From an uncultured Spirochaetota bacterium (GTDB lineage Bacteria > Spirochaetota > Brachyspiria > Brachyspirales > Brachyspiraceae): 64,000 bases of DNA. Below are positions 1-64,000 of the stretch, in pieces. A program made the translations under genes and the position numbers. The stretch's first letter is position 1; every line of letters begins with the position of its first letter. The DNA lies in the NCBI GenBank assembly GCA_944390575.1, contig CALXQJ010000003.1, positions 124,001 to 188,000 on the forward strand. Reading direction: 5' to 3'. The notes below the pieces were generated by a model, which did no database searches, was not told where the DNA came from, and saw nothing but the letters and a program-made list of their open reading frames with translations.

Positions 1-2
1 AA

Positions 3-194
3 GGAGAAAAAGCTACAGGATTTAAAACAGCAAAAGAGACTATATTAGAAAGATTATCAAATATTAATATACCTGTACTTACAAATATTAGATGTGGACA
101 TAATAAAATGAAGCTTACTATGGCACATGGGGCTGAAGTAGAAATAGATACATATAAAAAAACATTTAGAACTTTAGAAAATGTTCTTATTTAA
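3..194 (+). CDS. LD-carboxypeptidase (S66 family), C-terminal part
   Basis: An open frame enters from the left edge and ends with TAA at 192-194, giving the last 63 residues of a protein. The segment NIRCGHNKMKLTMAHGAEVE matches the end of S66 peptidases (muramoyltetrapeptide carboxypeptidase, LdcA type), where a GH-x4-LT-x3-GA motif carries the last catalytic His. Such enzymes trim the terminal D-Ala from cytoplasmic murein tetrapeptides during peptidoglycan recycling. The start and the nucleophile Ser lie outside the window. The next gene follows after 21 bases and may be co-transcribed. Confidence 0.7.
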   Translation, partial: GEKATGFKTAKETILERLSNINIPVLTNIRCGHNKMKLTMAHGAEVEIDTYKKTFRTLENVLI

Positions 195-215
195 TTTGTT
201 GGAGATTTTAGTATT

Positions 216-980
216 ATGAAACTTTTTTTTAGTGATTATGATATGACTATCTATATCAATGAAGTTATAGATGATGGTGTATTACCTGCTATAAAAAAAT
301 GGAGAGATAGTGGGAATTTATTTATAATAGCTACTGGAAGAAATATATTTTCTATACTTGATGCTGTAGAAAAGCATAATATAGAATTTGACTATATAAT
401 TGCTAATAACGGATCTATTGTTTTAAATAATAAAAAAGAGATTTTACTAAAAAAAATAATAGAAGATAATATTGCTTATGATGTTATAAACTTTCTATAT
501 AATAATTATAATGATCATGTTGAATTTGTTAATAATAGTGAGATTATAGCTGTAAAAGCGAAAAACAATGATAGTGAACCTTTACACGATGTTGATAGAA
601 TTATAAATATAGATGAAATATACTCTATAAAAAATATTATTCAAATAAACAAGTTGTCATCTGATGTTGGTAGAACTATAAGTATAGCTGATGATATTAA
701 TAAACATTTTAATACAGTAGTAGCTTATGCTAATATTAGATATATAGATATAGTGCCTAAAGGTATTAATAAAACTACTGGTATAAAATATATAGAAGAT
801 ATAGTAAAAAAAGAAAATAAGAATATAGATAGAATATTAGTAGCTGGAGACTCTAATAATGATATTGAAATGATTAGAGAGTATGATGGGTATGTTCAAG
901 TTAATGCTAAAGAAGATATAAAAAAACTTAGTAATAAATATTTTAATACTATAACAGAAATTATAAATAAAAACTTATAA
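216..980 (+). CDS. HAD-superfamily hydrolase, Cof/sugar-phosphatase type
   Basis: A 254-residue protein of Cof-like (class IIB) HAD phosphatase size. Motif I is DYDMT at residues 7-11 (nucleophile Asp7, acid/base Asp9), motif II is the Thr in IIATGR, a conserved Lys lies in VPKGINKTTG, and motif IV is GDSNNDIEM (Asp212, Asp216). These enzymes dephosphorylate small sugar phosphates, flavin mononucleotide or similar metabolites in the cytoplasm; the substrate cannot be told from sequence. The ATG at 216 is preceded by a GGAG ribosome-binding site at about 200-203. It probably forms an operon with the upstream LD-carboxypeptidase fragment. Confidence 0.85.
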   Translation: MKLFFSDYDMTIYINEVIDDGVLPAIKKWRDSGNLFIIATGRNIFSILDAVEKHNIEFDYIIANNGSIVLNNKKEILLKKIIEDNIAYDVINFLYNNYNDHVEFVNNSEIIAVKAKNNDSEPLHDVDRIINIDEIYSIKNIIQINKLSSDVGRTISIADDINKHFNTVVAYANIRYIDIVPKGINKTTGIKYIEDIVKKENKNIDRILVAGDSNNDIEMIREYDGYVQVNAKEDIKKLSNKYFNTITEIINKNL

Positions 981-1038
981 TTTGACTATTTTCTTCTTAT
1001 TAGAATAATGATTATAAACTTAATAAAAAATAAAATAG

Positions 1039-4000
1039 ATGTCTAAAATAATACTATTTCCAAACACTAAATCAAGAGATTATTATCTAACTAATAATTA
1101 TGGTAATATTTATACTTTAGATATTACTCAATATAAAACCTTATATGAGTTTTATAAAATATTATTAAATAAATATTTTAAAATATATTCACTAAAATAT
1201 TCTATAACAGAAATAGAAGAATCTATTGCAATAATTAATATTCATCAAGCTATATTAGAGTTTATAAAGCAAAATAAAAAATCAATAATATCAAAACAGC
1301 AAATAACATACGAATTAGCAAACAGTATATATAACTTTATAGAAGAAATTACTTTTGCTAAATTTATAGCAAATGAAACTATTAACTTTGAAAATCAAGA
1401 ACATTTAGAAGACATAAAAAAAATTATCTCTATATATAAAAATCATAATAAAGCAAATAAACTATATGATGAATATGATAAATTTGAAGTTCTTATAAAT
1501 GCAATAAATGAAAAAAAAGTTATAGAATTAGAGCAAGTACAAGAGATAGAAATATATAATTTTGAAAGTATACCTTTTTTATATGTAATATTATTAAAAG
1601 CAATAGAAAAAAACTATAATACAAAAATAACAATATTTACACCATATAATATGGATAATATATTTAATATAGACTATAAACATTTCTATCAAAATATAGG
1701 AACCATTAAAATCAACAATATAACAAACTTCGCAGAAAGTCTAATAAAAAAAGAAAACTTAGAAAAATATAAAGATAATATAAAATTAATATCAGGATTT
1801 GGTGTAGAACAGGAAGTTTATACTGTTATAGATGAAGTTGTAAAACTAATAGATAATAATATAGCACCAAATGAAATAGCAATTATATTCTCAGATACAA
1901 CAAAATATACAGATATAATCACTAATAGACTAAACGAATGTAATATACCTTTTAATATAAGAAGAGGTAATTTTATATGGAGACAGCCTATTATACCTAT
2001 ATTAACTTCCATATTTTATATACTAAATATATATGATAATGAAATAAAAATAGATATTAATAATCTGATAAAGGTATTATCTTCTGAATATTTTAAAAAC
2101 TTAGAAAATATAAAGCATTATACTATACGAGAAGAATTATTTTCAAATAAAAAAATATTTAATAATATGCCTCTTAATGATTTCTTATTTATTTTGGAAA
2201 ATGATATTAATCATTTATATACTACTATAAATAATTTTATTTCTCTTATAAAAGAGCTAATGTATTTAAAAACTTATAAAAGTATATCTGATAAATATAT
2301 TGAAGTTTTAAAGTTTTTAAAAGTTGATAGTATATTCGATGAAGAAAGTAATATATATAAAGAAAAAGATGAAAAATACTATAAAGACAATAATACAATA
2401 GCAATATTCATAGAGATGATACTGAAATTAAGTATTTTAGAAACAACAAATGAAAATACAATAACAGCATTAGACTTTATAGAAACATTAAACCTACTAA
2501 TAAAAGATGAATATATAAAAGATATAAATAATGAATATCTATCTATCAATATAAGTAATATATACGATGCAAGGGGTATAAAAGCTAATTATATATTTAT
2601 ACTTGGTATGAACAATGATTTTATAAATGTAAGCCCTAATACATTTTTTATAAGTCATAAATTAAGAGAAAAGATAAATAGTAAATATAATAAATATATT
2701 TTAAATACTCAGAATTTTTTATCTGAAATAACTTATGCATTATTTCTAAATATATTATCATCTTGTAAGGATAATACAAATATTTATTTTTCATTTAGAA
2801 TGAAAGATGAAAATGGAAATTTAGAAATACCATTTTTCTATTTAGAAGATTTATTTTTGCATTTTGGTATTAATAGTTTTGACTTTGAAACATTAAAAGA
2901 AAATAATCTTATATATAAAAAAGATTATATTGCAAATGGAAATAGTATTTTAACAAAAAAAGAAAATCTTATGGGATTAATATTTCATAAAGATAAATTT
3001 GAATATTCTAATTACATTAGTTTTGATAAAGATGATATAAATATAATAAAAAATATATATGATAAAAATAAGTCAAATCACTATGCCAATCCAGATAGTT
3101 TCATACATATTCTAAAAGAAGAATTAAAAAATCCTATATCTGTAACTCATCTACAATCTATAATGGAGTGTCCTGTAAAATACATATATACTAAATTATT
3201 TAAAAGAGATGAAATACCATATTCAACATCTATAATAGGTATTAACAATATGCAAAAGGGATTAATATATCATTCTCTTTTTGAAAATTTTTATAAAGAA
3301 GTAGGAAAACAAACAAAGTCATTTAGCTTAAATGAAAAAGATTTTAATACATATAATAATATAGCAAAAGAAGTAATAGAAGAGGTATTATTATCACATA
3401 ATGATATTTTATTTTCTGAATATGATATAAATACATTAAAAGAAGAAGCATATAGTACAATGAATGCTTTTATAAATTATGAAACAAGTCTTATGAATGA
3501 AACAGAGTATATACCAAACTCTTTTGAAGAGAGAATTAAAGAATATAAGATATATTCTAAAAATGGAATTAATATTATTATAAATGGTATAATAGACAGA
3601 ATAGACTTATATAAAAATAGTAATAATATAGTAAAAGGAATAAGAGTATTAGACTATAAAGGCAGTGAATATAGTGTAAAAACAATTAGTAAGGCAGATG
3701 AAGAGAATAAAAATATAATTAAGCAATTTATACAACCTTTAATATATTTAAAGTATGCAATAGAAAAATATATTATAAAAAATGATAAAGATATAACAAA
3801 AGAAAATATTTTAGAGAGTATAGATAAGTGTGAAGTTGCTTTTGCTATATATAAAGAAAAAAATCTTATAAATCAAAGTGGATATAATATATCTTCTAAT
3901 AAAGAACAATTACTTACTATATGTGGATATTTGGATGGATATAGTATAGAAGATTATTTGGATGAAGTATTTATTGCTTTATCTAATAATCAATTAGTAT

Positions 4001-4098
4001 ATAATCCTGATATTAAAAGCTGTGAAAATTGTATTAATAGTAAATACTGCCCTGCTATTATAAAAGATATAGATGATAATAATTATTATGAGGAATAA
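1039..4098 (+). CDS. AddB-like PD-(D/E)XK nuclease with Fe-S cysteines
   Basis: A 1019-residue protein whose C-terminal quarter looks like the AddB/RecB nuclease module. The catalytic motif is LDYKGSEYS (Asp872, Lys874). Four cysteines in AddB spacing (Cys711 in MECPVKYIY, then Cys995, Cys998 and Cys1004 in CENCINSKYC) should bind a 4Fe-4S cluster. The N-terminal part has no visible Walker A motif, so helicase activity is unlikely. In AddAB the partner AddA supplies the motor; no addA lies in this window. The likely role is double-strand break end processing in recombination. There is no clear Shine-Dalgarno before the ATG at 1039. A TPR gene follows 11 bases downstream. Confidence 0.75.
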   Translation: MSKIILFPNTKSRDYYLTNNYGNIYTLDITQYKTLYEFYKILLNKYFKIYSLKYSITEIEESIAIINIHQAILEFIKQNKKSIISKQQITYELANSIYNFIEEITFAKFIANETINFENQEHLEDIKKIISIYKNHNKANKLYDEYDKFEVLINAINEKKVIELEQVQEIEIYNFESIPFLYVILLKAIEKNYNTKITIFTPYNMDNIFNIDYKHFYQNIGTIKINNITNFAESLIKKENLEKYKDNIKLISGFGVEQEVYTVIDEVVKLIDNNIAPNEIAIIFSDTTKYTDIITNRLNECNIPFNIRRGNFIWRQPIIPILTSIFYILNIYDNEIKIDINNLIKVLSSEYFKNLENIKHYTIREELFSNKKIFNNMPLNDFLFILENDINHLYTTINNFISLIKELMYLKTYKSISDKYIEVLKFLKVDSIFDEESNIYKEKDEKYYKDNNTIAIFIEMILKLSILETTNENTITALDFIETLNLLIKDEYIKDINNEYLSINISNIYDARGIKANYIFILGMNNDFINVSPNTFFISHKLREKINSKYNKYILNTQNFLSEITYALFLNILSSCKDNTNIYFSFRMKDENGNLEIPFFYLEDLFLHFGINSFDFETLKENNLIYKKDYIANGNSILTKKENLMGLIFHKDKFEYSNYISFDKDDINIIKNIYDKNKSNHYANPDSFIHILKEELKNPISVTHLQSIMECPVKYIYTKLFKRDEIPYSTSIIGINNMQKGLIYHSLFENFYKEVGKQTKSFSLNEKDFNTYNNIAKEVIEEVLLSHNDILFSEYDINTLKEEAYSTMNAFINYETSLMNETEYIPNSFEERIKEYKIYSKNGINIIINGIIDRIDLYKNSNNIVKGIRVLDYKGSEYSVKTISKADEENKNIIKQFIQPLIYLKYAIEKYIIKNDKDITKENILESIDKCEVAFAIYKEKNLINQSGYNISSNKEQLLTICGYLDGYSIEDYLDEVFIALSNNQLVYNPDIKSCENCINSKYCPAIIKDIDDNNYYEE

Positions 4099-4109
4099 TA
4101 TATATTAAT

Positions 4110-4835
4110 ATGAGTGCTATAAATGAAAAAATAGAAAATGTGATTAATCAATATAAACAAATATGTTCTATAGAAAAAGATAATTATAAAGCAAGAGTAG
4201 ATTTTGGTATATTCTACACACAAATAGGAAAACATAAAGAGGCTATTGAAATATTTAAAGAGGCATTAATACTTAATGATAAAGATTTTAGTCTATTTAG
4301 ATTAATTGGTATATCTTATAGTAAAATAAAAGACTATGATAATGCAATAGAATATCTAAATAAAGCATACTCTCTTGAAAGTAATGATTATATTAGCTTA
4401 AATTATTTAGGCAAATCATTAATAGAGACTAAAAGATATGAAGAAGCTATAGAAATACTAAATAAATCTTTTATGATATCAAGCAAAGATTATACAAACT
4501 GGAGAATGTTTGGTATAGCATTATACAATATAAAAAATATAGAAGAGGCAATAGAAGCTTTTGAAAGAGCTTTAGAATTAAATAAATATGACTATGAAAG
4601 CTTATATTATTTAGCATTATCAAAAAAAGAAAATAAAGAATATGAAAAAGCAGTAGAGCTTCTTAATAAAATTCTTCTTGTAGAAGAAAATCATTATGAA
4701 GCTCATTTTAATATAGCATATTGTTATTATAGATTAGAAAATAAATCTAAAGCTATAGAAATATTAAACAAATGTATAAAAATAGATAGTAGTAGAACAG
4801 AAGCACATAACCTTCTAAAAGAAATTACTACTTAA
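4110..4835 (+). CDS. Tetratricopeptide repeat protein
   Basis: A 241-residue protein made almost entirely of about six 34-residue TPR units with the usual A-Y/F-P-like signatures, for example KEAIEIFKEALILNDKD, DNAIEYLNKAYSLESND and EEAIEAFERALELNKYD. There is no signal peptide, so it is probably a cytoplasmic scaffold for protein-protein contacts; the partner is unknown. It starts 11 bases after the AddB-like gene, with GAGGAA at the end of that gene as a distant possible ribosome-binding site, so the two are likely one operon. Its 3' end overlaps the converging amino-acid-binding protein gene by 8 bases, leaving no room for a separate terminator. Confidence 0.85.
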   Translation: MSAINEKIENVINQYKQICSIEKDNYKARVDFGIFYTQIGKHKEAIEIFKEALILNDKDFSLFRLIGISYSKIKDYDNAIEYLNKAYSLESNDYISLNYLGKSLIETKRYEEAIEILNKSFMISSKDYTNWRMFGIALYNIKNIEEAIEAFERALELNKYDYESLYYLALSKKENKEYEKAVELLNKILLVEENHYEAHFNIAYCYYRLENKSKAIEILNKCIKIDSSRTEAHNLLKEITT

Positions 4836-5631
4836 CCATAATATCACTTCCAAACCATTTCTCAGAAATTTTAGTAGCACTACCATCAGCACGCATATCA
4901 TCTAATATTCTATCAACCTCATTCAAAAGAGCAGTATCATTCTTTCTAAAACCAATCCCATAATACTCTTCATTCAACTCTATACCATAAAGTATCTGAA
5001 AATCATTATCTTTTTGATTAATATAATATTCACAAGCAATACTATCAATAGCAAGAGCATCTATTCTCTTAGCAGATAAATCTAAAAAAGCATTAACATT
5101 AACATCATACTTTCTCACTTCCTTAGCAATACTACCAATCTCATCCTTATCCAAAGTCTCAGCATTAGATCCAACTTGAACCCCTATAACTTTTCCTCTA
5201 AAATCTTCTTTAGTATTAAGATCATCTCTACTAGATAATTTAACTAAAACAAGTTTATTTTTTATATAAGGCTTTGAAAAATTAATTTGTCTCTTACGAG
5301 ATTCATTAATAGTAAGTCCATTCCAAAGAACATCAACATCACCCTTATTTAATGCCAAAATAGCACTAGACCAATCTATAGGAGTAACTTCAAGCTCTAC
5401 ACCAATACGTGCTGCTACTTCTTTAGCTAAATCAATATCAAAACCAACAATCTCACCATTAGTAGAACGAAATCCCATAGGTGCAAATGTATCATCAAGC
5501 CCTAAAACAAGTTTCCCTATCTCTTTTACTTTTTCTAAAGAATTATCAGTATTTTTTTGATTAGATGAAGAATTATTACAAGAAATAAATAATAAACTAA
5601 TAATAAATAGTATATTCAAATAAAGTTTCAT
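4828..5631 (-). CDS. Amino-acid ABC transporter substrate-binding lipoprotein
   Basis: A 267-residue family 3 periplasmic solute-binding protein. It starts with a lipoprotein signal (hydrophobic stretch then LLFISC, Cys at about 18), followed by a Ser/Asn linker and the typical SBP_bac_3 sequence GFDIDLAKEVAARIGVELE, the DVLWNGLTINESRKRQINFS region and VGSNAE. Members bind polar amino acids or cystine and pass them to a membrane permease. No permease or ATPase gene lies beside it, so the rest of the transporter must be elsewhere. It sits 27 bases downstream of an ankyrin lipoprotein and after leucine dehydrogenase on the same strand, which suggests a link with amino-acid use. Confidence 0.88.
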   Translation of the reverse strand: MKLYLNILFIISLLFISCNNSSSNQKNTDNSLEKVKEIGKLVLGLDDTFAPMGFRSTNGEIVGFDIDLAKEVAARIGVELEVTPIDWSSAILALNKGDVDVLWNGLTINESRKRQINFSKPYIKNKLVLVKLSSRDDLNTKEDFRGKVIGVQVGSNAETLDKDEIGSIAKEVRKYDVNVNAFLDLSAKRIDALAIDSIACEYYINQKDNDFQILYGIELNEEYYGIGFRKNDTALLNEVDRILDDMRADGSATKISEKWFGSDIMVK

Positions 5632-5658
5632 AAATCAACTCCAAATTATATATAAAAA

Positions 5659-6411
5659 TTATTTGGCACCAAGCATTCTAAGTAAATCCATTATATCATC
5701 TCTACTAGAATAATAAAATACATCATTACCTTCAAAATCAGTAGAATTAATATCAATACTTAAATCATTAACTAAATACTCTATAACATCAATATTATTA
5801 TTTTGAACAGCCAAAAGAAGACCATTAGCACCATTATGATCAATAGAGCTAATTAAACTACTATCTTTATTAATGAGTTCTTTTATAATATAAACATTGC
5901 CAACAGTACAAGCCCATAAAAAAGAATTCCTACCATTATCATCAGTTATATATAAATCAGAATTCTTATCTAATAAATACTTAAAAATACCTAAGTCCCT
6001 ATAAAATATAGCAATCATAATAGGTATAGTATTATTAATAGAGTAATCATAAAAAGTAAAATCATTATATAATAATTCTCTATGTTCTATACGTTTATTT
6101 TTTATAGAATTATCATTATCTATAATTTCAGAAACCCTTTTTAAGCTATGATTTTCTATAGCACTAAAAATATCATAGTTGGAAGAATAAATACCCTCTT
6201 TTCTTCCACCCAAGAGAACATAAGAAGACAGTAAGTCATAAACAACATACTTACCATTAATTTTTACAACATTAGAATATTCACTATGATAAATACTACT
6301 TTTATAATTATCATAATCATTCTTAAAAGTAGTATTATCACTCAATTCTTTATTACAAGAAATAAAAAATATAGAAAGTATAATACATTTAAGTGTATTA
6401 TTTTCTAACAT
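5659..6411 (-). CDS. Ankyrin-repeat lipoprotein
   Basis: A 250-residue protein with a short N-terminal hydrophobic segment ending in IFFISC, a plausible lipobox. The second half carries about three ankyrin repeats, visible as TDDGRNSFLWACTVGNVYI-like units (GRNSFLWACTVGNVYIIKEL, NGANGLLLAVQNNNIDVIEY). Ankyrin proteins usually act in protein binding; this one would be periplasmic or outer-membrane anchored. Its ATG lies 14 bases inside the end of the leucine dehydrogenase gene, which suggests translational coupling. No enzymatic domain is visible. Brachyspira and other spirochaetes carry many such proteins, mostly of unknown role. Confidence 0.8.
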   Translation of the reverse strand: MLENNTLKCIILSIFFISCNKELSDNTTFKNDYDNYKSSIYHSEYSNVVKINGKYVVYDLLSSYVLLGGRKEGIYSSNYDIFSAIENHSLKRVSEIIDNDNSIKNKRIEHRELLYNDFTFYDYSINNTIPIMIAIFYRDLGIFKYLLDKNSDLYITDDNGRNSFLWACTVGNVYIIKELINKDSSLISSIDHNGANGLLLAVQNNNIDVIEYLVNDLSIDINSTDFEGNDVFYYSSRDDIMDLLRMLGAK

Positions 6412-7462
6412 ACTTAGCCTTAATCTTAGATAAACTCTCTATTCTATCTAAAGCAACCTTATCAGCAGCCTCTTGAGTAGAAATATTTTCTCTATCAGAA
6501 GTTTCAAATATTTGTAAAAGTCTATCATATATTTTTGCTGTAGCATCTTTAGCATCATCATAATTATAACCAGTGCTTTCAAAAGAAACATTAATAACAC
6601 CACCAGCATTAGCTACATAATCAGGAGCATATACTATCCCCTTATCTTTTAATATTTTTCCATGTTTAGCTTCTTTTAATACATTATTAGCAGAACCAGC
6701 TATTACTTTACACTTAAATTGAGGTATAGTATCATCATTAATAATAGCACCAAGTCCACAAGGAGCAAAAATATCAACATCCTGCGAATATATATCATTA
6801 ACATCAACAGCCTTAGCATTATAAAGCTTAATAGCATTATTAACTTTTTCTTTATCAATATCAGAAACTATAAGCTCAACACCATCCTTATGTAAATAAT
6901 CGCAAAGTACCATTCCAACATGTCCAAGCCCCTGAATAGACACTCTCTTACCAGATAAATTATCATTTCCATAAGCCTTAAAAGCAGAAGCCTTAATAGA
7001 CATATAAACACCATAAGCAGTCATAGGAGAAGGATCACCAGACTTTCTTCTTAACCCCACAACAAAATTAGTTTCCTTAGCTACAAAATCCATTTCCACA
7101 GGACTAGTATTAACATCTTCAGCTGTAATATAACGTCCATTAAGAGAATTAATAAACTTTCCATAAGAACGCCAAAATACTTCATTACCCTTAACTTTAT
7201 TAGAATCAGCAATAATCACAGTTTTACCACCACCAAGATCAAGCCCCGCAGCTGCTGATTTTAATGTCATACCACGAGCAAGACGTAAAACATCTATAAT
7301 AGCTTCTTCTTCTGTAGCATAATTCCAAAGTCTTGTACCACCTAAAGAAGGACCAAGCTTTGTAGAATGAATACAAGTTATTGCTTTTAATCCTGTTTCT
7401 GTATCATTAAAAAATACGAGTTCTTCATAATTATACTTTTCTAAATTTTCAAAAATATTCAT
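6398..7462 (-). CDS. Leucine dehydrogenase (Glu/Leu/Phe/Val dehydrogenase family)
   Basis: An enzyme of 354 residues that interconverts branched-chain amino acids and their 2-oxo acids with NAD. Visible features are the substrate-binding LGGTRLWNYA, the catalytic-lysine motif LDLGGGKTVI, the Asp in TAEDVNTSP, the Rossmann motif GLGHVGMVLCDYL, and the C-terminal YAPDYVANAGGVINV. I place the start at ATG 7462 because it has a GAGG site (CCTC at 7474-7477 on the plus strand) and matches the usual family start; the frame stays open for 30 hydrophobic codons upstream, which looks accidental. A consensus promoter lies at 7509-7537. It is the first gene of an operon with the ankyrin and amino-acid-binding lipoproteins. 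Confidence 0.9.
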   Translation of the reverse strand: MNIFENLEKYNYEELVFFNDTETGLKAITCIHSTKLGPSLGGTRLWNYATEEEAIIDVLRLARGMTLKSAAAGLDLGGGKTVIIADSNKVKGNEVFWRSYGKFINSLNGRYITAEDVNTSPVEMDFVAKETNFVVGLRRKSGDPSPMTAYGVYMSIKASAFKAYGNDNLSGKRVSIQGLGHVGMVLCDYLHKDGVELIVSDIDKEKVNNAIKLYNAKAVDVNDIYSQDVDIFAPCGLGAIINDDTIPQFKCKVIAGSANNVLKEAKHGKILKDKGIVYAPDYVANAGGVINVSFESTGYNYDDAKDATAKIYDRLLQIFETSDRENISTQEAADKVALDRIESLSKIKAKYVRK

Positions 7463-7508
7463 AAACACTAAAACCTCGATTATTTTGTAAGAGTAAAATA
7501 ATATTCTA

Positions 7509-7537
7509 AGTATAATAATATAAAAACTTATTGTCAA
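7509..7537 (-). promoter_or_regulatory. Promoter for leucine dehydrogenase operon
   Basis: On the minus strand TTGACA (7537-7532) is followed by 17 bases and TATACT (7514-7509). This places transcription start near 7502, about 40 bases before the ATG at 7462. Near-consensus sigma70 type; not tested. Confidence 0.65.
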
Positions 7538-7574
7538 GATAGATTTTATCATAAAATATTTTTCTTAAATTATC

Positions 7575-7602
7575 TTGACAAAATTTAGTTTTTCATTATT
7601 AT
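7575..7602 (+). promoter_or_regulatory. Promoter for the 7633 gene
   Basis: TTGACA at 7575-7580, a 16-base spacer and TATTAT at 7597-7602. Transcription would begin near 7609, leaving a leader of about 24 bases that contains GGAG before the TTG start at 7633. It is divergent from the leucine dehydrogenase promoter. Confidence 0.6.
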
Positions 7603-7632
7603 TAAGCGTTACCACGTACTCGGAGACATATT

Positions 7633-8664
7633 TTGATTAATTATTTCACTAAAGATCAAAAAAGAATGAATATCCTAAATAAAATAAAAAAAAGAAGAAT
7701 TATTATAAATAATTATCAAGTACCTTTGGGTATATATCCAGCCGTAAAATCAAAACCTACAGAAGGATATTATTTAGAAAAAAAAGAAGACAATTCTTAT
7801 ACTTATAGAATATCTATCTCTGCAGAAAAAATAGAAAAAACTTTTATTAGACTATTATCTTTATTTCCTGAATATGGTTCTATGATTATAGAAAGAAAAA
7901 GTGAAGATATTAATCGTAAGATAGATGTATTTATGAGTGATCCTGATACTTCAAAAGAAAAAATAAAAAAAATATTTAAAAGATATAAAGAGTTATGGGT
8001 TGAATGTGCTTTTGTGGGATTTGGTATTTTAGATATAAACTCTAAATTAGAAGTTTTTATTAATTTAGATAAAGAAATTATAATTAGCTCTAATTACTAT
8101 AATATAAAAAAGATAAATAGAATATTAAGATTATTTAAATTATATAATAATAAAAAAGTATCTTTTTTAAGCGACTATGAACACTGGCATTATTCTTTAT
8201 CATCTATAGTTGCTGATGAAATACATAGTAAAAATGAAGAATATATATTTGATTATTATGATATTATAAATAATTTAAGACATAATAATGGATTAAGTAT
8301 TATCAATTTATATGATGATGAAATAAAGCTTAAGCCCAAATGGTGGAGCGTTACTGTTAAAGGGCTTGGTAAGTGTGAGAAAATAGCATTTATATCTACA
8401 TACTATATAGTTGCAAATACTTTTGAAGAGATGGAAACTATTATTTTTGAAAAGATGAAAAGTATTAATATTAATTATTATTATCTATATGACTATTATA
8501 ATGTAAAACCAATAAACTATAGTGGGGTTAATCTTACTAATAGTGATGATAATATATTTGAAAATGCAAAAGTTGGTATTTGGGCAGAATCAGACATTTA
8601 TATTTATAAAACAAGAAATACCAATTTATACTATCTAAACAAAAAAATTGCTTGGGCTATATAA
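7633..8664 (+). CDS. Hypothetical protein, no recognised domain
   Basis: A 343-residue protein that I do not recognise. It is charged and rich in Lys, Ile, Tyr and Asn, with no signal peptide, no membrane segment and no obvious catalytic motif, so it is probably cytoplasmic. Two aromatic stretches stand out: HWHYSL in the middle and KPKWWSVTVKGLGKC toward the end. The start is TTG, chosen because GGAG at 7622-7625 is 7 bases upstream and a good promoter precedes it. The NUDIX gene begins 6 bases after its stop, so the two are probably co-transcribed. Confidence 0.7.
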   Translation: MINYFTKDQKRMNILNKIKKRRIIINNYQVPLGIYPAVKSKPTEGYYLEKKEDNSYTYRISISAEKIEKTFIRLLSLFPEYGSMIIERKSEDINRKIDVFMSDPDTSKEKIKKIFKRYKELWVECAFVGFGILDINSKLEVFINLDKEIIISSNYYNIKKINRILRLFKLYNNKKVSFLSDYEHWHYSLSSIVADEIHSKNEEYIFDYYDIINNLRHNNGLSIINLYDDEIKLKPKWWSVTVKGLGKCEKIAFISTYYIVANTFEEMETIIFEKMKSININYYYLYDYYNVKPINYSGVNLTNSDDNIFENAKVGIWAESDIYIYKTRNTNLYYLNKKIAWAI

Positions 8665-8670
8665 AAATAA

Positions 8671-9210
8671 ATGGAAAAATTAAATTGTAAAGAACATATT
8701 AAATATCAATTTAAGTATTGTCCTTATTGTGGTGAAAAAGATTCTTTTATTTTTGATGATAATAAAATTTTTAAATGTTCAAAGTGTAATAGAAGTTATT
8801 TTGTAAATCCTGCAACTGCTTGTGGAAATATTATAGAAACACCTGCTGGTTTAATTTTTGTATCAAGAAAATTCGAACCTAAAAAAGGATTCTTAGGTGT
8901 ACCTGGTGGATTTTGCGAACCTTATGAGAGTGTAGAAGAATCTGCTAAGAGAGAATGTTTTGAAGAGACTGGGTTAAAATTAGAAAATATTAATTTTTTA
9001 ACAAGCAATACAAATGAATACATATATGATGGTATAATGTATCTTACTTTAGATATATTTTTCTATGCAAAATTGGATTATGTTCCAGAAGTTAAGGCTA
9101 ATGATGATGCTTTAGAAGTTTTATTCATAAAAAGAGAAGATATTAACTTTGATAAATTTGCTTTTGAGTCGGCTAAAAAAGCAATTAAATTTTATATAGA
9201 CAATTTTTAA
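8671..9210 (+). CDS. NUDIX hydrolase with N-terminal zinc ribbon
   Basis: A 179-residue protein. Residues 15-45 form a zinc ribbon of the NADH-pyrophosphatase type (CPYCG then CSKC). The full NUDIX box is present in the segment GFCEPYESVEESAKRECFEE followed by TGL, fitting G-x5-E-x7-REU-x-EE-x-GU, so the metal-binding glutamates are intact. The architecture resembles NudC-like NAD(H) pyrophosphatases, but the protein is shorter than NudC, so hydrolysis of NADH, ADP-ribose or another nucleoside diphosphate derivative are all possible. It follows the 7633 gene by 6 bases with no clear ribosome-binding site, suggesting coupling. Confidence 0.88.
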   Translation: MEKLNCKEHIKYQFKYCPYCGEKDSFIFDDNKIFKCSKCNRSYFVNPATACGNIIETPAGLIFVSRKFEPKKGFLGVPGGFCEPYESVEESAKRECFEETGLKLENINFLTSNTNEYIYDGIMYLTLDIFFYAKLDYVPEVKANDDALEVLFIKREDINFDKFAFESAKKAIKFYIDNF

Positions 9211-9223
9211 AATATTATAATAA

Positions 9224-9664
9224 CTATTTATTCATAAATGCCAAATGTTTTTTTCGTCTTCTAACTTCATTCATAATTTTTTTTATAGTAATTTTAGATA
9301 AAGAAGTTTCAAAAGCAATTCGAACATTATTAAACTCCTCTCCCAAAACATCAAACATCGCACATCCAACAGGACATATATGATTAGGTTCATGAAAATT
9401 AAATAAAGAACGCTCACGCTCTGAAAATATAGCCTTATATATATCAAGTAAAGTTATATCTTCTTCTTTTAATAATAATTTACTACCCTTTTTAGTTGTA
9501 TCTATAATATCTGCTTCTTTTAATTTTAATAAAATGCGTCTTATAATAGCTGGATTTGTTTTTACACTCTTTGCAAGTATAGTAGATGTAGCACCTTCAT
9601 CTTCAAAAAATGAAATACACAAAATGATATGCGTTGCTATAGAAAACTTAGTATTAATATTCAT
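9224..9664 (-). CDS. Rrf2-family transcriptional regulator
   Basis: A 146-residue protein with the Rrf2 winged helix: an N-terminal NTKFSIATHIILCI segment, the recognition region TNPAIIRRILLKLKEADII, a wing with KKGSKLLL, and the DITLLDIYKAI helix typical of this family. A CPVGC pair lies in the position where Fe-S members (IscR, NsrR) carry cysteines, but only two cysteines are clustered, so cluster binding is uncertain; the YwnA/CymR-type branch has none. It is divergent from a lipoprotein gene at 9843, and the spacer holds a clean inverted repeat (9719-9739) that could be its operator. Confidence 0.85.
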   Translation of the reverse strand: MNINTKFSIATHIILCISFFEDEGATSTILAKSVKTNPAIIRRILLKLKEADIIDTTKKGSKLLLKEEDITLLDIYKAIFSERERSLFNFHEPNHICPVGCAMFDVLGEEFNNVRIAFETSLSKITIKKIMNEVRRRKKHLAFMNK

Positions 9665-9718
9665 ACATTATAAATATAATATATATTTAAAAATTGACAA
9701 TTATTAAATAAAAAATTG

Positions 9719-9739
9719 TTGTAACTATTTTGGTTACAA
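9719..9739. promoter_or_regulatory. Inverted repeat, candidate Rrf2 operator
   Basis: Perfect 7-base arms TTGTAAC (9719-9725) and GTTACAA (9733-9739) around a 7-base spacer, in the spacer between the divergent Rrf2 regulator and the lipoprotein gene. A second, 6-base inverted repeat (ACAATT 9697-9702, AATTGT 9714-9719) is adjacent. The location and symmetry suit a dimeric regulator; binding is inferred only. Confidence 0.5.
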
Positions 9740-9842
9740 AAAAATATTTGTTTTTATGATTTTTAGCTTGAAAAATAAATTTATTAATATAATATTATCT
9801 TAAAAATAAATAACTTTCATAATTTTATAAGGAGAATATAAA

Positions 9843-10802
9843 ATGATAAAAAACATTTTAATAGCTTGTTCTTTAATTTTTTTAATATCTTGTGGTAGCT
9901 CTAAAACTAATGAAACAACTACTACAGATACAACAACAAAAGCATCTGTAAAACCTTCAGATATTAAACAAAGAAATATAGAAGTAATATCAGTAGAAGG
10001 TACTGTTTTACCTGAAAGTATAAAATACAAAAATGGTAAATTATATATAGCAAATTTAGGTGATGCTAATGCTCCTAAAGATGGATTTATATTAGTAGCT
10101 AATGCTGATGGTAGAAATCCTAAAAAATTATTTGAAGGAGAATTAGACAGCCCTAAGGGATTTTCTTTCTTAACTGATGATATTATCATTATTCCTGATC
10201 AAGTTAATGACAGTTCATTATTAGGAAATATTGTATTAGCAAGCATTAAAGACAATAAAGTTATAGCTAAATTAGAAGTACCTAATTCTAAATTTTTAAA
10301 TGATACAGTAGTTATAAACCCAACAACAGTTGCTGTAACAGATACTGGTGCTAATAGCGTTTATTTTATCAATGTAAAAAACAACTCTGAACTTTCTTTA
10401 GCAAATACTGCTACTGGAATTGTTGGTGCTAATGGAATTGCTCTTATAGATGGTATTTTATATGTTGCTGGTTCTACTTTTGGAGGTGATGCTAATGGTG
10501 GAAATGTTTATACATTAAATACTGATGGTAGTGGTGTTACTATTTGGAAGGATAGAAAATTAGGTGCTGGTGCTTTAGATGGTATTGCTGTTTATAATGG
10601 TTTATTATATGTATCTGATTGGGGACAAGATCTTGCAAATGGTAATGCTTCTGTATGGGCTTATGATATGAATACTAAAAATGTTGTAGATAAAATATCT
10701 GGTGATTTAAGTGGTGCTGCTGATATAGATTTAGTTAATGGTGTTATATATGTACCAGAACTTACTACAGGAAAAATTAGAAAAATAGATTTAACTAAAT
10801 AA
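9843..10802 (+). CDS. Beta-propeller (SMP-30/NHL-like) lipoprotein
   Basis: A 319-residue lipoprotein with a signal ending LIFLISC, then a Thr-rich linker. The body contains repeated propeller-like strands such as GKLYIANLGDANAPKDG, GILYVAGSTFGGDANGG, NGLLYVSDWGQD and NGVIYVPELTTGKIRKID, resembling SMP-30/gluconolactonase or NHL six-bladed propellers. The substrate, or whether it is enzymatic at all, is unknown. A strong AGGAGA site precedes the ATG. Its expression may be controlled by the divergent Rrf2 regulator through the inverted repeat at 9719-9739. A hairpin terminator follows. Confidence 0.78.
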   Translation: MIKNILIACSLIFLISCGSSKTNETTTTDTTTKASVKPSDIKQRNIEVISVEGTVLPESIKYKNGKLYIANLGDANAPKDGFILVANADGRNPKKLFEGELDSPKGFSFLTDDIIIIPDQVNDSSLLGNIVLASIKDNKVIAKLEVPNSKFLNDTVVINPTTVAVTDTGANSVYFINVKNNSELSLANTATGIVGANGIALIDGILYVAGSTFGGDANGGNVYTLNTDGSGVTIWKDRKLGAGALDGIAVYNGLLYVSDWGQDLANGNASVWAYDMNTKNVVDKISGDLSGAADIDLVNGVIYVPELTTGKIRKIDLTK

Positions 10803-10819
10803 TAAAAGTTAAATAACAA

Positions 10820-10851
10820 AAAAGGGATACTATAATTAGTATCCCTTTTTT
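10820..10851. terminator. Bidirectional terminator
   Basis: GGGATACT (10824-10831) pairs with AGTATCCC (10838-10845) over a 6-base loop, flanked by A-run and T-run on the two sides. It lies between the convergent lipoprotein gene and clpB and can serve both strands. Confidence 0.85.
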
Positions 10852-10862
10852 ATATATACAGA

Positions 10863-13439
10863 CTATTTATTAAAAATTATTTTATCTCCTACTTTTGAAG
10901 CTATAATAGTATCTCCATCCAAATACTTTCCTTCAAGCATCTCCTTGGCAAGCGGATTTTCTATATAATCTTGTATAGCTCTTTTTATAGGACGAGCTCC
11001 AAATCTTGCATCATATCCTACTTCTGATATAAACTCTATTACATCATCAGATAAAGAAAGTGATATATTTCTATTTTGTTTAAGTCTATTAGAAAGTCTA
11101 TATACTTGTATCCTCACAATGTCTGATATATACTTTTTATCAAGTCTTGTAAATGTAATAATATCATCTATTCTATTTAAGAACTCAGGTCTAAATAATA
11201 TTTTAAGTAATTCATCAACTCCTTCTTTTATTTCATTAGGATCATCCTTTTCAAGTATAACATCAGAACCTACATTAGAAGTCATAATAATAATAGTGTT
11301 CTTAAAATCAACAACTCTACCCTGTCCATCAGTAAGCCTACCATCATCCAATACCTGAAGAAGTATATTAAATACATCAGTATGAGCCTTTTCAATCTCA
11401 TCAAATAAAATCACAGAATAAGGACGACGACGAATAGCCTCAGTAAGTTGTCCACCATCCTCATAGCCCACATAACCAGGAGGAGCTCCTATAAGTCGAG
11501 TAGTAGAAAACTTATCCATATACTCACTCATATCTATACGCATAAGTGCCTTATCATCATTAAATAAAAACTCAGCCAAAGTCTTAGCAAGTTCTGTCTT
11601 ACCAACACCTGTAGGACCAACAAATAAAAAACTACCCAGAGGTTTATTCTCATCAGATAAACCAGCCCTATTTCTACGAATAGTATCAGCAACAGAATTA
11701 ATAGCTTCATCTTGCCCTATAACTCTCTTATGTAGAACTTCCTCAAGCTGTAAATACTTCTGTTTCTCACTTGAAAGCATTTTACTCACGGGTATTCCAG
11801 TCCATACAGATACAATATTTGCAATATCCTCTTCAGAAATTTCTTCTTTAAGTAAAGTATTTTCATTAGAGTTATTTTCTAAAGCCTTATTAGCCTCCTC
11901 TATTTTTTTCTCAAGCTCAGGTATCTTACCATATTTAATTTCAGCAGCCTTAGCCAAATCACCATCTCTAGTATACTGATTCTCCTTAATATGAAGAGCT
12001 TCTAATTCCTCTTTTAACTTTCGAGTACCTTCTATTCTTGTCTTCTCATTATTCCACTTAAGCTTCATTCTATCACGTTCTTCTATAGTTTCTGATAACT
12101 CTTTTTCTATTTTTTCTAAACGCTCTTTAGAAGCATTATCTTTTTCTTTAGAGAGAGAATGCTTTTCTATATTAAGTTGTAATACTTTTCTCTCAAGCTG
12201 ATCGAGCTCTGTAGGCTGACTTTCTATTTCCATTTTTAATTGACTAGCAGCCTCATCAACCAAATCTATAGCTTTATCAGGTAAAAATCTATTTGTAATA
12301 TAACGATTAGATAAAACAGCAGCAGCAACTAGTGCATCATCCTTAATTCTAACACCGTGATGAACTTCATACTTATCCTTTAAACCACGTAGTATAGCAA
12401 TAGTGTCTTCAACTGTAGGCTCTTTACAAAATACCTGCTGAAATCGTCTTTCAAGTGCCTTATCTTTTTCTATATATTTTCTATACTCATCTAATGTAGT
12501 AGCTCCTATAGCCCTAAGTTCACCACGTGCAAGAGCAGGCTTTAAAAGATTAGAAGCATCCATTGCACCCTCAGTAGCTCCAGCACCAACCAAAGTATGA
12601 AGCTCATCTATAAAAAGTATAATATTACCATCAGATTTTTCTATCTCAGTAATAACAGCCTTAAGTCTCTCCTCAAATTCTCCTCTAAACTTAGCTCCAG
12701 CAACCAATGCCCCCAAATCTAAAGCTAATAATTTTTTATTTTTTAAACTATCAGGAACATCCTCAGAAACTATTCTACGAGCAAGTCCCTCTACAATAGC
12801 AGTTTTACCAACTCCAGGCTCCCCTATTAAAACAGGATTATTCTTAGTACGTCTAGACAATACTTGAATTACCCTACGAATTTCATCATCACGCCCTATA
12901 ACAGGATCTATCTTCTCAGCAAGTGCCAAAGCTGTAAAATCCTTACAATATTTCTCTAAAGACTTCATTTTACTCTCTGCCTCTCTACTATCTATTTTTT
13001 GATTGCCCCTCAAAGCCTTAATAGCATTAAGAGTATTATTCTTATTAATACCAAAACCTTTAAGCATATCAGACACTTTATTACCCGCATCTATTAATGC
13101 TAAAAATATATGCTCAGTAGAAATATAATTATCTCCCAAAGAAGAAGCCTCTTTCTCAGATTTTGCTAATACCTTAGAAAGATTAGGTGAAAATCTAAGC
13201 TCTACATTCTCACCTAATACTTTTGGATTTGAATCTACTATTCTTTTAGTATTTTCCAATAAAGTATTAAAATTTACACCTATTCTTTCAATAAGTGGTT
13301 TAATAAGACCATCTTCTTATTTTAATAAAGATAATAGTAAATGTTCGCTTCCTATTAAGTTATGATCTTCTGCATTTGCAATATTGGCAGCATCATTAAT
13401 AGCTTCTTGTAATTTTATAGTATACTTATTATAATCCAT
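10863..13439 (-). pseudogene. clpB: ClpB disaggregase interrupted by an in-frame TAA at codon 41
   Basis: The frame encodes the full ClpB/Hsp104 disaggregase: N domain, AAA1 with Walker [12 protein letters not shown], the coiled-coil middle domain, AAA2 with [11 protein letters not shown], and the C-terminal domain. From ATG 13439, with a strong AAGGAG site at 13449-13454, it would be about 858 residues, the normal length. However codon 41 is TAA (13319-13317): the N-terminal reading HLLLSLLK is followed by a stop, then continues in the same frame as [16 protein letters not shown]. coli ClpB has Gln near this point, so CAA to TAA is a simple explanation. The rest (10863-13259) stays open for 798 codons from a TTG that lacks a ribosome-binding site. 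Either a true nonsense mutation, a base error, or restart or readthrough giving an N-truncated ClpB. Confidence 0.75.
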
Positions 13440-13646
13440 ACAATTAATCTCCTTAAATATACTATAAATAACTAACAACAAAAATGAAGAGTAAAATATA
13501 GTATTTATAATACAAAATTAACAATTATAGTATAGTATATGTATAAAAGAAAAACACTATAAAGTATAGTATATAAAAGATGTTTTATTTTGATATATTT
13601 TATCTATAAAACAAAAAATAAAAAAATAAATTTTTTTAGAAAAAAA

Positions 13647-14018
13647 TTACTTTTTATACGCCCACATCTCTATTTCAACCAAATAACCTTCAAAGAGAAC
13701 CGCCTGTATAGTAGTGCGAACAGGAAGAGGTTTATTTTTAAAATATGTTTTATAAACTTGATTAAATCTATCCCAAACACTCAAATCAGATATATAAACA
13801 TTCACCTTAAAAACATCATCCAAAGTACAATTAACTTTCTTTAATTGCTTAATACAATTATCAAGTGTAGTTCGTGCTTGTGTTTCTATATCATCACCTA
13901 CAAGTTCTTCATTTTCATCTTCAGCTACTTGACCACATATAACAACAAGTTTACTACACTCTATCTCTAAAACACTAGAATAAGGTAAATTATTTTCTTT
14001 ATTTTCTTCAATACTCAT
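13647..14018 (-). CDS. RidA/YjgF family enamine/imine deaminase
   Basis: A 123-residue protein of normal RidA length. Family landmarks are VVICGQVAED, the DIETQARTTLDNCIKQL helix, DVFKVNVYISDLSVWDRFN, and the C-terminal PVRTTIQAVLFEGYLVEIE with the catalytic Arg that holds the substrate carboxylate. RidA hydrolyses reactive 2-aminoacrylate and related enamines from PLP enzymes such as serine/threonine dehydratases, in the cytoplasm. It lies directly downstream of the pyrimidine genes on the same strand (22 bases after pyrF-pyrE), so it is probably the last gene of that operon; RidA proteins are often found with pyrimidine genes. Confidence 0.88.
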   Translation of the reverse strand: MSIEENKENNLPYSSVLEIECSKLVVICGQVAEDENEELVGDDIETQARTTLDNCIKQLKKVNCTLDDVFKVNVYISDLSVWDRFNQVYKTYFKNKPLPVRTTIQAVLFEGYLVEIEMWAYKK

Positions 14019-14040
14019 AATAAAGCACTCCTAAAATATT

Positions 14041-15435
14041 TTATAATCCCCAAGTATCAGGAGACTTATTCCATTTTGATGCTATTATAAGTTCTTCTTC
14101 TGTAATATAATTCTTCTCCTTAGCTACTTCTATTAAAGTAGAAAAATTAGAAAGTGAGCTAAACTTAATATTATTTTCACTAAAATTATTTTTAGCCTTC
14201 TCAAACTCATACTCAAAAATAGAAATTATCTCAAGACCAATAGCTCCCTCTTCTTTTAAAGCCTTAAAAGCATTAATAGATGATGAACCTGTAGAAATTA
14301 AGTCCTCTATTAAAATAACTCTCTTACCAGAAACTTCAGCACCCTCTATTTGTTTTCCCCTACCATGCTCTTTCTTTTCTGCTCTAATATAGCATAAAGG
14401 CTTATTAAGTTCATAAGCTATAAAAGAAGACCAAGGTATACCTGCAGTAGCAGTTCCAGCTATAATATCAAAATCTTTATTTTTAAGTATGTCTATAAAT
14501 GACTTTACTATTTGCTTTCTTTGAGATACAAAACCTATTAAATATCTATTATCACAATATATAGGGCTTTTTATTCCTGATACAAATGTAAAAGGCTCTT
14601 TGATATTTAACTTTACTGCTGAGGTATCAAGTAGAGCATTTGCTATTAATTTTTTTCTATCAATATCATTACTATAAAAACTTTCTTCTTGTCTACTATT
14701 ATTACTTTCTAACTCTTTTAACCCTAAAGAAATTTCTTCTATAATCTTAATACAAGCTTCTTTTCTATTCTCTGCCTTTAATATAGGACGACCTATAACT
14801 AAATAATCACACCCTTCAATCATAGCTTCTTTTGGAGTGAGAACTCTCTCTTGATCATCCAAAGAAGCCCAAGCAGGACGAACTCCTGGACAAACTGTAA
14901 TAAAATTACTACCACACTCTTTTTTGATAATAGAAGCTTCTCTTGGGGAACATACAACCCCATTTAAATTAGAATCTTTTGATAGTTTAGCTAAATTAAG
15001 AGTAAGCTCTTTTAAGCTCATATTAGAGTGAAAAATCTCACATACATCATCTTCACTCAAACTAGTTAAAACAGTAACACCTATAAGTAATGTATTATCA
15101 TTAACTTTCTTTATCTCATCAACACACTTCTGCATCATCTTCCTACCGCCAGAAGAATGAACATTAAACATAAAAATATTTTGTTTAGAAGCAAAAACAG
15201 ATGCCATAGCAGTAGTATTTGGTATATCATGAAACTTTAAATCTAAAAAAATCTTTTTATTTTTAGAAACTAAATAATCTATTATACTACCTTTAGTGTT
15301 TAAAAATAATTCTAACCCTACTTTATAAATTAATGCCTCATCTTCAAGTTCATCAATAAGCTTAATAGCATCTTCAATATTATTATAATCTAAAGCAATT
15401 ATAAGTCTCTCTTTAGCATTATTACTTAATATCAT
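14041..15435 (-). CDS. Fused orotidine-5'-phosphate decarboxylase / orotate phosphoribosyltransferase
   Basis: A 464-residue bifunctional enzyme doing the last two steps of UMP synthesis. Residues 1-230 are a class 1 (E. coli-like) OMP decarboxylase: IIALDY at 12-17, catalytic FLDLKFHDIPNT with Asp65, Lys67 and Asp70, NVHSSGG, and the phosphate-binding YLVIGRPI. Residues from about 255 to 464 are PyrE: FTFVSGIKSPIYCDNR, GIPWSSFIAYEL, the mobile RAEKKEHGRGKQIEG loop and the PRPP motif VILIEDLISTGSSS at 373-386. The order PyrF-PyrE is the reverse of animal UMP synthase. It follows pyrD by 26 bases. Both active sites look intact. Confidence 0.93.
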   Translation of the reverse strand: MILSNNAKERLIIALDYNNIEDAIKLIDELEDEALIYKVGLELFLNTKGSIIDYLVSKNKKIFLDLKFHDIPNTTAMASVFASKQNIFMFNVHSSGGRKMMQKCVDEIKKVNDNTLLIGVTVLTSLSEDDVCEIFHSNMSLKELTLNLAKLSKDSNLNGVVCSPREASIIKKECGSNFITVCPGVRPAWASLDDQERVLTPKEAMIEGCDYLVIGRPILKAENRKEACIKIIEEISLGLKELESNNSRQEESFYSNDIDRKKLIANALLDTSAVKLNIKEPFTFVSGIKSPIYCDNRYLIGFVSQRKQIVKSFIDILKNKDFDIIAGTATAGIPWSSFIAYELNKPLCYIRAEKKEHGRGKQIEGAEVSGKRVILIEDLISTGSSSINAFKALKEEGAIGLEIISIFEYEFEKAKNNFSENNIKFSSLSNFSTLIEVAKEKNYITEEELIIASKWNKSPDTWGL

Positions 15436-15461
15436 AATAAAAACTCCAAATAAAAATATTT

Positions 15462-16376
15462 TTATAAATGTGCAACGCCAACTAAATCTTTTATATTATC
15501 TATATTATTTTCTAATAAATAATTATTAATACCATCTATAACTTCAATACAAGATAATGGATTTGAAAATATAGATGCCCCAATAGACACTAATGAAGCA
15601 CCAGCCATTATAAACTCCAAAGCATCCTCATAATTAGAAATACCGCCCATACCAATAATAGGTATACTAATAGCCTTAAAAACTTGATAAACCATTCTAA
15701 CAGCTATAGGACGAATAGCTTCACCAGATAGCCCTCCAAAAGTATTACCAAGTAAAGGTTTTCTTTTTCTTATATCTATTTTCATAGCAAGAAAAGTATT
15801 AACCAAAGAAACAGAATTAGCCCCAGCATTTTCAACAGCCTTAGCAATAGATACAATATCAGTAACATTAGGAGAAAGTTTTACTATCAAAGGCTTATTC
15901 GTTAAAACTTTTTTTACTAAAGATGTAACATTCTCAGCACTCTCACAACTAACACCAAAAGCAAGTCCACCATTCTTTACATTAGGACAAGATATATTAA
16001 GCTCTACAAAATCAACCCTCTCAATCTCATTAACTATCTCTCCAATCTTTATATAATCTTCAATAGTAGAACCATTAATATTTGCTATAATAGGAGTGTC
16101 ATATTTAATATTTGTAATAATAGAATCTCTAAAATATTCTATACCAGGATTTTCAAGTCCTATACAATTAAGCATACCAGAAGGAGTTTCATATATTCTA
16201 ATGCCACTATTACCATCACGCTTTTCAAGAGTAAGACCTTTTAAGTTAACAGCTCCTAATTTATTAACATCAAAATAATCACTATACTCATCACCAAACC
16301 CAAAGCAACCAGAAGAAGTTATAACATTATTTTTTAAAGTTTTACCCAAAAATATAGTCTCTAATCTATTACTCAT
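15462..16376 (-). CDS. pyrD: Dihydroorotate dehydrogenase, catalytic subunit (class 1B)
   Basis: A 304-residue FMN enzyme oxidising dihydroorotate to orotate. The start of the fold (ITSSGCFGFGDEYSDYF), the substrate loop ETPSGMLNCIGLENPG, the catalytic NISCPNV with Cys130, the FMN-binding KLSPNVTDI, and the C-terminal GGISNYEDALEFIMAGAS are all present. Class 1B enzymes work with PyrK, which passes electrons to NAD. Here pyrK lies 6 bases upstream on the same strand, so the B2A2 complex with an Fe-S electron-transfer subunit is expected in the cytoplasm. Confidence 0.94.
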   Translation of the reverse strand: MSNRLETIFLGKTLKNNVITSSGCFGFGDEYSDYFDVNKLGAVNLKGLTLEKRDGNSGIRIYETPSGMLNCIGLENPGIEYFRDSIITNIKYDTPIIANINGSTIEDYIKIGEIVNEIERVDFVELNISCPNVKNGGLAFGVSCESAENVTSLVKKVLTNKPLIVKLSPNVTDIVSIAKAVENAGANSVSLVNTFLAMKIDIRKRKPLLGNTFGGLSGEAIRPIAVRMVYQVFKAISIPIIGMGGISNYEDALEFIMAGASLVSIGASIFSNPLSCIEVIDGINNYLLENNIDNIKDLVGVAHL

Positions 16377-16382
16377 ACTAAA

Positions 16383-17138
16383 CTACTCTAATATTAAATC
16401 TTTAGAATTAAATACAGGTCCATCATAACAAACTTTTTTCTGACCAATATTAGTTTTGATACTACAACCCAAACAAACATTAACTCCACAAGCCATCATA
16501 TTCTCTAAAGAAGCATAACACTCTATATTATTTTCTATAGCAATCTTTGAAACTAAGTTCATCATAATAGTAGGACCACAAGTATATACTCTATCAAACT
16601 TATTATAATCTAAAATACTTCTAAACTTTTGAACAGTATTAAGCTTTTCTCCAACAGATCCATCATCAGTACATATAAAAGTATTAATAGAATCAAAATT
16701 AAAAAAATTCAAAATAGAAACAGAACCACTATTAGAACCACCAGCTATAAATGTAATCTTATTATTCTTTTCTAACAACTTATCTATTAAAAGCTTCATA
16801 GGAGCAATACCAACTCCACCAGCTATTATTAAAATATTATTATTTTCTATATTAGTATCAAAACCATTACCAAGAGGACCCTGAATATTAATAATATCTC
16901 CACTTTTTAAGTTAGAAATATATTTAGTACCACTACCTTTTATATGATAATAAAACTCTAAAGTATTATCTGTCATATAATATAAACTTATGGGACGTCT
17001 TAAGTAGGTATTACTTTTAAGCATAAAAAACTGTCCAGCTTTAGAATGTTTAATAGCCTTAGTAGATAATACACGCATTAAAAAATTATTATCAGATATA
17101 CAAATATTTTCTAAAATTTCACAATCTTCTAAAAACAT
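16383..17138 (-). CDS. pyrK: Dihydroorotate dehydrogenase electron-transfer subunit
   Basis: A 251-residue FAD and 2Fe-2S protein of the ferredoxin-reductase family. The FAD-binding motif LRRPISLYYM, a GPLGNGFD loop, the NAD-site GGVGIAPMKLLIDKLL, and the C-terminal cluster ligands in MMACGVNVCLGCSIKT plus a later Cys (C-x4-C-x2-C-x10-C) match PyrK. It channels electrons from PyrD to NAD. It is the first gene of the pyr operon; AGGGT just upstream of ATG 17138 is the ribosome-binding site. A hairpin sits 22-62 bases ahead of the start, see the terminator entry. Confidence 0.93.
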   Translation of the reverse strand: MFLEDCEILENICISDNNFLMRVLSTKAIKHSKAGQFFMLKSNTYLRRPISLYYMTDNTLEFYYHIKGSGTKYISNLKSGDIINIQGPLGNGFDTNIENNNILIIAGGVGIAPMKLLIDKLLEKNNKITFIAGGSNSGSVSILNFFNFDSINTFICTDDGSVGEKLNTVQKFRSILDYNKFDRVYTCGPTIMMNLVSKIAIENNIECYASLENMMACGVNVCLGCSIKTNIGQKKVCYDGPVFNSKDLILE

Positions 17139-17159
17139 ATTTTATACCCTAATAAAAAA

Positions 17160-17200
17160 GAATGCTTAAAAAACTCATCAAAATAATGAGAAAAGCATTC
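17160..17200 (-). terminator. Terminator after the TPR gene, or leader hairpin of pyrK
   Basis: Two nested stems: GAATGCTT (17160-17167) with AAGCATTC (17193-17200), and inside it CTCAT (17174-17178) with ATGAG (17186-17190). Reading on the minus strand, the stem is followed by a run of six T residues. It most simply ends the TPR transcript, but its place just ahead of pyrK would also suit attenuation of the pyr operon. Confidence 0.7.
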
Positions 17201-17288
17201 TTTAATAATTGTCAAAATATTTATTAACTTTTCATAATAAAATGTGTAGTCCATAATATTTAGATATTATCTTAAACTGCAAAAAAAA

Positions 17289-18827
17289 TCAATTACATTT
17301 TTGAAGTTCCTCTAAAGCATCTTTATTATCAGGATTAAGTTCTAAAACCTTCTCAAAAGCCTTTTTAGCATCTTCTATTCTATTAGCTTCCTTTAGAACA
17401 AGACCATAATTAAACCACTCACCAAAATCTAAAGGCTCTAATTCCAAAGACTTTTCAAAGGCATATATAGATTTATCATACTCTTTTGTATATATATAAG
17501 TTTTAGCAAGTAAAGAAAAAGTAAATACATTATCAACATCTATTTCTGTAGAAGACAATAAAGCCTCTGAAGCTTTTTTATAATCTTGAATATTTAAATA
17601 CGCAACTCCAAGTCTAAATAAAGCTCCTGAACTTTTAGGATTAATACTAATAGCTTTCTCTAAATAATTAATAGCATTATTAAAATCACCAAGTTTTAAA
17701 TAAGTTCGACCTACAGAGTGAAGACAATAATAATTATCACTATTAAGCTCTATAGACTTAAGAAAATAACCTAAAGCATTATCATAATCTTCTAAATCAA
17801 AATAAGATAAACCTAAATAAAACCAAGTATCATAACTATCACTAAAAATTTTAAGAGAATTTTCAAATGCCTCTATAGCATTAGAATAGTCATGAAGCTC
17901 ATAATATGTTCTACCAAGCCAATATAAATAAGTATCACTGCTTTCCAAATTACAAGCACTGATAAAAGAATCAAGTGCATTTTTATAATTCTCAAGAGAA
18001 AAATATGATATAGCTAAATTAAACCAAACTTCAGAATTATAATTATTAATCTCTAAAGATTTGTGAAATACTTCTATAGCCTCTTTATATTTATTAATAG
18101 CAACATAATTCTTGCCAAGTAATAAATAATAATGCTCATCATTATTTTTAATTTTATTTATAGTCTCTATACTATAATCATACTTTCCTATAGTATAATA
18201 AACTTCAGCAAGCTCAAAATAAATATAATTACTATTATGACTAACCTCTATAGCCTTAAGTAAATAGTCTATAGCATTTATATAATCTTCTCTAATAAGA
18301 TAAACTTTAGCTAAGAAATACCAATTATCTGATATATTATCATCTATAGTGATAGCTTTTAAAATATTATCTAAAGCATCATCTAAATTACCTATATTAA
18401 GATAATAAATAGATAAAAATAAATAAGCATAAACATTATTAGAATCAATTTTCAAAATGTCTAAAGAATATTTTTCTACATCTTCAAAATTTCCATTTCG
18501 TATAAAAAAACGAATGATAAGTAATTTATAATCTATATTATCTTTATATGTTTTAATAAGCTCTTTTAATAACTTAATAATCTTATCATTTTTTTTATCT
18601 ATATAACAAAACATTATTTGTTTTAATTTATCCTTCTCATCCTTAGATAAATTAGACTTATTATTTTTAATATCTTTTTCAAAAGATTTAGATATAGAGT
18701 TTGAAATATCATTAATTTTTTTAAAATTAGTAATTAAATCTCTATTCTTTATAACCCCATTATCAAAACAAGCTTCTAAAAATAGATAATATTCTTTCTC
18801 ATCATAACTATTAAAATGTACAGACAT
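17289..18827 (-). CDS. Large tetratricopeptide repeat protein
   Basis: A 512-residue protein with about eleven TPR units covering residues 110-510, for example DDALDNILKAITIDDNISDN, NAIEAFENSLKIFSDS and DAKKAFEKVLELNPDNKD. The N-terminal 110 residues are charged and helical (KNNKSNLSKDEKDKLKQI) without a signal peptide. Likely a cytoplasmic binding scaffold of unknown partner, related in style to the 4110 TPR protein but twice as long. It has its own terminator and does not appear to be part of the pyr operon. Confidence 0.85.
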   Translation of the reverse strand: MSVHFNSYDEKEYYLFLEACFDNGVIKNRDLITNFKKINDISNSISKSFEKDIKNNKSNLSKDEKDKLKQIMFCYIDKKNDKIIKLLKELIKTYKDNIDYKLLIIRFFIRNGNFEDVEKYSLDILKIDSNNVYAYLFLSIYYLNIGNLDDALDNILKAITIDDNISDNWYFLAKVYLIREDYINAIDYLLKAIEVSHNSNYIYFELAEVYYTIGKYDYSIETINKIKNNDEHYYLLLGKNYVAINKYKEAIEVFHKSLEINNYNSEVWFNLAISYFSLENYKNALDSFISACNLESSDTYLYWLGRTYYELHDYSNAIEAFENSLKIFSDSYDTWFYLGLSYFDLEDYDNALGYFLKSIELNSDNYYCLHSVGRTYLKLGDFNNAINYLEKAISINPKSSGALFRLGVAYLNIQDYKKASEALLSSTEIDVDNVFTFSLLAKTYIYTKEYDKSIYAFEKSLELEPLDFGEWFNYGLVLKEANRIEDAKKAFEKVLELNPDNKDALEELQKCN

Positions 18828-18910
18828 ATATTCTCTTATAAATAGTAATTAAAAAAATTTAATAGAGAAAGAGTATAAACAATAATAAAATAAAATACAA
18901 TAAATTCTAT

Positions 18911-18939
18911 TTGAAAAAAATACCTTTATCAATTATTAT
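18911..18939 (+). promoter_or_regulatory. Promoter for glyA
   Basis: TTGAAA at 18911-18916, a 17-base spacer and TATTAT at 18934-18939, about 45 bases before the glyA ATG, which has an AAGGAGA site. Confidence 0.5.
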
Positions 18940-18984
18940 AAAAAACCACTAATAGTTAGTATATAAAAATTAAGGAGAGTTCAA

Positions 18985-20298
18985 ATGCCTAATAAAAAAA
19001 ATGTAAAAACAAAAGAAGTAGTAGTAAAATATAATGTATCTGAAAGTACATTAAAACAATCTGATAGAGAAATATTTAATATAATGAAAAAGGAATATAA
19101 AAGAGAAAATTTAGGTATTGAACTTATAGCAAGTGAAAATATAGTATCAAGAGCAGTAATGGAAGCTCAAGGCTCTATATTTACAAATAAATATGCTGAA
19201 GGATATCCTAATAAAAGGTATTATGGTGGATGTATTAATGTTGATGAGGTTGAAACTCTTGCTATAGAAAGATTAAAAAAACTATTTGATGCACCTTTTG
19301 CAAATGTACAACCACATTCAGGGTCACAAGCTAATATGGCTGTTTATATGTCTGTATTACAAAATAGCGACACTTGTCTTGGACTTTCATTAGACTGTGG
19401 AGGACATCTAACACACGGGCATAAAGTAAATTTCTCTGGAGCTAATTATAATTTTATTCATTATGGTGTAAATAAAGAAACAATGCAGATAGATTATGAT
19501 GAAGTACTTAACTTAGCTAAAAAACACAAACCTAAATTAATAGTGACAGGAGGTAGTGCATACCCAAGATTTATAGACTTTAAAAGATTCAGAGAAATAG
19601 CAGATGAAGTAAATGCATACCTACTTGTAGATCAAGCACATATTAGTGGACTTGTAGCAGCAAAACTTCATCCAAACCCTATAGAATATGCACACTTTGT
19701 AACAGGTACTACTCATAAAACATTAAGAGGTCCTCGTGGTGGATATATATTATCTACTACAGAAGAACTTGCAAAAAAAATAGATAAAAGTATTTTTCCT
19801 GGTATGCAAGGTGGTCCTCTAATGCATATAATAGCAGCTAAAGCAGTATGTTTTAAAGAAGCTTTAGATAAAAAGTTTATTAAATATCAAGAACAAGTAT
19901 TAAAAAATGCAAATGCTTTTGTAAAGGCTTTTAAAGAAAAAGGATATTATATTATCTCTGATGGAACTGATACTCATTTACTTCTAATAGATGTAAAAAA
20001 GTCAAGAAATATAACAGGAGATAAAGCAGAAAAAACATTAGATAAAGCACATATTACAATAAATAAAAATACAATACCCTATGATACAGAGTCCCCTATG
20101 GTTACAAGTGGTATAAGAATAGGTACACCTGCAATTACTACAAGAGGTTTTAAAGAAAAAGACTGTATAGAACTTGTAAAATATATAGATGATGTATTAA
20201 CTAATTGTGATGATGAAAAAACAATAAATGCTACAGCAAAAAAAGTATTAGCACTATGCAAAAAATACCCTATATACAAGTATATAGATGAAATGTAA
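18985..20298 (+). CDS. glyA: Serine hydroxymethyltransferase
   Basis: A 437-residue PLP enzyme converting serine and tetrahydrofolate to glycine and methylene-tetrahydrofolate. Conserved blocks are [61 protein letters not shown] and the PLP-lysine motif [14 protein letters not shown]. The first 20 residues (lysine-rich, [14 protein letters not shown]) are a short extension not typical of the family, but the ribosome-binding site AAGGAGA clearly points to this ATG. It is a single-gene unit with its own promoter and terminator. Confidence 0.95.
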
Positions 20299-20317
20299 AT
20301 AATAGTTAATATAAAAT

Positions 20318-20352
20318 AAGAGCATGTATTTTATTATAATACAGCTCTTTTT
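20318..20352. terminator. Bidirectional terminator between glyA and rbsK
   Basis: AAGAGC (20318-20323) pairs with GCTCTT (20344-20349) and TGTATT (20325-20330) with AATACA (20338-20343), with one bulged A, followed by a T-run. It separates convergent genes. Confidence 0.82.
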
Positions 20353-20363
20353 TATTTAACTAA

Positions 20364-21233
20364 TTATAAATTACTAACCTCATCATAAGTAGGAATAGAG
20401 TCTATTGCCCCTTTACGTTGTACCGTAATGCTTGCAACTTTCATAGCAAATAATATAGCCTCTTCTAAACTCTTATCATAAGAAAGCATTCTAACAACAG
20501 CACCTAAAAAACTATCCCCAGCAGCTGTAGTATCTACAACATCTACTTTATAAGCATCAAAATGTTTAATATTTTTAGAACTATCTATTAAATCACATCC
20601 ATTTCCACCAAGTGTAAGTATAATATTTTTTACACCACAAGATAATGCATAATCAATACCGCCGATAAGCTCTATCTCTGTTTCATTAGGTATCAATATA
20701 TCAACACCCGATAATATTTCTTTGCTAAGTTTAACGGCGGGTGAAGGATTCAAAATAACAGTTTTATTAATCTCCTTAGCAATACCAATAACATACTCAA
20801 CAATATTAAGAGGTATCTCAAGTTGTAAAACTATAATATCATAATCATTAATAATATCTTTTTTTATATCTTCTTTATTTATTAAAAAATTAGCACCAGA
20901 AACAACAACTATATGATTAGCACCTTTAGAGTCTACTGTAATAACAGCTATGCCAGTAGATGAATTATTTTTTATAATAATATTATCAGTATTAACATTT
21001 ATATTAGATAATGCTGTTTTTATTTCTTCTCCAAAACTATCATCACCAATAGCACCAAACATAGAAACACAAGCATCAAGCTTGGCAATAGCAGCAGCCT
21101 GATTAGCACCCTTACCCCCATTATGTGTAGCAAAACTATTTCCAAGTATAGTCTCACCTTCCTTTGGGAATCTATCAGTATTAACAACCAAATCTTTATT
21201 AATACTACCAATAACTAATACTTTTTTACTCAT
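20364..21233 (-). CDS. rbsK: Ribokinase
   Basis: A 289-residue PfkB-family sugar kinase that phosphorylates D-ribose to ribose 5-phosphate. Family marks: GSINKDLVVNTDRFPKEGET at the start, the PfkB signature region GGKGANQAAAIAKL, and the C-terminal anion-hole and catalytic DTTAAGDSFLGA. It ends the ribose operon, 79 bases after rbsB, with a hairpin in between that may lower its expression relative to the transporter. It completes the chain nucleoside to ribose to ribose 5-phosphate encoded by this cluster. Confidence 0.93.
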   Translation of the reverse strand: MSKKVLVIGSINKDLVVNTDRFPKEGETILGNSFATHNGGKGANQAAAIAKLDACVSMFGAIGDDSFGEEIKTALSNINVNTDNIIIKNNSSTGIAVITVDSKGANHIVVVSGANFLINKEDIKKDIINDYDIIVLQLEIPLNIVEYVIGIAKEINKTVILNPSPAVKLSKEILSGVDILIPNETEIELIGGIDYALSCGVKNIILTLGGNGCDLIDSSKNIKHFDAYKVDVVDTTAAGDSFLGAVVRMLSYDKSLEEAILFAMKVASITVQRKGAIDSIPTYDEVSNL

Positions 21234-21245
21234 ACATAACCTTTA

Positions 21246-21292
21246 TAAAAAATAATAATAGTAGAATATAATTTAATATACTCTACTATTAT
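21246..21292 (-). terminator. Hairpin with T-run between rbsB and rbsK
   Basis: An 11-base perfect stem (21282-21292 with 21255-21265 in minus-strand reading) around a 16-base loop, followed on the minus strand by a short spacer and TTTTTT near 21252-21246. It may act as a partial terminator or an mRNA-stabilising hairpin after the rbsB coding region. Confidence 0.65.
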
Positions 21293-21312
21293 ATAAAAAA
21301 CAAATATATATA

Positions 21313-22203
21313 TTACTTAACTAAAGTAACTTCTACAGGTATTTTTTTCTCAACCTCTTCACCATTAGCAATTTTAAAAGCAGTCTCAACAGCAATAGAA
21401 CCCATTAAGTCAGGTTGCTGAGCTACAGTAGCTTTCATAAGTCCATCTTTAACCGCTAAAACAGCATCTTCTGTAGCATCAAAACCAATAATAGCAATAT
21501 CCTTTCCAGAAGCAACTATAGCCTCTAAAGCACCCAAAGCCATCTCATCATTATGAGCAAAAACACCTTTTATGTTAGGATTAGCTTGTAAAATATTTTC
21601 CATAACAGATAATCCTTCAGCTCTATTGAAATTTGCAGTTTGACTAGCAACTACTTTTAAATTTACATCAGCAATATTATGAAAACCCTTACCTCTATCT
21701 ATAGTAGCAGAAGCACCAGGTATACCAATAAGCTCTGCAACATCAGCACTACTTCCTACTAACTCCAATAAATATTTAGTAGCAAGCTCAGCACCAAGTA
21801 CATTGTCAGAAGAAATCTCGCTATCAACCTCAACACCATTAACAACCCTATCTAATGCAATAACCTTAATACCAGCATCAATAGCATCTTGAACAGCAGG
21901 AGCCACAGCATCAGAATCTACAGGATTAACAATAATAACCTGAACTTTTTTAGATATTAAATCCTCAATATCACTAGTTTGCTTAGCAGTATCATCAGAA
22001 GCATTAACAACACTCAAATTGATATTAAGTTCTTTAGCCTTCTTTTTAGCACCATCAGATAAAGATACGAAAAAAGGATTATTTAAAGTAGATATAGATA
22101 ATCCAACTGACACTTTATTAGAATCCTCAGAAGAAGAATTTCCAGCTCCACAAGAAATAATAAATAGTAGTAGTGATGAAATAAGCAAAATAAATTTTTT
22201 CAT
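21313..22203 (-). CDS. rbsB: Ribose ABC transporter substrate-binding lipoprotein
   Basis: A 296-residue periplasmic sugar-binding protein with lipoprotein signal (LLLFIISCGAG). The mature part follows RbsB: VGLSISTLNNPFFVSLSDGA, IEDLISKKVQVIIVNPVDSDA, ALDRVVNGVEVDSEISSDN, GIPGASATIDRGKGF and GVFAHNDEMALGALEA. It captures D-ribose (or a related sugar) and delivers it to RbsC/RbsA. A GGAG site lies upstream of the ATG, 30 bases after rbsC. The lipid anchor rather than free periplasmic form is common in spirochaetes and Gram-positives. Confidence 0.92.
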   Translation of the reverse strand: MKKFILLISSLLLFIISCGAGNSSSEDSNKVSVGLSISTLNNPFFVSLSDGAKKKAKELNINLSVVNASDDTAKQTSDIEDLISKKVQVIIVNPVDSDAVAPAVQDAIDAGIKVIALDRVVNGVEVDSEISSDNVLGAELATKYLLELVGSSADVAELIGIPGASATIDRGKGFHNIADVNLKVVASQTANFNRAEGLSVMENILQANPNIKGVFAHNDEMALGALEAIVASGKDIAIIGFDATEDAVLAVKDGLMKATVAQQPDLMGSIAVETAFKIANGEEVEKKIPVEVTLVK

Positions 22204-22233
22204 TATTTTTCTCCTTAAAAAATTTTTATAATA

Positions 22234-23166
22234 TTATCTATTTCTATCAGAAATAACAGCTAAGAAAATTACAAATGCCTTTACAACATCTTGATAATAT
22301 GATGATACACCTATAATATTTAATCCATTATTTAAAACAGCAATAATTAATATACCAATTAAAGTACCAGTAATCTTACCACGACCACCAGACATACTAG
22401 TACCCCCCAAAGCAACAGCAGCAATAGCATCAAGCTCATACCCCACACCCAATGTAGGTTGTGCAGAACCTAAACGTGATACCAATATAAGTCCAGATAA
22501 TGATGCCATAAATCCAGAAGTTGCATATACTATAAGCTTTACTTTATTAATACTAATACCAGCAAGCTCTGCTGCTTTAGAATTACTTCCAGTAGCATAA
22601 ATCTGTCTACCTAAAATAGTACTTCTTAGTATAAACAAAAATAAAATAAAAAATAAAGCAAGTATCCAAACAGGAATAGGTATGCCAATAAATGAACCTT
22701 TACCTATATTATTAAGTATAATATTATCTCCAAGTCTTGATATAGGACGACCACCACTTAATATCATAGTGATACCTCTATAACCTGTCATTGTAATAAG
22801 AGTAGCAATAAAAGGTTGTAGTCTTGATTTTGTAACCATAAGACCACTAATAAGACCTAATAAAATGCCAAATATTAAAGCTACTATCATAGCTATAGGT
22901 GCTGGAAGACCCATTTTTATAGTATGTGCACATATTATACTTGTTAAAGCTAATATAGACCCTACAGATAAATCTATTCCTCCTGTAAGTATAATAGCTG
23001 TCATACCAAATGCTATTAAACCATTAATTGCAGATTGTCTAAGTAAAGATAAAAAATTACCAAAAGTTCTAAAATCAGGACTTATTATACCAATAGTAAT
23101 AATAAGCACAAATAATGCTATTAATGAACCATAGTCCTGTATATATTTTAATTTATCCTTATTCAC
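22234..23166 (-). CDS. rbsC: Ribose ABC transporter permease
   Basis: A 310-residue inner-membrane protein with about nine or ten hydrophobic segments. Typical RbsC sequences are SPDFRTFGNFLSLLRQSAIN, GMTAIILTGGIDLSVGSILAL, GGRPISRLGDN, GRQIYATGSNSKAAELAGI (the ATPase-contact loop) and RLGSAQPTLGVGYELDAIAA. It forms the ribose channel with RbsA. Its ATG overlaps the end of rbsA by 4 bases, so translation is coupled. Confidence 0.93.
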   Translation of the reverse strand: MNKDKLKYIQDYGSLIALFVLIITIGIISPDFRTFGNFLSLLRQSAINGLIAFGMTAIILTGGIDLSVGSILALTSIICAHTIKMGLPAPIAMIVALIFGILLGLISGLMVTKSRLQPFIATLITMTGYRGITMILSGGRPISRLGDNIILNNIGKGSFIGIPIPVWILALFFILFLFILRSTILGRQIYATGSNSKAAELAGISINKVKLIVYATSGFMASLSGLILVSRLGSAQPTLGVGYELDAIAAVALGGTSMSGGRGKITGTLIGILIIAVLNNGLNIIGVSSYYQDVVKAFVIFLAVISDRNR

Positions 23167-24653
23167 AATTCTCCTCCAGTAGCAAGTATAATTATATTTT
23201 CTTCATTGATATCTTCTTTAGTCTCTAGAAAACCACTAAAATGACCTTCATGTATTACCATAACCCTATCACTCATACCTATAACTTCAGGTAGTTCTGA
23301 TGACACCATAAGTATAGCAAAACCATCATTAGCCAACTTATTAATAATAGAATATATCTCTTTCTTAGAAGCTATATCAACACCTCTTGTAGGTTCATCA
23401 AGTATTAATATATTTGGATTGCTTAATATCCATTTAGCAAAAATAACCTTCTGCTGATTTCCACCACTCAGATTTCCACATATATGATTAATACCACTAC
23501 ACTTTACATTAAAGTCACTAATAGCAAGAGTACTATTATTATTTTCTTTTTCTCTATTAATAACAAATTTATTATTAACAACAAGATTAAAATTATTTAA
23601 TGAAATATTAGTTTTAATATCTTCATTAAGCATTAATCCCTCTTCTTTTCTATCTTCTGTGATAAAACCAATACCAGCACTTATAGCCTGTTTTGGATTT
23701 TTAATATGAACAACCTTACCATCAATCTCAATATGTCCACTATGAACAGGTAGCACCCCAAAAATAGTTTTCATAATTTCAGTTCTACCAGCACCCATAA
23801 GCCCATAAACACCAAGTATTTCTCCATAACGTAAATTAAAAGATACATCTCTAAAATAAGGCTCTGATGTGAGAGAACATACATTTAATGCTATATCTCT
23901 CTTAATACTCTCTGTTTTTGGAAATCTGTCTCCTATATCTCTACCTATCATCATATTAACAATCTCATTAATAGAAGTATCAAGTATATTACGAACACCT
24001 ACATAACTACCATCTCTCATCACAGTTATTCTATTACATAACTCAAATATCTCTTCCATTCTATGAGAAATATAAATAATAGAAACACCATTATTTTTTA
24101 ATTCTCTTATTATTTTAAATAAATGCTCTGTTTCTTTATTTGTTAAAGCTGCTGTTGGCTCATCCATTATTATAACTTTGATATCAGATATTAAAGCTCT
24201 TGCTATTTCAACCATCTGTCTTTGACCAACAGATAAATTAATAAGTTTATCATTATAACTCAAACTCATACCCAAAGACTTTAGAGTATCTTGAACCTTA
24301 GCTCTCATAGCCTTCTTATCTAAAACACCAAATTTATTATATATTTCTTTCCCTAAAAATATATTCTCTTCTACGGTCATATCAAGTAAACTATTAAGTT
24401 CTTGATGTATAAAAACAATTCCAAACTCCTCAGCTTCTTTAGGATGATTAAATGAAACCTCTCTATCATCAATAATAATACTACCAGAATCTTTAGAATA
24501 TACTCCAGTTAATATTTTCATTAAAGTAGATTTACCAGCTCCATTCTCACCCATCAAAGCATGTATCTCACCATCAGATAGTGAAAAAGAAGCATTAGTT
24601 AAAACTCTAACACTACCAAAAGATTTTTGAATATCTTTCATCTCTATTTTCAT
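23163..24653 (-). CDS. rbsA: Ribose ABC transporter, duplicated ATP-binding protein
   Basis: A 496-residue protein with two ABC ATPase domains. Domain 1 has Walker A GENGAGKST, signature LSVGQRQMVEIARAL and Walker B VIIMDEPTAALT. Domain 2 has the degenerate Walker A GLMGAGRTE usual for RbsA/MglA, signature LSGGNQQKVIFAKW and LILDEPTRGVD. It powers ribose uptake at the inner face of the membrane. It lies 12 bases after rbsD and overlaps rbsC by 4 bases. Confidence 0.95.
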   Translation of the reverse strand: MKIEMKDIQKSFGSVRVLTNASFSLSDGEIHALMGENGAGKSTLMKILTGVYSKDSGSIIIDDREVSFNHPKEAEEFGIVFIHQELNSLLDMTVEENIFLGKEIYNKFGVLDKKAMRAKVQDTLKSLGMSLSYNDKLINLSVGQRQMVEIARALISDIKVIIMDEPTAALTNKETEHLFKIIRELKNNGVSIIYISHRMEEIFELCNRITVMRDGSYVGVRNILDTSINEIVNMMIGRDIGDRFPKTESIKRDIALNVCSLTSEPYFRDVSFNLRYGEILGVYGLMGAGRTEIMKTIFGVLPVHSGHIEIDGKVVHIKNPKQAISAGIGFITEDRKEEGLMLNEDIKTNISLNNFNLVVNNKFVINREKENNNSTLAISDFNVKCSGINHICGNLSGGNQQKVIFAKWILSNPNILILDEPTRGVDIASKKEIYSIINKLANDGFAILMVSSELPEVIGMSDRVMVIHEGHFSGFLETKEDINEENIIILATGGEL

Positions 24654-24665
24654 AATACCACCATC

Positions 24666-25061
24666 TTAAAAAATACAAGCAGATCTTAATATAATATTAG
24701 CGTATGCTGTTGCCTCTCCTGTTCTAATTATAGCTTTACAATTAGAAGTTTGTTTCTTAAACTCTGTATGAGCTACATATTCATATTCTATACCATTTAA
24801 TAATGATAATATTTTATTATTTATATCAACATTTTTATCTTTTATCTCAGATGCTAATATAAAATGTTCTACTTTCATATCATTAATAACTTCTTCTAAA
24901 ACATCAATAAAACTTGGGATACCCATCTTAATAGACAAATCTATTACCTTAACATTATCAGGATAAGGAAGACCTAAATCCCCTATACAAATACTATCAG
25001 TATGCCTAAGTTCTGATAATACTTTAGATATTTCTGTGTTTATTATTCCTTTTTTCTTCAT
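24666..25061 (-). CDS. rbsD: D-ribose pyranase
   Basis: A 131-residue mutarotase converting beta-pyranose to furanose ribose so that ribokinase can use it. The active-site region ELRHTDSICIGDLGLPYPD includes the catalytic His20, and the C-terminal signature RTGEATAYANIIL is present with Ala where most members have Pro. Length is normal. It is the second gene of the operon, 47 bases after the nucleoside hydrolase. Confidence 0.92.
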   Translation of the reverse strand: MKKKGIINTEISKVLSELRHTDSICIGDLGLPYPDNVKVIDLSIKMGIPSFIDVLEEVINDMKVEHFILASEIKDKNVDINNKILSLLNGIEYEYVAHTEFKKQTSNCKAIIRTGEATAYANIILRSACIF

Positions 25062-25108
25062 AAAATAAATAACTCTCTATAAAAAATATTATTAATTAAT
25101 AAAAAATA

Positions 25109-26026
25109 CTATAACACAAAAGAGTCTAAAAGCAAGTTAATAAACTTTTTATGATCTACACTTGTTAATCTCTTTATCTTTATAAGATTTTGAGTTTCGC
25201 CTTTTTCTCTAAGCTCATTTTTATGATAAATACTAAGACCACGAGTTTTACCATCAAGCTGAATATCAACATAAACTTCTTCTGTAGTATAATGCTCTGA
25301 ATGCTTTATATAAACAATAGGACAAGCATCATATATTAAAGCACGGCGAGAACCAAACTCTCTTTCTATAATAAATCTTAATAATTGTTCAACCCAATTA
25401 TCTATTTTTTGTTTGCTCACATACTCATCTAATTCTTCAGGAAGTATATAAGCATAATTATCTGTTATATCTAAATCACTAAGTACAATATTAAGCCCTT
25501 GATTAAATACAAAATAAGCAGCCTCAACATCAGAATAAAAATTAAACTCTCCATATTGAGTTATATTACCATAAGAACCACCACCCATTATATATAAGCA
25601 TTCTATTTGTTCTTTATACTTAGGAAAATGCATTAAAAATGTACTAATATTTGTTAATGGTCCTAAAGCTATAATATTTAATTTTTTATCTTTATTACTT
25701 TCAAACCAATTAATAAGCCCTTGAAACATATGCTCCTTAAACTCATATTTTTTTTCTATAACAATAGGACCTAAATTAGTTCCGTGAATTTCACTTGCTG
25801 TAAATTGAGTTCCTCTGCAAGCACAAGAAGCTCCATAATATGCTGGTATATTTTTATTTTTATAATCTAATAAAGCACAAAGATTAGTATAAGTAGTGTT
25901 AAGACCCAAATTACCAGCTACAGCACTACAACCTACTATATTAAAATTATTATTTAAAGCCCAAAGAATAGCAACAGCATCATCTATACCAGGATCTGTA
26001 TCTATCCAAAAATATTTATCATTCAT
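25109..26026 (-). CDS. Ribonucleoside hydrolase (IU-NH family)
   Basis: A 305-residue nucleoside N-ribohydrolase that would release free ribose and a base from ribonucleosides. The Ca-binding N-terminal motif is DTDPGIDDAVAIL (Asp9, Asp11, Asp15, Asp16), followed by GPLTNISTFL, MGGGSYGNITQYGEFNFYSD and the final Ca ligand in YDACPIVYI. The residue before that Asp is Tyr, where classical inosine-uridine hydrolases have a catalytic His, so the substrate range may be shifted. As the first gene of the ribose operon, it ties nucleoside breakdown to ribose uptake and phosphorylation. There is no signal peptide, so it acts in the cytoplasm. Confidence 0.88.
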   Translation of the reverse strand: MNDKYFWIDTDPGIDDAVAILWALNNNFNIVGCSAVAGNLGLNTTYTNLCALLDYKNKNIPAYYGASCACRGTQFTASEIHGTNLGPIVIEKKYEFKEHMFQGLINWFESNKDKKLNIIALGPLTNISTFLMHFPKYKEQIECLYIMGGGSYGNITQYGEFNFYSDVEAAYFVFNQGLNIVLSDLDITDNYAYILPEELDEYVSKQKIDNWVEQLLRFIIEREFGSRRALIYDACPIVYIKHSEHYTTEEVYVDIQLDGKTRGLSIYHKNELREKGETQNLIKIKRLTSVDHKKFINLLLDSFVL

Positions 26027-26129
26027 ATAACAACCTCATTTTTATATATAAAAACTAAGTATAGTAGATAAAAAACTATTTTCAATATAAATTAATAAAT
26101 ATTTTAAATTAAGTACTAATATATGATAT

Positions 26130-26158
26130 TTGACTTAATACAAAAATAATAGTATTAT
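26130..26158 (+). promoter_or_regulatory. Promoter abutting the methyltransferase start codon
   Basis: TTGACT at 26130-26135, 17 bases, TATTAT at 26153-26158. The expected transcription start (about 26165) falls on the A of the ATG at 26165, and there is no ribosome-binding site, which suggests a leaderless mRNA. Confidence 0.55.
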
Positions 26159-26164
26159 GATCAA

Positions 26165-27091
26165 ATGAAACATTTAATAAATAAAATAACATGTGATGAT
26201 GCTTTAAATTCAATGAAACAAATTGATGATAATAGTATATCATTAATCATAACAAGTCCACCATATTGGAATTTAATAGATTATGAAGTAAAAGGTCAAT
26301 ATGGACAATGCTCTTATGAAGAATATTTAGAACAAATGTTATTCATTTTTAAAGAATCCGCGAGAATCTTGGAGCCAAATGGAAAAATAGCATATATAAC
26401 CCCTATAGTTCCAGTATCTAAATCCATAGATAACTCAACTCACACGAGGAAACTATTAAATATATCATCAGACATAGAAAGAAAAATATTAGATGCAAAT
26501 ATAGGACTACATAGATTTAGTTTATATATATGGCAGAAACAAACTTCTAAAAAAATGTTTGGAAGTTATCCGTATCCTCCAAATATTTACGAAGATAATA
26601 CTATAGAATTTATAAATGTATTAGTAAAAGATGGTTCTCCAAAAAAAATTCCTAAGGAAGTAAAAGAATATAGTAAAATAACACAGGAGGAATGGTTAAA
26701 TATATCTATGCAAGTTTGGCCTATTATGCCAACTAATATCAATAGAAAAAATTTGGGAGGACATCCAGCACCTTTTCCTATTGAAATACCTAATAGATTA
26801 ATAGCTATGTACTCTTTTGCTACAGTTGAAGAATTAGGGTTTAAAGGTGATATAGTACTTGATATGTTTAATGGTTCAGGAACAACAACATTATCAGCCT
26901 ATTTAAGTAATAGAAGATTTATAGGAATAGAATTAAATATAAATTATTGTAATATTGCTAGAGAGCGAATTTCAAATATAGATAAAAATATAGGTAGAAA
27001 TTTAATAATAGATAAAGTAAAAATGCCACAGAAAGAAAATTATAATATTGATAATAATTCTGAAAAAGGTCAAATGCTATTTAGCTTATGA
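26165..27091 (+). CDS. DNA methyltransferase of a type II-like R-M system (SPPY class)
   Basis: A 308-residue amino-methyltransferase. The catalytic motif TSPPYW is at residues 30-35 and the SAM-binding motif DMFNGSGTTTLSAYL starts at 233, giving the order IV then I (beta-like). SPPY is typical of N4-cytosine methylases, though N6-adenine members with this motif exist, so the target base is not certain. The region between (about 100-200) should contain the recognition domain. It shares an ATGA overlap with the downstream nuclease gene. Role: protects host DNA from that nuclease. It has no ribosome-binding site, see the promoter entry. Confidence 0.87.
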   Translation: MKHLINKITCDDALNSMKQIDDNSISLIITSPPYWNLIDYEVKGQYGQCSYEEYLEQMLFIFKESARILEPNGKIAYITPIVPVSKSIDNSTHTRKLLNISSDIERKILDANIGLHRFSLYIWQKQTSKKMFGSYPYPPNIYEDNTIEFINVLVKDGSPKKIPKEVKEYSKITQEEWLNISMQVWPIMPTNINRKNLGGHPAPFPIEIPNRLIAMYSFATVEELGFKGDIVLDMFNGSGTTTLSAYLSNRRFIGIELNINYCNIARERISNIDKNIGRNLIIDKVKMPQKENYNIDNNSEKGQMLFSL

Positions 27092-28443
27092 ATACATATT
27101 GGAAAAATTTTATAAAAACTTATATAAGTGACACTTTATATTGGTACATTCCTAAAGGCTTTACAGTAAAAGAAGAAAATTTTGAATCTATTAGAAATAA
27201 ACTTAAAGTGTTAAATAAACATAATTTTAAAAGATTTGATAAAAATTTACAAACAATTATTAGAAAAGAACTAATAAAAAAAAATTTATATATTCCTAAA
27301 GCTAAAAACCAAAGTGAAGAAGATGAAAATGCAATAGTTAGAGTATTAAAAGTAGTAAATACTACTTTAGGATTAGCTTGGGTAAATGATAGTGAAAAAT
27401 TACATATAACAGAAGTTGGTAAAAAAGTATTAGAGGATAATAACTCATATAAAGAAATAATCAGAGAACAAATACATAAATTTCAATTTAATAAGTATAA
27501 AGAATATAGTATTCAAGTAAATCCTATTTATTATTTATCAAAAGTTATAATTAATCTAAAAGATAAATATCTTACAAAAGATGAATATTGCTTATTTATA
27601 GCAAAAAAAATGTATAACTATGATATTAGTAAATCTATAGAGGAAGTAGAAAGATATAGATTATTGTCTGACAATAGTAAAAATAAAATAATAGAAAAAA
27701 TAAAATCTAAAAAAATACCTATTAATAAAAGAAAATCTATATATGAAACTATATTTAGAAATAGTACATATGCCTTTAATTTTTTTGTATCATCCAATTT
27801 ATTTAAATTAGAAAAAAAATCATTAAATATTTTAGACATACAAAAATTAAAAACATTTATAAAAGAAAATGATAAAAATAATATATGGATAGAATTTAGA
27901 GAAGAAAAAGATTGGTTTTACTATTATGGGAATTATAATAAAAAAACTGCTATAGAATTTGCATTAGATTATTATAGAGATATTTCTGATGTTAACAATT
28001 CTATAAATTTATTTAATTTTTGTAAGAAAAATAAAATTAGTATAAATAATGAAATTTTAGATAAAGACTTTAAGTCTGTTTTAGTAGACGAAAAGATTTT
28101 AGAAGATTTTTTGGAAAGACATCTTGAAGAATTAGAAGAAGGATTAAAATTAATAGGTAGACAATATCCCACTATTACAGGCCCTATAGATATATTGGCT
28201 AATGATAAATATGGGAATATCGTAGTTATAGAACTAAAAAAGAATAGAGTAGCTGATAAAGTTATAGGACAAATATCAAGATATGTTACATTTTTTGAAA
28301 ATGAATTTGAGAAACAAAAAATAAGAGCAATTATAGTAGGAAAAAATATAGATAGAAATTTAGAAAAATCTGTAAAAGCCTTAAAATTTCAAACAGACTT
28401 ATATAAATTTGATTATAAAGTAGCATTTAAAAAAATAAATTAA
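27088..28443 (+). CDS. Probable restriction endonuclease with NucS-like C-terminal nuclease domain
   Basis: A 451-residue protein. The C-terminal 115 residues resemble the NucS/DUF91 nuclease: LEDFLERHLEELEEGLKLI, then GPIDILANDKYGNIVVIELK with Asp368, Glu382 and Lys384 as the PD-(D/E)XK triad, then IGQISRYVTFFENEF. Residues about 90-220 look helical with a winged-helix-like pattern that weakly recalls AlwI-family type IIS enzymes. The start overlaps the methylase stop by 4 bases, so it is made after the methylase from one transcript. A restriction partner is the natural reading; target sequence and cleavage pattern are unknown. Confidence 0.75.
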   Translation: MNTYWKNFIKTYISDTLYWYIPKGFTVKEENFESIRNKLKVLNKHNFKRFDKNLQTIIRKELIKKNLYIPKAKNQSEEDENAIVRVLKVVNTTLGLAWVNDSEKLHITEVGKKVLEDNNSYKEIIREQIHKFQFNKYKEYSIQVNPIYYLSKVIINLKDKYLTKDEYCLFIAKKMYNYDISKSIEEVERYRLLSDNSKNKIIEKIKSKKIPINKRKSIYETIFRNSTYAFNFFVSSNLFKLEKKSLNILDIQKLKTFIKENDKNNIWIEFREEKDWFYYYGNYNKKTAIEFALDYYRDISDVNNSINLFNFCKKNKISINNEILDKDFKSVLVDEKILEDFLERHLEELEEGLKLIGRQYPTITGPIDILANDKYGNIVVIELKKNRVADKVIGQISRYVTFFENEFEKQKIRAIIVGKNIDRNLEKSVKALKFQTDLYKFDYKVAFKKIN

Positions 28444-28446
28444 TAA

Positions 28447-28490
28447 AAAATCATAACTATATACATAAAGTATAAAGCTATGATTTTATA
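28447..28490. terminator. Bidirectional terminator
   Basis: AAAATCATA (28447-28455) pairs with TATGATTTT (28479-28487), extended inward by a partly paired segment, between the convergent nuclease and phosphoglucomutase genes. A-run and T-run flank the stem. Confidence 0.7.
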
Positions 28491-28503
28491 ACACTAACAA
28501 TAT

Positions 28504-30201
28504 TTACTCTTTAATAAACTTCTTAAAACTATTAACCTTATCTTTAGCAAGAGAAACTCTTTTTATCTTATCTGTTTCCTTAATACAAACCTCAAAGTAA
28601 AACTTAATCTTAGGTTCAGTACCAGAAGGACGCACTGTTATCTTAGTATTATCCTTTAATATATATTGTAATACATTAGACTTTGGTAATGTAATATCGC
28701 TTATTTTTTTTCCTGTGTTATCATAAACTTCTTTTTTCTCATAATCACTAATGCTCACAACCTCAATACCCTCTATCTCCTTAGGCATATTACTTCTATA
28801 ATAATCCATCATATCAGATATAGCCTTAGCTCCATCAGCACCCTTTTTAGTGATAGAAATAGTCTCCTCATAGAAAAAGCCATATTTCTCATAAATACTA
28901 TCTAAATACTCAACCATAGTCATATTATTTTCTTTACAAAAAGCCAAAACCTCAGCAATAGCAAGACAAGAAGAAACCCCATCCTTATCACGTACATTGC
29001 TATTAATACAATATCCAAAACTCTCCTCAAAACCAAATAAATATTCACCATCAGTAGTAGAAGATATTTTTTCTGCAATCCACTTAAAACCAGTAAGTAC
29101 ATTATAAAGCTTTATATTATTAGCCTCACACATAACTCTCCCAAGCTCTGTAGTTACTATTGTCTTTACTATATAAGGATTTTTAATATTTTTCTTATTT
29201 GTAATAAGATAATCAGAAATAATAGAACCTATCTGATTTCCAGTAAGATAAACAAACTCACCGTTAGAATCTTTTAAAGCAACTCCAACCCTATCACAAT
29301 CAGGATCTGTACCCATAACCAAATCAGCTCCTATTTCTTTAGCCTTTTTTACAGCAATCTCTAAAGCTTCAGGATTTTCAGGATTTGGAGAATCTACTGT
29401 AGGAAAATTTCCATTAGGAGACTGAACATCATCTAAAGTAACAACATTTGTAAAACCAGCTCTACTTAATACCATAGGTACCATCTTATATCCAGAACCA
29501 TGTATAGGAGTATATACTATTTTTATATCATTATGTTTTTTAATAATTTCAGGATGAACTACATAATTCATTAAGTCAGTAGTATATTCTTTTTCAATAT
29601 CAGAACCAATCATTATAATATTAGAAGTATCTCCCCTTTTGATATCCTGAACTTTTACTTTTAATACTTCTTCTATTATATTTTTATCATGAGGAGGTAT
29701 AACTTGTGCCCCATCAGACCAATAAACTTTATAACCATTATACTCCTTAGGATTATGACTTGCTGTAACTACAATACCCGCCATACAATTTAATTTTCTA
29801 ACCGCATAAGAAAGTAAAGCAATAGGGTGTATATCATCATATAAATAAACCTTAATTCCATTTGAAGAGAGAATCTCTGCAGCAGTACGAGAAAAAACAT
29901 CAGAATTATTACGAGAATCATAACTAATAGCAACACTAATTTCAGAAGATGATGTTTGTTTTAATAGATAATTAGCAAGTCCCTGTGTAGCAGTACCAAC
30001 TGTATAATTATTCATTCTATTAGAACCAACACCCATAACACCTCTAAGTCCACCAGTACCAAACTCTAAGTCTTTATAAAAACCGTCTATTAATTCTTTT
30101 TCATTACCACTATCTAATAAAGACTTAATCTCATTTTTTGTATTATCATCATAAGGTCCATTAAGCCAAGAATCTATTCTATCTTTTATATATTGTTCCA
30201 T
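28504..30201 (-). CDS. Phosphoglucomutase/phosphomannomutase
   Basis: A 565-residue alpha-D-phosphohexomutase of the PgcA/PGM2-like branch. The phosphoserine loop is VVTASHNPKEYNGYKVYW, the metal-binding loop is GTDPDCDRVGVA, the sugar-specificity loop is FGFEESFGYC, and the phosphate-binding end is TVRPSGTEPKIKFYFE. It interconverts glucose 1- and 6-phosphate, feeding glycogen, envelope sugar and glycolytic routes. The FGFEESFGY loop fits glucose phosphate better than mannose. Single gene with its own promoter. Confidence 0.93.
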   Translation of the reverse strand: MEQYIKDRIDSWLNGPYDDNTKNEIKSLLDSGNEKELIDGFYKDLEFGTGGLRGVMGVGSNRMNNYTVGTATQGLANYLLKQTSSSEISVAISYDSRNNSDVFSRTAAEILSSNGIKVYLYDDIHPIALLSYAVRKLNCMAGIVVTASHNPKEYNGYKVYWSDGAQVIPPHDKNIIEEVLKVKVQDIKRGDTSNIIMIGSDIEKEYTTDLMNYVVHPEIIKKHNDIKIVYTPIHGSGYKMVPMVLSRAGFTNVVTLDDVQSPNGNFPTVDSPNPENPEALEIAVKKAKEIGADLVMGTDPDCDRVGVALKDSNGEFVYLTGNQIGSIISDYLITNKKNIKNPYIVKTIVTTELGRVMCEANNIKLYNVLTGFKWIAEKISSTTDGEYLFGFEESFGYCINSNVRDKDGVSSCLAIAEVLAFCKENNMTMVEYLDSIYEKYGFFYEETISITKKGADGAKAISDMMDYYRSNMPKEIEGIEVVSISDYEKKEVYDNTGKKISDITLPKSNVLQYILKDNTKITVRPSGTEPKIKFYFEVCIKETDKIKRVSLAKDKVNSFKKFIKE

Positions 30202-30233
30202 ATTTTATACACCCTTTAAAAATAATATATAAA

Positions 30234-30262
30234 AGCATACTAACAATTTATCAATTTGTCAA
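30234..30262 (-). promoter_or_regulatory. Promoter for phosphoglucomutase gene
   Basis: On the minus strand TTGACA (30262-30257), 17 bases, TATGCT (30239-30234), about 33 bases before the ATG at 30201. Confidence 0.5.
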
Positions 30263-30372
30263 AATTTTTTTAGAGTTTTGAGAAAATATTTCAAAATAGA
30301 ATAATAAAACTAGTCTGATTTTCAATTTAAAAGATGTTTAATATTTATAAAAATAAAATATGGATTTTAATA

Positions 30373-30789
30373 ATGAAATATATATTAATAATAATATTCA
30401 TTTTTAATATAAATACTATACAAGCAAAAATGTATAATGATATAATAAAAGACTTTGAAATTATAGAAGTAAGAGATGGTGATACATTTATTATTAGTAT
30501 TCATAATATACCAAAAGTTTTTGGAGAAAAAATTGCTGTAAGAATAAGAGGTATAGATACTCCTGAGAAAAATGATAAAAGAGAACATATAAAAAAAATA
30601 GCCTATAAAGCAAAAGAAGAACTTGAGATATTATTAAAAAACTATAAAAAAATAGAACTATACAACTTAGGAAGAGATAAATACTTTAGATTATTAGCAA
30701 GTGTCAAAGTAGATGATATAGATATAGCACAATACCTAATCTCAAAAGGATTAGCTAAGCAATATAATGGTGGTAAGAAAAATTGGTAA
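30373..30789 (+). CDS. Secreted thermonuclease (SNase-like)
   Basis: About 138 residues with an N-terminal hydrophobic signal (MKYILIIIFIFNINTIQA) followed by a staphylococcal nuclease fold: VRDGDTFIIS, VRIRGIDTPE with the catalytic Arg and metal Asp, and KYFRLLASVKVDDIDIAQYL, GLAKQYNGG. It would cleave DNA or RNA outside the inner membrane. The frame is open from an ATG at 30334, but I prefer the ATG at 30373 because it starts the signal peptide and has GGA 8 bases upstream. The usual SNase second Arg-containing loop appears as LGRDKYFR. Shorter than S. aureus nuclease but similar to other bacterial SNc domains. Confidence 0.82.
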   Translation: MKYILIIIFIFNINTIQAKMYNDIIKDFEIIEVRDGDTFIISIHNIPKVFGEKIAVRIRGIDTPEKNDKREHIKKIAYKAKEELEILLKNYKKIELYNLGRDKYFRLLASVKVDDIDIAQYLISKGLAKQYNGGKKNW

Positions 30790-30793
30790 AATA

Positions 30794-31615
30794 TTACTTT
30801 ATATATTGAGAATAATATATACTTTTCCAAGTAATACATAAGAAATTTTTCCAATCACATTTAGAAGTAAGAGCTTCTTTAACATCTGGTAAATAAAGCT
30901 CTTCAGGACTAGTTCCACTATTAAAAGCCTGTTTTGAGTTTTGTAACTCTTTAGGATCAGTACCAAAATACTGAACTTTCTTTAACTTTGTACAATTAGC
31001 AAATGCACCATCATCTATCTTAGTTAAATTTTCAGGTAAAACTAAAGACTCCATTTCAGATAAACCATCAAAACTATTTTTACCTATAGTAGTAACGCTT
31101 CCAAATAAATATAAAGACTTTATAGCCTTACAATTTTTAAATGCATTATCCTTTATCTCTCTTAAATCCTTTGGAAATCTTATATAAGATAAAGAAATAC
31201 AATTTTCAAAAGCACTATCTTCAATAGTAAACATAACATCGCAAAGTAAAACAGATCCTAAAGTTTTAATATCTTTAAATGCATTTTTAGGCATAGAAGT
31301 TAAAGTAGTCTTAGAAAAATCAACTTCTATTTGATCATTAGCATATTTTGAATCATTAAGAACTTTTTTAATATTATTTATAGTTAATGTAGGATCATTT
31401 ACATCACCAGTAATAGCTATAATATATTTACCAAATATATTTCTATTTCTAATCATTGCAGTTTCCATTACATTATAATTTGCATCTGATTTTACCAATA
31501 TTAATTCTCTATTTAATGTATCAGAATAGTTCTCTAAAGTATCTGTAGGGGATGTAGTGTTATAACTACAAGAAATCATAGAAATAAATAAAAATATATA
31601 TAAACAAAATTTCAT
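30794..31615 (-). CDS. BspA-type leucine-rich repeat lipoprotein
   Basis: A 273-residue lipoprotein (signal ending FISMISC). From about residue 100 it holds five or so LRR_5 (BspA/TpLRR) units, for example IEDSAFENCISLSYIRFPKD, LREIKDNAFKNCKAIKSLYL, TIGKNSFDGLSEMESLVLPE and KIDDGAFANCTKLKKVQYFG. This repeat type was described in Treponema and Bacteroides surface proteins that bind host matrix or other cells. It faces the SNase gene, ending 5 bases from it. Function beyond surface binding cannot be inferred. Confidence 0.86.
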   Translation of the reverse strand: MKFCLYIFLFISMISCSYNTTSPTDTLENYSDTLNRELILVKSDANYNVMETAMIRNRNIFGKYIIAITGDVNDPTLTINNIKKVLNDSKYANDQIEVDFSKTTLTSMPKNAFKDIKTLGSVLLCDVMFTIEDSAFENCISLSYIRFPKDLREIKDNAFKNCKAIKSLYLFGSVTTIGKNSFDGLSEMESLVLPENLTKIDDGAFANCTKLKKVQYFGTDPKELQNSKQAFNSGTSPEELYLPDVKEALTSKCDWKNFLCITWKSIYYSQYIK

Positions 31616-31673
31616 AAAAGAATAATCCTCTAAACAAATAATATAAAATAATAAATATTTAGCAACTACTTTT

Positions 31674-32321
31674 TTAATAATCAGGTATAGTAAATCTTAA
31701 ACCTAATAATAACTCATGATGCCATTTAGGTGCCACATCTATTAAAAATCTATATGCTATATCAACATTAAGCCAAGAAAGTATATAATATGAAAAACCA
31801 CCAGTAAAAGCAAAAGCAAAAGCATATCGAGCCAAATTAAGATCAAGTTCACTTACACTAACAAGATCATAAGAAGTCACAATATTAGCACCTATAGAAA
31901 ATCCAAAAAATAAAGAAAATAAAGGATATGTAGTTTCTAATATTTGTTCACTAAGTGCTTGATCTATTAATGGATCATCTGTAAATAAGAAGTTAATATC
32001 ATAATAAAAGCTAGTAAATATATTATGCATATTAATATTATTTGAAGCATACACAGCATGAGAAAAATTATACTCTAACTCAAGTCTAAAAGGAGATACC
32101 TTATTTTTAGTAGGAAGTCCATATCCAACAGAAAAACTACCACCTACATAGTTATAATACCCTATACTACCATCTTCTTGAACGTATGAATTATTAGCAT
32201 CATGACTATAATAAAACTTTGGAGAAAAATAAAGTCCCTTAGCAGAAATAACTTCTTGAGAAAAAACATTATTATAAATATGAAAAAGGAATACAAATAT
32301 TATTAATATATATTTCATCAT
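31674..32321 (-). CDS. Outer-membrane beta-barrel-like protein (cluster member 4)
   Basis: A 215-residue protein with a signal peptide (hydrophobic stretch ending NVFSQE) and an alternating aromatic/hydrophobic pattern of outer-membrane barrels: KFYYSHDANN, GGSFSVGYGLP, FRLELEYNFSHAVYA, FAFTGGFSYYILSWLNVDIAYRFL and a C-terminal ELLLGLRFTIPDY. The last gene of a four-gene run on this strand, 12 bases after the previous one. The GYxxxxK-TPFRLELEY block is also found in the 32334 gene product, so the two are related. Ligand or function unknown. Confidence 0.7.
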   Translation of the reverse strand: MMKYILIIFVFLFHIYNNVFSQEVISAKGLYFSPKFYYSHDANNSYVQEDGSIGYYNYVGGSFSVGYGLPTKNKVSPFRLELEYNFSHAVYASNNINMHNIFTSFYYDINFLFTDDPLIDQALSEQILETTYPLFSLFFGFSIGANIVTSYDLVSVSELDLNLARYAFAFAFTGGFSYYILSWLNVDIAYRFLIDVAPKWHHELLLGLRFTIPDY

Positions 32322-32333
32322 AATCTAATACTC

Positions 32334-33281
32334 TTAAAAATTAATCCTCAAAGCAGAAACTATATCATGCATAAGATTTGAATCTATATCTAAAAATAGT
32401 CTATAGCCAATATCTAAAGTTAAAGAAGCTGTAATATTAACAGCAAAACCTAAACCAAATCCATATACAAACTCAAATTTATCATAATACCTACTAACAG
32501 TAATAGTACCCAACATCTCTTCAGTAGTCTGTAAAGTATACTGATTAAGTCTCGCTCCAAGAAGAATACCTACATAAAATGTTAATAAATCTCTCATACC
32601 ATCTTCATAAATACCCATAGGCTCATCATTATACTTAACCTTCAAAAAATTTACATCATAATAAGAACCAAATAAAAATGTATGAATACCTAATGATTTA
32701 ATACCTGTACTATACTTATTTAATCTTGCATCCGACCTAAATATATACTCAAGCTCTAATCTAATAGGAGTTTTTCTAGATAAAGCTAAAAAATTATATC
32801 CAAAAGCAATTCCACCACCATAAAAATAATTATTAACATTAGTTGTATTATCAAATAATTTATTAGCATCTATATTTCCAACACCAGGTATTGATACTTC
32901 TGGTATATTATTAACTTGTCTTGAAGAAGATGAAGTAGATGTTGATGTATTGTTTAGTGCCATAGAAGAGTATATTGAAGAATATGTTGTATTTATAGGT
33001 AAGGTAAATCCTGGAGGAAGAGTAACTCCTGGAGGAAGAGTAACTCCTGGAGGTAATAAATCTTCTATACCACCTAAAACATCATCTAATATACCATCTA
33101 ATCCACTATTAACCCCAGGTATTAAAATAGTATCAGCCATTACTTTACCTGAATCTTGTATTGTAAATATAAACTTAGGAGATATATAAAAACCTATATT
33201 AACACTAAAGGCAGTGTAATTAAATAAGAAATATATAAATATAGCCAATATAAATCTATTTAAAAACATAAAAAACCTCAA
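32334..33281 (-). CDS. Outer-membrane beta-barrel-like protein with PPGVTL repeats (cluster member 3)
   Basis: A 315-residue protein with an N-terminal signal (ending NYTAFSVN). Residues about 75-100 are three tandem units PPGVTL/PPGVTL/PPGFTL followed by a Ser/Thr-rich stretch; this is a flexible, probably exposed insertion. The rest is barrel-like: AFGYNFLALSRKTPIRLELE, LGIHTFLFGSYYDVNFLKV, VYGFGLGFAVNITASLTLD and a final ALRINF ending in Phe, the usual outer-membrane insertion signal. It overlaps the previous gene by 4 bases. Related to the 31674 product. Confidence 0.7.
   Translation of the reverse strand: MRFFMFLNRFILAIFIYFLFNYTAFSVNIGFYISPKFIFTIQDSGKVMADTILIPGVNSGLDGILDDVLGGIEDLLPPGVTLPPGVTLPPGFTLPINTTYSSIYSSMALNNTSTSTSSSSRQVNNIPEVSIPGVGNIDANKLFDNTTNVNNYFYGGGIAFGYNFLALSRKTPIRLELEYIFRSDARLNKYSTGIKSLGIHTFLFGSYYDVNFLKVKYNDEPMGIYEDGMRDLLTFYVGILLGARLNQYTLQTTEEMLGTITVSRYYDKFEFVYGFGLGFAVNITASLTLDIGYRLFLDIDSNLMHDIVSALRINF
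33009..33056. repeat. Tandem 18-base repeat within the 32334 gene
   Basis: The 18-base unit TCCTGGAGGAAGAGTAAC occurs at 33009-33026 and 33027-33044 exactly, then a 12-base partial copy to 33056. On the coding strand it gives the hexapeptide PPGVTL repeated. In-frame unit changes would alter protein length without a frameshift. Confidence 0.9.
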
Positions 33282-34138
33282 AATAATATCCCTATAGAAA
33301 ATCTTGGTAAAGGCACTGCCCTAAGTAAATAGACAGATGAAAAACCAAAATCTAAAATGGATATATCAATAAAAGGACGTATTCCAGAGTAAATACCCCA
33401 AGTCCTAGATAAATCTATTCTAAAACCAAACTCTAAAGCAACATATTTATCAAAAACAAAAGCATCCCTATTAAAAGGCAAAAGTCCTTCTATATAAGTA
33501 CTACCTTTATAAAGAGTAGCTTTAGTAATAAATATAGTGCCTCCAGCTTTAGGCAACAAAAAAAATCCCGAAGCATTGTCATCTTTATTATAATAAATTC
33601 TAACCCCCGCAGAAAATGGAATAGCATATACATCACTATTAAAAAAAGATTTATCATTAGTATAAAAAGCACTAACCATATAAGTACCTATTGTAGCATC
33701 AAGTTCTATCTTTTCAGCAAACCTATATGTATATGTAAATCTAAATCCAAATTTTCCCTTTAACGCACTATCTGTACTACCATTCTTCTGTTCATAACTT
33801 AAATTAACAGCCAAAGGTGCTGAAACCATAGAAAATATAGTAGTACCAAAATCTAATCCAAATGAATGCGTATGAGTATCAAGTCCATTTAATACATTAG
33901 TAGATACTCTCTTAGGAGGAGGTTCTTGTAATACTTTATTTGTAGCTTCAAGTCTATCTCTATCTATAGGAGGAGGCATAATTATATTTGTTTTTGATTC
34001 TAATGGTTTTATATCTATAATGTTATAATCAGAAATAAAATTATTCTGAGCGAAAGAATATATACTAAAGGTTAATATAAATATAAATACAAAAAAAAGT
34101 CTCACAAATATATAATACCTTCCCCTAAACAACATCAT
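33278..34138 (-). CDS. Outer-membrane beta-barrel-like protein (cluster member 2)
   Basis: A 286-residue protein with a signal peptide (VFIFILTFSIYSFAQN). After a proline-rich linker (IIMPPPIDRD, EPPPKR) it shows barrel strands: HSFGLDFGTTIFSMVSAPLA, GKFGFRFTYTYRFAEKIELD, VALEFGFRIDLSRTWGIYSG and a C-terminal RFSIGILF ending in Phe. The start codon overlaps the stop of the gene before it by one base, and its 3' end overlaps the next gene by 4 bases, so the group is translated as a coupled set. Function unknown. Confidence 0.7.
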   Translation of the reverse strand: MMLFRGRYYIFVRLFFVFIFILTFSIYSFAQNNFISDYNIIDIKPLESKTNIIMPPPIDRDRLEATNKVLQEPPPKRVSTNVLNGLDTHTHSFGLDFGTTIFSMVSAPLAVNLSYEQKNGSTDSALKGKFGFRFTYTYRFAEKIELDATIGTYMVSAFYTNDKSFFNSDVYAIPFSAGVRIYYNKDDNASGFFLLPKAGGTIFITKATLYKGSTYIEGLLPFNRDAFVFDKYVALEFGFRIDLSRTWGIYSGIRPFIDISILDFGFSSVYLLRAVPLPRFSIGILF

Positions 34139-35238
34139 TAAAACCTTACAGTAAATCCTATCCTCGGAAGTAGTATAATCCTTAAAGCAGATACTCCAGA
34201 TACAAATGAAGGAAAACTGTCAAAAGAAGGAATTAAGCTAACATCTATAATACCCGTACCAAAAGCTATAAAACTTTGCCTGAAATTTTCATACATATTC
34301 TTAACAGGTGAACTAACATAGTATCCTACCTCAAATAAAGATACATCAAAATACATCCTAACAGGCCACTCTTTTTTAGGAAACATTTCAATACTCCAAC
34401 CAAGCTCATAAGATAAATATATACCTATATTATTATAAACTTGATCTTCTTCTTTTTTATCTACTGGATTTCGTAGCTTTAGTCTGTAAACTATAGGCTC
34501 AAAACCAACCCTGACGGCGTGAACAAAACTCCGATCAATACCTGTAAAAAATTTAGCTCCAAGAGTAAAAGGAATATATATAAAATTCGCCTCCAAATAT
34601 GCATCCAAATCTACTACACTTATTCCTAATGCCCCCAAATCTAAACCTTGCTCTAAACCTAATCTATAAGTGGTGCTTTGTACACCAAAACCCACCTCTA
34701 TACCTATAGCAGGATCCAACATATATGTATATGATATATTTGGAACATACCACATACTACCTTTAAAATCTAATAAATCTAAATAGTCATAAAAACTGGG
34801 TATTAAAAATTGAAGATTTATCTTAGAAAAATTTGTAAATACACTTAAGTCATAAGTATAAGCATCTAAAAATAATGGTACAAACCCTGCATAGCCTGAT
34901 GAGAGATTCAAGCTAATAAGATGTCTTCCTCTATTGGGATCCACAAATTCCTCATTAGTAAAAACAGGAAGATCATACTTATTAGTATCTATATCCCTTG
35001 GCATCACTAATATTTCATCAGACTTATAATTAGTAAGTTTATTTACATCAAAAATCTTATTATTATTTGAAATAAAATACTTATTAGTATTGTTTTCATT
35101 AGAAATTAAAAAAATATCAGTGTTATTAGAATATATATATATATTGTTATCACTACCTGGTCTTTTTTGGGAAAAAGCAACAATTGTAAATAAATTAAAA
35201 ATTAATATACTAGATAATAAAAATCTTATAAAAAACAT
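34138..35238 (-). CDS. Outer-membrane beta-barrel-like protein (cluster member 1)
   Basis: A 366-residue protein starting, in my view, at ATG 35238, because this gives a proper signal peptide (MFFIRFLLSSILIFNLFTIV then AFSQ); the frame is open to 35328 but the extra residues are a second hydrophobic run with no start signal. The mature part has an Asn-rich region, then barrel-like strands: HLISLNLSSGYAGFVPLFLD, YTYMLDPAIGIEVGFGVQST, FIYIPFTLGAKFFTG, LSYELGWSIEMFP and a C-terminal RIGFTVRF. First gene of the four-gene group. Ligand unknown; a porin or surface antigen are both possible. Confidence 0.68.
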   Translation of the reverse strand: MFFIRFLLSSILIFNLFTIVAFSQKRPGSDNNIYIYSNNTDIFLISNENNTNKYFISNNNKIFDVNKLTNYKSDEILVMPRDIDTNKYDLPVFTNEEFVDPNRGRHLISLNLSSGYAGFVPLFLDAYTYDLSVFTNFSKINLQFLIPSFYDYLDLLDFKGSMWYVPNISYTYMLDPAIGIEVGFGVQSTTYRLGLEQGLDLGALGISVVDLDAYLEANFIYIPFTLGAKFFTGIDRSFVHAVRVGFEPIVYRLKLRNPVDKKEEDQVYNNIGIYLSYELGWSIEMFPKKEWPVRMYFDVSLFEVGYYVSSPVKNMYENFRQSFIAFGTGIIDVSLIPSFDSFPSFVSGVSALRIILLPRIGFTVRF

Positions 35239-35384
35239 TAAAAATAAAAGCCCATTTTTTAATAAAACACTTCTATTAAATATAACAAATAATAGAATAT
35301 AATACCACATATAAAAAACTATCGACAAAAAAATATTAAAAATAAATATGAAAATAAACTTTTTTATTTTTATATGATAACAAC

Positions 35385-35413
35385 TTGACAGAAAATTTGA
35401 TTTAAAGTAAAAT
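35385..35413 (+). promoter_or_regulatory. Promoter for the HIRAN-holA operon
   Basis: TTGACA at 35385-35390, 17 bases, TAAAAT at 35408-35413, followed by a leader of about 30 bases with GGGGA before the TTG start at 35452. Confidence 0.6.
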
Positions 35414-35451
35414 TTCTATTTAGAAAGTAAGGGTTAAATGGGGATTATATC

Positions 35452-35895
35452 TTGTATAAGAAAATAAAAAATGGTGAGTATGATAATTCTAAACATATCA
35501 CCTGTATTGTTAATCATCAAGATAATTATAGAAGAATCATTATTAATAGAGATTATAAAGTAAAAAAATATCATATAGACTTCTTTGTTGCTGGATATAA
35601 ATATAATAATGGAAATGATATTATAGAAATTCTATCTAAAAATGAACCTGTAAACTTAATTAGAGAAAATTTCAATCCATACGATCCTTTTGCAACAGCT
35701 TTATATATAGATTATTCTATTAGAATAGGATACGTACCTAGCGTTATTTCACCATTAATAGCACATAAATTAGAAGATAAAAAAAATAATGTGTATGCTA
35801 TTATTAAAAATGTAAAATTAGATGTTGATGATGAGTGTAAAATAGAAATTAGACTATTTATAGAAAGTAATTATAATTTTAAGAAAAACTCATAA
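35452..35895 (+). CDS. HIRAN-domain protein
   Basis: A 147-residue protein. Residues 40-125 match the HIRAN domain: FVAGYKYNNGNDIIEIL, then NLIRENFNPYDPFATALYID and IRIGYVPSVISPLIAHKL, the typical RE-x-NPYDPxA and GYVP motifs. In HLTF this domain binds 3' DNA ends at stalled forks; stand-alone bacterial forms are little studied. The start is TTG with GGGGA 7 bases upstream. Its stop overlaps the holA start by one base (TAATG), so it is co-translated with a DNA polymerase III subunit, supporting a DNA-related role. Confidence 0.8.
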   Translation: MYKKIKNGEYDNSKHITCIVNHQDNYRRIIINRDYKVKKYHIDFFVAGYKYNNGNDIIEILSKNEPVNLIRENFNPYDPFATALYIDYSIRIGYVPSVISPLIAHKLEDKKNNVYAIIKNVKLDVDDECKIEIRLFIESNYNFKKNS

Positions 35896-36920
35896 TGAAT
35901 AAAAACAATATATTCAAAATAAAAAATGAGAATGATTTTAAAAAAGTTAAAGATTCTCTAATAACAACTCCTTTTAAAAATGCTTTATATGTACTAACTG
36001 GAAAAGAGAGACTATTTAAAAAGTCTTTTATTGTATCTATGCATTCTTCATTATTTAATGATGAAGGTGATAGTGAAATGAATTATAGTGTATTTTATGA
36101 TAAAAATGATGTTTCTTTTTCTTCACCTTTAGAAGTTGCTGATACTCCTCCTTTTGGTGTTGATTTTAGACTTATAGTTGTTTATAAATATAATTCTTTT
36201 CAGGATGATTTTTTAGAATATGCTAATAATCAATCTAAAACGGCTATTGTGATATTAGAAACTGAAAATACAATAGATGAAGATTCTATATATAAATACT
36301 TCTCTAAAAAACAAAATACAAACAATATATATTTTATAGACTTTCCTCTACCAGATGAAAAAGATTTTAAGGTTCTTATTAATGATTATTTTAATAAAAA
36401 TAAAAAGAAAATATCTAATGATGCTTTAGAGTATTTATTAAATAATATAAACTTAGACTATGATGCTTTATATTCTGAATTGGATAAGATTTGTAGTTAT
36501 AATGATAAAGACTTTATTAATATAGAAGATATTATAGATTTTACTTATGTATCTAAAAATAAAAATATATTCGATTTTTTAAATGCACTTTTAGAAAGAG
36601 ATAGAAATAAATGCTTTAATATAATGAAAAGATTAGATCAAGAAGCTTCTTCTTCCTTAACACTAATGATGAATAATTTTTTAGCTATATACTATATGAA
36701 AATATTTTCACCACAAACAACATTAAATGAAATAAGCAAAATAACTAAAATACCAGTATTCATTCTAACTAAAACAAAAAACTATATAAAAAAATACTCA
36801 ATATCAGAAATAGTATTTATAATAAGTAAAATATCATCTCTAAATACATTAAGTGTAACAACTCCAAATAATATATTCAAAACCCACTTTGAACTTTTTA
36901 TATTTTCAATTACAAAATAA
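35895..36920 (+). CDS. holA: DNA polymerase III delta subunit
   Basis: A 341-residue protein of the clamp-loader delta family. Typical regions: ALYVLTGKERLFKKSFIVSM at the N-terminus, AKTAIVILETENTIDED in the middle, LLNNINLDYDALYSELDKIC, and the domain III segment IFDFLNALLERDRNKCFNIM followed by the KIFSPQTTLNEISKITKIP helix. Delta opens the sliding clamp. It is weakly conserved, so the call depends on overall pattern and length. Directly coupled to the HIRAN gene. Confidence 0.8.
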   Translation: MNKNNIFKIKNENDFKKVKDSLITTPFKNALYVLTGKERLFKKSFIVSMHSSLFNDEGDSEMNYSVFYDKNDVSFSSPLEVADTPPFGVDFRLIVVYKYNSFQDDFLEYANNQSKTAIVILETENTIDEDSIYKYFSKKQNTNNIYFIDFPLPDEKDFKVLINDYFNKNKKKISNDALEYLLNNINLDYDALYSELDKICSYNDKDFINIEDIIDFTYVSKNKNIFDFLNALLERDRNKCFNIMKRLDQEASSSLTLMMNNFLAIYYMKIFSPQTTLNEISKITKIPVFILTKTKNYIKKYSISEIVFIISKISSLNTLSVTTPNNIFKTHFELFIFSITK

Positions 36921-36955
36921 ATACAAATTTCTTAATTAATATAAGAATATTTTCT

Positions 36956-36984
36956 TTGACAAACTAAAACTTATTTTGTATAAT
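36956..36984 (+). promoter_or_regulatory. Consensus promoter for the ComFB-domain gene
   Basis: Exact TTGACA (36956-36961), 17-base spacer, exact TATAAT (36979-36984). Transcription should start near 36991, with TTGGAG as ribosome-binding site before ATG 37011. The only perfect consensus with optimal spacing noticed in this window. Confidence 0.75.
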
Positions 36985-37010
36985 TGTAAAACATTTATTG
37001 GAGTGTAAGT

Positions 37011-37664
37011 ATGTATTTAGTTAATTTAATGGAACAGAAAATTTCTAAATTAGTAGATATATTTCTAACAGAAAAAAATATACCAGCAAATGCCTCTATG
37101 CGTATGGATATAATAGCATACACATTAAACAGAGTACAACCTCAATACGTAACTAGTGCTAGAGGAGTTCTACATAGTTATGATGATGATACAGATAAAA
37201 ATAATGAAATATTAGCAATAATTTCAAAAGCTTCTGAAATTATAAGAAGAAGAAAAGAAACTACTGCTTTAGAATCTGTACCTTTGATAGATACTGCTGG
37301 ATATTATATTACATATCCAAGTATAATGGGAAATATTTGTTCTTCTACTAAATTTGAAAAAATAGAAGAAGCTTTAGTATATGCTTATCATAATGGTACA
37401 CTACTTCAAGGATATGGAGCAAACTTTCCTAATGCGGCTATTGTATCTAAAAATGTACCTGGTAAGTTTATGTTTTGTTTTATGCCTACAAAGACTGAAA
37501 GTAAAGATAGTGTAGAAATAAAATTAGATATTATAATAGAAGCTAAAAATTATAAAAAACATCAAACTACATTATCATTTAATTTAGAGCCTTCTTTCTA
37601 TAATGCTGGTGATATGCCATTATTTCAAGTAGAAGAAGTTGATGATATTTTATTAGAAAATTAA
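37011..37664 (+). CDS. ComFB-domain protein
   Basis: A 217-residue protein. Residues 3-60 match late-competence protein ComFB: NLMEQKISKLVDIFLTEKNI, then MRMDIIAYTLNRVQPQYVTS, the usual E-x-K/L and D-I-x-AxxLN-x2-P-x-YV pattern. The remaining 150 residues are not recognised. ComFB domains occur in many bacteria that are not known to be competent, and some bind cyclic dinucleotides, so a signalling role is possible. It has a very strong promoter and is followed 24 bases later by a small membrane-anchored protein. Confidence 0.75.
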   Translation: MYLVNLMEQKISKLVDIFLTEKNIPANASMRMDIIAYTLNRVQPQYVTSARGVLHSYDDDTDKNNEILAIISKASEIIRRRKETTALESVPLIDTAGYYITYPSIMGNICSSTKFEKIEEALVYAYHNGTLLQGYGANFPNAAIVSKNVPGKFMFCFMPTKTESKDSVEIKLDIIIEAKNYKKHQTTLSFNLEPSFYNAGDMPLFQVEEVDDILLEN

Positions 37665-37688
37665 TTTTGTAATTTAATTAGATAAATA

Positions 37689-38213
37689 ATGAAAGTTATA
37701 CATTATATACTATACTCTTGTATTTTAATTTTATTAATTACTATTTTTATAAAAAGCTATAAAACTTCTTCAAATATTAAATCTGGTCAATTTTCTCATA
37801 GAGATTTAATTTCTTTTTCTAATAATGAAATTAGATCTATAGCGTCTTTTAATTTTAATACTTCTTTTATAAAGTTAGCTGAAGCTTTTGAAGTACCTGA
37901 AAATAATATTAGAAATAATATACTTAGAAAAAATCTAAAAGTAAGAGCTAATGATGCTGAGCTTATTATTTTTGTTGGAGACAAAGAAATAGAACAAATT
38001 ACTATTAATATAAATAATGATATTGATATACTATTAAATAATTTATTAAAAAATATGCAAGCTAATAACTTAGAGATAAATAAAGAAATAATAGATAGTG
38101 ACAATGGTGAACAGTTAGCTGAAATATACACACATACAGATGATGATTATCAATTTATCATAACAAAAACAACTACAAACTTATCTATAGACTATATTAA
38201 TATAAATCATTAA
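37689..38213 (+). CDS. Hypothetical single-pass membrane or secreted protein
   Basis: A 174-residue protein with a hydrophobic N-terminal segment (IHYILYSCILILLITIFI) that could be a membrane anchor or uncleaved signal; the rest would lie in the periplasm. It is rich in Asn, Asp and Ile with no motif I recognise. It lies between the ComFB-domain gene (24 bases upstream) and an aldo/keto reductase gene (6 bases downstream), so it is probably part of one transcript with them. No ribosome-binding site is obvious. Confidence 0.65.
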   Translation: MKVIHYILYSCILILLITIFIKSYKTSSNIKSGQFSHRDLISFSNNEIRSIASFNFNTSFIKLAEAFEVPENNIRNNILRKNLKVRANDAELIIFVGDKEIEQITININNDIDILLNNLLKNMQANNLEINKEIIDSDNGEQLAEIYTHTDDDYQFIITKTTTNLSIDYININH

Positions 38214-38219
38214 TAAAAT

Positions 38220-39077
38220 ATGATAAATCAAAATTATAAACTAAAATCTAATATTATAATGCCAAAATTAGGACTTGGTACTTGGCAAGTTGGAAGATAC
38301 AAAGATAAATTTAATGATGAAGTAAAATCTATAAAATATGCATTAGAGAATGGATATAAATTAATAGATACAGCAGAAATGTATGATGATGCTGAAATTG
38401 TTTTATCTGAAGCATTAAAAAATAGTGATACTAAAAGAGAAGATATTTTCATAGTATCTAAAATATATCCTCATAATGCAAATGCAAATAATTTCTTTAC
38501 AAGCTTAGAAAATAGTTTACAGAGAATAAATACTAATTACTTAGATATGTATCTTTTACATTGGAGAGGTGGAGCTAATATAAAAGAAGTTGTAGCCCTT
38601 ATGGAAGAAGCTAAAAAGAAATGTTTAATTAAATCTTGGGGTGTATCAAACTTTGATATAGATGATATGATAGAATTAAAGAATATAGAGTATGGTAATA
38701 GATGTGAATGTAATCAAGTATTATATCATCTACATTCAAGAGGAATAGATTTTTCTTTATCTGAATATTTAGAAAAAGAGAATATAGCATTAATGACATA
38801 TTGTCCTTTAGCACAAAATGGAGATTTAGGATATAAGTTATTAGAAAACAAAGTATTAAAAAAGATAGCAAAAAAACATAATGCTACATCTTCTCAAATT
38901 GCATTATCATTTATAATGAGTTTTGAAAATAGAATAGTAATTCCAAAAAGTACAAATAAAAATCATATATTAGAAAATAAAAAATCAGAAAACATTATAC
39001 TTGATAATGAAGATATAGAAGAAATAAATAAAGAGTTTCCAAGACCAAATATAAAAACTCACTTAGACATTGTATAA
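38220..39077 (+). CDS. Aldo/keto reductase
   Basis: A 285-residue (alpha/beta)8 NADPH oxidoreductase. The family signatures are MPKLGLGTWQVG, LIDTAEMYDDAEIVLSEAL with catalytic Asp and Tyr, the Lys in IFIVSKIYP, the His in LDMYLLHWRG, SWGVSNFD and the C-terminal IVIPKSTNKNHILENK. The tetrad Asp-Tyr-Lys-His is complete. It reduces aldehydes or ketones in the cytoplasm; substrate unknown. It follows the preceding gene by 6 bases. Confidence 0.9.
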   Translation: MINQNYKLKSNIIMPKLGLGTWQVGRYKDKFNDEVKSIKYALENGYKLIDTAEMYDDAEIVLSEALKNSDTKREDIFIVSKIYPHNANANNFFTSLENSLQRINTNYLDMYLLHWRGGANIKEVVALMEEAKKKCLIKSWGVSNFDIDDMIELKNIEYGNRCECNQVLYHLHSRGIDFSLSEYLEKENIALMTYCPLAQNGDLGYKLLENKVLKKIAKKHNATSSQIALSFIMSFENRIVIPKSTNKNHILENKKSENIILDNEDIEEINKEFPRPNIKTHLDIV

Positions 39078-39107
39078 AATAAAAAAAATAAAAAATAAGG
39101 ATTAAAA

Positions 39108-39476
39108 ATGAAATCTATATATACAATACTACTTTTAATATTATCAAATATATTTATGACATTTGCTTGGTATGGTCATTTAAAATTTAGTGAGATGAAA
39201 GGTTTTGAAAAGTTATCATTACCTATTATTATTCTAATAAGCTGGGCTATTGCATTTTTTGAATATTGCTTTCAAGTGCCAGCAAATAAAATAGGATTTG
39301 ATGGCAATGGTGGACCTTTTTCACTTCTACAATTAAAAGTTATGCAAGAAGTTATTACACTATCTGTATTTACTATATTTACACTTGTATTTTTTAAGAC
39401 AGAATCTTTTAGAATAAATCATTTTATAGGATTTATATGTTTAATACTAGCTGTTTACTTTATATTTAAAAAATAG
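39108..39476 (+). CDS. DMT-family (DUF486) membrane protein
   Basis: A 122-residue protein with four hydrophobic segments. It matches the DUF486 family closely: TFAWYGHLKF, AWAIAFFEYCFQVPANKIG-like sequence (SWAIAFFEYCFQVPANKIGF), GPFSLLQLKVMQEVITL and a final helix. The family belongs to the drug/metabolite transporter clan, probably as a half-size dimer; the transported compound is not known. AAGGA lies before the ATG. It meets the GT61 gene on the other strand with only 3 bases between. Confidence 0.85.
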   Translation: MKSIYTILLLILSNIFMTFAWYGHLKFSEMKGFEKLSLPIIILISWAIAFFEYCFQVPANKIGFDGNGGPFSLLQLKVMQEVITLSVFTIFTLVFFKTESFRINHFIGFICLILAVYFIFKK

Positions 39477-39479
39477 ATT

Positions 39480-40574
39480 TTAATTATATTCAAAAGTATT
39501 AAATACTTTTGTAAACTCATCAATATCTATCTTAAAATCAAAGTCATTATTCTTATTATGATTATTTAAGAATTTAAAGTTATCCTTATTAGTTTCAGTA
39601 TAATAGGAATAAGTTCCCCCTACATTCTCTAAAATAAATGTCCAAGTATTTTCTTCAGGTCTAATATATGGTTCTATACCAAGAACTTTAATACCTTTAT
39701 TAGAACATATTAAGTTAGCAAGACCACTACCAACAATAGAAATAACTCTCTCTACATTATAAAATAAAAAAAACTGATATTCTAAAGAATGCTCTTCTAA
39801 GCAAATAGACTCATATCCATATTTACTTAATAAATTTAATAATTCTTCCTCATTTAATAGATTTCTTGTTTTTAGTTTTTTTCTTCTTAAATATACCTTT
39901 TTAGGAAATGTATAATTATCTTTATTTCTTAAAAAAAGCTCTTTTGCAAATAAATTATATCTAATAAATACCCACTTATCTGGTCTCAATACTCCACAAG
40001 GAAGTGATGGAATATATAAATTTTCACATTCTACCTCCATTTCATCATCTATATAAAATATCTTTTTATCATCAAAACCAAATAACTTTAAACTCTCTCT
40101 ATGAAATGAAGAAATACAACCAGAACCTAAAACAATAGTATCTATCTTTTCAAATAATCCGCTATCTTTTAATATAAATAATTTAGGTAAAATATCTTGT
40201 ATCCAATGAGCAAATGATACAACCCATAAAGATTGTAATGAAAATATATTTCCTTTAATATAAACTTTTTTCTTAAGCGGATAAAAAGCAAAATAACCAC
40301 CCAAAATAAGAGTATCAAACATACCCGTAGGTATTAAATCTCTAATTAATTTTTTATCTTTATTAAAATAATATCCAAATGTAGAATATATATAAGCATT
40401 ACTTAATTTACAAATATAATTAGTTCTATCAGAATTATCATAATCTATACTATAGACTATATCATTTTTATCTAAATCATTAATAGTAATAGAATTCTTA
40501 TAAAGAACTTTAGAAATATAAGAACCTATTTTTCTTCTAATAGTTCCATTTAATAATTTATTGCCAAGTCCCAT
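39480..40574 (-). CDS. Glycosyltransferase family 61-like protein
   Basis: A 364-residue protein resembling GT61 (DUF563) capsular polysaccharide enzymes: SLQSLWVVSFAHWIQDILPK with the H-W-x2-D motif, KVYLRRKKLKTRNLLNEEEL, and EHSLEYQFFLFYNVERVISI followed by GSGLANLIC. These bacterial members add sugars to cell-surface glycans; donor and acceptor are unknown. It has no signal or membrane segment and should act on the cytoplasmic face. It is directly downstream of the SNF2 gene on the same strand (11 bases), although the roles seem unrelated. Confidence 0.8.
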   Translation of the reverse strand: MGLGNKLLNGTIRRKIGSYISKVLYKNSITINDLDKNDIVYSIDYDNSDRTNYICKLSNAYIYSTFGYYFNKDKKLIRDLIPTGMFDTLILGGYFAFYPLKKKVYIKGNIFSLQSLWVVSFAHWIQDILPKLFILKDSGLFEKIDTIVLGSGCISSFHRESLKLFGFDDKKIFYIDDEMEVECENLYIPSLPCGVLRPDKWVFIRYNLFAKELFLRNKDNYTFPKKVYLRRKKLKTRNLLNEEELLNLLSKYGYESICLEEHSLEYQFFLFYNVERVISIVGSGLANLICSNKGIKVLGIEPYIRPEENTWTFILENVGGTYSYYTETNKDNFKFLNNHNKNNDFDFKIDIDEFTKVFNTFEYN

Positions 40575-40585
40575 ATATCATACTC

Positions 40586-43582
40586 CTAATTAATTAAATT
40601 CTTAACTTCATCCCAACTAAGTTTAGAAATATCTCCCATACTGCCATCAACAACAGTATCTATTAAAATACGCTTTTTATCCTGAAGTTCTAAAATTTTC
40701 TCTTCAATAGTACCCTTAGTGACAAGCTTATAATTAGTAACAACACGCTTCTGACCAATCCTATAAGCCCTATCCGTAGCCTGATCCTCAACAGCAGGAT
40801 TCCACCACAAATCATAATGGATAACAGTATCAGCCTTAGTAAGAGTAAGACCAGTACCAGCAGCCTTTAAACTAAGTAAAAATATAGGAGCCTCTCCATC
40901 ATTAAAACGATGAACTAAATCCATCCTATCTTTAGTAGTACCATCCAAATAAAAATAATTAATTCCAAGTTTCTTAAAAGCTTCTCTCATAATTTTAAGC
41001 ATTCGAGTAAAAGAACTAAATACTAATACATTATGCCCTCCAGATATAGCCTCACGTATCATTTCTATAAATAATTGAAACTTACCACTTGTATGACTAT
41101 CCCCCCTCAAATCTGGATGCATTAATTTAGGATGACTACATACTTGTCTTAATCGTGTAAGAGCAGAAAATATCTCTATATGAGATTGATTAAATCCCTT
41201 TCTCTTAACAGTTTCAAATATTTCTATACGAGCAGCCTCTAGTATAGACATATAAAGCTCTTTTTGATCTTTAGTTAAATCACAATACTGTACTATTGTA
41301 TTTTTAGGTGGTAAATCTGTAAGTACATCTGTTTTTAATCTTCTTAAAATAAAAGGAGCTATTCTTGTTTTCAAATTGTCTAAAGCCTCTGTAGAATTAT
41401 CTAAATTTGATAATATAGGAATCTCATACTCCTCAACAAAGTCCTTATGACGCCCCAAAAATCCAGGCATAAGAAAGTCAAACATAGACCACATCTCGCT
41501 AATACTATTTTCTATAGGAGTACCACTAAGAGCAAGACGTTTTTGACTTTTTAAACTTTTTACTATCTTAGCATTTTGAGTATTTGCATTTTTTATATGT
41601 TGAGCCTCATCTAATATAACATAATTAAACTCATTCTCACTTAGTAGCTTTATATCTCTCTTTAATGTAGAATAAGAAATAATAGCAACATCATAATTAC
41701 TAACAGCCTTAACCTTTCTTAATCTCTTTTTAACACTACCAGTTAATACTATAACTTCAAGTTGAGGAGCAAATTTACGTATCTCATAATACCAATTTGA
41801 TACACAAGAAGTAGGAGCAACTATTAAAGAAGTATTAGTAGCACCATTTTCCTTTTCTTTTAATATAGTAGCTATAGTCTGAAAACTCTTTCCTAAACCC
41901 ATATCATCAGCAAGTATACCATTAAGAGACATATCAGCCAATTTACGAAGCCATTTATAGCCTACTAATTGATAATTTCTAAACTCACCAACTATACCAG
42001 TAGGAGGGGTCTCATCATAATCTACTTTTTTAATATTATTAATAGTCTCAAGCGAAGTATCATCCAAGTCTAACTCAATACCACTATGCTTTTCTAACAT
42101 ATCTACAAAATATGGAGCAGAAAACATAGGAAGTAAATATCTATTGTCTATATTACTTTCTATATCTCCTTGAAACATCTTTGCAATATAATCTATAACT
42201 TCTAAATCTATTGGTACAAATGATCCATTTTGAAGCCTTATATATTCTCTATTTTTTAATTTTACTTCTCTAATTATATCTGTTAGATCGTGTATCTCTT
42301 TTACGCCATCAAAAGAAAATTTTATCTCAAAGAAATTAATACTTTTTGTTAAAGAGACTTTCATATTTAGAGGTTTTACATTTACCTTTAATGCCTTAAA
42401 AGATTCACTATAATAGCAAGTCCATCCCCTATCTTGTAGCATTGGAAGTATTTTATAGCATAAATAAAATATAGTTTCATCATCTTTTGTAGAAAAGGTA
42501 TAGTCGCCATCTTTTTCTAAATATTTTGATAGTGTATCACAAAAATATTTTTCTTTTTCTTCATCTCTATAAAGCTCTTCATTAGATGAAAATAATGAAT
42601 TACTTGTATAAGTTCCTGAGTATGGATCTACTGTAAAATTGCCGTATTTAAATCTTATTGTAGAAAATACATTAGTACCATCATAGTCTAAAAATAATAA
42701 TGCCTGTGCTGGATAGGCTAATATTTCATTATGTGTTATATCTTCTGGTAATTCTACTAAAAAATCTTTTTTTAAACTTGGTAATACCCTTGAACAAAAA
42801 TCTTTTATATAATCACTACTAATTACAACTGAAGATTTAAACATTGTATTTATAACTTTTGGGTATGATGGTTTTGTTTTATAGAATATATCTTTATATA
42901 ATATATAATCGCAGTTTTCTCCGAATGTATATATTCTATTAATATCTATATCTTTTATTGTTAGATCTAATATTAAATTTTTATCTATACTATAATAACT
43001 TTGTATACCTAATTGTAGTGGTTCTTCTTGAAATAGTATTACTTTACTTTCTAATCTTATATTATGTATGTCTTTTAATATATCTAAACATTTTTGTGCT
43101 TCATAATCTTTAAAGTGTAATTTACCACTTTCTTGATTATGCTTACCTTCTGTATATAAATTATTCAAAAATCTAATCAGTCGGGCTTCGGATTTACTAA
43201 AATCTTCTAACTCTATTTTCTTTTCTATATCTTCAAATTTTTGTATATCGCCAACTACACAAGAAAATAAAAAATTCTCTAAACTTGATATTCTATACTC
43301 TTTTTTTGTTTCTAAGTCTATTAACTTTAATGATAATGATAGTATTTTATCATTGGTGTTACCTCTTAATGAAAGTAGTACTGATAAGCTATAATATTCC
43401 CTATATAGATTGTCTCTATAGGTATCCATTAATGGTGAGCGTGTATAATATAACCAGCTTGTTTTATCTATTATTATACTTTTCTCTTCTTTATTATCAG
43501 TTTCTTCTATTATATTGTCTGAAAAATTAAGAAGATTTTCTTTTGAATCATCAGTATCATCAAAGAGTGTATTTTCTTTCAT
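40586..43582 (-). CDS. SNF2-family DNA-dependent ATPase
   Basis: A 998-residue Swi2/Snf2 protein. The C-terminal half carries the helicase motifs: LADDMGLGKSFQTIA (I), VAPTSCVSNWYYEI (Ia), LDEAQHIKN (II), ALSGTPIENS (III), then VLVFSSFTRML (IV), LSLKAAGTGLTLTKAD (V) and DRAYRIGQKRVV (VI). The N-terminal 500 residues are the divergent region of bacterial SNF2 proteins (RapA/HepA-like only in the motor). Such proteins remodel protein-DNA or RNA polymerase complexes; the target is unknown. A good promoter lies at 43671-43698. Confidence 0.92.
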   Translation of the reverse strand: MKENTLFDDTDDSKENLLNFSDNIIEETDNKEEKSIIIDKTSWLYYTRSPLMDTYRDNLYREYYSLSVLLSLRGNTNDKILSLSLKLIDLETKKEYRISSLENFLFSCVVGDIQKFEDIEKKIELEDFSKSEARLIRFLNNLYTEGKHNQESGKLHFKDYEAQKCLDILKDIHNIRLESKVILFQEEPLQLGIQSYYSIDKNLILDLTIKDIDINRIYTFGENCDYILYKDIFYKTKPSYPKVINTMFKSSVVISSDYIKDFCSRVLPSLKKDFLVELPEDITHNEILAYPAQALLFLDYDGTNVFSTIRFKYGNFTVDPYSGTYTSNSLFSSNEELYRDEEKEKYFCDTLSKYLEKDGDYTFSTKDDETIFYLCYKILPMLQDRGWTCYYSESFKALKVNVKPLNMKVSLTKSINFFEIKFSFDGVKEIHDLTDIIREVKLKNREYIRLQNGSFVPIDLEVIDYIAKMFQGDIESNIDNRYLLPMFSAPYFVDMLEKHSGIELDLDDTSLETINNIKKVDYDETPPTGIVGEFRNYQLVGYKWLRKLADMSLNGILADDMGLGKSFQTIATILKEKENGATNTSLIVAPTSCVSNWYYEIRKFAPQLEVIVLTGSVKKRLRKVKAVSNYDVAIISYSTLKRDIKLLSENEFNYVILDEAQHIKNANTQNAKIVKSLKSQKRLALSGTPIENSISEMWSMFDFLMPGFLGRHKDFVEEYEIPILSNLDNSTEALDNLKTRIAPFILRRLKTDVLTDLPPKNTIVQYCDLTKDQKELYMSILEAARIEIFETVKRKGFNQSHIEIFSALTRLRQVCSHPKLMHPDLRGDSHTSGKFQLFIEMIREAISGGHNVLVFSSFTRMLKIMREAFKKLGINYFYLDGTTKDRMDLVHRFNDGEAPIFLLSLKAAGTGLTLTKADTVIHYDLWWNPAVEDQATDRAYRIGQKRVVTNYKLVTKGTIEEKILELQDKKRILIDTVVDGSMGDISKLSWDEVKNLIN

Positions 43583-43670
43583 AACTTATTTTTCTTTTAT
43601 ACCCAAAATATACTTAAAAGAATGTTAACATAATACTGTTTATTTATACATTACTTTTTTTAGTGTACCT

Positions 43671-43698
43671 ATAATAAAGAAAAAACTGAAAATGTCAA
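43671..43698 (-). promoter_or_regulatory. Promoter for the SNF2 gene
   Basis: On the minus strand TTGACA (43698-43693), 16 bases, TATTAT (43676-43671), giving a leader of about 80 bases before ATG 43582. It lies just downstream of brnA, so the SNF2 gene does not depend on the BrnTA transcript. Confidence 0.5.
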
Positions 43699-43710
43699 TA
43701 GAATTTTAAT

Positions 43711-43971
43711 TTATATATATTTATGTTTTTTATTCTTTAATGTATTACTTCTTCTTTTTATATTATTTAAATATTTTGAATGAGTTAGTATATCTGTTGC
43801 TAAATTTGATATTGACTTATTTTTTATTTTTGAAAGTTTTTCTAGCCTTATAATTAATTTTCTATCTAAGTAAATTGGTGTTAAAATATCTTCTTCTTTT
43901 TCTATATAAAACATACCAGAACGAAAATCTTTTATATTTACTGCTTTTGAAAAGTCGTACTCTTTTTTCAT
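43711..43971 (-). CDS. BrnA-like antitoxin
   Basis: An 86-residue basic protein 8 bases downstream of a BrnT toxin gene. It contains a ribbon-helix-helix-like segment TPIYLDRKLIIRLEKLSKIK followed by a helix KSISNLATDIL, fitting the DNA-binding C-terminal part of BrnA antitoxins, which neutralise BrnT and repress the operon. The usual BrnA sequence is weakly conserved, so position beside brnT carries much of the weight. Confidence 0.72.
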   Translation of the reverse strand: MKKEYDFSKAVNIKDFRSGMFYIEKEEDILTPIYLDRKLIIRLEKLSKIKNKSISNLATDILTHSKYLNNIKRRSNTLKNKKHKYI

Positions 43972-43979
43972 ATTATTTT

Positions 43980-44282
43980 TTAATTCCTATCTTTATTAAA
44001 ATTAATATAGTCTCTCTTTTCTTTACTTGTAGCATATCTTGCTGATATTATTCTTATTATTTCTACACCTTCTCTACTTCTATCTGTATGTACTACAACT
44101 ACTATAGTTTGATTTCCTATACTACCTAATGTTATAAAACGCTCTTCTGTATATGATAAATCATCATCCTTCATAATTAATGCATTATTATCTGTAAAAA
44201 CGTGTAATGCTTTTTCAAATGAAATTTTATGCTTCTTTATATTTAATAAATTCTTTTTTTCATCCCATTCGAATTTTACCAT
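43980..44282 (-). CDS. brnT: BrnT family toxin (ribonuclease)
   Basis: A 100-residue protein with the BrnT pattern: KFEWDEKKNLLNIKKHKISF, then EKALHVFTDNNALIMKD, RFITLGSIGNQTIVVVVHTD and IEIIRIISARYATSKEKRDY-like ending (VEIIRIISARYATSKEKRDY). BrnT is a RelE-fold mRNA ribonuclease that arrests growth when free. Toxin precedes antitoxin, the usual order for brnTA. It opens the accessory island and is divergent from the type IIG restriction gene. Confidence 0.9.
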   Translation of the reverse strand: MVKFEWDEKKNLLNIKKHKISFEKALHVFTDNNALIMKDDDLSYTEERFITLGSIGNQTIVVVVHTDRSREGVEIIRIISARYATSKEKRDYINFNKDRN

Positions 44283-44414
44283 ATATTATTATATTCTACA
44301 TATTTTATAAATTATAGCAATTATTATTATTTATTATATAAAAAAAATTAAAAATAGTATATATTAATATCGTTAAATATTTATTTTCTCATATTAAAGG
44401 AATATATTAGTATT

Positions 44415-47400
44415 ATGTCTGATAATAAAATTAAAGCTTATGAAACTATTAAAAATCTTGTATACAAATTTGAAAGTAATTATAGTCAGTATAATGATAT
44501 TAATTATAATGAAACTATGACTAGACGTGATTTTATCGACCCTTTCTTTGAAGCTCTTGGGTGGGATGTCGCTAATAAACAGGGGTTTTCTGAAACCTAT
44601 CGTGATGTTGTACACGAAGATAAGCTAAAAATTCGTGAGTCTAAAAATAATGTGCTTCGTTGTAAAGCTCCTGATTATGCTTTTCGTATTGGCGGAAATC
44701 GTGTATTCTTCGTTGAGGCTAAAAAACCTTTTGTTAAGCTTGATAATAATCCTGAAACTGCTTTTCAACTTAGACGTTATGGGTATAGTGCTAGTCTTGG
44801 GGTTAGTATTCTTACTGATTTTGAAGAAATTGCTATTTATGATTGTAGTGTTAAGCCTAATATTAATGATAAAAGCTCGGTTGCCAGAATTAAATACTAT
44901 AACTACAAAGAATATCTTAATGAAGATGTATTCAACTTTATATATGACACATTTGCGAGAGAAAATATTCCTCGTGGCTCTTTGGAAAAATATATTGCTG
45001 ATAGCAAAATAAAAAAAGGGACTAGCTCTGTTGATAGCGACTTTTTAAACTCGCTTGATAATTTACGTACTAAACTTGCTGATAATATTAATAAACTTAA
45101 TAAAAATCTTTCTGTACGCGATCTTAACTTTGCTGTGCAGGCTATTATTGATAGAATTATATTCTTACGGGTTGCTGAAGATAGAAATGTTGAAGAATAT
45201 GGGAGACTTAGGGTTATTTGTCAAAACAAAAGTGACTCGTTTTATCTTAAACTTATTGATGTTTTTAGAGATGCTGATAGTAAGTATAATTCGGGGCTTT
45301 TTCATCTTGAGAGTGATTTTATTACTACTAATCTTCAAATAGATAATAAGGTAATTAAAGAGATTATTGAAGAGCTTTATTATCCTATTAGTCCTTATGA
45401 GTTTTCTGTTATCTCTGTTGAGATTATTGGGAATGCTTATGAACAGTTCTTGGGGAAAACTATTTCTATTAATAATCGTAATAAGGCGGTGATTGATCTT
45501 AAACCTGAAGTGCGTAAGGCGGGAGGAGTATATTATACGCCTGAGTATATTGTTGATTATATTGTGCGTAATAGTGTTGGAGTTATGATTGAGGGGAAGA
45601 GTCCTGAGGAAATTGCCAAAATCAAGATTATTGATCCTGCTTGTGGAAGTGGTAGCTTCTTACTTGGTGTTTATCAATATTTACTTGATTATCATCTTGA
45701 TTATTATAAGAATAAAAAACAAAATACAAAGTTTCGTGGCGTGAAAGATGATGTTTTGAATGAGGGGGGCGATGGTCTTAGTCTTTGGCTTAAAAAGCGT
45801 ATACTTGTTAATAATATCTTTGGGGTGGATATTGATGCTAATGCTGTTGAGGTTAGCAAGTTGTCTTTGCTTTTAAAATGTTTGGAGGGGGAAACTAAGG
45901 CTTCGCTTATTAATAATGCGAGTTTGTTTAATGAGCGGGCTTTGCCTTCTTTGGAGGATAATATTAAGTGTGGGAATAGTTTGATTGGGAGTGATTTTTA
46001 CAAGAATGAAGAAATGCTTTTGCTTGATGAGGATATGCAATACAAGATTAACTGTTTTGACTTTGAGGATGAGTTTAAAGAAGTATTTAAAAATGGTTCT
46101 AATGGTTTTGATATAGTTGTTGGAAATCCTCCTTATGTACAGTTGCAAGGGATGGAAAAAGAATTTAAAACTGGGTATCAATCTGGAAATTATAAGACTT
46201 ATCATTCTATGGGCGATATTTATCAGCTTTTCTTTGAGAAAGCACTTAATATTATTAATGATAATGGGGTTGTTGGTTTTATTGTTTCTAATAAGTGGAT
46301 GAGGGCTGGGTATGGTGAAAAAACGAGAGAGTATTTTTATTATAATGCTAATAATGTGAAAGTTGTCGACTTGGGGGCTGGACGGTTTAAAGGGGCTACT
46401 GTTGATACTAATATTATTTTTTATGGTAAGAATAATAAAAAAGAAATTGACGAGAAGAGAGTATTTCTTGCTGATAAATTTTATGATGATTTAGAAAAAC
46501 TATCTTCATTAACTGAATTAAAAAATAACATAGTAGCTCATAAAAATAAAGAATGGATTATTACTAATAATGAAGAAAACTCTATATTTGAAAAAATTAA
46601 ACAACATAAACCTTTGAAAGATTGGGATATTACAATAAACTATGGTATAAAGACAGGATTTAATGAGGCTTTTATTATTGATGAAGAGACTAAGAATAAA
46701 CTTATTGAAGAAGACAGAAAAAGTGAAGAAATTATAAAACCTTTACTTCGTGGACGTGATATTAAAAGATATTCTTATAACTTTGCTAATCTTTACTTAA
46801 TTAATACACATAACGGTATAAAAGAAAAAGGTATACCTCCTATTGATATTAAAAACTACCCTGCTATAAAAAAACATTTAGACAAATATTATAAACAATT
46901 AGAAAAAAGACAAGATAAAGGTATTACTCCTTATAATTTGAGAAACTGTGCTTATTTAGAAGATTTTGATAAAGATAAAATTGTGTGGACACCTGTTAAT
47001 GGAATTTATTATTTTTCATTTATAGATAAAGGGTATTATTTTAATAATTCTCTTTTTATGATTACTGATAATAATAATGATACTAACAAATTAAAATATC
47101 TATTAGCAGTATTAAATACTGTTACATTTAAATTAGGAAATTTAATTACTCCTTTAACAAATGTAGGACAATATGCATACGGCTCTAAAGAATTTATGCA
47201 AAATATACCTATACCAGAAACTGACGAAGAAACTAAAAGAAAAATAGTTACTCTTGTGGATACTATTATTGAGGAAAATAAAAAGATTAAAAACGAGAAA
47301 AATCCTAACTCTATTAAAATTATTAATACTAAAATTAAAGCTATTGATAAAAATATCGATACTATAGTTTATTCTTTGTATAAACTTAGTGACGACGAGG

Positions 47401-47423
47401 TTAAAATCATTGAAAACTCGTAA
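44415..47423 (+). CDS. Type IIG restriction-modification enzyme (Eco57I-like)
   Basis: A 1002-residue single-chain nuclease-methyltransferase. N-terminal HsdR-like nuclease: PDYAFRIGG with Asp87 and VEAKKP with Glu101 and Lys103. Methylase motifs: DPACGSGSFLLG at 407 (motif I) and GNPPYVQ at 571-574 (N6-adenine, motif IV). The C-terminal part from about 690 should be the target-recognition domain, with a helical end (LVDTIIEENKKIKNEK). Codon use changes sharply: about 44415-46450 uses many CGT, CTT and GGG codons, about 46470-47230 uses AGA, TTA and ATA like the chromosome, then it shifts back. This suggests domain exchange. Confidence 0.92.
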   Translation: MSDNKIKAYETIKNLVYKFESNYSQYNDINYNETMTRRDFIDPFFEALGWDVANKQGFSETYRDVVHEDKLKIRESKNNVLRCKAPDYAFRIGGNRVFFVEAKKPFVKLDNNPETAFQLRRYGYSASLGVSILTDFEEIAIYDCSVKPNINDKSSVARIKYYNYKEYLNEDVFNFIYDTFARENIPRGSLEKYIADSKIKKGTSSVDSDFLNSLDNLRTKLADNINKLNKNLSVRDLNFAVQAIIDRIIFLRVAEDRNVEEYGRLRVICQNKSDSFYLKLIDVFRDADSKYNSGLFHLESDFITTNLQIDNKVIKEIIEELYYPISPYEFSVISVEIIGNAYEQFLGKTISINNRNKAVIDLKPEVRKAGGVYYTPEYIVDYIVRNSVGVMIEGKSPEEIAKIKIIDPACGSGSFLLGVYQYLLDYHLDYYKNKKQNTKFRGVKDDVLNEGGDGLSLWLKKRILVNNIFGVDIDANAVEVSKLSLLLKCLEGETKASLINNASLFNERALPSLEDNIKCGNSLIGSDFYKNEEMLLLDEDMQYKINCFDFEDEFKEVFKNGSNGFDIVVGNPPYVQLQGMEKEFKTGYQSGNYKTYHSMGDIYQLFFEKALNIINDNGVVGFIVSNKWMRAGYGEKTREYFYYNANNVKVVDLGAGRFKGATVDTNIIFYGKNNKKEIDEKRVFLADKFYDDLEKLSSLTELKNNIVAHKNKEWIITNNEENSIFEKIKQHKPLKDWDITINYGIKTGFNEAFIIDEETKNKLIEEDRKSEEIIKPLLRGRDIKRYSYNFANLYLINTHNGIKEKGIPPIDIKNYPAIKKHLDKYYKQLEKRQDKGITPYNLRNCAYLEDFDKDKIVWTPVNGIYYFSFIDKGYYFNNSLFMITDNNNDTNKLKYLLAVLNTVTFKLGNLITPLTNVGQYAYGSKEFMQNIPIPETDEETKRKIVTLVDTIIEENKKIKNEKNPNSIKIINTKIKAIDKNIDTIVYSLYKLSDDEVKIIENS

Positions 47424-47454
47424 CGCTAAAAACATAAACTTTATGGCTTTTTTG

Positions 47455-47517
47455 TTTCTTTTTTATCCAATAAAAAAGAAATAGTTTTTTGGTTCTTTTT
47501 TTCTATAAAAAAAGAAC
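47455..47517. repeat. Two tandem hairpin-forming inverted repeats
   Basis: First repeat: TTTCTTTTTT (47455-47464) and AAAAAAGAAA (47472-47481). Second: GTTCTTTTTTT (47492-47502) and AAAAAAAGAAC (47507-47517) with a 4-base loop. Both arms are perfect and the two units resemble each other. They fill the gap between the type IIG gene and tcmP; at least one could terminate transcription. Confidence 0.8.
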
Positions 47518-47587
47518 AATATATACTATAAGTAGTTTATTTTATTATCTTTATGTATTATAATGTTAAAAAAATTTGGAGTCTATA

Positions 47588-48691
47588 ATGTCAAAAGATA
47601 TTAATCAAACATCATTTGCAGAAAGTACAAAATTAAAATTAGAAATACTATCTGATTTTTTTAAAGAGTGGTTTCCTGTTTTTATAAAAACACCTCAAAT
47701 AAATAAATTATATGTTTTTGACCTTTTTGCTGGAAGTGGTACTGATATTGACGGGACATATGGATCGCCATTAATATTATTAAGCGAAGCTAAAAAATTT
47801 TGTAAAAATAACTATAAAAATATAACATTTATTTTTAATGATTCTGAAAAAGATAAATCTGACAAACTTAATAAAAAAATTAATAAATATATTAAAGAAT
47901 GCAGTTCAAATTTTTGTAAAAAACATTGTATTTATAAATATAATGTTGAAAATCAACTTTTTCAAGAATATTTTTTTAATAATGAAATACAACATATTCT
48001 TCAAAATAATGAAATAGCAAAATTTTTATTTTTGGATCAATATGGAATCAAAGAAATAAATAAAGAAGTCTTTAATACATTGATTAACAGTCCTAAAACA
48101 GATTTTATATTTTTTATATCTTCTTCCATAGTTAAAAGATTTAAAGATATTCCAGAAATAAAACAATATATAGACATTAATAATATAAATGTTGTAGAAA
48201 ATGGTTACGATAAAAGTCATTTAGTTGTATTAGAATATTATAAAAGTTTAATTCCTAAAGATATGGAGTATTATATTCATGGATTTTCAATAAAAAGAGG
48301 AGCTAATTATTATGGATTAATTTTTGGTTCTTCACATACTTTAGGAATGGAAAAATTTCTAAATGTTTGCTGGAAACATGATCAAAATTCGGGTGAATCT
48401 AACCATAATATTAATAATGACGATACTTTTTTTGGAATAAAATCAAATAATAAAAAAACTATGATTGAAAATAATATTCGTAGTTTAATTTTAAATAAGC
48501 AAATAACTACTAATATTGATGGTTTTAAATATGCTATGAAAAATGGATGTAAACCTGAATTATTTAAAAAAGTTATTAAAGAAATGGAAAAAGATAAAAA
48601 AGTAGAATTAAAATCTTGTAATAATCTAAAAGTGAGTTATGCTTCTACTAATATACACAAAGTAGATAAATATACTATAGAGGTTTTATAA
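47588..48691 (+). CDS. tcmP: Three-Cys-motif partner protein TcmP
   Basis: A 367-residue protein of the TcmP family, which occurs beside Gp37/Gp68-like three-Cys proteins. It shows a Rossmann-type methyltransferase start: LKLEILSDFFKEWFPVFI, then VFDLFAGSGTDIDGTYGSPL, a FIFNDSEKDK strand, and FLFLDQYGIKEINKEVF. Start is ATG 47588, just after GGAG; the frame is open four codons further upstream only by chance. The three-Cys protein gene follows after 5 bases. Members are common in defence islands and phages, but the biochemical role is not established, to my knowledge. Confidence 0.85.
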   Translation: MSKDINQTSFAESTKLKLEILSDFFKEWFPVFIKTPQINKLYVFDLFAGSGTDIDGTYGSPLILLSEAKKFCKNNYKNITFIFNDSEKDKSDKLNKKINKYIKECSSNFCKKHCIYKYNVENQLFQEYFFNNEIQHILQNNEIAKFLFLDQYGIKEINKEVFNTLINSPKTDFIFFISSSIVKRFKDIPEIKQYIDINNINVVENGYDKSHLVVLEYYKSLIPKDMEYYIHGFSIKRGANYYGLIFGSSHTLGMEKFLNVCWKHDQNSGESNHNINNDDTFFGIKSNNKKTMIENNIRSLILNKQITTNIDGFKYAMKNGCKPELFKKVIKEMEKDKKVELKSCNNLKVSYASTNIHKVDKYTIEVL

Positions 48692-48696
48692 TTTTA

Positions 48697-49413
48697 ATGA
48701 GTTCAAAAATAGAATGGACTGAAGATACTTGGAATCCTGTTACTGGATGTACAAAAATAAGCGAAGGTTGTTTGAATTGTTATGCTGAAAAAATGGCTTA
48801 TAGACTTTATAATATGGGCGTTGAAAATTACAGAAATAAATTTGATATAACAATTCACGAACATATGCTTAATTATCCTAAAACTATAAAAAAATCTAAA
48901 GTAATTTTTGTAAATTCTATGAGTGATTTATTTCACGAAGATATACCAATAGACTTTATAAAAAAAGTATTTACTGTTATGAATAATTGCCCTCAACACA
49001 TTTTTCAAATTCTAACTAAACGCTCAGAAAACATGCTCAAAGTTATAGATGAAGTGAAATTAACTAAAAATATATGGTTGGGTGTTACGATAGAAAATAA
49101 TAGAGTGTTGTATAGAATGAATGACCTATTAAAAGTAAATGCAAATATTAGATTTATATCTTTTGAACCTCTATTGGAAAATATAAATAATATAGACTTA
49201 ACAGGTATAGACTGGGCTATTGTAGGTGGTGAGTCAGGACATAACTCAAGACCTATTGAAGAAGATTGGATACTAAATATAAAAGAAGCCTGTAAAAAAT
49301 CTAAAACTGCTTTCTTCTTTAAACAATGGGGTGGTGTAAATAAAAAGAAAAATGGTAGAATACTGCAAGGTAGAACTTGGAACGCTGTACCCAAATATGA
49401 TTTTAAATGCTAA
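48697..49413 (+). CDS. Three-Cys-motif protein, phage Gp37/Gp68 family (DUF5131)
   Basis: A 238-residue protein opening with SKIEWTEDTWNPVTGCTKIS and the cysteine set C18-x6-C25-x2-C28 in GCTKISEGCLNCYAEKMAYR, then VIFVNSMSDLFHEDIP, QILTKRSENM, WLGVTIENN, RFISFEPLLE, WAIVGGESG and FFFKQWGG. All are hallmarks of the Gp37/Gp68 (DUF5131) family, which looks like a metal- or Fe-S-binding TIM-barrel related to radical SAM enzymes, though the Cys spacing is not the classical C-x3-C-x2-C. Co-transcribed with tcmP. Possible nucleic-acid or nucleotide modification; function unproven. Confidence 0.87.
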   Translation: MSSKIEWTEDTWNPVTGCTKISEGCLNCYAEKMAYRLYNMGVENYRNKFDITIHEHMLNYPKTIKKSKVIFVNSMSDLFHEDIPIDFIKKVFTVMNNCPQHIFQILTKRSENMLKVIDEVKLTKNIWLGVTIENNRVLYRMNDLLKVNANIRFISFEPLLENINNIDLTGIDWAIVGGESGHNSRPIEEDWILNIKEACKKSKTAFFFKQWGGVNKKKNGRILQGRTWNAVPKYDFKC

Positions 49414-49430
49414 TTAATAAACTCTTCCCC

Positions 49431-49569
49431 TCCCTCGCGTAGCCCCGTTGCTTTTTTCCGCTATCAAAGTATAATTCTTTACACGCTCCAAAGGCACAAT
49501 ACCACTCCCCCCGTAGCTCCACACCGGACATAATAATACATTGATTTTTTAAACAATCAAAGTATAATT
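49431..49569. repeat. GC-rich spacer with two partial copies of a promoter-bearing unit
   Basis: The spacer between the DUF5131 gene and hicB is C-rich for this genome. Two similar stretches each hold CGTAGC(C/T)CC (49438 and 49512) and later the same 14 bases ATCAAAGTATAATT (49463-49476 and 49556-49569), which include TATAAT. The first copy would give a promoter TTGCTT-N16-TATAAT with no gene directly after it. Probably a duplication or a recombination scar. Confidence 0.65.
49541..49568 (+). promoter_or_regulatory. hicBA promoter with overlapping palindrome
   Basis: TTGATT (49541-49546), 16 bases, TATAAT (49563-49568). The -35 box forms an inverted repeat with AATCAA (49555-49560), 8 bases apart, a possible operator for HicB autorepression. 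The ribosome-binding site GGAGG at 49582-49586 precedes the hicB ATG. Confidence 0.55.
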
Positions 49570-49591
49570 TTTAAAAACTTTGGAGGATTAT

Positions 49592-49813
49592 ATGGTTTTT
49601 AATGTCATCATTCAAAAAGATAAAAACGGATACTTCGCTCAAGTACCTGAACTCAAAGGTTGTTTCTCGCAGGGTGACTCATTAGAGGAAGTAGATAAAA
49701 ATATTAAAGAAGCTATTGAACTATATCTCGAAACTATGGACAAAGAGGAAATTCAAGAACTACATCAAAAAAACTCATTTATTAGACCTTTAGAGGTGCT
49801 AATTGAAAAATAA
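49592..49813 (+). CDS. hicB: HicB-family antitoxin
   Basis: A 73-residue protein with the HicB partial RNase H fold: MVFNVIIQKDKNGYFAQVPE, LKGCFSQGDSLEEVDKNIKE and AIELYLETM. HicB binds and blocks HicA and often represses the operon. Start is ATG 49592 with GGAGG 5 bases before; the frame opens four codons earlier at a TTG that is less likely. It precedes and overlaps hicA by 11 bases, the order hicB-hicA. There is no long C-terminal DNA-binding helix pair, so repression would depend on a minimal domain. Confidence 0.9.
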   Translation: MVFNVIIQKDKNGYFAQVPELKGCFSQGDSLEEVDKNIKEAIELYLETMDKEEIQELHQKNSFIRPLEVLIEK

Positions 49814-50006
49814 TATTCCTAAAATTACTGCCAAAGAAGATGAAAAAATATTGTTGAAAAATGGGTTTATAATAGATAGGCAAAAAGGTAGCCATAGAAT
49901 ATATATTAAAAATAAAAAAAGAGTTGTTGTACCACACCATACAGGTAAAATATTACATCCTAAAATTGTTAAAGAGATATTTAATATTATTAATGATGAT
50001 GAATAA
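49803..50006 (+). CDS. hicA: HicA-family mRNA interferase toxin
   Basis: A 67-residue double-stranded-RNA-binding-fold toxin that cleaves mRNA independent of the ribosome. The motif QKGSHRIYIKNKKRVVVPHH with the catalytic His, and GKILHPKIVKEIFNII, are clear. It starts at TTG 49803 inside the end of hicB (11-base overlap), so translation depends on hicB. It is slightly longer at the N-terminus than many HicA proteins. Confidence 0.9.
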   Translation: MKNNIPKITAKEDEKILLKNGFIIDRQKGSHRIYIKNKKRVVVPHHTGKILHPKIVKEIFNIINDDE

Positions 50007-50023
50007 AATTATAAGGAGATTAT

Positions 50024-50197
50024 ATGACTGTCAAAGAAGAGTTGATTCAAATGATTAATTATATGAATGATGAAAATATTCTCGAAACTATAAACTTTAT
50101 CAAAAATAAACAGTATCTCGATGAGGCTCTCAAGCTCGAAGAACAGGGCGAAATCGTATGCAAAACTTTAGACCAACTTAAAGAATTCGAAAAATGA
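50024..50197 (+). CDS. Small hypothetical protein (57 residues), possible toxin-antitoxin accessory
   Basis: A short open frame with ATG at 50024, a strong AAGGAG site at 50013-50018, and TGA at 50195-50197. The product is acidic and helical (TVKEELIQMINYMNDENILE at the start, then NFIKNKQYLDEALKLEEQGE), like small antitoxin or DUF2281-type proteins, but I cannot assign a family. It lies 17 bases after hicA on the same strand. Its second half uses CTC, GGC and ATC codons unlike the chromosome, as in other parts of the island. Possibly an orphan antitoxin whose toxin is lost. Confidence 0.65.
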   Translation: MTVKEELIQMINYMNDENILETINFIKNKQYLDEALKLEEQGEIVCKTLDQLKEFEK

Positions 50198-50235
50198 ATA
50201 TAGTCTTTAATAAAAAAGCATAAAACTACTACTTC

Positions 50236-50264
50236 TTGATTTTTACAAAAGTTGGTAATATAAT
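50236..50264 (+). promoter_or_regulatory. Promoter for the 50283 HAD gene
   Basis: TTGATT (50236-50241), 17 bases, TATAAT (50259-50264), then AAGGAG just before the ATG at 50283. The predicted transcript start is about 12 bases from the start codon. Confidence 0.55.
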
Positions 50265-50282
50265 AATCCTAAGGAGAATGAT

Positions 50283-50933
50283 ATGAAAAAATACTACATC
50301 AGAAACGCTATCTTCGACTTCGATGGCACTATCGTCGACTCTGAAACTATATACACTAAAGCTCTATACAAAACTACTAAACAGATGAACGCTCTCACTG
50401 ATATTGACTTCCATAAGCTCGCTGGATATCAGACAAAAGATATGTATAACATCATTGCTAAAACCCACAAAATACCTGAGGATTTCTTCTCTAATACTCA
50501 ACTAGTCTTTGATAGTATGCTTGAAACTGAACTTAAACTATTTGATGGGGTAATTGAGACTATACAAAAATTTAATAATATTGTTATAGCTTCTAATAGT
50601 AAGATAGACTATGTTCAAAAAATTGCTAAACAACAAAATATTCATCAATATATAAAGAATTATTCTTGCCATAATGATAAGCTAAAAGCTAAACCAGAAC
50701 CTGATTTGTTCTTAGATGCATTTAAAAATATACAGGATATAGATAGTCAAACTACATTAGAAAATACTATAATCTTTGAAGACTCTATTGCTGGTGTACA
50801 GGCTGCTAAAAAAACTGGTATAAAGATTGTTGCTATTACTAATAGTTATGATAAAAATATACTGCTTGAAAATGGGGCTGATATTGTTGTTGACAAAATT
50901 GATAAAGTATTTGAGTATATTGATATAATCTAA
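50283..50933 (+). CDS. HAD-IA family phosphatase / beta-phosphoglucomutase-like
   Basis: A 216-residue HAD hydrolase: motif I FDFDGTIVDSE (nucleophile and acid/base Asp), a helical cap, motif II NIVIASNSKIDYV, a Lys in KAKPEPDLF and motif IV IIFEDSIAGVQAAKKTGI. This pattern fits the phosphoglycolate phosphatase/beta-phosphoglucomutase group; the substrate is not determinable. The first 40 codons are noticeably richer in C (ATC, TTC, GAC) than the rest, so part of the gene may share the foreign history of the neighbouring island. Confidence 0.87.
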   Translation: MKKYYIRNAIFDFDGTIVDSETIYTKALYKTTKQMNALTDIDFHKLAGYQTKDMYNIIAKTHKIPEDFFSNTQLVFDSMLETELKLFDGVIETIQKFNNIVIASNSKIDYVQKIAKQQNIHQYIKNYSCHNDKLKAKPEPDLFLDAFKNIQDIDSQTTLENTIIFEDSIAGVQAAKKTGIKIVAITNSYDKNILLENGADIVVDKIDKVFEYIDII

Positions 50934-50946
50934 TTTATCATAATAA

Positions 50947-51007
50947 CCTTTTATATAGTGATTAAATTTTACTATGCTATAAACCGAAAATTTCTTATAT
51001 AAAAGGA
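50947..51007 (+). promoter_or_regulatory. Long-range stem covering the cupin ribosome-binding site
   Basis: CCTTTTATATA (50947-50957) is exactly complementary to TATATAAAAGG (50996-51006), which contains the AAAAGGA ribosome-binding site of the 51016 gene. The 38-base loop has smaller TAGT/ACTA and TATAG/CTATA pairs. This could mask the site in the mRNA. Confidence 0.4.
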
Positions 51008-51015
51008 TATGATAT

Positions 51016-51342
51016 ATGACAGGGCATAATTATTATTATAAGTCTACTACAGAAAAAGAATTTAATTGTCTAAAAGATGATGATAAACTAATAGAGGCTT
51101 TATCTTATAAGGGTTATACTGTTTATGCAGTAAAGCAAAAGTCAAATCAATTAATACCATATCATGAACACCCTTCTGAAGAGATGGTAATTGTATTGAG
51201 CGGTAAAATAAGATATATTATAGAAGAAGAAATAGTAGATTTGGAAGCTGGTGATATTATTAGAATACGTCCACACTCTATTCATTCTATGATAGGTACT
51301 GCTGAAGAGGGCATTTCTAATTTACTACTTATATTTATCTAA
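51016..51342 (+). CDS. Single-domain cupin protein
   Basis: A 108-residue small cupin. Motif 1 is IPYHEHPSEEMVIVLSGKIR with His-x-His and Glu metal ligands, and motif 2 is LEAGDIIRIRPHSIHSM with a further His. The metal site looks intact. Such proteins can be isomerases, dioxygenases or sensors; no specific role can be read. An AAAAGGA site precedes the ATG and may be hidden in a hairpin. The last 4 bases overlap the converging nuclease gene. Confidence 0.85.
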   Translation: MTGHNYYYKSTTEKEFNCLKDDDKLIEALSYKGYTVYAVKQKSNQLIPYHEHPSEEMVIVLSGKIRYIIEEEIVDLEAGDIIRIRPHSIHSMIGTAEEGISNLLLIFI

Positions 51343-52160
51343 AATAACTCATTTTCATTAGCAATTATCTCATCATTAGACAGTGTTATATCATCTATAG
51401 AGTTTTCATTATTATAACACTTACTAACAAAATCACAAAATTTACAATGAGGACCAACACTTTTATTATAAACCCTATCATACCTTATATCATTAATAAT
51501 TTCATCAAACCACTCACCAATATATAAAATAGAATCATGAGAAAATTCAACAGTATCAAATTTATCCTCATCAAAATGATAAAAAGAAGCAGTAGCTACA
51601 TTAGACCTTAATTTATCAAGTAAATAAGCATAAAATTTCAACTGTATAGTTTTTCTATCTCTATCTTTATTATCTTCTCCAACATCATAATACTTAGTTG
51701 TCTTATAATCAACTATATGCAAATGAGAATCTGAAGAAATATCTATTCTATCAACACGTCCAAATAAAATATAATCTCGAACATTAACTTCCATATATTC
51801 TTCTCTATTATATGGAACTTTATTTGCAAAAGTATTAAAAAAATTTGAAAGCATTTCTAATCCCTTAATACCCATTTCTCTTTCTTCTTCACGAGTATTA
51901 AAAAAAGATCTTATTCCCATTCTTTTCCATAACTCTCTAAAAAGATTATGCAAACTATCTAATGTTCTATCTTCGGCCTTTTTATCATAAAAGTATTTAC
52001 ACGCTTGATGAATTATATTACCAAAAATAAAATTAACATTTAAAGCTTTCTTTTGATTTTTAAATGGTTTTTCTATATAAGTATATCTATACTTTCTAGG
52101 ACAAAGTAAATATGTAGATAGACTATACTCACTAAATCTTTGTAATTTTTGTTTTTGCAT
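51339..52160 (-). CDS. Cas4/RecB-like PD-(D/E)XK nuclease with Fe-S cysteines
   Basis: A 273-residue stand-alone RecB-family nuclease. It has the cysteine arrangement of Cas4/AddB (Cys in LLCPRKYRYT, then C-x2-C-x5-C in HCKFCDFVSKC), the motif GRVDRIDI with Asp, VDYKTTKYYD with Asp and Lys, and the QLKFYAYLL motif (Q/Y). It therefore should be a 4Fe-4S DNA exonuclease of about the size of Cas4 proteins. No CRISPR array or cas gene is seen nearby, so a repair role is more likely. It lies downstream of the flaA pair but behind a terminator. Confidence 0.85.
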   Translation of the reverse strand: MQKQKLQRFSEYSLSTYLLCPRKYRYTYIEKPFKNQKKALNVNFIFGNIIHQACKYFYDKKAEDRTLDSLHNLFRELWKRMGIRSFFNTREEEREMGIKGLEMLSNFFNTFANKVPYNREEYMEVNVRDYILFGRVDRIDISSDSHLHIVDYKTTKYYDVGEDNKDRDRKTIQLKFYAYLLDKLRSNVATASFYHFDEDKFDTVEFSHDSILYIGEWFDEIINDIRYDRVYNKSVGPHCKFCDFVSKCYNNENSIDDITLSNDEIIANENELF

Positions 52161-52164
52161 AAAT

Positions 52165-52210
52165 AATAAAAAAATTGGGAAATAAAATCACAAAATTTTA
52201 TCTCCCAATT
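52165..52210 (-). terminator. Terminator after the flaA pair
   Basis: On the minus strand AATTGGGA plus ATAAAAT (arms 52203-52210 with 52173-52180, and 52195-52201 with 52182-52188, one mismatch) around a 6-base loop, followed by a T-run near 52172-52165. Strong rho-independent terminator. Confidence 0.88.
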
Positions 52211-52233
52211 GATAAATATAACTTTATATATTA

Positions 52234-52929
52234 TTACCAAGTATCTCTTGGATCATCTTCTTCTCTATAAGTCTCTAAGTATACATCTGTTTTAGCAACT
52301 AAATTATCAAAATATACATAGTACTTACCATAAGAATCTCTAGGATCAACTTTAACATGTATACCCATAAAGCTTATACCCTGATCAGTTTGACCTCTAA
52401 AGTTATCTTGTTTAATGCTTGCAGGAACTTGTACAGTAATGTTTTTCCAACCCATAAAGTTAAGAGACTCATTACCAACAACTTGAAGTTTACCATTTAC
52501 ATCATATAAATAGAAACTCATCTTATTATTGTGATTACGACCTGCAACCCATACACTAATTTCTTTAGTATATCCTGGGATTTTTACTGGTCTTGGAGGA
52601 GTTACTGCAAAATGAGGATATCCTGTTCTAAAGTATTGAATTTTAGCACCTAAAATATACTTATTATTTTCTTCTCCATCAGCAACCACATCAGCAGGAC
52701 CACCTTCTCTACGAAGGATACTTGCTACTCCAAAATCTCTTGGCATAGAAACCTGCCAAGTATTAGCAAATTCAAAATCATCTATTAAAAAGTTAGTGAT
52801 AGCTTCTGTTACAAAGTTGTTACCACCTTCACCTTGTTGTTGCTGTTCATCTTGTGCTGCATCCTGAGCGAATAATAAGAATGCAACAGTTAAAACTAAC
52901 ATTGTTATAAAGATACTTAATCTTTTCAT
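52234..52929 (-). CDS. Periplasmic flagellar filament sheath protein, FlaA family
   Basis: A 231-residue secreted protein with signal peptide (IFITMLVLTVAFLLFAQD) and the FlaA region NFLIDDFEFANTWQVSMPRD, followed by RTGYPHFAVTPPRPVKIPGY, ISVWVAGRNHNNKMSFYLYD, MGWKNITVQVPASI and YYVYFDNLVAKTDVY. FlaA forms the sheath around the FlaB core of spirochaete periplasmic flagella. It lies 31 bases after another FlaA-like gene and is shorter than the classical FlaA sheath protein, so it is probably a paralogue resembling the Treponema flaA-like pair rather than the major sheath protein. Confidence 0.88.
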   Translation of the reverse strand: MKRLSIFITMLVLTVAFLLFAQDAAQDEQQQQGEGGNNFVTEAITNFLIDDFEFANTWQVSMPRDFGVASILRREGGPADVVADGEENNKYILGAKIQYFRTGYPHFAVTPPRPVKIPGYTKEISVWVAGRNHNNKMSFYLYDVNGKLQVVGNESLNFMGWKNITVQVPASIKQDNFRGQTDQGISFMGIHVKVDPRDSYGKYYVYFDNLVAKTDVYLETYREEDDPRDTW

Positions 52930-52960
52930 TTTTATATTTCTCCTTTAACTTAATTAAATT

Positions 52961-53788
52961 TTATTGTTGCGCTTCCTCATTATTAGCAGCTTCTGTATTA
53001 TTATTACTACCTTCACCACCAACAACTTGAGCTCCATCTTCACCATACTGTTCAGCTGTTCTACCACCATATTCTTTACCAAGAGTAGTTTCAATATCTG
53101 AACCATCATAAGCAGCTCTAAATGTATCTGTTACTGTTTGGAAATAGTCTAGTAACACAACAAAATTATCTGCTTTTTCTTCTGGAGACGACCAGAAACG
53201 GAAGTTTAAGAATCTTAAACCTTTAGCTCTTGGAACATAAGATTCTGATTGAGGAATAAAACCTGGAACTGCTGTACTTAAGTTTTTCCAACCTATATAT
53301 CTTAAAGAACCTAAAGGCAATGTATAAGTATAACCTTTATAATCTTCAAATATCATTTCCATAGTGTAGGCATAATTACCACCCCATACCCATACATCAA
53401 AAGTTTCTGCTTTACCTGGAACTATTTTTTGAACTGTAGGAACAAGATCAAAGAAGTTATATCCTTTTCTAAAGAAAGAAACTGATGCTGATAAAGAGTT
53501 TGTAGAGTTATAACCCTGATTACCCATACCATAAGGCTTTGTAGCAAATAATCTTAAATTAGGATATTTAGTTACAACACCATTTTCATTAGTTCTATCT
53601 CCAACAAAAAGAGAACGACTTGCATTAGAAATTGGTTGCCACTCATCTAATGTTTCAAAGTTATAAAGTAATCTAGTTTCAACGTAAATACTTTTTCTTT
53701 GTCCAAAAACAAGCGAACTTATGCTTAAAAGTAGACAAATCATTATGAGGTAGCGAGGGCTTACTCGCATACTTCTATAAAATTTCAT
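52961..53788 (-). CDS. FlaA-like periplasmic flagellar protein
   Basis: A 275-residue secreted protein, first gene of the pair. Signal peptide CLLLSISSLVFGQ, then NFETLDEWQPISNASRSLFV, YNFFDLVPTVQKIVPG, FDVWVWGGNYAYTMEMIFED, LRYIGWKNLSTAVPGFIPQS and VVLLDYFQTVTD. The order of these blocks matches the downstream FlaA paralogue, including the YxGWKN motif. The C-terminal 40 residues are a Glu/Gly/Asn-rich tail (AQVVGGEGSNNNTEAANNEE). GGAG precedes the ATG, and a strong promoter lies at 53843-53870. Confidence 0.87.
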   Translation of the reverse strand: MKFYRSMRVSPRYLIMICLLLSISSLVFGQRKSIYVETRLLYNFETLDEWQPISNASRSLFVGDRTNENGVVTKYPNLRLFATKPYGMGNQGYNSTNSLSASVSFFRKGYNFFDLVPTVQKIVPGKAETFDVWVWGGNYAYTMEMIFEDYKGYTYTLPLGSLRYIGWKNLSTAVPGFIPQSESYVPRAKGLRFLNFRFWSSPEEKADNFVVLLDYFQTVTDTFRAAYDGSDIETTLGKEYGGRTAEQYGEDGAQVVGGEGSNNNTEAANNEEAQQ

Positions 53789-53842
53789 AGCACACTCTCC
53801 TTAATATTTATAGCTAAGCATTTATATTCCATAACTCTACAA

Positions 53843-53870
53843 ATTATATTCTAATATAAAAAATTGTCAA
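53843..53870 (-). promoter_or_regulatory. Promoter for the flaA-like operon
   Basis: On the minus strand exact TTGACA (53870-53865), 16 bases and exact TATAAT (53848-53843). This is a housekeeping sigma70 promoter, not a sigma28 (FliA) flagellar type, and gives a leader of about 48 bases before ATG 53788. Confidence 0.72.
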
Positions 53871-53977
53871 CTAAAAATCCATAGAATATTTCATAAATAC
53901 CATTGCTTTTATTGATTTATCGGAATTGTTATGTTAATATTTAAAGTGATAAGTTTTTATTTTTAGTGTGTTTTAGT

Positions 53978-54664
53978 GTGAGAATTAATAAGTATATTGC
54001 GAGTAAAAATATTGTAAGCAGGAGAGAGGCTGAAAAACTTGTATTGGATGGAAGAGTAAGAATAAATGGTTCTGTTATAACTAATTTAGCTACTCAAGTG
54101 AATGAAAATGATGTTGTAGAAATAGAAAGCATAGAAGATATAAAAAATGATAAAATTTATATTAAATTAAATAAGCCAAGAGGGTATGTATGCTCTACTA
54201 ATAAAAATGAGGGAATACCTATTTATAAATTAGTAAAAAATATAAAAGAAAAAATATACCCTGTTGGAAGATTGGATAAAGATAGTAGCGGGCTTATAAT
54301 ACTCACAAATGATGGTGTTTTTGCTAAAAATATTATAGAAGAAAATTCTAATTGTGAAAAAGAATATTATGTAAAACTTAATGATGATATACCTGATGGG
54401 GCTCTAAAAAAATTAGAGTTTGGGATGTCATTAGATGGCAAAAAATTAAAACCTGCAAAAATAAAAAGAATTGATAAATACTCATTTTATATTACTCTAA
54501 CTGAAGGTAGAAATAGACAAATTAGAAGAATGTGTGAGAAAGTTGGATTTAGGGTTGTAATATTAAAAAGAATTAGAATTGCAAATATTTTCTTAGATAG
54601 TCTTAAAGAAAAAGAATATCAAAATCTTAACAAAGATGAAATAGACTCTATTATTAAGTATTAA
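53978..54664 (+). CDS. rRNA pseudouridine synthase (RsuA/RluB/RluF family)
   Basis: A 228-residue protein with an N-terminal S4 RNA-binding domain (RINKYIASKNIVSRREAEKL, VRINGSVITNLATQV) and a catalytic domain with the motif PVGRLDKDSSGLIILTND containing the catalytic Asp, and the C-terminal ITLTEGRNRQIRRMCEKVGF. It converts a specific uridine in 16S or 23S rRNA to pseudouridine; the site cannot be told. I choose the GTG at 53978 because homologues begin with xRINKYIA; another GTG in frame at 53966 is also possible. Neither has a clear ribosome-binding site. Confidence 0.88.
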   Translation: MRINKYIASKNIVSRREAEKLVLDGRVRINGSVITNLATQVNENDVVEIESIEDIKNDKIYIKLNKPRGYVCSTNKNEGIPIYKLVKNIKEKIYPVGRLDKDSSGLIILTNDGVFAKNIIEENSNCEKEYYVKLNDDIPDGALKKLEFGMSLDGKKLKPAKIKRIDKYSFYITLTEGRNRQIRRMCEKVGFRVVILKRIRIANIFLDSLKEKEYQNLNKDEIDSIIKY

Positions 54665-54699
54665 ATTAAAATAATATTTTGATATTTTTATATAGAAAT

Positions 54700-54717
54700 T
54701 AATACGTATACGTATTA
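54700..54717. promoter_or_regulatory. 18-base perfect palindrome, candidate MarR operator
   Basis: TAATACGTATACGTATTA reads the same on both strands and lies 24 bases before the metallo-beta-lactamase-fold gene start. MarR dimers typically bind palindromes of this length, and a MarR gene is the next gene downstream. The link is inferred. Confidence 0.55.
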
Positions 54718-54740
54718 TTATAAAATATAAAGGAGAGTAA

Positions 54741-55586
54741 ATGAAAAAAATTATAAATCTACTAATAATGCAAATATTCATAATAAGCATACTCTTTGCA
54801 AAAGAAAAAACTCCATTAGAATATCTACACGATAATACCCCATTAGAACCTACTAAAGTATTTGATAATCTATACTGTATTGGTAGTGTGAGTGTTGTTT
54901 CTTGGGCTATTAACACTTCTGATGGAATTATATTAATAGATTCTATGTGGGATAATAGAGATGCAAAATTAATTGAAGATGGGCTAAAAAAATTAGGGTT
55001 AGATACAAAAAATATAAAGTATATACTAATAAGTCATGGACATGGCGATCATTATGGTGGAGCTAAGTATCTAAAAGATAAATATAATTGTAAAGTTGTA
55101 TTAAGTGAAGTAGATACAAAACTTATGTACGAATTAAATACTGGACCAAATACTGATAGAGCACCTAAAGCTGAAATTGATATTTATTCTAAAGATAAAG
55201 ATGTTATAACTCTTGGAGATACACAAGTAAATATATTATCTACTCCAGGACATACTGCAGGTTGTTCATCTTTTATATTTCCTGTTAAATATAATAATAA
55301 AGAACATATAGCAGTATTATGGGGTGGTACTGGAGTATCATCTGAAAAAGAATTAAAATATAAATATAAGGAATCAGCTGAATACTTCAAAAAAGAAGCT
55401 ATAAAAAGAAATGCAGATATAGCATTAACTGCACATTTATTTCATAATAATGGATATGAAAATCTAAAAAAAGTTGCAAAACTCAAAAAGGGAGAGAAAA
55501 ATCCTTTTCTGCTAACAAAAGAAGAAATGAATAAATACTTAGATGATCTAATAGAAAAAGGCAATCAAGCTATAAAAAGCATATAG
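54741..55586 (+). CDS. Metallo-beta-lactamase-fold hydrolase, subclass B3-like
   Basis: A 281-residue exported protein (signal LLIMQIFIISILFAKEK) with an MBL fold: DGIILIDSMWDNRD, the zinc motif ILISHGHGDHYGGAKYL (HxHxDH), STPGHTAGCSSF with the third His, VLWGGTGVSS and a late His in LTAHLFHNNGY. The arrangement is close to subclass B3 metallo-beta-lactamases, but related non-lactamase hydrolases share it, so drug hydrolysis is only a possibility. AAGGAGAG precedes the ATG. An 18-base palindrome sits in its promoter region and a MarR gene follows. Confidence 0.85.
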   Translation: MKKIINLLIMQIFIISILFAKEKTPLEYLHDNTPLEPTKVFDNLYCIGSVSVVSWAINTSDGIILIDSMWDNRDAKLIEDGLKKLGLDTKNIKYILISHGHGDHYGGAKYLKDKYNCKVVLSEVDTKLMYELNTGPNTDRAPKAEIDIYSKDKDVITLGDTQVNILSTPGHTAGCSSFIFPVKYNNKEHIAVLWGGTGVSSEKELKYKYKESAEYFKKEAIKRNADIALTAHLFHNNGYENLKKVAKLKKGEKNPFLLTKEEMNKYLDDLIEKGNQAIKSI

Positions 55587-55608
55587 ATATGTATTGATTT
55601 ATTATAAT

Positions 55609-55652
55609 AATAACAAGTATATTCTTAAAAAAATAATATACTTGTTATTTAC
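55609..55652 (+). terminator. Terminator after the MBL gene
   Basis: A 15-base perfect stem: 55609-55623 with 55635-55649 around an 11-base loop, followed by T-rich sequence. Confidence 0.85.
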
Positions 55653-55707
55653 TATAAGCTAATATAGAATAGTATGTATATAAAACTTCATAGTTGGAGA
55701 CTTATTT

Positions 55708-56133
55708 TTGATACATAATATATGTCACGAAGTATGCTACACTTCAAGAAAAATATATCAATATATAGAGAAAAAAATATATAGTTTTAATATAACTCCA
55801 GAACAATTTATAGTTTTAAAAACATTAAACAAACAAGATGCAATATCACAAAAAGAATTATCAACAAAACTAGATAAAGATCAAAACACTGTAAAAGCAA
55901 TAGTAGATAAGTTAGAAAGAAAAGAATTAGTAAAAAGAGTAAAAAATGATATAGATAGAAGAGCATTCTACCTATTTATCACAGACAAAGCAAAAGAAAC
56001 AATTAAAATAGTAGAACAATATGAAAAAGAAGCATTAAATAATATGCTACAAAATATAGACGAAGATGAAATAAAAATATTAGACAATATTCTAACAAAA
56101 ATAAGAAATAATATTAAATCTCAACATCAATAA
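55708..56133 (+). CDS. MarR-family transcriptional regulator
   Basis: A 141-residue winged-helix repressor. The MarR pattern is clear: LNITPEQFIVLKTLN-like start (NITPEQFIVLKTLNKQDAIS), QKELSTKLDKDQNTVKAIVD as recognition helix, LERKELVKRVKNDIDRRAFY as wing with the D-x-R motif, and long terminal helices for dimerisation. MarR proteins often repress export or detoxification genes and respond to small phenolic or oxidant signals. Start is TTG 55708, with TTGGAGA upstream. It may regulate the MBL gene through the palindrome at 54700. Its 3' end overlaps the converging PHP gene by 20 bases. Confidence 0.88.
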   Translation: MIHNICHEVCYTSRKIYQYIEKKIYSFNITPEQFIVLKTLNKQDAISQKELSTKLDKDQNTVKAIVDKLERKELVKRVKNDIDRRAFYLFITDKAKETIKIVEQYEKEALNNMLQNIDEDEIKILDNILTKIRNNIKSQHQ

Positions 56134-56953
56134 AATTATTATTAATAAGCATCTTAACACTACTAAAACCAACTTCTCTTAAAGTATCAATCATATCAAT
56201 ATAATAATTATCAAGTCTATCTGCAACATGACAATCTGTATTAACAATAATAGGAATATCAAGCTCTAATATTCTTTTTATAGTTAAATCATTAGGATAG
56301 TATGCTTTAAGATTATCTTCTTTTACCTTTCCTGTATTAATTTCTATCATCATCAAACCATTATTTTTATTATAATCTTTTATAGCAAGAAGAACATTAT
56401 CAATCAAATCAATATGCCACTTATCATAAACATTAAAATATTTATTATTCTTATTATACTTTCTAATCAAATCTAAATGCCCTATAATATCAGGTTTTTG
56501 AGTATTTATCATTTTTATAATATTATTATAATATCTTTTAGCTATTTCTTTTATATCAGAAAAATAATTAAGAGCATAAATAAACTTATCTTCAGAATTA
56601 TCAATAGGATAATAATTACCCTCATCATCTTCTATAAAATGAACAGATCCTATTCTATAATCAAGCCCCATTTCAATATCAGTATCTTTACTTAAGTTAG
56701 AATAATAATCACCCTCAATACCAGCATATACTTCTATCTTGTCTTTATATACTTCTTTACACTTTTTTATATCTTCCAAATACTTAATAGTATTTGCAAC
56801 GCTCATAGAAGATATATCATAATCAAAATGAGAATGACCAGAAAAACCAATACTAATAAAACCCTTATTAATAGCAATTAATATATTTTCTTCTATAGTG
56901 TTTTTTCCATCACAATAAGTGGTGTGAGTATGTATATTTGATATATATTTCAT
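56114..56953 (-). CDS. PHP-domain phosphatase, histidinol-phosphatase (HisK) type
   Basis: A 279-residue PHP metallo-hydrolase. Metal motifs: IHTHTTYCDGKNTIEEN, IGFSGHSHFDYD, a Glu in VYAGIEGDYY, GSVHFIEDD, IIGHLDLIRKY and NTDCHVADR. These fit HisK/HisJ histidinol-phosphate phosphatases, but PHP proteins also act on other phosphoesters, and no other his gene is in this window, so the histidine role is tentative. It overlaps the MarR gene end by 20 bases on the other strand. Confidence 0.82.
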   Translation of the reverse strand: MKYISNIHTHTTYCDGKNTIEENILIAINKGFISIGFSGHSHFDYDISSMSVANTIKYLEDIKKCKEVYKDKIEVYAGIEGDYYSNLSKDTDIEMGLDYRIGSVHFIEDDEGNYYPIDNSEDKFIYALNYFSDIKEIAKRYYNNIIKMINTQKPDIIGHLDLIRKYNKNNKYFNVYDKWHIDLIDNVLLAIKDYNKNNGLMMIEINTGKVKEDNLKAYYPNDLTIKRILELDIPIIVNTDCHVADRLDNYYIDMIDTLREVGFSSVKMLINNNFIDVEI

Positions 56954-57026
56954 AAAATAAAAATCCGATATTTTTTATATTATAATACATATATTATAAA
57001 ATATTTATTTAAATACAAATTTATTT

Positions 57027-57695
57027 ATGATAAAAAAAATTATATTAATAATATTAACCCTTATCAGTATAATAGGTTGTTCTACAGTAATAATAGCCTC
57101 AGGTGGATCTAAAAAAGTAAAGAGTATAGAAGAAGAAATAAAAAAACAAGAACAAGAAAAAATAAGAATTAGAAATGAAAAAAATAAACCTGTTAGATAT
57201 CAGTATAGACTTACAGAAAGAGGTAAAATACTAATAGTGCCACAAACTATTTTATTTGATGAAAATAGTGATGTTGTAGATATGAATAAATATGAAACTA
57301 CAATAAATTATGTTTCAAGCTTAATGAATAACCCAAAAATTATAAGTATGATGATAGAAGGTCATATAGGGCATAATGAAAGCCCTGTATTAAAATCTTT
57401 AGTATATCAGGCAAATAGAACAAATAATGTATTATACCTATATAACTACCCCACTCAAGATAGAGTAGATCTTTCTGAAATAAGGGCTAAAAATGTTGAA
57501 AACTATATACAGGCAAATGTAGAACCTATTTATTTAAGTAAAATTAAGATTTTAAGCTTACAAGATTTAATAGCACCATATTTTGATGAGAGTAAAAACA
57601 GAAGAGTTGAGTTTATCATTATGGAAAATGAAGATGATATACAAAAATATCTAAGATATATAGATAAAGCATTCAATGAACTATATTCAAAATAA
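57027..57695 (+). CDS. OmpA-like domain lipoprotein
   Basis: A 222-residue lipoprotein with signal ending LISIIGC, then a charged coiled segment (EEIKKQEQEKIRIRNEKNK) and a C-terminal OmpA-like domain: QTILFDENSDVVDM, ISMMIEGHIGH, LSEIRAKNVENYI and a final NRRVEFIIM. OmpA domains bind peptidoglycan, so the protein should tether the outer or inner membrane to the wall. A second segment (NRTNNVLYLYNYPTQDRVD) interrupts the fold more than usual. The start has no clear ribosome-binding site. Confidence 0.82.
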   Translation: MIKKIILIILTLISIIGCSTVIIASGGSKKVKSIEEEIKKQEQEKIRIRNEKNKPVRYQYRLTERGKILIVPQTILFDENSDVVDMNKYETTINYVSSLMNNPKIISMMIEGHIGHNESPVLKSLVYQANRTNNVLYLYNYPTQDRVDLSEIRAKNVENYIQANVEPIYLSKIKILSLQDLIAPYFDESKNRRVEFIIMENEDDIQKYLRYIDKAFNELYSK

Positions 57696-57716
57696 CTATA
57701 AATAGTAATATTTTTA

Positions 57717-57744
57717 TTGCTTTTTAATTCTTTAATAGTATAAT
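57717..57744 (+). promoter_or_regulatory. Promoter for the symporter gene
   Basis: TTGCTT (57717-57722), 16 bases, TATAAT (57739-57744), then AAAGGA before ATG 57789. Confidence 0.5.
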
Positions 57745-57788
57745 ATTCTATCAATAATAAAAAATTTTAAACATTAAAGGAAAATACT

Positions 57789-59195
57789 ATGAGTGAAATG
57801 GGTAATAATGAAAAGAGAGAAAAACTTTCAAGTAGATTAGGCTTTTTATTAGTATCTGCAGGATGTGCTATTGGACTTGGTAATGTTTGGCGATTTCCTT
57901 ATATTACAGGTAAGTATGGGGGTGCTGCTTTTGTTATAATCTATATTTTGGCTTTAATAATTTTAGGTCTTCCCATACTAATAATGGAATTTTCTGTTGG
58001 ACGAGCTGGAGGACGTGACTTGGCAGGTTCTTATAAAAAACTTCAAAAGCAAAATCATAAATGGCATATTATAGGATATATACAGTTATTTGGTTGTGTA
58101 TTACTTATGATGTTTTATACTACTATAGCTGGTTGGTGCTTAGCTTATACTTATTTTACTGCTATTGGTAAACTTGATGGACTTAATGCTAATGAGATAG
58201 GAATGTTTTTTTCTAATGTATTAGCTTCTCCTTCTACACTTGTATTTTGGATGGGTATGTCTATATTGCTTGCTACTATTGTATGTTTGAATGGTCTTGA
58301 AAATGGTGTTGAGAAGGTTACTAAGGTTATGATGAGCTTACTTTTCTTTATACTTATTGTATTAATTGTAAGAGCTGTTACTTTACCTAATGCTTCTGAG
58401 GGGTTAAAATTTTATCTTTTACCAAATTTTGAAAACTTATTTGGGGGCAGCTTAAAAGACTTTTTTACTGTAGCTTATGCTGCTATTGGACAGGCATTTT
58501 TTACACTTAGCCTTGGAATTGGTGCTATGACTATATTTGGTTCTTATATAGATAAAAATTATTCATTAACTGGTGAATCTATTATGGTTGTAATATTAGA
58601 TACATTAATAGCACTACTTGCTGGACTTGTAATATTTCCTGCTACTTTTGCTTTTGGTATTAATCCTGGAGAAGGAGCTGGTTTAGCTTTTTTAACTTTA
58701 CCTAATATTTTTAATATTATGCCACTTGGTAGAATATGGGGTACATTATTTTTCTTATTCCTATCTATGGCAGCACTTACTACTATAATAGCTGTATTTG
58801 AAAATATTATAGCAGTTACAATGTCTGAAACTAAGATGGGTAGAAAAAAAACTACTATAATAGTTGCTATTTCATTATTTATATTAGGACTGCCATCTGC
58901 TTTAAGTTTTAACTTATTATCATTTATACAACCTCTTGGTAAGGGGAGTTCTATTGTTGATGGTATAGACTTTTTGGTAAGTAATAATTTTCTACCTCTT
59001 GGAGGATTAATAATACTTATATTCTGTACTCGTAAATTAGGATGGGGTTGGGATAATTTTATCAAAGAAGCAGATTCTGGAAAGGGGATAAAATTCCCTA
59101 AGTGGTCTAAGTTTTATGTATCATATATACTACCACTTATTATTATAGCTATATTTATTATAGATTATATAAATAAACTCTCTAAAATAAATTAA
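57789..59195 (+). CDS. Sodium:neurotransmitter symporter family (NSS) transporter
   Basis: A 468-residue inner-membrane protein with about 11 or 12 transmembrane segments. TM1 has the NSS signature GLGNVWRFPYITGKYGGAAF, TM6 the IGQAFFTLSLGIGAMTIFGS region, and there are FAFGINPGEGAGLAF and SALSFNLLSF. Bacterial relatives (LeuT, MhsT, TnaT) import amino acids with Na+; the substrate here may be a tryptophan or branched-chain amino acid. Single gene with own promoter. Confidence 0.92.
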   Translation: MSEMGNNEKREKLSSRLGFLLVSAGCAIGLGNVWRFPYITGKYGGAAFVIIYILALIILGLPILIMEFSVGRAGGRDLAGSYKKLQKQNHKWHIIGYIQLFGCVLLMMFYTTIAGWCLAYTYFTAIGKLDGLNANEIGMFFSNVLASPSTLVFWMGMSILLATIVCLNGLENGVEKVTKVMMSLLFFILIVLIVRAVTLPNASEGLKFYLLPNFENLFGGSLKDFFTVAYAAIGQAFFTLSLGIGAMTIFGSYIDKNYSLTGESIMVVILDTLIALLAGLVIFPATFAFGINPGEGAGLAFLTLPNIFNIMPLGRIWGTLFFLFLSMAALTTIIAVFENIIAVTMSETKMGRKKTTIIVAISLFILGLPSALSFNLLSFIQPLGKGSSIVDGIDFLVSNNFLPLGGLIILIFCTRKLGWGWDNFIKEADSGKGIKFPKWSKFYVSYILPLIIIAIFIIDYINKLSKIN

Positions 59196-59199
59196 AAAA

Positions 59200-59227
59200 T
59201 TGATATTTAGAAATTAAACTATATAAT
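59200..59227 (+). promoter_or_regulatory. Promoter for the FtsX/ABC pair
   Basis: TTGATA (59200-59205), 16 bases, TATAAT (59222-59227). Overlapping and downstream is an imperfect inverted structure: ACTATATA (59218-59225), TATATCGATATA (59231-59242, self-complementary) and TATATAGT (59250-59257). Confidence 0.5.
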
Positions 59228-59285
59228 TTTTATATCGATATATAATTAGTATATAGTTTATTTATTTTTTAAAGAGGTGATAATT

Positions 59286-59852
59286 GTGTATAATTCTATG
59301 CTCGGATATGCTTCTAAACTTGTAAAAGGTAATACACTATTTTCTATAATAATGTTTATAGTAATATCGCAACTAATGGTAATAAACTCTATATTCTCAT
59401 TAGTATGGAAATATGAAATATTATTAAATGAAAATTATGCACCTTTCTTTAGAGAATTATCAATATACTCTATATTTATATTTGTAGGTATAGCTTCTCT
59501 ATTATTTGCTATGATAGTGAGTATTTATTTATTTGCAAAAAATAGAAGAATGTTTTCTACTCTTAGAATATTTGGAGCTACTAAACTATCTATAAAAAAG
59601 CTATTTACTATTATTAGTTTACTTTATATTAGTATTTCTTTTGTGATATGTATTATAGAAGTTACTATTTTATATATAAGATATAATCAATTTATCAAAA
59701 CTATTATTTCTACTTCTGATATTATTAATGGTATATTTATTGTATTTTGTTTTAATATAGCTTTAATGGCTATTTTTATGTTGGGTTCTACTATCATAAA
59801 TAATATTTTACTTAGAAAAGACCCTTATGAAGATTTAAGAGGTACTCTATAA
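59286..59852 (+). CDS. Minimal FtsX-like ABC permease
   Basis: A 188-residue membrane protein with four hydrophobic segments (about 18-40, 60-85, 105-130, 145-175) and the FtsX-family signature YLFAKNRRMFSTLRIFGATK. It lacks the large periplasmic domain of FtsX and MacB, so only the membrane module is present. Start is GTG 59286, with AAAGAGGTG 8 bases upstream; an in-frame GTG at 59277 is inside the ribosome-binding site. Its stop overlaps the ATPase start by one base, so the two form one transporter or regulator of wall enzymes. Confidence 0.75.
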   Translation: MYNSMLGYASKLVKGNTLFSIIMFIVISQLMVINSIFSLVWKYEILLNENYAPFFRELSIYSIFIFVGIASLLFAMIVSIYLFAKNRRMFSTLRIFGATKLSIKKLFTIISLLYISISFVICIIEVTILYIRYNQFIKTIISTSDIINGIFIVFCFNIALMAIFMLGSTIINNILLRKDPYEDLRGTL

Positions 59853-60526
59853 TGAATATAAAAGTTATTAATGTTTCTAAAGAATTTTATTTTGGAGTAA
59901 ATAAATTAATTGCTTGCAAGGATATTAGCCTTGATATTAATCAGGGAGATTTTATCAGTTTTGTAGGACATACTGGAAGTGGTAAAAGCACTTTATTAAG
60001 TCTCATTGGGGGAATACTTAAACCTACTGAGGGTTCTATTTATTATGATGCTAATAAGCTAAATAATCCTTCAGAAGAGGTATTATCTTCTTTTAGACGT
60101 GAGTATTTTTCTTATATATTTCAATATCCTGTTGTTATACCTACTCTTAATGTTATGGATAATATTTTAATGCCACTTGCATTTAAACATAAAATAACAG
60201 AAGAAAAAATAAATGAAACAAAAGAAAATCTTGCCCTATTTGGACTTGAATCTAAAATATATACTCGTGCTTCTAATTTATCTGGTGGTGAGATGAAAAA
60301 AGTTTCTATATTAAGAGGTCTTGCTTATGGGTGTAAATGCTTGATTGCTGATGAACCTACAAGCGACTTAGATCCTGCTACTGTAAAAGTTCTTATGGAA
60401 ATATTAGAAAAACTAAATAAACAAGGAACTACTATTATAATGGTTACTCACTCTCATAATATTGCTGCTGTTGCTACTAATGTTTATGAGATGGATAAGG
60501 GTAAGATTGCTCGTTGTCTTAAGTAG
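59852..60526 (+). CDS. ABC transporter ATP-binding protein (LolD/MacB/FtsE type)
   Basis: A 224-residue ATPase with Walker A GHTGSGKST, a Q-loop FQYPVVIPTLNV, signature LSGGEMKKVSILRGL, Walker B CLIADEPTSDLDP and H-loop VTHSHN. Sequence features fit the LolD/MacB/FtsE group that works with FtsX-like permeases. One-base overlap with the permease gene upstream indicates a dedicated partner. Substrate unknown: lipoprotein, peptide or mechanical signalling to cell-wall hydrolases are possible. Confidence 0.9.
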   Translation: MNIKVINVSKEFYFGVNKLIACKDISLDINQGDFISFVGHTGSGKSTLLSLIGGILKPTEGSIYYDANKLNNPSEEVLSSFRREYFSYIFQYPVVIPTLNVMDNILMPLAFKHKITEEKINETKENLALFGLESKIYTRASNLSGGEMKKVSILRGLAYGCKCLIADEPTSDLDPATVKVLMEILEKLNKQGTTIIMVTHSHNIAAVATNVYEMDKGKIARCLK

Positions 60527-60541
60527 CTATCATTTTTTAAT

Positions 60542-60570
60542 TTGACTAAAAAAAATTATAATATTATAAT
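60542..60570 (+). promoter_or_regulatory. Promoter placed next to the 60580 start codon
   Basis: TTGACT (60542-60547), 17 bases, TATAAT (60565-60570). The transcript should start near 60577, only about 3 bases before ATG 60580, with no ribosome-binding site, so the mRNA is probably leaderless. Confidence 0.55.
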
Positions 60571-60579
60571 AAAATCAAT

Positions 60580-61101
60580 ATGAGTCAATTAATATTATAC
60601 ATTATAATTTTTATCATTATAGCAGCTATAAGAATACTAAACAATATTAAAGTATCTAATAATCATAGTAGTAAAAAAACACAAAACAATAATAAATATA
60701 ATAATGAAAAAAAAGAATATAATGATGATGATATTCTAAAAAAACTTTTTGAAAACTTAGAAGAAACGAAAAAGATATTCCCTACAACAAAAACTATAAA
60801 AGAACATTCTACTGATAATGAAATAACAGAAATAGAAGAAATAAAAGAAGAAGCATCTGAATATAATACTATAAACTCTAAATATGCAAAATATAATGAC
60901 TATAATTATGCTATAGAAGAGGCTAATAAACCAAGAGTAAATATATCAGAAAATATTTCTTTAACGGATACTCATCCTATATCAGTATATAATAATAGAA
61001 AAAAGCAGTTATTAAATAATTTAAATATAAAAAATGCTATAATGTATAATGCTATATTAGAACCTAAAAGATTAAATTATAGATTTAAAAGAAAAAACTA
61101 A
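60580..61101 (+). CDS. Hypothetical single-pass membrane protein
   Basis: A 173-residue protein with an N-terminal membrane helix (SQLILYIIIFIIIAAIRIL) and a long, charged, low-complexity tail rich in Asn, Lys and Glu (TEIEEIKEEASEYNTINSK). No known domain. The tail is probably cytoplasmic and unstructured. It is one base ahead of mazG (stop to next ATG), so the two are translated together. The strong promoter directly before it would serve mazG as well. Confidence 0.68.
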   Translation: MSQLILYIIIFIIIAAIRILNNIKVSNNHSSKKTQNNNKYNNEKKEYNDDDILKKLFENLEETKKIFPTTKTIKEHSTDNEITEIEEIKEEASEYNTINSKYAKYNDYNYAIEEANKPRVNISENISLTDTHPISVYNNRKKQLLNNLNIKNAIMYNAILEPKRLNYRFKRKN

Positions 61102-61102
61102 A

Positions 61103-61897
61103 ATGTCACACAATAAAGAATTTGATAAATTAATAGAAATAATCAAAGTATTACGTGGAGAAAATGGATGTGCTTGGGACAAAAAGCAAACATTTGATTC
61201 TCTTATTCCTTTATTTTTAGAAGAGTCTTATGAGCTTACTTCTGCTATTAGTAATAGAGACTATGATAATATAAAAGAAGAGCTTGGGGATATACTACTT
61301 CATATTATATTTTTCTCAGAACTTGCTAATGAGTTAGAATATGAAAATAGATTTAATATAGAGGATGTATTAAAGGAAATTAATGAAAAATTAATACGCC
61401 GTCATCCTCATATATTTGGAGATAGCAAGGTTAATACTGTTGATGGTATACTCAAACAGTGGGAAGAAATAAAAAAAGAAGAGAAGAAAGATAAAAAGTT
61501 AGAAAGTATCTTAGATGATATAGCTATAAATCTGCCTATATTTGAAAAGTCATACAAGCTTATGAAAAAGGCTGCTTCTGTGGGATTTGAGTATCCTAAT
61601 ATAGAAGATTCTATTAAAAAGATAGATGAAGAAGTTGCTGAAGTAAAAGAAGCATTTTTAGAAAATGATAAAGAACATCTTGAAGAAGAAATTGGTGATC
61701 TTATTATGGTTGTTATAGATTTTGCACGTATGGCTAAAATTAATCCTGTTAATTCTTTAATAAGATGTAATAATAAGTTTAAAAAGAGATTTAATTATAT
61801 AGAAAAGAAAGCTAAAGAGATGAATAAGCCTTTAGAAGAACTTACTCTCAAAGAAATGGATGATCTTTGGAATGAGTATAAAAAGAATTATGAATAA
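61103..61897 (+). CDS. mazG: Nucleoside triphosphate pyrophosphohydrolase MazG
   Basis: A 264-residue protein with two MazG domains, as in E. coli. Each has the metal-binding Glu set: EESYELTSAI with EELGDILLHI in the first, and EEVAEVKEAF with EEIGDLIMVV in the second. CAWDKKQTFDSL and RRHPHIFGD are also family marks. It hydrolyses noncanonical or excess (d)NTPs to NMP and pyrophosphate, keeping the pool clean or lowering ppGpp effects. Joined to the membrane protein gene upstream. Confidence 0.94.
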   Translation: MSHNKEFDKLIEIIKVLRGENGCAWDKKQTFDSLIPLFLEESYELTSAISNRDYDNIKEELGDILLHIIFFSELANELEYENRFNIEDVLKEINEKLIRRHPHIFGDSKVNTVDGILKQWEEIKKEEKKDKKLESILDDIAINLPIFEKSYKLMKKAASVGFEYPNIEDSIKKIDEEVAEVKEAFLENDKEHLEEEIGDLIMVVIDFARMAKINPVNSLIRCNNKFKKRFNYIEKKAKEMNKPLEELTLKEMDDLWNEYKKNYE

Positions 61898-61925
61898 TTG
61901 ATTTTTTTATTTTTATTAATATAAT
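61898..61925 (+). promoter_or_regulatory. Promoter for htpG
   Basis: TTGATT (61898-61903), 16 bases, TATAAT (61920-61925), then AAAGGGGT before ATG 61969. No CIRCE element is seen, so heat control by HrcA is not indicated. Confidence 0.5.
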
Positions 61926-61968
61926 ATCTTCCTAATTTTCAGAATAAAAATTTTAAAGGGGTAAAATA

Positions 61969-63858
61969 ATGGCAGAAAAAGAAATATTAAATTTTGAAGC
62001 AGAAACGAAACAAATACTAAATTTAATGGTACACTCTATATATACTCATAAAGAGATATTTTTAAGAGAATTAATTTCAAATGCTTCTGATGCTTTAGAC
62101 AAGGCTCGCTTTGAATCTATTACAAAATCTGATAAATATACAGACATAGACAATTTACATATAAAAATAGAAATAGATGAGAAAGAAAGAATACTAAAAA
62201 TAATAGACAATGGTATTGGTATGACAAGAGAGGATGTTATACAAAATATAGGTTCTATTGCAAAAAGTGGTACTAAGGCTTTTTTAGAAAAATTACAAAA
62301 AGAGAAGGATAAAAAAATAGATTTAATAGGACAATTTGGAGTTGGATTCTATTCTGCATTTATGGTAGCTGATGATATTATAATAGAAACTAAAAATGTA
62401 GAATCTGATAAAGGGGTACGTTGGGAGAGTAATGGGGATGGATCTTACTCTATAGAAGAAATAGAAAAACAAGATAGAGGTACTACTATTATATTAAAAT
62501 TAAAGCCAAAAAGTGAAGAAGATGAAGACTATTTAAGCACTTATGTATTAGAAAGACTAATTCAAAAATATTCAAACTATGTACACTACCCTATCAAAAT
62601 GAATATGCCTATACCTAAAAAAGAAGATTCTGAAGAACAGAAGTATGAAGAGAAAACTATTAACTCTATGATTAGTATATGGCAAAAGAGTAAGAGTGAA
62701 GTTAAGACAGAAGAATATAATGACTTCTATAAAGAACATTTTCACGATTATGCTGATCCTTTTGAAATTATACATACAAAAGCAGAAGGTACTATAGAAT
62801 ATACTGCATTATTATTTATACCATCAAAGGCACCTTTTAATTTTTTACATCCTGATTTTGAAAAGGGTTTGGAGCTTTATTGTAAGAATGTATTTATAAT
62901 GGATAAATGTAAGGATGTTATTCCTGATTATTTAAAATTTGTTAAGGGGCTTGTAGATTCTCAAGACTTTTCACTTAATATATCAAGAGAGATTCTACAG
63001 CATACTACTCAATTAAAAAGAATATCAAATAATATAGAAAAAAAGATTTTAGATACATTAGAAAGTAAATTAAAAAATGATAGAGAAAAATATGAAGAGT
63101 TCTTTAGCGAGTTTGGTGAGTCTATAAAGATTGGTATATACTCAGACTTTTCTAAAAAAGATAAGCTTTCTAATCTTTTATTATTTAAATCTACTAACTC
63201 TGATAAATATACTACTTTAAAAGAGTATAAAGAGAGAATGAAAGAAGGACAAGAGTTTATATACTATGCTGCTGGTAAAGACAAGGCTTCTATAGATAGA
63301 CTACCTCATATGGAAGGTATAAAAGATAAGGGATATGAGGTATTATACTTCACAGATAGAGTTGATGAGTTTATGATTGGTATGATGAGAGATTATGATG
63401 GTACTCAATTACGCTCTATTTTACAAGCTGAAAAAACTGAAGAGAATAAAGAAGAAAATAAAAAAGAAGAAAACACAGAAAATAAAGATATATTAAACTC
63501 TATTAAAACTGTACTTAGTGAAAATAAGGTTGCTGATGTACGTGAGAGTCATCGTTTAAAAGAGAGTGTTGTTTGTCTTGTAAATAAAGAAGATTCTATG
63601 AGTTTTAATATGGCAAAGATTCTTGCTGAAACTGGTAATTCTATGTTTGGTATGAAGCCTGAACGCATATTAGAAATTAATACATCTCACGAAGTATTTA
63701 AGGCTATGGAAAAAGAATATAATACAAATAAAGAATCTGACTTATTTAAAGAGTTTGCAGAACTACTTTATGATGAAGCTTGTATATTAGAAGGTATACC
63801 TCTTGAAGATCCTAAATTATTTGCTACAAGAATGAGTAAGTTAATGCTTAAATTATAA
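61969..63858 (+). CDS. htpG: Hsp90-family molecular chaperone HtpG
   Basis: A 629-residue Hsp90. The GHKL ATP site has LRELISNASDALDKARF, IIDNGIGMTREDV, and GQFGVGFYSAFMVAD; the middle domain contains YCKNVFIMDKC and LVDSQDFSLNISREILQ. A charged insertion (KTEENKEENKKEENTENK) sits before the C-terminal dimerisation domain. It assists folding of selected proteins in the cytoplasm under stress. It has its own promoter and terminator. Confidence 0.95.
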   Translation: MAEKEILNFEAETKQILNLMVHSIYTHKEIFLRELISNASDALDKARFESITKSDKYTDIDNLHIKIEIDEKERILKIIDNGIGMTREDVIQNIGSIAKSGTKAFLEKLQKEKDKKIDLIGQFGVGFYSAFMVADDIIIETKNVESDKGVRWESNGDGSYSIEEIEKQDRGTTIILKLKPKSEEDEDYLSTYVLERLIQKYSNYVHYPIKMNMPIPKKEDSEEQKYEEKTINSMISIWQKSKSEVKTEEYNDFYKEHFHDYADPFEIIHTKAEGTIEYTALLFIPSKAPFNFLHPDFEKGLELYCKNVFIMDKCKDVIPDYLKFVKGLVDSQDFSLNISREILQHTTQLKRISNNIEKKILDTLESKLKNDREKYEEFFSEFGESIKIGIYSDFSKKDKLSNLLLFKSTNSDKYTTLKEYKERMKEGQEFIYYAAGKDKASIDRLPHMEGIKDKGYEVLYFTDRVDEFMIGMMRDYDGTQLRSILQAEKTEENKEENKKEENTENKDILNSIKTVLSENKVADVRESHRLKESVVCLVNKEDSMSFNMAKILAETGNSMFGMKPERILEINTSHEVFKAMEKEYNTNKESDLFKEFAELLYDEACILEGIPLEDPKLFATRMSKLMLKL

Positions 63859-63880
63859 AAAATAAAAATTTAAAAATACA

Positions 63881-63920
63881 AGAGGAGTGTTTATTAAAAA
63901 AAACATTCCTCTTTTTTATA
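63881..63920. terminator. Terminator after htpG
   Basis: AGAGGAGTGTT (63881-63891) pairs with AACATTCCTCT (63902-63912), one G-T wobble, then a T-run. It lies between htpG and the converging gene at the right edge. Confidence 0.85.
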
Positions 63921-63930
63921 TTTTATTATT

Positions 63931-64000
63931 TTAAAACTTTTAATTTATCAACACATTCTCTTAATGCCTCAAAAAACTTATTAGCCTTATCTGCTTCAGA
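63931..64000 (-). CDS. C-terminal end of an unknown gene
   Basis: On the minus strand an open frame enters from the right edge and stops with TAA at 63933-63931. The last 23 or so residues end FEALRECVDKLKVLK, an amphipathic helix. Too short to assign a family. It converges on htpG across a shared terminator. Confidence 0.5.

Follow-up and report, generated by a model that had tools for sequence, protein, structure and literature searches.

Type IIG and IIL restriction enzymes such as MmeI and BpuSI combine a nuclease, an N6-adenine methylase and one C-terminal target-recognition domain (TRD) in a single chain. The same holds for the gene studied here, which lies in a stretch of 64,000 nucleotides (the window) from an uncultured bacterium of the Brachyspiraceae. 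Compared with these enzymes, the Brachyspira gene adds a seam in codon usage at the TRD and its relatives add headless copies of the TRD downstream; we found neither of the two described for type IIG or IIL enzymes in the open-access literature. In the way they work, although not by membership, the Brachyspira arrays resemble the orphan cassettes of Rhs/CDI loci, where headless C-terminal modules stand behind a full-length gene, each of them opening with part of that gene and carrying its own cargo after it. The Rhs/CDI modules consist of toxin tips with immunity genes, whereas the Brachyspira arrays hold a DNA-reading domain and defence-type genes.

In Helicobacter pylori, the TRDs of type I and type IIG specificity genes are exchanged by recombination at flanking repeats (PMC3077401). 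In this domain movement a separate S subunit carries the TRDs, which change place within genes, whereas the Brachyspira TRD lies inside a fused enzyme and its spare copies all point the same way and are separated by other genes. The pneumococcal tvr locus (SpnIV) holds specificity cassettes by the active gene, together with direct repeats and non-restriction genes (PMC6265443). Although it is like the Brachyspira loci in having cassettes beside the active gene and other genes in the locus, it is built on a type I hsdS and has a dedicated recombinase (PMC6265443), and none was found near the Brachyspira arrays. In duplicated inverting hsdS loci, too, silent copies of the specificity gene lie downstream of the active one (PMC7394358), but these are type I systems with inverted repeats, in contrast to the type IIG genes and direct-orientation copies of Brachyspira. 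In Campylobacter jejuni, a phase-variable type IIG enzyme is described that is switched on and off (PMC4889913). For Brachyspira, we found neither such a locus nor restriction-modification together with phase variation described in the open-access literature, nor any mention of such a locus in the searched passages of Brachyspira genome papers.

A type IIG gene with a codon switch at its recognition domain

The gene (44415..47423, plus strand) encodes a protein of 1002 amino acids. An earlier note on this DNA had taken it for a type IIG gene, and both the Pfam domains of the product (Eco57I, HSDR_N and TaqI_C, the latter at residues 775-902) and the PADLOC REase_MTase_IIG model, which covers residues 5-998 (E 9e-200), agree. 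Only one copy is present in the window genome (2.0 Mb, 19 contigs), where a search for a second TRD copy or a headless cassette found none. Residues 1-560 (44415..46094), kept in the genus and beyond, form a constant chassis that comprises a PD-(D/E)XK nuclease (D87, E101, K103) and the beginning of the methylase, where motif I is found at D407-PACGSG; methylase motif IV, N571-PPY, follows at 46125..46136. Across 37 homologues, D87, E101, D407, ACGSG and the N571, P572 and P573 of motif IV are invariant and K103 is found in more than 90%, so that an active enzyme is to be expected. Nuclease and methylase thus lie in one chain with their catalytic motifs intact, and a C-terminal TRD after the methylase core is seen from the TaqI_C match, the AF2 model and Foldseek, which returned CamA, M.BseCI, BrxX/PglX, BpuSI and MmeI. 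A conservation scan of 37 sequences found a block of low protein conservation at residues 577-980 (46143..47354), with 22% identity inside and 52% outside. The gene ends in a constant C-terminal arm, a helix pair (residues 951-1002 and the stop codon, 47265..47423) delimited by protein identity and codon z, with 50-62% amino acid identity in most alleles.

The same note had described a style rich in CGT in the early part of the gene, a block rich in TTA and ATA over the target-recognition region, and a return to the first style over the final 50 or so codons. Indeed, the counts for 44415-46440 are CGT 14/29, TTA 6/54 and ATA 6/55, and those for 46440-47260 are CGT 2/8, TTA 14/24 and ATA 12/30. 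A 60-codon z-score, conditional on the amino acid, lies mostly between -1.5 and -6 before 46440 (-3 to -6.5 per block for residues 1-560) and around 0 (-1 to +1) over 46395-47250, with a slight dip beyond; the last 58 or so codons (945-1002) are back in the first style, with z of -4 to -5. In a likelihood segment search the native-like block was placed at codons 669-944 (46419..47246) with an LLR of 39, the highest LLR in 200 null simulations being 10, and the simulated 95% range was 652-700 for the 5' edge and 914-968 for the 3' edge. A scan of A-ending codons picked out codons 693-944 (z 7.7; 60 permutations of synonymous codons within the gene gave 4.2 at most). The switch is sharp in the codon scores, both near 46440 and back near 47250. 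GC3 alone, which the note had also proposed as a check, was without significance within the gene (5.0 vs 5.1).

In the AF2 model (mean pLDDT 83.6, pTM 0.74), as we read its domains, the methylase sheet ends at around residues 672-688 and the C-terminal helix pair starts from 938. Since the codon block falls between the two, it corresponds to the TRD, where the note had placed it. Strand bias was ruled out as the source of the switch, as the contrast persists under strand-specific backgrounds: residues 1-560 have a z of -13.4 when scored against the plus-strand genes of the window and of -9.6 when scored against its minus-strand genes, compared to -0.2 and -1.1 for the native-like block. A strand bias that codon scans need to take into account is nevertheless present, as third positions of window genes differ by strand (A3 0.44 on the plus and 0.31 on the minus strand; T3 0.44 and 0.55), minus-strand genes being richer in T and G.

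Reassortment of chassis and recognition domains in Brachyspira

Some match to the gene was found in all 26 genomes of the genus, one genome per species, so that alleles are compared between species. The alleles of L032 and L041 share 97.7% DNA identity over the chassis (residues 1-515) but only 48% over the TRD, with 105 gap codons. The reverse is seen for L042 and L048, with TRDs 98% identical on chassis that are just 76% identical, and for L036 and L045 (TRD 88%, chassis 70%). Constant parts with unrelated TRDs, and related TRDs on diverged constant parts, are thus found in the Brachyspira gene family, though not for the window allele. Sliding identity falls at residue ~560 and recovers at ~950; alleles diverge over this whole stretch and not, as the note had anticipated, at residues ~685-940 only.

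Some recognition domains that are expressed in one genome are silent in another. Six TRDs of expressed genes have counterparts among the silent cassettes of another genome, at 87-95% identity; two of the six, L036 and L045, are related to each other. Two silent TRDs in different genomes (L036:14989-15825 and L038:9089-9925, counted so that the full gene is on the plus strand, for which L036 is reversed) share 99.8% identity across 837 bp, which points to a recent transfer. Within the window TRD, residues 681-850 (46455..46964) resemble sequences of five Brachyspira loci, either genes or silent cassettes, at 62-76% amino acid identity, and residues 851-950 (46965..47264) have 72% to one broken silent cassette in L037 and at most 42% to others. 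On this pattern of matches the TRD behaves as two modules, its halves varying separately. Outside Brachyspira, short pieces that resemble no more than the last 25-30 or so residues of the enzyme were seen beyond the 3' end of the full gene (L058:12370-12957, L070:11969-12040, L077:13642-13707 and L089:12417-12497); these may be scars of similar exchanges.

The alleles of six relatives open with repeats of 5 or 7 bases: ATGGATA(AGCAC)n in L032 (n = 14), L034 (10), L041 (8) and L047 (7), and ATGAA(AGTCAAC)n in L040 (8) and L046 (5). Counted from the repeat ATG, three of them (L032, L041 and L046) are in frame and three (L034, L040 and L047) are out of frame, L034 having an in-frame TTG further upstream. 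In L035 a tract is also present, but different sequence and stops follow it. Judging from tract length and frame, the alleles of these six relatives are probably switched on and off, as is the C. jejuni enzyme (PMC4889913). In contrast, a start repeat tract was looked for in the window allele and was absent.

Headless cassettes and defence-type genes in relatives

In nine loci (L031-L039), several of them on draft contigs where some arrays may be incomplete, headless TRD copies lie behind the full gene and point in its direction; such silent copies are thus a feature of relatives and not of the window genome. They begin near methylase motif IV and have constant arms in common with the full gene. 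Along the silent copies GC3 falls from 0.36 in the 5' arm to 0.09 in the TRD and is back at 0.42 in the 3' arm. The full-length gene of L038 is itself broken, the copy in L039 retains the C-terminal part only, and L047 has a short fragment close to a contig end. The 3' arms fall into eight clusters, most of which are common to several genomes. Their mean identity is 0.726 within and 0.674 between genomes, so that concerted evolution of this arm within genomes is weak at most.

A hairpin repeat with a CCGCAC...GTGCGG stem lies 5' of most headless copies, and further upstream of the L039 fragment. One form of it (up to 3 mismatches) is present in 15 of the 26 genomes. Most of its copies cluster at these loci and run in the direction of the gene, and isolated ones occur elsewhere, for example in G006 and G009; at the same threshold there was none in the window genome. 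A second repeat module is clustered alike, again with some copies elsewhere, and L034 contains tandem units of 70-71 bases. An integron attC site or a REP element was considered from the sequence and set aside, L034 having no Rfam match beyond one chance match; since the stem is nearly invariant, it offers little covariation for testing.

The genes between the cassettes encode GajA and GajB (Gabija), an AbiU-like AIPR protein, KAP NTPases, and RES-domain, Mrr-plus-IrrE and DUF1848 proteins, and several are without a family match. For example, a GajA/GajB pair (L032:7435-10273) is located between the full-length enzyme gene and the first headless copy. Where relatives carry such defence-type genes, the window has a pair on the plus strand (47576..49413), namely TcmP (47576-48691; TIGR04474 tcm_partner) and DUF5131 (48697-49413; PF07505). 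Both are PADLOC candidates (PDC-M30A and PDC-M41B/M30B) and we infer that they are cargo of the same kind. Just past the restriction gene, 47448-47501 contains two TTTTTTGGTTCTTTTTT-like motifs (0.27 expected), and T-rich stretches resembling these also lie behind several cassettes in relatives. Further downstream, a HicB-like antitoxin gene (49580-49813) and an ORF (50283-50933) are off-style (z -5.4 and -7.1; GC3 0.25 and 0.23), which suggests another acquired stretch. Upstream of the restriction gene and on the opposite strand, 43711-44282 holds a BrnT-type toxin gene followed by a small ORF.

Probable exchange of recognition domains and alternative readings

These data make it probable that the gene belongs to a type IIG family with a constant chassis and an exchangeable TRD (residues ~690-940), in which the codon break marks the seam and homologous recombination acts at the constant flanks. 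The TRD of the fused nuclease-methylase would choose the DNA sequence, the rest of the protein, including the C-terminal helices, being the constant chassis, and DNA specificity would change with the TRD. Replacement would proceed through recombination within the constant sequences that flank the TRD, the donor being imported DNA or, in array-bearing relatives, the downstream headless cassettes among the defence-type genes. Recombination of the RecA type is the likely agent, because the arms are held in common and, in eight genomes, no match to the serine recombinase family PF00239 was found and matches to the tyrosine recombinase family PF00589 were not close to the arrays; a dedicated recombinase in the locus, as in tvr, was thus absent from these eight. 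The window copy's own TRD may have arrived by such an exchange. That the chassis avoids A-ending codons is perhaps due to repeated gene conversion confined to the homologous arms, which would fit the GC3 of the silent copies.

It could be argued that the window gene records a single recent swap in the lineage of this strain, in which a foreign gene, newly acquired, had its original TRD exchanged for a local one of host style. Indeed, the chassis is strongly off the host codon style and the TRD is not. Yet the same split was found in 17/17 other full-length Brachyspira alleles tested, where it begins at codon 505-580, nearer ~560; the window seam (669) lies about 100 codons further in, which favours a swap. 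Moreover, in 32 of 33 genes (32 relatives from outside the genus, in many phyla, and the window gene) the chassis had a higher GC3 than the TRD, with z above 3 in 13 and none significantly reversed, regardless of host composition, although these genes share ancestry and are not independent. The split is therefore a lasting property of chassis versus TRD rather than the record of a recent swap, and the chromosome-like look of the TRD is a coincidence of an AT-rich host, given the lower TRD GC3 across the family. The chassis itself falls within the Brachyspira clade with a support of 1.0 and is ~60-69% identical in amino acids to other Brachyspira chassis (one window reference gene has 77-79% identity across the genus); plasmid relatives of the gene were all below 60% identity. 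The synonymous similarity of the window TRD to its nearest TRDs is just modestly above expectation and no excess stands out that could date a recent exchange. The first half of the TRD (67% DNA identity to nearest relatives) and the chassis (68.5%) are about equally diverged. A recent swap is hence improbable, and of the recognition-domain swapping proposed in the note, TRD exchange stands for the gene family but not the codon contrast as its recent trace here. A split due to differing selection or mutation on conserved and fast-evolving segments, with exchange unnecessary, is less easily dismissed, as the contrast spans many phyla and the variable segment is also the least conserved. We nevertheless regard it as unlikely, since it leaves unrelated TRDs on near-identical chassis unexplained, and the untranslated headless copies retain the GC3 difference between arms and TRD, which argues against translational selection, even if these copies may be recent.

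Whether the downstream copies in relatives form a working reservoir is a closer matter. Several cassettes are frame-broken (in L033, L034, L035, L036 and L037), there is no recombinase nearby and, as the copies all face the same way, a simple crossover between two of them would remove the intervening genes, all of which would fit debris of past insertions. We are inclined to doubt this, given that other cassettes are open over ~390-510 codons, that a break outside the copied part is irrelevant for gene conversion, and that silent cassettes closely match the six TRDs expressed elsewhere. Under exchange between a chassis and its TRDs, our tentative proposal, to which we give somewhat less than even weight, is that Brachyspira accretes arrays, each unit of which brings together a hairpin repeat, a headless TRD and at least one defence-type gene, and that recombination at the arms would change specificity together with the adjoining defence genes. 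By analogy, and just as tentatively, such arrays may be the restriction counterpart of Rhs orphan-cassette loci, with an enzyme switched by its start repeat.

To conclude, a break in codon style within a restriction gene can flag an exchangeable DNA-reading module. A native-looking TRD is not the same as a locally derived one, because the TRD is AT-rich relative to the chassis in nearly every host examined. At the Brachyspira loci a type IIG enzyme is found together with defence genes and with a reservoir of further specificities. Were the cassettes in use, Brachyspira could alter both its methylation pattern and its phage resistance at one place.
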